20,934 bases of DNA from a virus: positions 1 to 20,934 of the IMG/VR virus record IMGVR_UViG_3300033143_006499, one strand, 5' to 3'. The position numbers were made by a program, and so were the translations under genes. Under the pieces are notes generated by a model. It was not told where the DNA came from. It saw nothing but the letters and a program-made list of their open reading frames with translations, and did not search any database. Positions 1-20,934 of this stretch are shown piece after piece. The first letter of the stretch is position 1. Each line of letters begins with the position of its first letter.

Positions 1-107
1 ACTAACTAGACCATACCCAGAGGTATCCACCCCCCCCCTATTAAGAGCAAGAAGGGCGGTGAGTAGGTAAACATACAAATCAGAATAAACACAACAGAGA
101 GTGAATA
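1..107. other. Leader region without a recognisable gene
   Basis: No gene with a start lies here. The + strand frame beginning at base 2 is open until a TAA at 68-70, so up to 22 codons could be the end of an upstream gene, but this is too short to judge. A run of nine C (30-38) and a purine-rich stretch around 44-59 stand out. Since it lies just ahead of the packaging genes, a cos site could be near, but I cannot identify one. Confidence 0.4.
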
Positions 108-308
108 ATGACGAAATATATTAAACTGGGTGAAGCTATTCCACCTGGGTATGAACTCGCACCACCACCGACAGTGGGGTACTCAGGTCGCAACAAGTGT
201 TCTATTTGCAATGAGGCACTTGAGAGTGGCTTTTTGGGAGGTGATAAGCCATGTAGAAATCAATCTTGTGGGCTAATTAAATGTCAACAGGTTGATGGTA
301 ATAAATAA
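108..308 (+). CDS. Small zinc-ribbon-like protein, unknown role
   Basis: This is a 66-residue protein. A proline-rich N-terminal third is followed by a cysteine cluster: CSIC at 31-34, then C49, C54 and C59. Paired cysteines with this spacing usually bind one zinc ion, so a small zinc-ribbon fold is likely, but the family is not recognised. The start at 108 follows a weak SD-like GAGAG about 8 bases upstream. It stands apart from the packaging genes: a probable promoter sits just after it (312-341), so it may be the last gene of an upstream transcript. Possible roles are nucleic-acid or protein binding; nothing in the sequence decides this. Confidence 0.6.
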   Translation: MTKYIKLGEAIPPGYELAPPPTVGYSGRNKCSICNEALESGFLGGDKPCRNQSCGLIKCQQVDGNK

Positions 309-311
309 ACC

Positions 312-341
312 TTGACACAATCACACCAACCATACTATGAT
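312..341 (+). promoter_or_regulatory. Probable sigma70-type promoter P1
   Basis: A perfect TTGACA (312-317) and TATGAT (336-341, 5 of 6 to consensus) are separated by 18 bases. Transcription would start near 348 and give a leader of about 48 bases before the gene at 396. The spacer carries ACCAA (325-329), which is found at the same offset in the promoter at 3434-3463, and both -10 boxes continue into AAA. Confidence 0.6.
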
Positions 342-395
342 AAAGAATACTGTCAATTTGACGAACACCCAGCAATGAACACTAAAGGATGAATC

Positions 396-833
396 ATGCC
401 AGACGAGAACACCAATCTAACGAATCTTAACAGACAGCTTTCAGCAGCAGTGCGCGACCAACGTATACTCACAGAGCAACTAGGCTCTCTCGCGTCGGAA
501 TTTCATTCATTAACTCAACGTGCTGCATATACAGAGCTTGATTTAATAGAGACTGTATATATTGAGATGATACAGCAAGGTAAGGCGTGGAAGGGAACAG
601 CTAAGTATCATTATAATATGCACAAGCATTCTGAATTCTGCGAGTTATCTAGCGATCAGGTGCAATATGCGTGGAGCTTTATACTGCAACTGAACGAGAT
701 AATAACTGCGCGTTGGAACGACATCCAAACCAAAAACGCCGCTATACGTCATCAACTGCGTACAGCAAGACAAGTCGAAAGTAGATTACTGACAGCAATA
801 AAGGACGTGTTGATGACTTCAGATGTAGTATGA
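396..833 (+). CDS. Coiled-coil protein of unknown function upstream of HNH nuclease
   Basis: This 145-residue protein is not recognised. It looks mostly helical: residues about 5-40 and 95-140 are rich in Leu, Gln, Arg and Glu with hydrophobic spacing typical of coiled coils, around a central part with aromatic and His residues (YHYNMHKH near 66-73). There is no signal peptide or membrane segment. The start is well supported by AAGGATGA about 4-10 bases upstream, and it is the first gene after promoter P1. Its TGA stop overlaps the ATG of the HNH gene (ATGA at 830-833), so the two are translationally coupled. The position suggests a late-gene regulator, packaging accessory or DNA-binding protein, but this is only inferred from context. 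Confidence 0.7.
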   Translation: MPDENTNLTNLNRQLSAAVRDQRILTEQLGSLASEFHSLTQRAAYTELDLIETVYIEMIQQGKAWKGTAKYHYNMHKHSEFCELSSDQVQYAWSFILQLNEIITARWNDIQTKNAAIRHQLRTARQVESRLLTAIKDVLMTSDVV

Positions 834-1123
834 TAAAGAAGTCAGATCCATTCTACAGCTCACGAACATGGCGAAGGGTCAGAGCGGCAAAGCTTCAGGT
901 GAACCCGTTATGCGAGGTCTGCCTGAAGCGCGGCGTATTAACACCTGCAACCCTCGTTGACCATGTCACTGAACGGTCAGACGGTGGTGCAGATTACGAT
1001 ATGGATAACCTGCAATCAATGTGCAGGTCATGCCATGAGCGCAAGACTAAACGAATCAAACAAGAGCGGGCGGCAGGTGTTCAAGAGGCTCCTGTTTGCC
1101 CTAAATCAACACCTTGGAGGTAG
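830..1123 (+). CDS. HNH endonuclease, packaging-associated
   Basis: This 97-residue protein has a complete HNH fold. Zinc-binding pairs are seen at C28/C31 (CEVC) and C65/C68 (CRSC). The catalytic set is D44-H45 in the LVDHV motif, N60 in DNLQS, and H69 in the CxxCH motif. Standalone HNH proteins next to the terminase genes are known in HK97-like cos phages, where HK97 gp74 works with terminase to cut DNA during packaging. The same role is inferred here from the location. The N-terminal FYSSRTWRRVR segment is also typical of the family. It begins with a 4-base overlap with the upstream gene, and its end lies three bases before the small gene at 1127. Confidence 0.93.
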   Translation: MIKKSDPFYSSRTWRRVRAAKLQVNPLCEVCLKRGVLTPATLVDHVTERSDGGADYDMDNLQSMCRSCHERKTKRIKQERAAGVQEAPVCPKSTPWR

Positions 1124-1126
1124 TGC

Positions 1127-1291
1127 ATGACAGTTGATACGGAGCTATTACTTAAAGCTATCAGCGAGTTAGGGTTCAATGAGATATTATCACGGGTGCG
1201 GCTGTATTCAGCGGGTGAAATTTGTCGTTGGGAAGGCATTGAGATTGGGCGCAAGGAAGATGTCGAACACGAACTACTGAGGTTATGGTGA
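1127..1291 (+). CDS. 54-residue protein between HNH nuclease and small terminase
   Basis: This short gene is supported by a strong SD (GGAGGT at 1117-1122) just before its ATG, by starting three bases after the HNH stop, and by a 7-base overlap with the small terminase start. It fills what would otherwise be a 160-base gap in a tightly packed operon. The protein is charged and probably helical, with LLLKAISELGF near the N-terminus, one Cys (C33), and an acidic C-terminal half ending in Leu-Trp. No family is recognised. A role as a small packaging or DNA-binding accessory is possible from position alone. Confidence 0.75.
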   Translation: MTVDTELLLKAISELGFNEILSRVRLYSAGEICRWEGIEIGRKEDVEHELLRLW

Positions 1292-1773
1292 CAGGCCGAC
1301 CATCAAAGCCCGTCGAGCTACACAGGCTCGACGGGACATACAGATCCGACCGGCAAGGCAACAGCGTAACGGCAGACAATCAACTCCTAAAGCCACCTGA
1401 GCACATCACCGGACTGGCCCTTGAAGAATGGTTGAGGGTGGCGCACGAATTGCATGGTATCAATATTACCACAGCCCTTGACCTCACACTCCTAGAGCAG
1501 TACTGTGTTATGTATGCCCAATGGAGAGAGATGATTGACCAAGTGTCACAACGTGGGGCTGTGCAAGAGACTAAAACCGGATACAGCCAGCAAAGCGGCT
1601 ACTTTACCGTAGCCGTCAAGCTGGCTGGTGAAATACGCAAAATCGCAACAGAGTTTGGCCTGACTCCCTCGGCTCGATCCCGCATGAGAATTAGTAAAAA
1701 TGAAGAGTCGGCACAGGAAGATATAGCAGCGACCCTTACCCGACTGGCAGGTGACGAATGCAAAGTATCATAG
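1285..1773 (+). CDS. terS: Terminase small subunit, P27-like family
   Basis: This 162-residue protein resembles the P27 family of small terminases, the subunit that recognises the packaging site and recruits the large subunit. Visible marks are the N-terminal GRPSKP followed by a conserved GTYRSDR element (residues 17-23), a helical middle beginning at the LALEEW segment, and EFGLTPSARSR in the C-terminal third, a signature of the family. The length is normal. An ATG at 1285 and a GTG at 1288 are both possible starts; the upstream GAGG (1279-1282) is better spaced for the GTG, with two residues at stake either way. It overlaps the preceding small gene by 7 bases and the large terminase by 16, which fits coupled translation. 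Confidence 0.88.
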   Translation: MVTGRPSKPVELHRLDGTYRSDRQGNSVTADNQLLKPPEHITGLALEEWLRVAHELHGINITTALDLTLLEQYCVMYAQWREMIDQVSQRGAVQETKTGYSQQSGYFTVAVKLAGEIRKIATEFGLTPSARSRMRISKNEESAQEDIAATLTRLAGDECKVS

Positions 1774-3428
1774 CAGAAATAGAGCAATATATTGATGGTG
1801 TATTGTCCGGTGATGTGGTGGCCGGGCAATGGATCATTAAATATATCGAGCGGCATGTGCACGATCTGAAGCACGGTCACGAGCGTGGCCTTTATTTCGA
1901 CTGGCATTATGCATACCATATTATACTATTTTCTCGACTATGTGTCCATTATCAAGGCACATGTCCAGGGACAAATTTCGAGCCTGAACCTTGGCAAAAG
2001 ACACTTCTTGCAATCCTTTTCGGATGGAGGCGAGCAGACGGAACAAGGCGATTTCGCTATCTATATCTCGAAATCGGGCGAAAAAACGGAAAGACCTTTC
2101 TCTCCGCTGTCATAGCCAAATACATGACCTGCGCTGATGGCGAGATGGGTGCGGAGGTATACAGCGTCGCAACAAAAAAAGAACAGGCCCGGAAGTGTCA
2201 CGGTGATGCGGAGAAAATAATCAAATCCTCCCCAATGCTAAAAAACGAATTTCGCATTTTGTCACACAATATCACCCACGAAAGCAGCCTATCTTTTTTT
2301 CGACCTCTATCTTCAGATCACAATAAAATGGACTCGCTGAATATCCATTGTGTTGTGTGCGACGAGCTGCATGCATGGCGTAACCGAATGCTCTGGGATG
2401 TTATAACAACTTCTTTTGGCTCACGGCTCCAGTGGATGGTCATCGTCACCACCACAGCAGGGTACGACCGCTCAACAACCTGTTGGGATCAACACGTTCA
2501 CACAAAAAAAATCCTTACCAGAAAAGTTGATGATGATTCGTATTTGGGAGTGATTTTTTCCCTTGACGACGAATCGGAAATTGAAAATGAAAAGATGTGG
2601 TTTAAATCAAATCCTAATTATGGGGTGTCTGTGGTTAAGGACACAATCCGGGAAGCAGTTGAGCGAGCTAAATCTATACCAAGCCAATTAAACAATATTC
2701 TGCGGTTATATTTTAACATCTGGACACAATCAGAGTTCCGGTGGTTGCGGCCTGATCACTGGGCAGCATGTACCGGAGCGTTAACAGAACAAGAATTGCA
2801 TGGTCGGGCATGTTATGGAGGTCTCGACCTATCAACATCAAATGATATATCATCTTTGGTGCTGATGTTTCCACCCATCGAACCGGGTGAGCCATATAAG
2901 ATTCTTTGCAGATGTTGGTGCCCGGAGGATAAGGTTCAGCAGCGGACAATAAACGACTCAGTCCCGTATGATACTTTTGTTCGTTCCGGCGAGCTGATCC
3001 CGACACCCGGTGGCGTTGTTGATTATAACCATATTATCAACAAGATTAAAGCTGATAATGAAGTTTTCGATATTGCCGAATTGCGCTATGACCGATGGAG
3101 GGCAACCGAGGTTGTGGAAGCGGTGGACGATATGGGTATTGAAGCTGTGGGGTTTGGACAGGGTTTTAACTCCATGACTGGCCCCAGTATAGAGTTGGAG
3201 CGACTTGTTATTGCTGGCATGTTGGCGCACGGTGGTAATGCCGTGCTCTCTTGGATGAGTCAGAATGTAATTGTGGTTTACGATGCGGCGGGTAATATTA
3301 AACCCGACAAATCAAAATCTTCTGAAAAAATTGATGGTATCGTTGCCCTTATCATGGCAACAGCTGGAGCAGTGGCTGATGGCGGCGGTTCCCTTTATGA
3401 TGACGAAAACTTTCCATGGGACGAATAA
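1758..3428 (+). CDS. terL: Terminase large subunit (HK97/phiE125-like)
   Basis: This 556-residue protein is the packaging motor and DNA-cutting enzyme. The ATPase half has a Walker A motif GRKNGKT (107-113) and a Walker B with catalytic acid ending in CDELH (D202, E203). A TTTAG coupling motif lies near 231-235. The nuclease half shows the three expected acidic positions: D357 in GGLDLS, D444 in RYDRW, and D526 in EKIDGIVAL. Both catalytic sites therefore look intact and the length is normal. The start is supported by AGGTGA a few bases upstream and overlaps the small subunit gene by 16 bases. The subunit should dock on the portal encoded next. A short intergenic region with a promoter follows. 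Confidence 0.97.
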   Translation: MQSIIAEIEQYIDGVLSGDVVAGQWIIKYIERHVHDLKHGHERGLYFDWHYAYHIILFSRLCVHYQGTCPGTNFEPEPWQKTLLAILFGWRRADGTRRFRYLYLEIGRKNGKTFLSAVIAKYMTCADGEMGAEVYSVATKKEQARKCHGDAEKIIKSSPMLKNEFRILSHNITHESSLSFFRPLSSDHNKMDSLNIHCVVCDELHAWRNRMLWDVITTSFGSRLQWMVIVTTTAGYDRSTTCWDQHVHTKKILTRKVDDDSYLGVIFSLDDESEIENEKMWFKSNPNYGVSVVKDTIREAVERAKSIPSQLNNILRLYFNIWTQSEFRWLRPDHWAACTGALTEQELHGRACYGGLDLSTSNDISSLVLMFPPIEPGEPYKILCRCWCPEDKVQQRTINDSVPYDTFVRSGELIPTPGGVVDYNHIINKIKADNEVFDIAELRYDRWRATEVVEAVDDMGIEAVGFGQGFNSMTGPSIELERLVIAGMLAHGGNAVLSWMSQNVIVVYDAAGNIKPDKSKSSEKIDGIVALIMATAGAVADGGGSLYDDENFPWDE

Positions 3429-3433
3429 AAACG

Positions 3434-3463
3434 TTGACAACTATTTACCAATAATGGTATCAT
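3434..3463 (+). promoter_or_regulatory. Probable sigma70-type promoter P2 ahead of the portal gene
   Basis: A perfect TTGACA (3434-3439) and TATCAT (3458-3463) are separated by 18 bases. The spacer holds ACCAA at 3447-3451, the same offset as in P1, and also a small ACCA-ATAA-TGGT dyad (3447-3458). The likely transcription start, 6-7 bases after the -10 box, falls at 3469-3471, on top of the portal ATG. It would drive the head and tail genes. Confidence 0.6.
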
Positions 3464-3469
3464 AAAAAT

Positions 3470-4648
3470 ATGAGTATATTTGATCGATTCCGAACGAAAT
3501 CAAGCGGGGCCGGAGACTTTGAAAGAATCCTGCTTGAATCGTTTGGCGGGCCTGCCGGATCAACAACTGCAACAAAAGCCATGCGTCAAGCAACGGTTTG
3601 GGCTTGTGTTGCTGTGCTTGCTAAATCGCAGGCGGTCGCATCTGTGCGCCTAATGCAGCGGAACGACGATGGTACACGTAAAAGAGTTTATACGCACCCC
3701 GTGGCCGAGTTACTGCGCAAGCCCAATGATCATCAAACAACTTATGATTTCGCCTATGATGTCGGTCAACAAATGGCAATGTATGGCAATTTTCATGCTA
3801 AAATTATACGCGGTGTCGGTAAACGCCCCATAGAGCTGTTGCAATTTCCCGGAAAAACGCTCAACGCAGAACGTAAGCGATCGACCGGAAAAATCGTATA
3901 TCGCGGAATTAAGGAATACAAACAGTCCGAAATACTGCATTTCCGAGGCGCAAGCTTTGACACCCTGAATGGGGTGTCACCGATCGAGTATAACCGTGGC
4001 ACTATCGGCGTTGCGGTTGAGGCTGGTAATCATGCAAGCCGGATTTTAAAATCTGGAGGAAGGCCATCTGGTATTTTGAGCCTTTCGACTGGAAAAAGCC
4101 TGGAAATGGCCGCGAAATTCAGGAAATTATGGAATAGTGGCAATATAAGCGGTAAAACAGAGATATTGTCACAAGGTGACACATACACACCAGTCGGGAT
4201 GAATAACGCTGAGTTGCAGTATTTGGAGGTTTCGCAGTTGAAACTGACCGAGATCTGTGCAATATTTGGGGTGCCTCCCCATAAAGTAGCAGATGTAACC
4301 AAATCGGCAGATTCGAATCTTGCGGCCCAAAATATCAATTTTATCAAAGATACTATGCTGCCACAGTGTATGATGGTGGAAGAAAGGTACAGCGCGTCTC
4401 TACTCACACCAAAAGAGGTTCAAGGTGGGTTTTATATCACACATAACCTTGCTGTTCTAGAGCGGGCCGACCTATTGACACGAGCTGAAGCTGCTATAAA
4501 ATTTCGAACGGCGGGGATAAAGACCTCTAACGAATTGAGACAGCTTGAGGATTTGCCCCCGCACAAAGATGGCGATGATTTAAAAATGCCACTCAATAGC
4601 TCGGCAACAAACAAAATGGAAGGCGATGAAAAATCAACAGATAATTAG
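3470..4648 (+). CDS. Portal protein, HK97 family
   Basis: This 392-residue protein forms the dodecameric ring through which DNA enters and leaves the capsid. Family marks are the N-terminal MSIFDRF, the TVWACVAVLAKS segment (42-53), HPVAELLRKPN (76-86), the EILHFRG strand (154-160) and the helix EICAIFGVPPHKVAD (261-275), the best-conserved part of this family. Length is normal. The ATG at 3470 is the only sensible start: an in-frame stop lies 18 bases upstream and the next Met is residue 38, inside the fold. No SD is present before it, and promoter P2 would start transcription at about the same base, so the mRNA may be leaderless. It overlaps the protease gene by 23 bases. Confidence 0.95.
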   Translation: MSIFDRFRTKSSGAGDFERILLESFGGPAGSTTATKAMRQATVWACVAVLAKSQAVASVRLMQRNDDGTRKRVYTHPVAELLRKPNDHQTTYDFAYDVGQQMAMYGNFHAKIIRGVGKRPIELLQFPGKTLNAERKRSTGKIVYRGIKEYKQSEILHFRGASFDTLNGVSPIEYNRGTIGVAVEAGNHASRILKSGGRPSGILSLSTGKSLEMAAKFRKLWNSGNISGKTEILSQGDTYTPVGMNNAELQYLEVSQLKLTEICAIFGVPPHKVADVTKSADSNLAAQNINFIKDTMLPQCMMVEERYSASLLTPKEVQGGFYITHNLAVLERADLLTRAEAAIKFRTAGIKTSNELRQLEDLPPHKDGDDLKMPLNSSATNKMEGDEKSTDN

Positions 4649-5276
4649 GCCGCTACTTATCAAGGGGGTTGGGGAAGAAGGCATTTTTGAGGGCTATGGA
4701 AGCGTTTTTGATGTAAAGGATTGGTATGGTCATATTATTGTCAAAGGCGCATTTGACCGGATGCTTGAAGAGTACACTGGAAAAGGCACCTGGCCATTTA
4801 TGTTTGCCGATCACGACCATCGGAAGGAAATCGGCGAATGGTTAGACGTTGGCGTTGATGAGCACGGGTTAAAGCTCAAGGGTCAACTTTGGATCGACGG
4901 AAAACATCCGGATCAGGACGCACTCAAAAAATATAGGAGCCTGAAGAAGAAGAACGGAACTCCTGGACTGTCTATTGGTTGGCGACCTTATCCGGGCGGC
5001 ATGGAATATGATAAAGAACAAGATACGCTCATATTGAAATCAATTTATGTCGGAGAAATTAGCCCGGTACATTTTCCGGCAAATGAGAAAGCTACTGTGA
5101 CAAATGTAAAATCAATCCGTGACTTTGAACGCTTTCTGCGGGATGCAGGTGGTTATTCAAAAAAAGAGGCGACTTGCATTGCTTCACGCGGTTTTGAATA
5201 TCAGCGGGATGCTGAAGAGGACGAAACGGAAATTAAAGAGATGTTACAGGAATTAACCAGAATCACGAGAGGGTGA
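4626..5276 (+). CDS. Prohead protease, HK97 family (peptidase U35)
   Basis: This 216-residue serine protease matures the capsid by removing the N-terminal scaffold part of the major capsid protein. The herpesvirus-protease-like catalytic set is visible: His in ADHDH (H63 or H65), Ser in GLSIGW (S116), and an acidic residue in YVGEISPV (E144). The entry segment FEGYGSVFDVKDWYG (21-35) is also typical. The C-terminal stretch DFERFLRDAGGYSKKEA (about 166-182) is a common tail of these enzymes and is likely lost or used for capsid targeting. GGAAGG lies just before the ATG. It begins inside the portal gene and ends three bases before the capsid gene, so the three are likely produced together. Confidence 0.95.
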   Translation: MKNQQIIRPLLIKGVGEEGIFEGYGSVFDVKDWYGHIIVKGAFDRMLEEYTGKGTWPFMFADHDHRKEIGEWLDVGVDEHGLKLKGQLWIDGKHPDQDALKKYRSLKKKNGTPGLSIGWRPYPGGMEYDKEQDTLILKSIYVGEISPVHFPANEKATVTNVKSIRDFERFLRDAGGYSKKEATCIASRGFEYQRDAEEDETEIKEMLQELTRITRG

Positions 5277-5279
5277 TTA

Positions 5280-6488
5280 ATGAGCGACGAAATTAAGAAA
5301 CTACTTGAAAAGCAAAAAACGGCTTTTGAAGAGTTTAAGAAGAAATCTGATGAAGTTGCGGCTTCGAAATTGTCAAAAAAAGAAGTTGATGTTTTGCTTG
5401 CTGAAAGTTTTGACAAGGTCAATAAAGATGTTGGGGATTGCCAGAAATCTATCGACGAGCTGTTGAAACAAAAAGGCCGCTTGGATGCTGCCGGTGGAAC
5501 TGGCACTGTTGAAGAGGCAGAGTACAAGGAAGCATTTGACGGATTTATGCGCAAGGGGGCTGATACCGATTTAGCGGGGTTGCAGCAAAAAACCATGACT
5601 GTTGGTTCTGATCCGGATGGCGGGATTTTTGTCCCCTCTGAAACTGAAAAGGGCATTGATGGCATGTTGCGGGCTAATAGCGCCATCATGGGGCTTGCTC
5701 GTAATGTGACAATCGGCGGGAATTCTTACAAAAAACGTGTCAGAACATCAGGCGCAGGGTACGGATGGGCGGGAGAGACAGAAACGCCTAGTGAAACATC
5801 AACACCACAATACGGACAGTTGGAGTTTCGTGTTGGTAAAATTTGGGCAGAACCTCAAATCAGCTCCGACCTGCTAGAAGATGCCGAAATTAATATTGAA
5901 GCTGAACTGCAAAACGAAGTCGAGCTGGACATGTCAGAAGGCGTAGCTGAAGCTGTCATGATTGGAAGCGGGGTTAAGAAGCCTAAGGGGCTGCTTGCAT
6001 ATGAGATAGTTGCGAATGCAAGTTGGGAGTGGGGAAAACTTGGTTATGTTGCTTCCGGTGCTTCCGGTGCTTTTGCGACCGACAAGCCGACTGACCAGTT
6101 GATCGACTTGCAACATGCGCTTAAAGCGGGCTACCGAAATAATGCTGTTTGGGTGATGAACGACCTTACTCTCGCTACAGTGAGAAAGTTTCGAAACGAT
6201 GTTGATGATTTGATTTGGCAGCCAGGAATAACCGCTGGTGCTCCCAGTTTGTTACTTGGCAAGCCAGTCGTTTCAGATGATTTTGTGCCAGATATTGCAA
6301 CTAACTCGCTTTCGGTCATTTTTGGCGACATTAGGCGCACTTATCTTGTTGTGAACAGGAGAGGAATCGCAATTTTGCGAGATCCTTATACCGCAAAACC
6401 TTACGTGAAATACTACACGACCAAGCGTATCGGCGGTGGTATTCAACACTTTGAGTCTTGCAAAGTCATGAAATTCGCATCTTCCTGA
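5280..6488 (+). CDS. Major capsid protein, HK97 gp5-like, with N-terminal scaffold domain
   Basis: This 402-residue protein builds the icosahedral shell. Residues 1 to about 100 are charged, Lys/Glu-rich and coiled-coil forming, matching the delta domain that serves as internal scaffold in HK97 and is cut away by the protease. The mature fold probably begins near 101-112, where MTVGSDPDGGIFVPSE (106-121) marks the usual start of the capsid domain. Family segments include NEVELDMSEGVAEA near 212-225 and, at the end, a region with RRGIAILRDPYTAKP. No separate scaffold gene is present, in line with this fused scaffold. The start has GAGAGGGTGA just upstream. The cleavage site itself is inferred by analogy. 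Confidence 0.95.
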   Translation: MSDEIKKLLEKQKTAFEEFKKKSDEVAASKLSKKEVDVLLAESFDKVNKDVGDCQKSIDELLKQKGRLDAAGGTGTVEEAEYKEAFDGFMRKGADTDLAGLQQKTMTVGSDPDGGIFVPSETEKGIDGMLRANSAIMGLARNVTIGGNSYKKRVRTSGAGYGWAGETETPSETSTPQYGQLEFRVGKIWAEPQISSDLLEDAEINIEAELQNEVELDMSEGVAEAVMIGSGVKKPKGLLAYEIVANASWEWGKLGYVASGASGAFATDKPTDQLIDLQHALKAGYRNNAVWVMNDLTLATVRKFRNDVDDLIWQPGITAGAPSLLLGKPVVSDDFVPDIATNSLSVIFGDIRRTYLVVNRRGIAILRDPYTAKPYVKYYTTKRIGGGIQHFESCKVMKFASS

Positions 6489-6497
6489 GAGAATATT

Positions 6498-6929
6498 ATG
6501 CAGAGAGACCTTATCACAAGCATCAAGCCGGTGGAAATCTTGCCGCCTGTCGTTTATGCTGCTGACAATACCCCGGTAGCTATTGATTGCCGTGAGTATG
6601 GGGCCGGTTTTGTTATGCTCCATATTGGCATCGGTGGAATTACCTTCAGTGGCGCAAATAAAATAGAATTTATCATGACTCATAGTGATGACGATTCCAC
6701 CTATACAGCCGTTGCACAAGCCGACGTGCAGGGTGTTACCGTCGGTGCCGGTGGCATCGTGCATAGTCTGATTGTAGAACAAGCCGCTGCTGAAATCGTC
6801 AGGATTGGTTACAGTGGCGAAAAACGTTATGTTAAAATTCTTGCTGATTTTTCTGGAACGCATGGCACCGGTACCCCGTTATCTGCTGTCATGATTTTTG
6901 GCTATCCATCATGGACACCTGTATCTTAA
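6498..6929 (+). CDS. Probable head decoration or capsid-associated protein
   Basis: This 143-residue protein looks entirely beta-stranded and lacks Cys except one near the N-terminus. It resembles a group of small phage proteins usually found right after the capsid gene, starting with an MQRDL-like N-terminus, carrying an IEFIMTHSDDDSTYTAV segment (about 56-72) and ending in KRYVKILADFSG...GTGTPLSAV before a short hydrophobic strand. A role in decorating or stabilising the head surface is inferred from that position; no function is shown by the sequence. The start has a GAGAG SD. It lies nine bases after the capsid stop and one base before the next gene start. Confidence 0.7.
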   Translation: MQRDLITSIKPVEILPPVVYAADNTPVAIDCREYGAGFVMLHIGIGGITFSGANKIEFIMTHSDDDSTYTAVAQADVQGVTVGAGGIVHSLIVEQAAAEIVRIGYSGEKRYVKILADFSGTHGTGTPLSAVMIFGYPSWTPVS

Positions 6930-6930
6930 T

Positions 6931-7539
6931 ATGATCAACCAGCTCAATACAAAAACGGAGCTGATCACCGCGCCCGCATCCCTGCCGGTTACATTGCCGG
7001 AGATGCGGGCGCAGGTCTGGGAGCTTGATCCTAATCGGGCGACTGATACGTATTTGACGCACCTGATAAGCGCGGCTACCGATTACATTGAGCGCATTAC
7101 TTGGCGCAAGATTGTGTCTCAGCAGTGGGCTGTTTATTTGGATTGCTGGCCGGTTGATCATGAGGGACGTGACGAAATGATTCAATTTCCATTTGTCCCG
7201 GTTTCTGATGTCGAGTCGGTCACAATTACTGACAGCGACGGCGACGAAAGGGTACTAGACGCAAGCGAATATTATATAAACTTGTTTGGGGCATATCCGG
7301 GAATATTACCGACCGATGATGGTTGGTCTATTGATACCCTGACAAAATATAACGGAATTAAAATAATCTTTACCTGTGGGTGGACAAAAAACAGTATCCC
7401 GACATCAATAAAACACGCAATCCTCCTCCTCGGTGAGCATTGGCATAAACACGCGAGTCCGGTTGTTATAGGGGCGAGCGTGGAGGAAGTACCTATGACC
7501 GTGGACGCGCTATTGTCATCTTGGATGCCGGTATTATGA
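6931..7539 (+). CDS. Head-tail connector, phiE125 gp8 / HK97 gp6-like
   Basis: This adaptor protein joins the portal ring to the neck. The sequence follows the phiE125 gp8 family (TIGR02215) closely: ELITAPASLPVTLPEM at the N-terminus, a helical part ending in AATDYIERITWRKIVSQQW, then a beta region with PFVPVSDVESVTITDSDGD, and the C-terminal IKHAILLLGEHWHKH helix. I choose the ATG at 6931, one base after the previous stop, giving 202 residues. An in-frame TTG at 6898 would add 11 residues, but it has no SD and adds nothing like the family. Expression is probably coupled to the upstream gene. It ends in an ATGA overlap with the following gene. Confidence 0.87.
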   Translation: MINQLNTKTELITAPASLPVTLPEMRAQVWELDPNRATDTYLTHLISAATDYIERITWRKIVSQQWAVYLDCWPVDHEGRDEMIQFPFVPVSDVESVTITDSDGDERVLDASEYYINLFGAYPGILPTDDGWSIDTLTKYNGIKIIFTCGWTKNSIPTSIKHAILLLGEHWHKHASPVVIGASVEEVPMTVDALLSSWMPVL

Positions 7540-8021
7540 GCAAACAACTTGGTATCAATCTGCGTGACAGCATGACCCCAGCCCTGCTGGAGCTGACAAA
7601 GAAAGTAAAAGATCTTTCAAGACCAATGCGGGATATTGAACGTCAGGTCATGCGGCCACTCAAAGAAAGGGCGTGGAAATCGTCTGGATTAAAAAAAGAA
7701 TCCGGCGATCTCCGTGATTCAGTAAAAACTTTTTCCGGCAAAAAGTCAGCCGGGGTAGGGCTTAAGGCACAGGGACTTGTGGCGGGACGAGCGGTGCTAT
7801 TAAATCAAGGCGCAAAAAAAAATCAGTACCGCAGGAAAAGAAAAATCAAAATCCGGGCGCACAGCAGGCAAGGGCGAGCCGTCGCTGAGCATACACGACG
7901 GAACAATGGATCGCCATGGGGGAAAATTAAAAAAAGTCAGTTTATACCAAGTAAACTATCAGGAAGTGACGAAAAGAAAATTTTCACTATAATGGAGAAA
8001 TATATTGTTCCAACTCGCTGA
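7536..8021 (+). CDS. Neck/tail-completion protein, Mu gpG-like or HK97 gp10-like
   Basis: This basic protein (161 residues from the chosen ATG) has the layout of the phage virion morphogenesis family typified by Mu gpG: an N-terminal helix with LRDSMTPALLELTKKVKDLSRPMRDIE, then KKESGDLRDSVKTFSG (the conserved step of residue spacing around SGxLRDSV), a variable basic loop and a C-terminal helix. HK97 gp10 fills the same slot and is the alternative. Such proteins close the head or finish the tail-joining surface. The ATG at 7536 overlaps the previous stop as ATGA; a TTG at 7521 is possible but less likely. It contains a nine-A run at 7814-7822. Confidence 0.65.
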   Translation: MSKQLGINLRDSMTPALLELTKKVKDLSRPMRDIERQVMRPLKERAWKSSGLKKESGDLRDSVKTFSGKKSAGVGLKAQGLVAGRAVLLNQGAKKNQYRRKRKIKIRAHSRQGRAVAEHTRRNNGSPWGKIKKSQFIPSKLSGSDEKKIFTIMEKYIVPTR

Positions 8022-8406
8022 AACGATGAAATCAATCGTCGGAAAATTAGCTGAAGTTGATTGCCTCGGAACCATTAAGGCGATCAAAAGTCTCAAAGAA
8101 CATGCCAGACATCCAGCCCGTTTCCCCGCTGCTTTTGTTGCACTAGAGACCGGCAAAAGTCTACAAAAGGGAACGTTTCCGACCACGCCTTTTGCATGGT
8201 CAATAATCGTAAAAGGTCGAGACGGCGGACGGGAATTGTTGACCGCTATTGACTGCACACTTGATATAATAGAAGGATTTCAGCCTATTGACACTTTTCG
8301 ATTAGAGTTTTTTGATATTAACTTTTTTGAACAAAAAAAAGAATCGGTATCGTACAAGATAACTTTTACCTGCACGGCTACGGGCCGGAGCAGAACACGG
8401 ATTTAA
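8005..8406 (+). CDS. Probable tail terminator, Mu gp37-like (DUF1834)
   Basis: This protein of up to 133 residues fits the Mu gp37 / DUF1834 group: a helix with FRxPAAFVALE (ARFPAAFVALETG), strands carrying FAWSIIVKGRDGG and a C-terminal FDINFFEQKKESVSYKITFTC strand pair. Proteins in this slot cap the tail tube and join it to the neck. The start is uncertain: TTG at 8005 has a GGAG well spaced (7994-7997) and overlaps the preceding gene by 17 bases, while the ATG at 8026 (126 residues) lies after that stop but has no SD. I prefer the TTG on SD grounds. The next gene starts two bases after the stop. Confidence 0.6.
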   Translation: MFQLAETMKSIVGKLAEVDCLGTIKAIKSLKEHARHPARFPAAFVALETGKSLQKGTFPTTPFAWSIIVKGRDGGRELLTAIDCTLDIIEGFQPIDTFRLEFFDINFFEQKKESVSYKITFTCTATGRSRTRI

Positions 8407-8407
8407 T

Positions 8408-8791
8408 ATGAATGCGAGAACGTTGAAAAATGCAGATATTGAAGAGTTTTACAGGCGGAAAGCATTGGCCGTCTACGAATCGCTCTGGGAGATCAGGGAA
8501 CATTTGACTGATGATTTTCAAATTGCCAAAAAAGAGCTTGAGTGTCAGGGCATCGACGTGCCTGATAAAGTGCAACCGGTGAGTGGCATTGTTCAGTTCC
8601 GCCGGAGCGTTGCCAATGAACATGCTGGCAACTGGATTCTGTTTGAATTGTCTACTGGTTATTCGCTGGGCAGTCTGGATTCTGAATCTGATGTACTTGT
8701 GGAGCAATGCAGGGAGGTGGCAAAGGCAAATCAGTTTTTTTTAGCTCATGCATTAGGGAAGAAAGCGGATCAGGAGGGCAAAATAACGTAG
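8408..8791 (+). CDS. Probable tail assembly chaperone, short (G-like) form
   Basis: The zero-frame product is 127 residues and is not recognised by family. It is mostly helical at the N-terminus (IEEFYRRKALAVYESLWEIREHL), with a later beta part around VSGIVQFRRSV and GNWILFELSTGY. Its likely role comes from the signal in it: at codons 111-112 the heptamer T TTT TTA lies in the correct phase for a -1 ribosomal frameshift, which would join residues 1-112 to the overlapping downstream frame. Tail assembly chaperones such as lambda G/GT are made this way and wrap the tape measure protein. The final 15 residues (ending GKKADQEGKIT) would be specific to the unshifted form. It lies upstream of the tube gene, an unusual place for such a pair. 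Confidence 0.6.
   Translation: MNARTLKNADIEEFYRRKALAVYESLWEIREHLTDDFQIAKKELECQGIDVPDKVQPVSGIVQFRRSVANEHAGNWILFELSTGYSLGSLDSESDVLVEQCREVAKANQFFLAHALGKKADQEGKIT
8737..8743 (+). promoter_or_regulatory. Candidate -1 frameshift site U UUU UUA
   Basis: The eight-T run at 8735-8742 followed by A forms a slippery heptamer. In the zero frame (codons CAG TTT TTT TTA) it reads T_TTT_TTA, the canonical phase. The -1 frame is open from here to a stop at 8947-8949. AAAGG lies 10 bases upstream and the strong anti-SD match AGGGAGG (8711-8717) about 20 bases upstream with no start codon to serve it. I see no clear downstream stem-loop or pseudoknot. Confidence 0.6.
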
Positions 8792-8802
8792 TTAGGTCAG
8801 TA

Positions 8803-8949
8803 ATGTCATGGCTGAACGCTGCTCATGTATTAGCTGACAACATGGTTATTTTGGCACATAGTTGGAGGTTTAGTGACCCTTGGAGTATGACACCGCAGAT
8901 CACGCAGGCAACGATTAATGCGGTGAATCGAAACAATAAAAAACAATAG
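8803..8949 (+). CDS. Downstream (T-like) part of frameshift pair, possibly also made alone
   Basis: The frame is open from 8707 to a stop at 8947-8949, one frame back from the preceding gene. A -1 slip at 8737-8743 would give a 180-residue fusion: 112 residues of the upstream protein plus 68 from this frame, beginning at 8743. A separate 48-residue product starting at ATG 8803 is also possible, since AGGT lies five bases before it. The C-terminal part has WLNAAHVLADNMVILAHSW and SDPWSMTPQ, loosely like the LA-W-MTP pattern of chaperone T domains; that comparison is weak. The stop is followed after eight bases by the tube gene. The alternative is a short independent gene with no frameshift. 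Confidence 0.6.
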   Translation: MSWLNAAHVLADNMVILAHSWRFSDPWSMTPQITQATINAVNRNNKKQ

Positions 8950-8957
8950 GAAATATC

Positions 8958-9959
8958 ATGGCTACAATTGAAGTACTGCAACCCGGCGTGTATGCGATAA
9001 CTCCATATATCCGGCTTTTCAGGGATGAGGCGTGGGAGGGCTGGACGCTTCCAGGGTCACATCAAAATATGACTGTTTCTCCCGATGAAACAGATGATTA
9101 CAATAGCCCAAACCGCACCGATATCGGGAGTTATGGGCTGGATGTTTTTTCATTTTCCCTTCTCAAGAAAAAATCACCCTACGTTCTAGAATTTGACAAC
9201 CCGAGCGAGGATATTGTCGCCATGTCACTTAGTGCGGCACTGGTTAAAACTACAGTCGCAGCCGGTACTGGGGTAACAGTTACGCGGATGGCACCCGCAG
9301 CAGGTGGATATATTTTTCTTGACAAACGGGGTATTTCGAGCGATGTGATGACCCGAACCAACGGCGATAGTGCGAGCGATTGGGTAACGGAAACAGTGTA
9401 TGCAGTCGGTGATTTTCATGTTCCGACAACCCCGAACGCACATTTTTACGAATGTACAATCGGTGGCACGTCAGACGTTTCTGAACCAACCCAAACCACG
9501 GATGGCAGCACCTTTGCCGACGCTACAGTAACATGGATCGACCGGGGCCTTATCCTTGCCGCAACGACAGACTACTCGGTGGCTAATGCCGAACAGGGAC
9601 AGCTCGCAACGGCAAAAACAGGCGGAAGCCTAGTACAGGGCGAACCGCTGTCTATCGAGTTTGATCACGGTGAGGCAGTCACTTCAACATACCGAAAAGG
9701 GAAGAAATTTGAGGTTTATGGTCAATTCCGGTTTGAGGGATACAACCTGATTGACGACACAAATGAAAAAATTACTGGGCTGGCCCTGTGGTGCAAATTT
9801 AAAGGCATGGTGGATTCAAATTTTGCTGCTGGCGATGCGCCTATTGTGCGAAAAGTCGAGATCTTCCCTGAGCAACCTGATTTCAACAGGGTTGGCCTTG
9901 AAAAACCCGAGGATTGGATTGGTGATGATGCTGAGCGATACGTAAGCATTGCGGTGTAA
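8958..9959 (+). CDS. Major tail tube protein with an inserted surface domain
   Basis: This 333-residue protein is taken as the tail tube subunit: it is the abundant-type protein directly before the tape measure, and its C-terminal part has KKFEVYGQFRFEGYNLIDD (about 247-265), a tube-fold strand arrangement. Residues about 141-197 are different: W142, YAVGD (148-152), PTTPN (156-160), YEC (164-166), GTS (170-172), EPTQT (176-180) and VTW (191-193). That spacing is the small carbohydrate-binding-like repeat found in many phage fibres and decoration proteins, apparently inserted in a loop. On a tube it would be repeated along the tail surface. The SD AGGAAA sits well before the ATG. No sheath gene is near. 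Confidence 0.75.
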   Translation: MATIEVLQPGVYAITPYIRLFRDEAWEGWTLPGSHQNMTVSPDETDDYNSPNRTDIGSYGLDVFSFSLLKKKSPYVLEFDNPSEDIVAMSLSAALVKTTVAAGTGVTVTRMAPAAGGYIFLDKRGISSDVMTRTNGDSASDWVTETVYAVGDFHVPTTPNAHFYECTIGGTSDVSEPTQTTDGSTFADATVTWIDRGLILAATTDYSVANAEQGQLATAKTGGSLVQGEPLSIEFDHGEAVTSTYRKGKKFEVYGQFRFEGYNLIDDTNEKITGLALWCKFKGMVDSNFAAGDAPIVRKVEIFPEQPDFNRVGLEKPEDWIGDDAERYVSIAV

Positions 9960-9962
9960 CAT

Positions 9963-12900
9963 ATGCCTTCTGGTTTAGATTTTTACATAAATTTTAACCC
10001 CGATGGGGCGGTGAAAGGAGTTGACGCTGCGGTCAAGCAGGCCAAGCGGGCGGAGGCTGAATATCGTAAAGCCTCCGTCGCTGTCGGCAAGTTCACCGGT
10101 GCGCTGGATGTTCAGCGGGCTAAGGTCAAGCAGCAAGAGGCGGGATTAAGTATCCTTGCTGATAAGCTGGCTATTGCCAAAAAAGCCGAAACCGACCTAG
10201 CTGCAACATCCAGACGTGCCGGGAAAACTGCCGTCAAGGCCAAGGCCGCATCTGTCGCAGCAGTAAAAAAACTGACTGCTCAGTATGAGGTACAGGAGGC
10301 ACGGGTCAAGCAGGCTTCGGCGGCTGCTGATCAGCTCGCTGGTGATCTTGAAAGAGTCAAAACGGAACAACTCAACCTCGCTGCAAGCTCAAAAAAAGCA
10401 ACGGCGCAGTCTGATAAGCTTCAAAAGGAATTTAATCAGCAATCTGTTTCTGCTAAAAAAGCTGCGGCAGGTGCAGAAGAGTTAGACAGGAAGTTAAAAA
10501 AGGTCAGTGCGACCGAAAAGAAGATAAGTGGCAAGGGTATCAAGGCACTTGTAATCGCACTTGCAACGGGTTTAGCTGCACGGAAAGCAGTCGATATTAT
10601 CATGTTGGCAGATAGTTACACGCTGCTAAATGCTAAAGTCAAAATCGCCACCGATTCCACAGAGGAATATAGGGCCACCCAGGCTCTCCTTCACGCTCAA
10701 TCGCAGGATAGCAGGTCACTAGTTACTGAAAACACAGCATTATATTCAAAATTACAGCTATCGCTCAAGGATACTGGGCTGCAAGGTTCACAAACACTCT
10801 CAATTGTTGATCTGCTCAATAAATCTCACAAGATTTACGGGACAACGATGCAGGAATCCACTTCTTTTAACCAGCAATTTGTCCAGTCAATGGGTAAGGG
10901 CAAATTAGAAGGGGACGAACTTAAAACAATGTTGGAGGCAAATAGTTACTTTGCCGGTCGATTAGCAGAGGCTATCGGGGTTGCCACAGGCGAATTGAAA
11001 GATATGGGTGCCGATGGATTATTGACAACCGAGTTAATGCTTGAGGCTTTTCCTAAAATGGCCGCAAGAATTGAAAAAGATTTTAAACAGATGCCTATTA
11101 CTATCCGAGATGCTGTTAATACAGTTGTAAATGCATTTGGAAAGGCAATCAATAAGGGCAATGAGACTGCGGATGGCACTAGTCAGGTAGCTGAGGCTAT
11201 TGTGAATCTTGGCAGAGTCTTGGGGCAGAATCAGGGTTCCATTGCTGATTTTTTTGCTATATTAATCAAAGGTGCAGAGGGTGGTGTCCGAGTAATGTCC
11301 GGGCTGGTCGGCGTATTACTAACGCTAGAGTCCGGGTTTCACACGCTGGAAAAGGGGTCGGCGAATGTTTTGGCTGCAATGTCGTTGATCACCGACAAGG
11401 CAGGCCTTACCAGTGGCGAATATGAAAGATGGCGTGATGTTGCTAAACAGGCGGGAGAGGTGGGTGAAAAGGCCGCTGGAAAAGCTGCAAAAGCTTTCGC
11501 CTCTATGGCAGGGGAGCAACAAAAGTCCACAGGTAAGTCGGTTGATGAAATTAAAAAAGAGCTGTTGGCTATAGAAGGTAAAAAGGATGTCATAAAGGCC
11601 GTTGGTGGTACGGTAAAAGAGGCCAGCAAAGAAGAGATAAAGTTTTTAAAAGAAAAAGAAAAAGAATGGAAAAAATATCTCGATATAGTCGAAGAAGCGA
11701 ATGATAAGCTTACCGAACTTGGCAGCTTTGGCGGAACTGGACAGCGCGGTGGAATAGCCAAAATCAATGGCGAATGGCAGAACTATGCAGATAATGCCCA
11801 AATAGCAACCAGCCTCCTCAAGGATTTTAACAATACAGCCTTTCTCGGTACCGGACAAATTGCTGATAAAATTTTTGAACTGTCCCTTGCTGGAAAATCC
11901 GATTTAGAGGTCTGGGAAGCCCGAAAGCGAGCCGCCGAAAAATACACAGAGGTGGCACAATCAACAGCAGCAGAAGTAAAAGCTCTGTATGCAGCTGGTG
12001 ACACCGAGGCCGGGGCGAAAAAACTCAAAGAGCTGGAATCGCTAACCGGCAAAGCGGAAAGTGCCTATAGCTCTCTTGCACGGGAAGTAACGGCAGAATT
12101 CACCCCAGCAATGGAAGCAGCCCATGATAAAGCAAAAGAGGGGGTGAAGGGATATGAAAAAGCGGCCAAGAAGTCAATGGCCGAGGCAAAAAAACATTAC
12201 AAATCCGCCGAAGATGCCGCTAAATCCTGGGGTGATAAACAACTCGACCTTGAAGCAAAACTTGCGGACATAGGGCGAAAGCAGGCCGAGGCATCAGCGA
12301 AAGCGTCTGGCTCTGTCACGGCGATGGCATCAGCAGCCCGCGCCAGTTACAATAGCATGGTCAGCGAGGCAGAAAAGTACGAAGACAAGGCATTTAAAGC
12401 ATTTAAAGCTGGTGATTTCGACCAGGCCGCTAAATTTGCCGAAAAAGCAGTCTCGGCATGGGATTCCCTTGGCAGCGCAGTGGAGGCGGGCGGTAAACAG
12501 GTTATCACGGCAACCGAAGCTCTCGGTGCTCAGGCTCGTGGCATCAAAAGTGCTGGCGAACTTGGCATTAAAGCCTTACAGGCAAAGGAAAAAGCCGAAG
12601 AAAAGGCAGGCAAAGCAGCGGAGGCAGCGGCTAAAAAATCCGAGACAGCGAAAGCACGAGAGGCTGAAAAGGTCAAAAAGCTTGAAGCTGATAAAGAAAA
12701 AGTAATAGTGTCAGCTGAAGAGGGGGCGCAGAGGGCTGCACAGGGGACGCTGGAACTTAACGACCTATTAACTCAGTCCTACAGGAATCAGGCCGCTGGA
12801 GCGCAAAAACTCGCAGATGTATTAGACCAGGAGCATGATTTTTCCGGTGCTCAGGCCGCAGCAAAAGATATTGAAAAATATGGTAAAATAATTGCCGACC

Positions 12901-13532
12901 GTATCAAAAAAGACAAGAAGATGCATGAAGCTAATATCGCAGGATCTGCTACGGCGAAAGATGCATCAATTAAGGATATCGAAGCCATAGGTGCGGCAGC
13001 TGACAGGATAGCCGAAAAAAAACGAGTCATCAAGATGGAAATCCGTGAGGTTTCCGGGGCGAGTGGTGGGGCGGCTGTTGGGGTTCAGGGCGCGGCATTC
13101 GGGGCGATTGCTGGCGGCATGCGCTGGGCTGATGGTCTGGACGGATTAAAGATTCCTGGCTCGCCAAGTCGGGTAGACACCATGCCTTTTTTCCTTGCCA
13201 TGGGTGAAACCGTGACCAATGCGGACGCGGCGCAAAATGCCGGGTACGACACTTGGAAGCATATTAATAACAAAAACATGATTGGCGCGGCGCAGTCCAT
13301 GGTTGCTCATCACCCACATTTGCAACAAATATTTGCGCCGCCTGTGAATATCCAGGTAGCGCAACCGCAACAGCAGCAGGGCGGGAGTTTACCGAGTAAT
13401 ATGGTGCATGTCCGCACAATTAACCAGCAGGACGGCAGAATCACCAATGAATGGATGTCAGCGGAAGATCTACAATACAAACAACAATATGAGCAACGGG
13501 TCAGCAGCAATCGAAAGAGGTTTCAGGTATGA
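9963..13532 (+). CDS. Tail tape measure protein
   Basis: At 1189 residues this is the longest protein here; it sets tail length (about 180 nm at 0.15 nm per residue) and is ejected with the DNA. Residues 1-190 and 480-1010 are Ala/Lys/Glu/Gln-rich coiled coil. Residues about 190-400 match the tape-measure N-terminal domain (TIGR02675 type): LLNAKVKIATDS, VTENTALYSKLQLSL, GDELKTMLEANSYFAGRLAEA and MPITIRDAVNTVVNAFGKAI. Residues 425-460 are hydrophobic, as in many tape measures, and may help membrane passage. TPR-like pieces such as FKAGDFDQAAKFAEKA appear around 815-835. The Gly-rich C-terminal part with PGSPSRVDTMPFFLAMGE is also typical. The SD is weak (GGTG), and it starts three bases after the tube gene. 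Confidence 0.96.
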   Translation: MPSGLDFYINFNPDGAVKGVDAAVKQAKRAEAEYRKASVAVGKFTGALDVQRAKVKQQEAGLSILADKLAIAKKAETDLAATSRRAGKTAVKAKAASVAAVKKLTAQYEVQEARVKQASAAADQLAGDLERVKTEQLNLAASSKKATAQSDKLQKEFNQQSVSAKKAAAGAEELDRKLKKVSATEKKISGKGIKALVIALATGLAARKAVDIIMLADSYTLLNAKVKIATDSTEEYRATQALLHAQSQDSRSLVTENTALYSKLQLSLKDTGLQGSQTLSIVDLLNKSHKIYGTTMQESTSFNQQFVQSMGKGKLEGDELKTMLEANSYFAGRLAEAIGVATGELKDMGADGLLTTELMLEAFPKMAARIEKDFKQMPITIRDAVNTVVNAFGKAINKGNETADGTSQVAEAIVNLGRVLGQNQGSIADFFAILIKGAEGGVRVMSGLVGVLLTLESGFHTLEKGSANVLAAMSLITDKAGLTSGEYERWRDVAKQAGEVGEKAAGKAAKAFASMAGEQQKSTGKSVDEIKKELLAIEGKKDVIKAVGGTVKEASKEEIKFLKEKEKEWKKYLDIVEEANDKLTELGSFGGTGQRGGIAKINGEWQNYADNAQIATSLLKDFNNTAFLGTGQIADKIFELSLAGKSDLEVWEARKRAAEKYTEVAQSTAAEVKALYAAGDTEAGAKKLKELESLTGKAESAYSSLAREVTAEFTPAMEAAHDKAKEGVKGYEKAAKKSMAEAKKHYKSAEDAAKSWGDKQLDLEAKLADIGRKQAEASAKASGSVTAMASAARASYNSMVSEAEKYEDKAFKAFKAGDFDQAAKFAEKAVSAWDSLGSAVEAGGKQVITATEALGAQARGIKSAGELGIKALQAKEKAEEKAGKAAEAAAKKSETAKAREAEKVKKLEADKEKVIVSAEEGAQRAAQGTLELNDLLTQSYRNQAAGAQKLADVLDQEHDFSGAQAAAKDIEKYGKIIADRIKKDKKMHEANIAGSATAKDASIKDIEAIGAAADRIAEKKRVIKMEIREVSGASGGAAVGVQGAAFGAIAGGMRWADGLDGLKIPGSPSRVDTMPFFLAMGETVTNADAAQNAGYDTWKHINNKNMIGAAQSMVAHHPHLQQIFAPPVNIQVAQPQQQQGGSLPSNMVHVRTINQQDGRITNEWMSAEDLQYKQQYEQRVSSNRKRFQV
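10110..10400 (+). repeat. Internal tandem repeat in the tape measure N-terminus
   Basis: Residues 50-86 and 110-146 align without gaps at a 60-residue period: both start VQ-A-VKQ, carry L-A---L in the middle and end LAA-S--A, with about 15 identities in 36. It looks like an old duplication in the coiled coil, possibly a way in which tail length was changed. Confidence 0.5.
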
Positions 13533-13927
13533 GCGAAAACGGAATCGGACTGTTGCCAATCATTGCAGAATTTGCCTCATTCGGACTAGACGTAACCGGA
13601 CTGGAGCAGCGGCATGTTGCCGAATCCCACACACAGCAGGACGGCGATGAACTGATACACCAGTGGGAGCGACAGACCAAAGGATGGCCGGTGTCAATTA
13701 TGGCGTACCGCGAGGGTAACACCCTATTGGGATATTTTACAATGACGGAATACTACCTTCTGGTCAGTATAAAAAATATTCCACAACCCTTGACCATCAC
13801 CCATCCTAATATTCCGTCTGGGGTGCAGGTGATATTGGAAAGTATTCATTTACAGCCAGTGCAAGGTATGGTAAAATACAATTCTGACACGCTATTTACC
13901 GGTTCAATAAATTTTATTACGGTGTAA
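13529..13927 (+). CDS. Tail protein of unknown function after the tape measure
   Basis: This 132-residue protein is not recognised. It appears mostly beta-stranded with long runs of branched residues (YYLLVSIKNI, VQVILESIHL) and no Cys or membrane segment. It lies directly after the tape measure, where distal tail or tail-tip initiator proteins are usual, and overlaps its stop as ATGA at 13529-13532. GAGG (13517-13520) lies eight bases before the ATG. A role at the tube end is inferred from order only; a distal tail protein is usually larger than this, so a chaperone or minor tail protein is an alternative. Confidence 0.7.
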   Translation: MSENGIGLLPIIAEFASFGLDVTGLEQRHVAESHTQQDGDELIHQWERQTKGWPVSIMAYREGNTLLGYFTMTEYYLLVSIKNIPQPLTITHPNIPSGVQVILESIHLQPVQGMVKYNSDTLFTGSINFITV

Positions 13928-13929
13928 AA

Positions 13930-15003
13930 ATGCCAGTTACAGTAGCAGATACAAAAATTCTCCATCCACAGGCTCGGCTCGGAGATGAAGCGGCAGGGAA
14001 TGGTGGCCGTGCGGCGCACCCTTGGCAAATCGTCCAGAGCGGTGCGCCTGGGGTTGTTTTTCAGGAATTATTTGAAGGTGACCTCATCAATGGAAAATCC
14101 CAGTTAGTAAAATGGCTGTTTGCTAACCTGAATGCTGATAATATTGCTCTTCAATTTCCTGAAGTTTGTATTTTTGCCCTGCCTGACACATCGGTTGGTG
14201 CAAAAAATATCACATACCTGTATGTAGGGACTCAGGACGGAACTGCAGCTGATGATATCGAGTCCACCTCGGAGAAATACGGTGCCGGAATCGTGGTGGC
14301 TCATCCAGCACCTCACCAATTTACGGTGCAATGGTTCCACGAGGATCTTGTTTACGGCGGGACAAATCAGGTGATCGAAAACGGGAAAATCATCAGGCTC
14401 GACCAGCGAGGAACTTATGGCGGGGCCGGTCTGTATGAAAAATTAATTGTGAATTCCGTGCCGACCGTGCATGATACAACTCAAACCACGTTTACCACAT
14501 CGGCTGATGCGGTCAATACATATGAGGCTGGTGATCTAGTACAGACGCTGGTGGATTTGGATACTGTGCAGGTTAAGGCGGAGATCGACGAGGTTGTTGA
14601 CACCGGACTGACGACAACGACATTTGACGATTCCGGGATTGTGGTATATAATAAATATTGTCCTCGGTGTGTCGTGACATTCGAGACTGAGACGGCTACC
14701 ACTTATAAAGCCACTATCGACGTATTGGGCTGGGAGTCCAGTGGGGTATTGGTCAGCGGGCAGTTGATCAGCGCGGATTTTGAACCAGTTAATACCGATC
14801 CTGAGTATAATGGTATCATGTTTAAAGTCCCGGCGAATGCATTTGGCGGGGTTCCATTTGTTGGTGATACATGCACCGTTGCGTTTAATCAATCGGCCCT
14901 GCCGGTCTGGCAGCGGCTAATCACCCTCCCAGGGGCATCGTCTGAAACCAAAACCATTACCATTGGGGCTGGCGGACAAAGCACGAATGAGCCTCCTGCA
15001 TAA
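13930..15003 (+). CDS. Tail structural protein of unknown function
   Basis: This 357-residue protein has no family I recognise. It appears beta-rich, with strands such as ITYLYVGTQDG and QFTVQWFHEDLVYGG in the first half, a Thr/Asp-rich linker (about 187-225, with DTTQTTFTTSADAV) and a second domain containing a CPRC pair and WESSGVLVSGQLIS. The size and place after the tape measure fit a tail-tip or baseplate component. GGTG lies five bases before the ATG, two bases after the previous stop. An AT-rich gap of 88 bases follows, the largest in the tail region, so this may end a subgroup of genes. Confidence 0.72.
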   Translation: MPVTVADTKILHPQARLGDEAAGNGGRAAHPWQIVQSGAPGVVFQELFEGDLINGKSQLVKWLFANLNADNIALQFPEVCIFALPDTSVGAKNITYLYVGTQDGTAADDIESTSEKYGAGIVVAHPAPHQFTVQWFHEDLVYGGTNQVIENGKIIRLDQRGTYGGAGLYEKLIVNSVPTVHDTTQTTFTTSADAVNTYEAGDLVQTLVDLDTVQVKAEIDEVVDTGLTTTTFDDSGIVVYNKYCPRCVVTFETETATTYKATIDVLGWESSGVLVSGQLISADFEPVNTDPEYNGIMFKVPANAFGGVPFVGDTCTVAFNQSALPVWQRLITLPGASSETKTITIGAGGQSTNEPPA

Positions 15004-15091
15004 TAATTTTCCTTGTATAAAATATCCTACCATGATATGCTGATTATATGAGTTTGAGTTATTAATAAAATCAACATAGAGTCGACGGGAA

Positions 15092-15349
15092 ATGAAAGAC
15101 AAAAAAAAATCAGTGATTGGTTATATAACCTACGATGTACGTGTGGCATGCCCACACTGTGAGAATATTTTACATCTCAATCAATATCCATACGATTCAG
15201 ATGAAACGGAATATCACTCGACCGAGGACGAGCTTGGTTTGGCGTTATTTGGTGGGCCGAACACGCCCGCGACGTGGCATGGCATCAGCGTTGAATATAA
15301 ATGCTGCGCATGCGAGGAAGTATTTTGTATCGGATCTCTGGAAATATAG
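15092..15349 (+). CDS. Small zinc-ribbon-like protein in the tail region
   Basis: This 85-residue protein has a CPHC pair near residue 20 and a CCAC pair near residue 71, with another Cys (VFC) after it. Pairs of CxxC this far apart commonly form a zinc ribbon. There is no resemblance to a known structural protein. The start codon is followed by nine A (15101-15109), read as three Lys codons, a place where polymerase or ribosome slippage is possible. A GGGA lies immediately before the ATG, so the SD is too close and weak. The 88-base AT-rich gap upstream sets it apart from the tail genes, and it may be a separately acquired gene. Confidence 0.65.
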   Translation: MKDKKKSVIGYITYDVRVACPHCENILHLNQYPYDSDETEYHSTEDELGLALFGGPNTPATWHGISVEYKCCACEEVFCIGSLEI

Positions 15350-15354
15350 CACCG

Positions 15355-16293
15355 ATGTCAACGGTCAACTTTTCAGCAACAATACTCGCCCCAACTTCTG
15401 GGGCGACCGAGGCAACGCCACCGTGTCAGGTGATACAACAACAGGACACGACCGATACGGTAAATTGCTCCGATGATAACGAGTTGCTAAATGTCATGCT
15501 GCGACTGTTGGGGTTTGATATCCCGGTACCGACCGAGTCCGAAGAATATTCGACCTCAGTACTGGTCAAGCCACTCAATACCTATACAAATCTAAATATC
15601 AGCCTAACCAAAGGCACCCTGTCCGACCCAATAATAGAGTCAGGGGACAGCACGAAGATTGTTACCATAGCTCTCTCGGATTTTGTGGCAACGGAAAACG
15701 GCGGTTACGTTGATCTTACATCCAAAATGGATTTAACAGAATCCGACGATATCACATCGGCCCGGTGGGTTAGCAATCCGACTGATAGCCAAATGGTGTC
15801 GATCAATCCGAAACCATCCGTAAGCGTTGACAAGAATAACCGGTTCAGTCTCGATCAGGCCATGGGCGGGCGACTGCTGGTTAATGTTTGGTCAATCGCC
15901 GAACGATACAAGATTAATATCACTCTAGGCGATGGCGAGGTCGAAGGCGCGTACCAGTCCTCGTTGATCGTAACAGCGGAGGGGTGTGAGGGCAGGCCGA
16001 CCCGGTTTGAGATTGACGTTCCGGAATGCAAGCAAAATGCACTGTACAATAAATATGGCTGGCCGGGCGACGGTGAGGGCGGCGACACAATCATCAAGGA
16101 GAAAATTCCAGAGGTGGAGGGTGCCGATGCCGAGCAGAGGTACTGTTTGTGTGATAACCATCCTTTTGTTGGCGCGACCCCCTCATCCGCCGCGCCTGCT
16201 GATCCGGACAACGCATGTCTCGGTGGGTCGTGTGACCAGATTAACCCAACATGCGTCCCCGATGATGGCGGGAATCATGATCATTGTGGGTAA
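15355..16293 (+). CDS. Cysteine-rich tail protein of unknown function
   Basis: From the ATG at 15355 this gives 312 residues. I prefer it to the in-frame ATG at 15301, because the extra 18 residues are just the preceding gene read in another frame; the chosen ATG lies five bases after that gene's stop. It has a beta-rich body (strands such as STSVLVKPLN and LLVNVWSIAERYKINITLGDG) and ten Cys, six of them in the last 60 residues: CLC, CLGGSC, NPTC and a final HDHCG. The end is also rich in Gly, Pro and Asp. The Cys cluster could bind metal or form disulfides; no known tail-tip domain is recognised. Confidence 0.75.
   Translation: MSTVNFSATILAPTSGATEATPPCQVIQQQDTTDTVNCSDDNELLNVMLRLLGFDIPVPTESEEYSTSVLVKPLNTYTNLNISLTKGTLSDPIIESGDSTKIVTIALSDFVATENGGYVDLTSKMDLTESDDITSARWVSNPTDSQMVSINPKPSVSVDKNNRFSLDQAMGGRLLVNVWSIAERYKINITLGDGEVEGAYQSSLIVTAEGCEGRPTRFEIDVPECKQNALYNKYGWPGDGEGGDTIIKEKIPEVEGADAEQRYCLCDNHPFVGATPSSAAPADPDNACLGGSCDQINPTCVPDDGGNHDHCG
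15386..15406 (+). other. Strong hairpin just inside the cysteine-rich gene
   Basis: TCGCCCCA (15386-15393) and TGGGGCGA (15399-15406) are perfect inverted repeats with a five-base loop. The stem begins 31 bases after the ATG at 15355. It has no following T run, so it does not look like a terminator. Confidence 0.5.
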
Positions 16294-16320
16294 CTAATTC
16301 AAACAAAGAGGAAAATATAA

Positions 16321-16620
16321 ATGAGTCACTATGCAGAATATGGGATTGGCTACAAGGTAACCGCAAGCGATGATATTGCAGAAGATGATCTCAATGACGG
16401 GTTATTTGAATACCTTGACAGGGTAATAGGCGGCGATTGGGAACATTTTAGTACTGGTATTGATGGGGAGTGTACCTATAATTATGTTGTGGTGAAAGAT
16501 GCCTTTAAAGATGGCCTCAACTTGACTGACAAGAAGAAAACACTCGACGATGAATTAAAGAGATTAAAACTAGATGCTGTTGGCAAGTTTGGTGATGTAG
16601 GCGGGCTATTTTACTGTTGA
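16321..16620 (+). CDS. Small acidic protein of unknown function
   Basis: This 99-residue protein is not recognised. It is acidic in the first half (DDIAEDDLNDGLFEY), has an aromatic beta-like stretch (ECTYNYVVVKDAF) and a Lys/Asp-rich helix in the last third before a GGLFYC end. It has a good SD (GAGG with AAAA, about 9 bases before the ATG) and no overlap with either neighbour, with gaps of 27 and 56 bases. GC is near 42%, lower than the neighbours. It may be an accessory gene and not a virion part, but this is inferred from size and composition. Confidence 0.7.
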   Translation: MSHYAEYGIGYKVTASDDIAEDDLNDGLFEYLDRVIGGDWEHFSTGIDGECTYNYVVVKDAFKDGLNLTDKKKTLDDELKRLKLDAVGKFGDVGGLFYC

Positions 16621-16655
16621 CACATAGGGCTATTTGACCTGATATTAGAATATCA
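16617..16655 (+). promoter_or_regulatory. Weak promoter candidate with a dyad near its -10
   Basis: TTGACA (16617-16622) is followed 18 bases later by GATATT (16641-16646, 4 of 6 to TATAAT). The dyad TGATATT-AG-AATATCA (16640-16655) has perfect 7-base arms and covers the -10. A second TTGACC is at 16634-16639. The ACCAA element of P1 and P2 is absent. The dyad could be an operator or a short RNA hairpin. Confidence 0.3.
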
Positions 16656-16676
16656 ATCTACAAAATCTATCACACT

Positions 16677-17498
16677 ATGCCGACAGTTAACCACACGGAA
16701 ACCATAACCGCCAAATCAACCGGCGACGCTGCCTTGACCGATTGGCTACATATCAGTCAGGACAGAATCGACGAGCGGTTTAATTCCGTCACGGTGCAAA
16801 AATTGCGCCAGATGCTCGGTGTCATCATGGGCGGTGGATCCCCTTATGATGTACTGACTCAGCAATGCCCTGTTCGGAGGCGGGTTACTCCTGATGGGGT
16901 GATTGCCTCGTATACCGCTACTGTTTTGGTTGATCGGTCTGCGTCGCTTGAGGGCAAGTACAATCTCACCTGTGACGGTTATGAGGTTCGCGGGCCATAT
17001 AAGACCACTCGTTCAAAAGCCGGTGAAATTTGGACTGAAGGTCGGGAAGTGGTTGAACTAGGCTGGCTTCCGCGAACATTCACAGCGCGTCAAACCTGGG
17101 GGCCGACAATCCCGCTGACATGGACGCAAGAGAACGGCTTTTTTCACCCTGAAGCGGGCGAGGCAATGTTCAAAGTTTCCGGCACTGCGGATCTTGACCG
17201 GTGGACAATACTCGTTGAACATCAGCAGGGCCAGCCGTTTACAGATACCTCATTGCCGGTCGATGCTTGGTGGGGTGACAATCAACAGGCGCATGGCGAG
17301 ATTTTAATCCCCGGTTGCGTGCTTGCCGCGCTGAAGGAGTGCCCGAATTTGAGCACTGGCGGGTTGGGAGATGATGACCCGGCGACCGGTGAGTATTGGT
17401 TTCAGCTCAATCCGACACGCTACGTTTATTATAATGGTTGCACTGGAGAGATACTTTTGGTAACATATGATGAGGATGACCAAGAAACTATAACATGA
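16677..17498 (+). CDS. Tail-tip protein of unknown function
   Basis: This 273-residue protein is unrecognised but has the look of a virion protein: Trp- and Gly-rich, beta-stranded, with no membrane segment. Segments of note are an N-terminal helical part with RIDERFNSVTVQKLRQMLG, GYEVRGPYKTTRSK in the middle, and the C-terminal WFQLNPTRYVYYNGCTGEILL. Five Cys are spread through it. No SD precedes the ATG at 16677, and the 56-base gap before it holds the dyad at 16640-16655. It ends nine bases before the next gene, whose SD overlaps this stop. Confidence 0.72.
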   Translation: MPTVNHTETITAKSTGDAALTDWLHISQDRIDERFNSVTVQKLRQMLGVIMGGGSPYDVLTQQCPVRRRVTPDGVIASYTATVLVDRSASLEGKYNLTCDGYEVRGPYKTTRSKAGEIWTEGREVVELGWLPRTFTARQTWGPTIPLTWTQENGFFHPEAGEAMFKVSGTADLDRWTILVEHQQGQPFTDTSLPVDAWWGDNQQAHGEILIPGCVLAALKECPNLSTGGLGDDDPATGEYWFQLNPTRYVYYNGCTGEILLVTYDEDDQETIT

Positions 17499-17507
17499 GG
17501 TGAGGGC

Positions 17508-17816
17508 ATGACAACGTGGAAGGTGACGAAAATAAATGATGTTGGTCAATTTCTCAAGCCTCAAATTATCGAGGCGGATGATCCGCCAGTGGATGGATAC
17601 ACGGTGGAATGTAAAGAAATCGAGAATAGTGAGCTCTATCATGTATTGATAAAGCGCATCGAAGAATTAGAGCTTTTCATTCGGGACGAGGTAGCCTGTC
17701 CTGAGAGAGTTGACGAATATGACCACGCGCACGGTCTGGATCCGTGCGGTGAGTGTATTTGTTGTTTGCTTCACGGTTCAACGTCCGTGCAGAGTGCAAT
17801 ATTGAATTTAAATTGA
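17508..17816 (+). CDS. Small protein with a C-terminal cysteine cluster
   Basis: This 102-residue protein is not recognised. It is acidic in the middle, and a helix with HVLIKRIEELELFIRDEV (about 46-63) may form a coiled coil. The C-terminal third carries DPCGECICC (78-86), a dense cysteine cluster that might bind a metal or an iron-sulfur cluster. A strong SD (GAGGTGAGGG) lies directly before the ATG. It shares the cysteine-rich character of the larger proteins on either side, so it may belong to the same structure, for example as a small partner or chaperone. Confidence 0.68.
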   Translation: MTTWKVTKINDVGQFLKPQIIEADDPPVDGYTVECKEIENSELYHVLIKRIEELELFIRDEVACPERVDEYDHAHGLDPCGECICCLLHGSTSVQSAILNLN

Positions 17817-17827
17817 GGAAGTGAAAA

Positions 17828-18046
17828 ATGCAAGTTGAATATAAAGTTGGTGATATATTGTTGGGAGAACTCCCATATTTAAAAGAGTGCGAAGTTGAAG
17901 AAATTGCTATAAAAGCCCAATGTATCAAAATAGATGGGGATTGGTATCAAGCCGCAGATATAACCACACGAGTCAAAGCCGTATTAGGAAAGGTTGTTTA
18001 CAGAAAAAAATGGTTTAGCACTGAAAGGATTGTTCAATATTTGTAA
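17828..18046 (+). CDS. Small protein of unknown function, AT-rich
   Basis: This 72-residue protein is not recognised. It is small and mixed in structure, with GDILLGELPYLKECEVEEIA in the first half and an RVKAVLGKVVYRKKWF segment later; no motif points to a function. The SD GAGGAAGTG is close to ideal. GC is about 35%, well below its neighbours at 50-58%, the most marked composition change in the window. It follows the previous gene by 11 bases and has a 29-base gap before the next. The base composition suggests recent acquisition. Confidence 0.68.
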   Translation: MQVEYKVGDILLGELPYLKECEVEEIAIKAQCIKIDGDWYQAADITTRVKAVLGKVVYRKKWFSTERIVQYL

Positions 18047-18075
18047 ATATAACGGTTTTAATAAGTAAAAAATAA

Positions 18076-19794
18076 ATGACAACCGCCAACACATCACATA
18101 CCATTCAGCCTCGCCGGGTATCGACTAATCAATCAGGTGGATTCCTGCGCTTGTCCGATAAAAAACCGGGCGAGACGCTGAATACTGACCGGATGACCGT
18201 CGGTGATGCGGCGGCGGCACTGGCTGGGATTTTTGGGCAAGGTACGTGTGGAGAACCGGACCAGGCTGCTGCTTATCGGGGCGAAGTTGAATCGGGCCAG
18301 CTCCCGGAGCAGGGTATAGAGAGTTATCTTCAGACAAAATATCCCGGCGTGGGCGGAGCGCAGGAACTAGCTGCCGCATTTGGCATTGACAGTTTATGTC
18401 CCGCCACCATGGCACCGACCGGACGGGTCACCCTGCCTGTTTACGTCCATGCATCCAGTCAGGCGGTGCTCGACGATTATGTTTTGCATAGTTATGATTC
18501 TGCAAAATCCGGGCCGAAAATCGTTCATGAAGACATTTTAGTAAAATTTGAATTTTCTAACACACCTAACCTCCCTATCCATTATTTTGTTGATTCAAAA
18601 AAACTTGCCTCATATTTAAGAAGCTCTAGTGCAATTTATGAGTGGCGCGGTGGAGTGAAAAACAATCGTGGTGAATTTATTGATCCGCCACCGGTTAACA
18701 TCACAGGCGGGCAGATCCACCTACCGGGTTATTATTCTGGAATCCTGCTGATCCACCGACTGCCAATAATTTATCACACTTGGAAAATCACCCTTGGTGG
18801 GGTCATGCTCGGCGGAGGGCAGCGAGAATATACTGGGTTGGTGTCGGCTTTTTCGCAGGCTTTTGGCCTCGACCCAGTCGATCAGGAACTTGGTGAGGCT
18901 GTTGCTAAAGACGATCCGGCAGCGCAGTGTCCGGCGACTGGAGTTGACTCCAGCACGGGGTCTGTTGTGGTTTGCAAAAAAGATCCGGTCACCGGCGACA
19001 TGATCTGCGATAGCGATGAGGTTGACGGACGGGATGTTAAATGTTTTGTTGAGGTAAACAGAGAACTTAGACGACAATGTACTGATGAATATGTTAAAGA
19101 TTTGCCCACCGAATACCGCCCTGTCACCTGCCCAGATACTGTGACCCCGACAAACAATAGTCCCGCCGCCCTGAACTACAACCCGGCACTGCCCAAATAC
19201 TATCATATTGTGGGCAGAATAACAGTGCCGGAATACACCATGGAGGGGGTTCCACCGCAAATCACGGCGGATGAATACAAGAAGAAATGCTGTCATAATG
19301 CCGTGAGAGGCAATTGTATACCACATTGCCGCGAGACTAAGAGTGTTTTGCACGGCCCCGTGGAACCAGAGGGCGGACGCGAGGTGGTGATAGCTGCATA
19401 TAAAGGCAAGACTGTATTAATTCCGGTTTTGCCCATATCTGGAGTTTGCGGAACGTTAACAAAAACGCTAGTTGATCCTCCTCAGGATTGTGTAAGGTGC
19501 CCAGGATCATATTTCTACATAAAAAATATGGACGCTCAGGTAAAAGTATTTGCTGATAACATACTTATATCTGACACTTACGATAACTCAGGTACGCCTG
19601 GAGCACCCGTTAACATCAAGATTAATTTACCAGACAAATCCATAGCGCATCGAATAGAGCTGTGGTATACAGGCGAGGGGAGTACGTGGTGGGTAAACTA
19701 CGACTACTTTCATGGGGAGGAATACGTTGACGGCGGGAGTTTTTCTGGAGCGGGTGCGGTTGGGTTAGCTTGGGAGAAGGAATATGAGTGTTGA
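18076..19794 (+). CDS. Large cysteine-rich tail-tip protein of unknown function
   Basis: At 572 residues this is the second-largest complete tail gene. No known domain is recognised. It looks like several beta domains: an N-terminal Gly/Ala part with DRMTVGDAAAALAGIFG (38-54), a middle domain with TGRVTLPVYVHASS, a region rich in Pro and Cys, and a C-terminal sandwich-like domain with YFYIKNMDAQVKVFADNI near 480-500 and WWVNYDYFH near 537-545. It has 16 Cys, including CC and NCIPHC near 410-425 and CVRC near 475. This is unusual for a phage tail protein. It may be a receptor-contact or baseplate component. The SD before the ATG is weak, and it overlaps the next gene by 11 bases. Confidence 0.7.
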   Translation: MTTANTSHTIQPRRVSTNQSGGFLRLSDKKPGETLNTDRMTVGDAAAALAGIFGQGTCGEPDQAAAYRGEVESGQLPEQGIESYLQTKYPGVGGAQELAAAFGIDSLCPATMAPTGRVTLPVYVHASSQAVLDDYVLHSYDSAKSGPKIVHEDILVKFEFSNTPNLPIHYFVDSKKLASYLRSSSAIYEWRGGVKNNRGEFIDPPPVNITGGQIHLPGYYSGILLIHRLPIIYHTWKITLGGVMLGGGQREYTGLVSAFSQAFGLDPVDQELGEAVAKDDPAAQCPATGVDSSTGSVVVCKKDPVTGDMICDSDEVDGRDVKCFVEVNRELRRQCTDEYVKDLPTEYRPVTCPDTVTPTNNSPAALNYNPALPKYYHIVGRITVPEYTMEGVPPQITADEYKKKCCHNAVRGNCIPHCRETKSVLHGPVEPEGGREVVIAAYKGKTVLIPVLPISGVCGTLTKTLVDPPQDCVRCPGSYFYIKNMDAQVKVFADNILISDTYDNSGTPGAPVNIKINLPDKSIAHRIELWYTGEGSTWWVNYDYFHGEEYVDGGSFSGAGAVGLAWEKEYEC

Positions 19795-20934
19795 ATTATT
19801 GCTGCATGCCGACGATGTTGGTAATCCTGTTGTGGATGCATCTCCGGAGGCGCGGACGATAAGCGCATACAATGGGGCCGGATATGCCGAGGTGGACGGT
19901 AGTTTTACCGGTACCGCTCTTCAATTCGACGGGACAAACTATATAAATACGCCGTATGATACTGACTGGATTGCTGATTTTGTAAGTGGCACGACAATAG
20001 ATATGCGCATCAAGCGGACGGGACACAACAGTGACCAGCGGATACTTGCTGTGGGAGCGTCAGGTGGGGCATGGACTGGTGCTGGTTTTTTTCACTTAGG
20101 CCTAACCATCAGTAATTTTTTGAACGTTAAGGTCATGGTTGATACTGCCACACCGTATGAAGCTTCAGTGACGCATCAGACAGTTATTATTGATAATGAC
20201 TGGCACCATGTAGCTGCCCAGACGTATAATAATATATTAACGCTATATCTTGATGGCATCGAATCAAGTACAAGTTTTGATTTAACCGCCTTCAGCCCAA
20301 AGACTTCCGGGTATCCGTTAACTATCGGGCGACTAGGCGACTATTCGTCTCGTTATCTCGCAGCGGCAATAGAAGAGCTCAGGATAACAAAGGATGAACT
20401 TGTATATGATGGTGATTTTAATCCTCCGTCCGGGCCGTATGGCGCACTTTTGCCTGTTTTTGTCGCGTATGATTTCATTATACCGCAGATCTTGACAGTC
20501 AGCCTATCACAAGTAATTTCACAAGCCGCGAGAACATTTTCTGGAATTAATTTGATTGTTTCCGCTGCCCGGAATAGTAGATTATCATTTGAGCAAATTA
20601 TTAGTTCAGCCGACCCAACATTTCTGCCTTTTGACATCACAATTCCCGGCTATCATGCGGCCTATCTGGCATTCGAGGAGGTTTTTTCTCTGCTTGGCCA
20701 CACCGCCTATATGGAGTTTGTCGAGATTTGGCACCAACGCGGATACGACGAGGCGTTGCTGGAGTTCCGGCAGGTGATCATCACCCCGCTGTCAGCGATC
20801 ATTCAGGAGTTGCAATTTTCTGTCACGGTTGCTGGATCTGCGGTCAGCATGAGCAAGTGCGATTTTAGCCGTGATGGTTTGGCGGTTCTGGCTGATCTGA
20901 CACTGAGCAAACCGGGTGATTACCAAAACAAAGG
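19784..20934 (+). CDS. LamG-domain tail protein, cut off at the window end
   Basis: The frame is open from ATG 19784 to the window end (383 residues so far). AGAAGG lies just before the ATG, and the start overlaps the previous gene by 11 bases. Residues 1-205 resemble a LamG/concanavalin-like jelly roll: ALQFDGTNYINTP (45-57), WHHVAAQTY followed by LTLYLDGIES (140-161) and PLTIGRLGDY...AAAIEELRI (178-201), the usual strand and YLDG landmarks. Such domains bind glycans. After a Pro/Gly linker near 213-220 the sequence is hydrophobic and beta-helical in turn, ending in SMSKCDFSRDGLAVLADLTL, which loosely recalls tail-hub proteins. The C-terminus is not seen. The likely role is receptor contact or a hub with an attached binding domain. 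Confidence 0.78.
   Translation, partial: MSVELLLHADDVGNPVVDASPEARTISAYNGAGYAEVDGSFTGTALQFDGTNYINTPYDTDWIADFVSGTTIDMRIKRTGHNSDQRILAVGASGGAWTGAGFFHLGLTISNFLNVKVMVDTATPYEASVTHQTVIIDNDWHHVAAQTYNNILTLYLDGIESSTSFDLTAFSPKTSGYPLTIGRLGDYSSRYLAAAIEELRITKDELVYDGDFNPPSGPYGALLPVFVAYDFIIPQILTVSLSQVISQAARTFSGINLIVSAARNSRLSFEQIISSADPTFLPFDITIPGYHAAYLAFEEVFSLLGHTAYMEFVEIWHQRGYDEALLEFRQVIITPLSAIIQELQFSVTVAGSAVSMSKCDFSRDGLAVLADLTLSKPGDYQNK

Follow-up and report, generated by a model that had tools for sequence, protein, structure and literature searches.

A putative frameshifted tail assembly chaperone pair located upstream of the tail tube gene in an IMG/VR virus record

Can a tail assembly chaperone pair coupled by −1 frameshifting lie before the tail tube gene rather than after it? 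The question is raised by a locus in IMG/VR record IMGVR_UViG_3300033143_006499, of which positions 1 to 20,934 were analysed as a single stretch of 20,934 nt (the window). The order of tube, chaperone and tape measure genes is very stable in long-tailed phages. In the original prediction, ORF 8408–8791 and the −1 frame overlapping its end were read as a relocated frameshifted chaperone pair, and this reading is supported by the conservation of the slip site in relatives. From the sequence comparisons described below we put the probability at roughly 0.7 that the ORF encodes the chaperone, that slippage at T_TTT_TTA would generate a 180 aa form and that the pair is homologous to F10-like chaperones while lying upstream of the tube gene. 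A frameshifted chaperone pair is itself of a known kind, and the interesting parts are the relocation and the altered slip cassette. The features of the locus are listed in Table 1.

Table 1. Coordinates of features at the chaperone locus of the window
Feature	Position	Strand	Basis
Probable tail terminator, 1 nt before chaperone gene	8005..8406	+	Weak Gp37 match, E 0.0027; position
Putative tail assembly chaperone, zero-frame product, G/E-like, 127 aa	8408..8791	+	ORF; C-terminal motif CREV..N.FF
SD-like AGGGAGG (codons AGG GAG G of Cys-Arg-Glu-Val)	8711..8717	+	Sequence; pairing energy
Slippery heptamer T_TTT_TTA	8737..8743	+	Sequence; codon place as T_TTT_TTC/T in relatives
T-like −1 frame extension of 68 codons, giving a 180 aa fusion	8743..8949	+	Open frame; relatives' −1 relation
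SD-like AGGAGGG just before zero-frame stop	8772..8778	+	Sequence; possible role in reinitiation
Possible independent 48 aa start, ATG, AGG 6 nt upstream, inside hairpin	8803..8949	+	SD energy, hairpin
Major tail (tube) protein	8958..9959	+	phrog_807, 2.6e-11
Tape measure protein, 3 nt after tube stop	9963..13532	+	PF20155, 8.4e-39

The zero-frame codons at 8735–8743 are TTT TTT TTA, which places the heptamer in phase, and the zero-frame stop lies 45 nt beyond it. The −1 frame is open from 8692 and ends with a TAG stop at 8947–8949. The sequence thus confirmed both the in-phase heptamer and the open −1 frame that had been claimed, and the predicted product sizes of 127 and 180 residues match the computed reading frames. 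Across the window's genes there are 42 in-frame X_XXY_YYZ heptamers (Y=A/T) in 6746 codons, and the one at this locus has the longest −1 extension among those not merely entering a listed gene. The probability of a random heptamer falling within the overlap was 0.12–0.18 and that of the −1 frame staying open by chance across the 166 nt gap to the tube gene was 0.10. Taken alone, the slip site is only moderately unusual, and these chance estimates are suggestive but not decisive.

If positions 8792–8957 were noncoding they would constitute by far the largest intergenic gap in the window, the others being at most 88 nt, which argues that they are coding. Codon usage in ORF 8408–8791 was typical of the window's genes. 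For the −1 extension as a whole the codon score was weak; usage at 8743–8802 was non-coding-like, though this part overlaps the zero frame, and 8803–8946 scored slightly better. Another in-phase heptamer, A_AAT_TTT at 13909–13915, is located three codons before the stop of ORF 13529–13927, with the gene at 13930–15003 in its −1 frame; it is probably a chance occurrence because the latter gene starts at an ATG of its own.

Neither the 127 aa nor the 180 aa protein gave a significant match in Pfam, PHROGs, PDB, phages or 398 Pseudomonadota genomes. When single sequences were compared by hhalign, the 48 aa part weakly matched rcc01693-like second chaperones (E 0.0038, probability 9 %) and the results were otherwise uninformative, as were AlphaFold models built without alignment (pLDDT 41 and 32). 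The phages recovered from viral contigs, by queries with the chaperone, tube, portal, terminase, capsid, adaptor and tape measure, were all distant or differently organized, and scans of genome contigs gave no match with the tube and a single contig with the capsid.

Relatives were instead found by searching whole genomes with the tube protein. Its match to phrog_807, a family that takes in the solved major tail protein YSD1_22, does not depend solely on a promiscuous insert, and its closest relative itself matches phrog_807 at 7.6e-41. The insert domain, at about residues 124–211, is also carried by other phages, in their head decoration and LamG-type proteins. Tube homologues were distant (22–34 % identity) and were present in 22 of the 398 Pseudomonadota genomes. 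In the class of the best match (that of G094; loci L056–L087), 20 of 48 genomes had tube matches, with several matches in a genome. This suggests that related prophages are numerous in this small bacterial class, which may also be the host group.

The relatives' loci, which are prophages, read terminator, tube, chaperone, short −1 ORF and tape measure. The chaperone matched Phage_TAC_7 (6.3e-7), phrog_7608 and the phrog_1442 tail assembly chaperone. The second domain (GHxxVWxYPW) could be paired with its chaperone at 14 loci. In all of them an in-phase T_TTT_TT(C/T) was found at the two Phe codons of the C-terminal CREvNPxFF, and the second domain was in the −1 frame, again in 14/14. These loci are related to each other and not independent; the chance expectation for TTT preceded by a codon ending in T is about 0.10 per locus. 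Homologues lacking the heptamer or keeping it out of phase, which had been named as evidence against frameshifting, were therefore absent from this set. The zero-frame stop was 42–288 nt downstream of the heptamer in the relatives, compared with 45 nt in the window, and the extension was 56–115 aa, compared with 68. An SD-like GGGAG was usually present about 10 nt upstream of the heptamer, and anti-SD pairing of the CREV codons, 8–10 nt from it, ranked within the best 10 % of local positions at 12 of the 14 loci. Many of the relatives' loci also had stable downstream RNA.

The end of the window ORF could be compared codon by codon with these chaperones. In the window the codons are TGC AGG GAG GTG GCA AAG GCA AAT CAG TTT TTT TTA (C R E V A K A N Q F F L), and in L086 they are TGC AGG GAG TTG AAT CCC CAT TTT TTC (C R E L N P H F F). 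In both, codons four and five, counting from the conserved Asn, are the slip codons, and the window has three extra codons (AKA) between CREV and N. The loci and the window together contain 205 Phe-Phe sites in ORFs of 60 residues or more. With one short indel allowed, the window's motif score was reached by 17 relatives' chaperones and the window only, and by 0 of 187 unrelated sites (shuffle p 7.5e-4), the tests on CREV..N.FF having been made after the likeness had been noticed by eye. A whole-domain HMM comparison between the window and the relatives' chaperone was weaker (p about 1e-3). For the second domain, AHSWRFSDPW in the window resembles GHSxVWDYPW (GHxxVWxYPW) by eye, with about 3 % of background sites scoring as high, and T-domain profile similarity between the window and the relatives was not significant.

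It follows from the three-codon insertion that AGGGAGG corresponds to the relatives' SD-like element, shifted from about 10 to 19 nt from the heptamer. Its anti-SD pairing energy is −11.6 kcal/mol, in the top 0.3 % of local positions, and it has no start codon at usable spacing. The original prediction was correct on the presence of this element without a start codon. The element is not at a standard stimulatory distance (19 nt versus about 10), and at this spacing it should stimulate slippage less. No stable structure was found in the 50–60 nt after the heptamer, a stretch among the least stable 4 % of local windows. A hairpin at 8780–8852 (−21.5 kcal/mol) was rejected as a classic slip stimulator: it begins 36 nt past the slip site, which is too far. 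Slippage may thus be weaker than in the relatives, because the SD is displaced and there is no near downstream structure.

On the frameshifted chaperone reading, we infer that ribosomes slip at this site and that the products act as chaperones. Most ribosomes would finish the 127 aa form, and a minority would slip back one base on the heptamer to give the 180 aa form, whose C-terminus is T-like. Lambda gpG/gpGT, whose roles in tail assembly have been described (PMC5009743), suggests by analogy that the short form would coat the tape measure protein and that tube subunits would be recruited by the long one. The three-codon insertion would have increased the distance between the SD-like stimulator and the slip site.

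The gene order in the window is chaperone, tube, tape measure, whereas in all relatives the tube comes first and the chaperone second. The chaperone is between tube and tape measure in every relative with an identified chaperone and in F10, likewise in Casjensviridae-type and Cylindrospermopsis phages, and again in head-related phages with an identifiable chaperone. The pair is consequently outside the tube–tape measure interval, the typical (arguably not defining) place of G/GT. The unusual place claimed for it is borne out by the relatives and by those of the examined annotated phages in which a chaperone is identifiable, all of which have the other order. The accompanying claim that the tube gene follows the pair and adjoins the tape measure gene, with no chaperone candidate between, is borne out by the 3 nt gap (tube stop 9957–9959, tape measure ATG at 9963). 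The pair may have been translocated, which is the reading adopted here, or the tube–tape measure block may have been exchanged instead. A further and more doubtful suggestion is that the slip cassette of a translocated pair is decaying while a separate T start has arisen, so that a frameshift-coupled pair would be turning into two genes.

Other parts of the window were also compared. The gene that follows the capsid gene, at 6498–6929, encodes a protein with 54 % identity to one of Manatee Spring phage ctOK67 (MW202613); no closer named match was found. This similarity, combined with unrelated tail genes, indicates a mosaic genome. Downstream of the tape measure gene, the scanned proteins of 13529–19794 had no confident PHROG match, and this region is an uncharacterised tail tip module.

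The separate ATG at 8803 pointed out in the original prediction is present, and the dual-product option based on it stands. It is 11 nt past the zero-frame stop, and its weak SD (−3.6) is about as strong as those of neighbouring genes (−3.3 and −4.2). Several features were overlooked earlier, namely AGGAGGG, the weak SD, the hairpin, which encloses the ATG, and the missing near structure. AGGAGGG may hold ribosomes for reinitiation at 8803, which is a serious alternative or addition to slippage; slippage may be weak or supplemented in this way. The rival that survives best is one in which both routes operate, weak slippage giving little 180 aa fusion and reinitiation giving a free 48 aa T-like protein. 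This would be a state between a frameshift pair and separate genes, and it overlaps the favoured reading. It would account for a slip site that is kept while both of its stimulators are weakened and the ATG is usable, but no need for free T-like products is known in lambda-type tails, and we regard it as unlikely.

A more radical version would dispense with slippage. In this case there would be two ordinary coupled genes, 8408–8791 (127 aa) and 8803–8949 (48 aa), and the heptamer would be a relic or a chance occurrence: ribosomes stopping at 8791 would be held by AGGAGGG, the hairpin would be opened and translation would restart at the ATG. The closeness of the ATG to the stop, its AGG 6 nt upstream and a strength like that of neighbouring starts fit this arrangement, as do the second SD before the zero-frame stop, the hairpin over the ATG, the missing downstream stimulator, the displaced upstream SD and the codon score of 8803–8946. 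Separate second chaperone genes also exist in other phages, such as L017 and L022. However, the heptamer is at codons homologous to those of a conserved slip site, the −1 relation holds in 14/14 relatives, the SD at 8803 is weak, and in L059 and L060, both relatives, the T frame offers no start codon ahead of the domain. Two fully separate genes therefore appear distinctly improbable.

It is also conceivable that ORF 8408–8791 is another connector or tail gene whose motif match arose by convergence. Consistent with this, the first product has no profile match to Phage_TAC_7 (PF10109) or phrog_7608, which the relatives do match, its N-terminal 90 residues are unlike theirs, and only the C-terminal motif is shared with their family. 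This would nevertheless require the motif, the SD-like codons, the heptamer and the frame to agree by coincidence, and would leave the window with no other chaperone candidate that fits in the 3 nt between tube and tape measure; we judge it very unlikely. Least probable of all is that the homopolymer of 8 T is misread through an indel error or slips during transcription, known at runs of 9 A or T (PMC5009743), so that T9 would encode a single 180 aa gene, given that relatives from other assemblies share the −1 relation with short T runs, that past the heptamer codon usage is coding-like in the zero frame and not in the −1 frame, and that the window's other structural genes are intact.

If the frameshifted pair does lie upstream of the tube gene, the order of tube, chaperone and tape measure is not essential, and the window pair could be used to separate the effect of operon place from that of product ratio in tail assembly. 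The relatives provide a natural series in which the tuning of a bacterial −1 slip by SD spacing and RNA structure can be followed.

Among known systems, the closest are F10 gp12, of the phrog_7608/Phage_TAC_7 type, and L056–L087. In Pseudomonas phage F10 (L096:2450-2853), gp12, common to about 30 Pseudomonas phages, ends with T_TTT_TTC in phase; its −1 extension, which contains GHHHVLEYPW and is not annotated, terminates just ahead of the tape measure gene. F10 and L056–L087 share with the window CREvN..FF, T_TTT_TTN at matching codons, a second domain in the −1 frame, SD-like codons upstream and a homologous tube. They differ in their order of tube, chaperone and tape measure, in an SD spacing of about 10 nt, in frequently having a downstream structure and in a T domain that is clearly GHxxVWxYPW, whereas in the window the pair precedes the tube, the SD is at 19 nt, no near structure is present and the T domain has diverged. 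Phage P2 E/E′ slips at T_TTT_TTG, and its family (PF10109, Phage_TAC_7) is matched by the relatives' chaperone but not by the window protein. Lambda G/GT resembles the pair in its two products and in a −1 slip that occurs at low level toward the end of the first frame, both predicted for the window, and differs in being located between the tube and tape measure genes.
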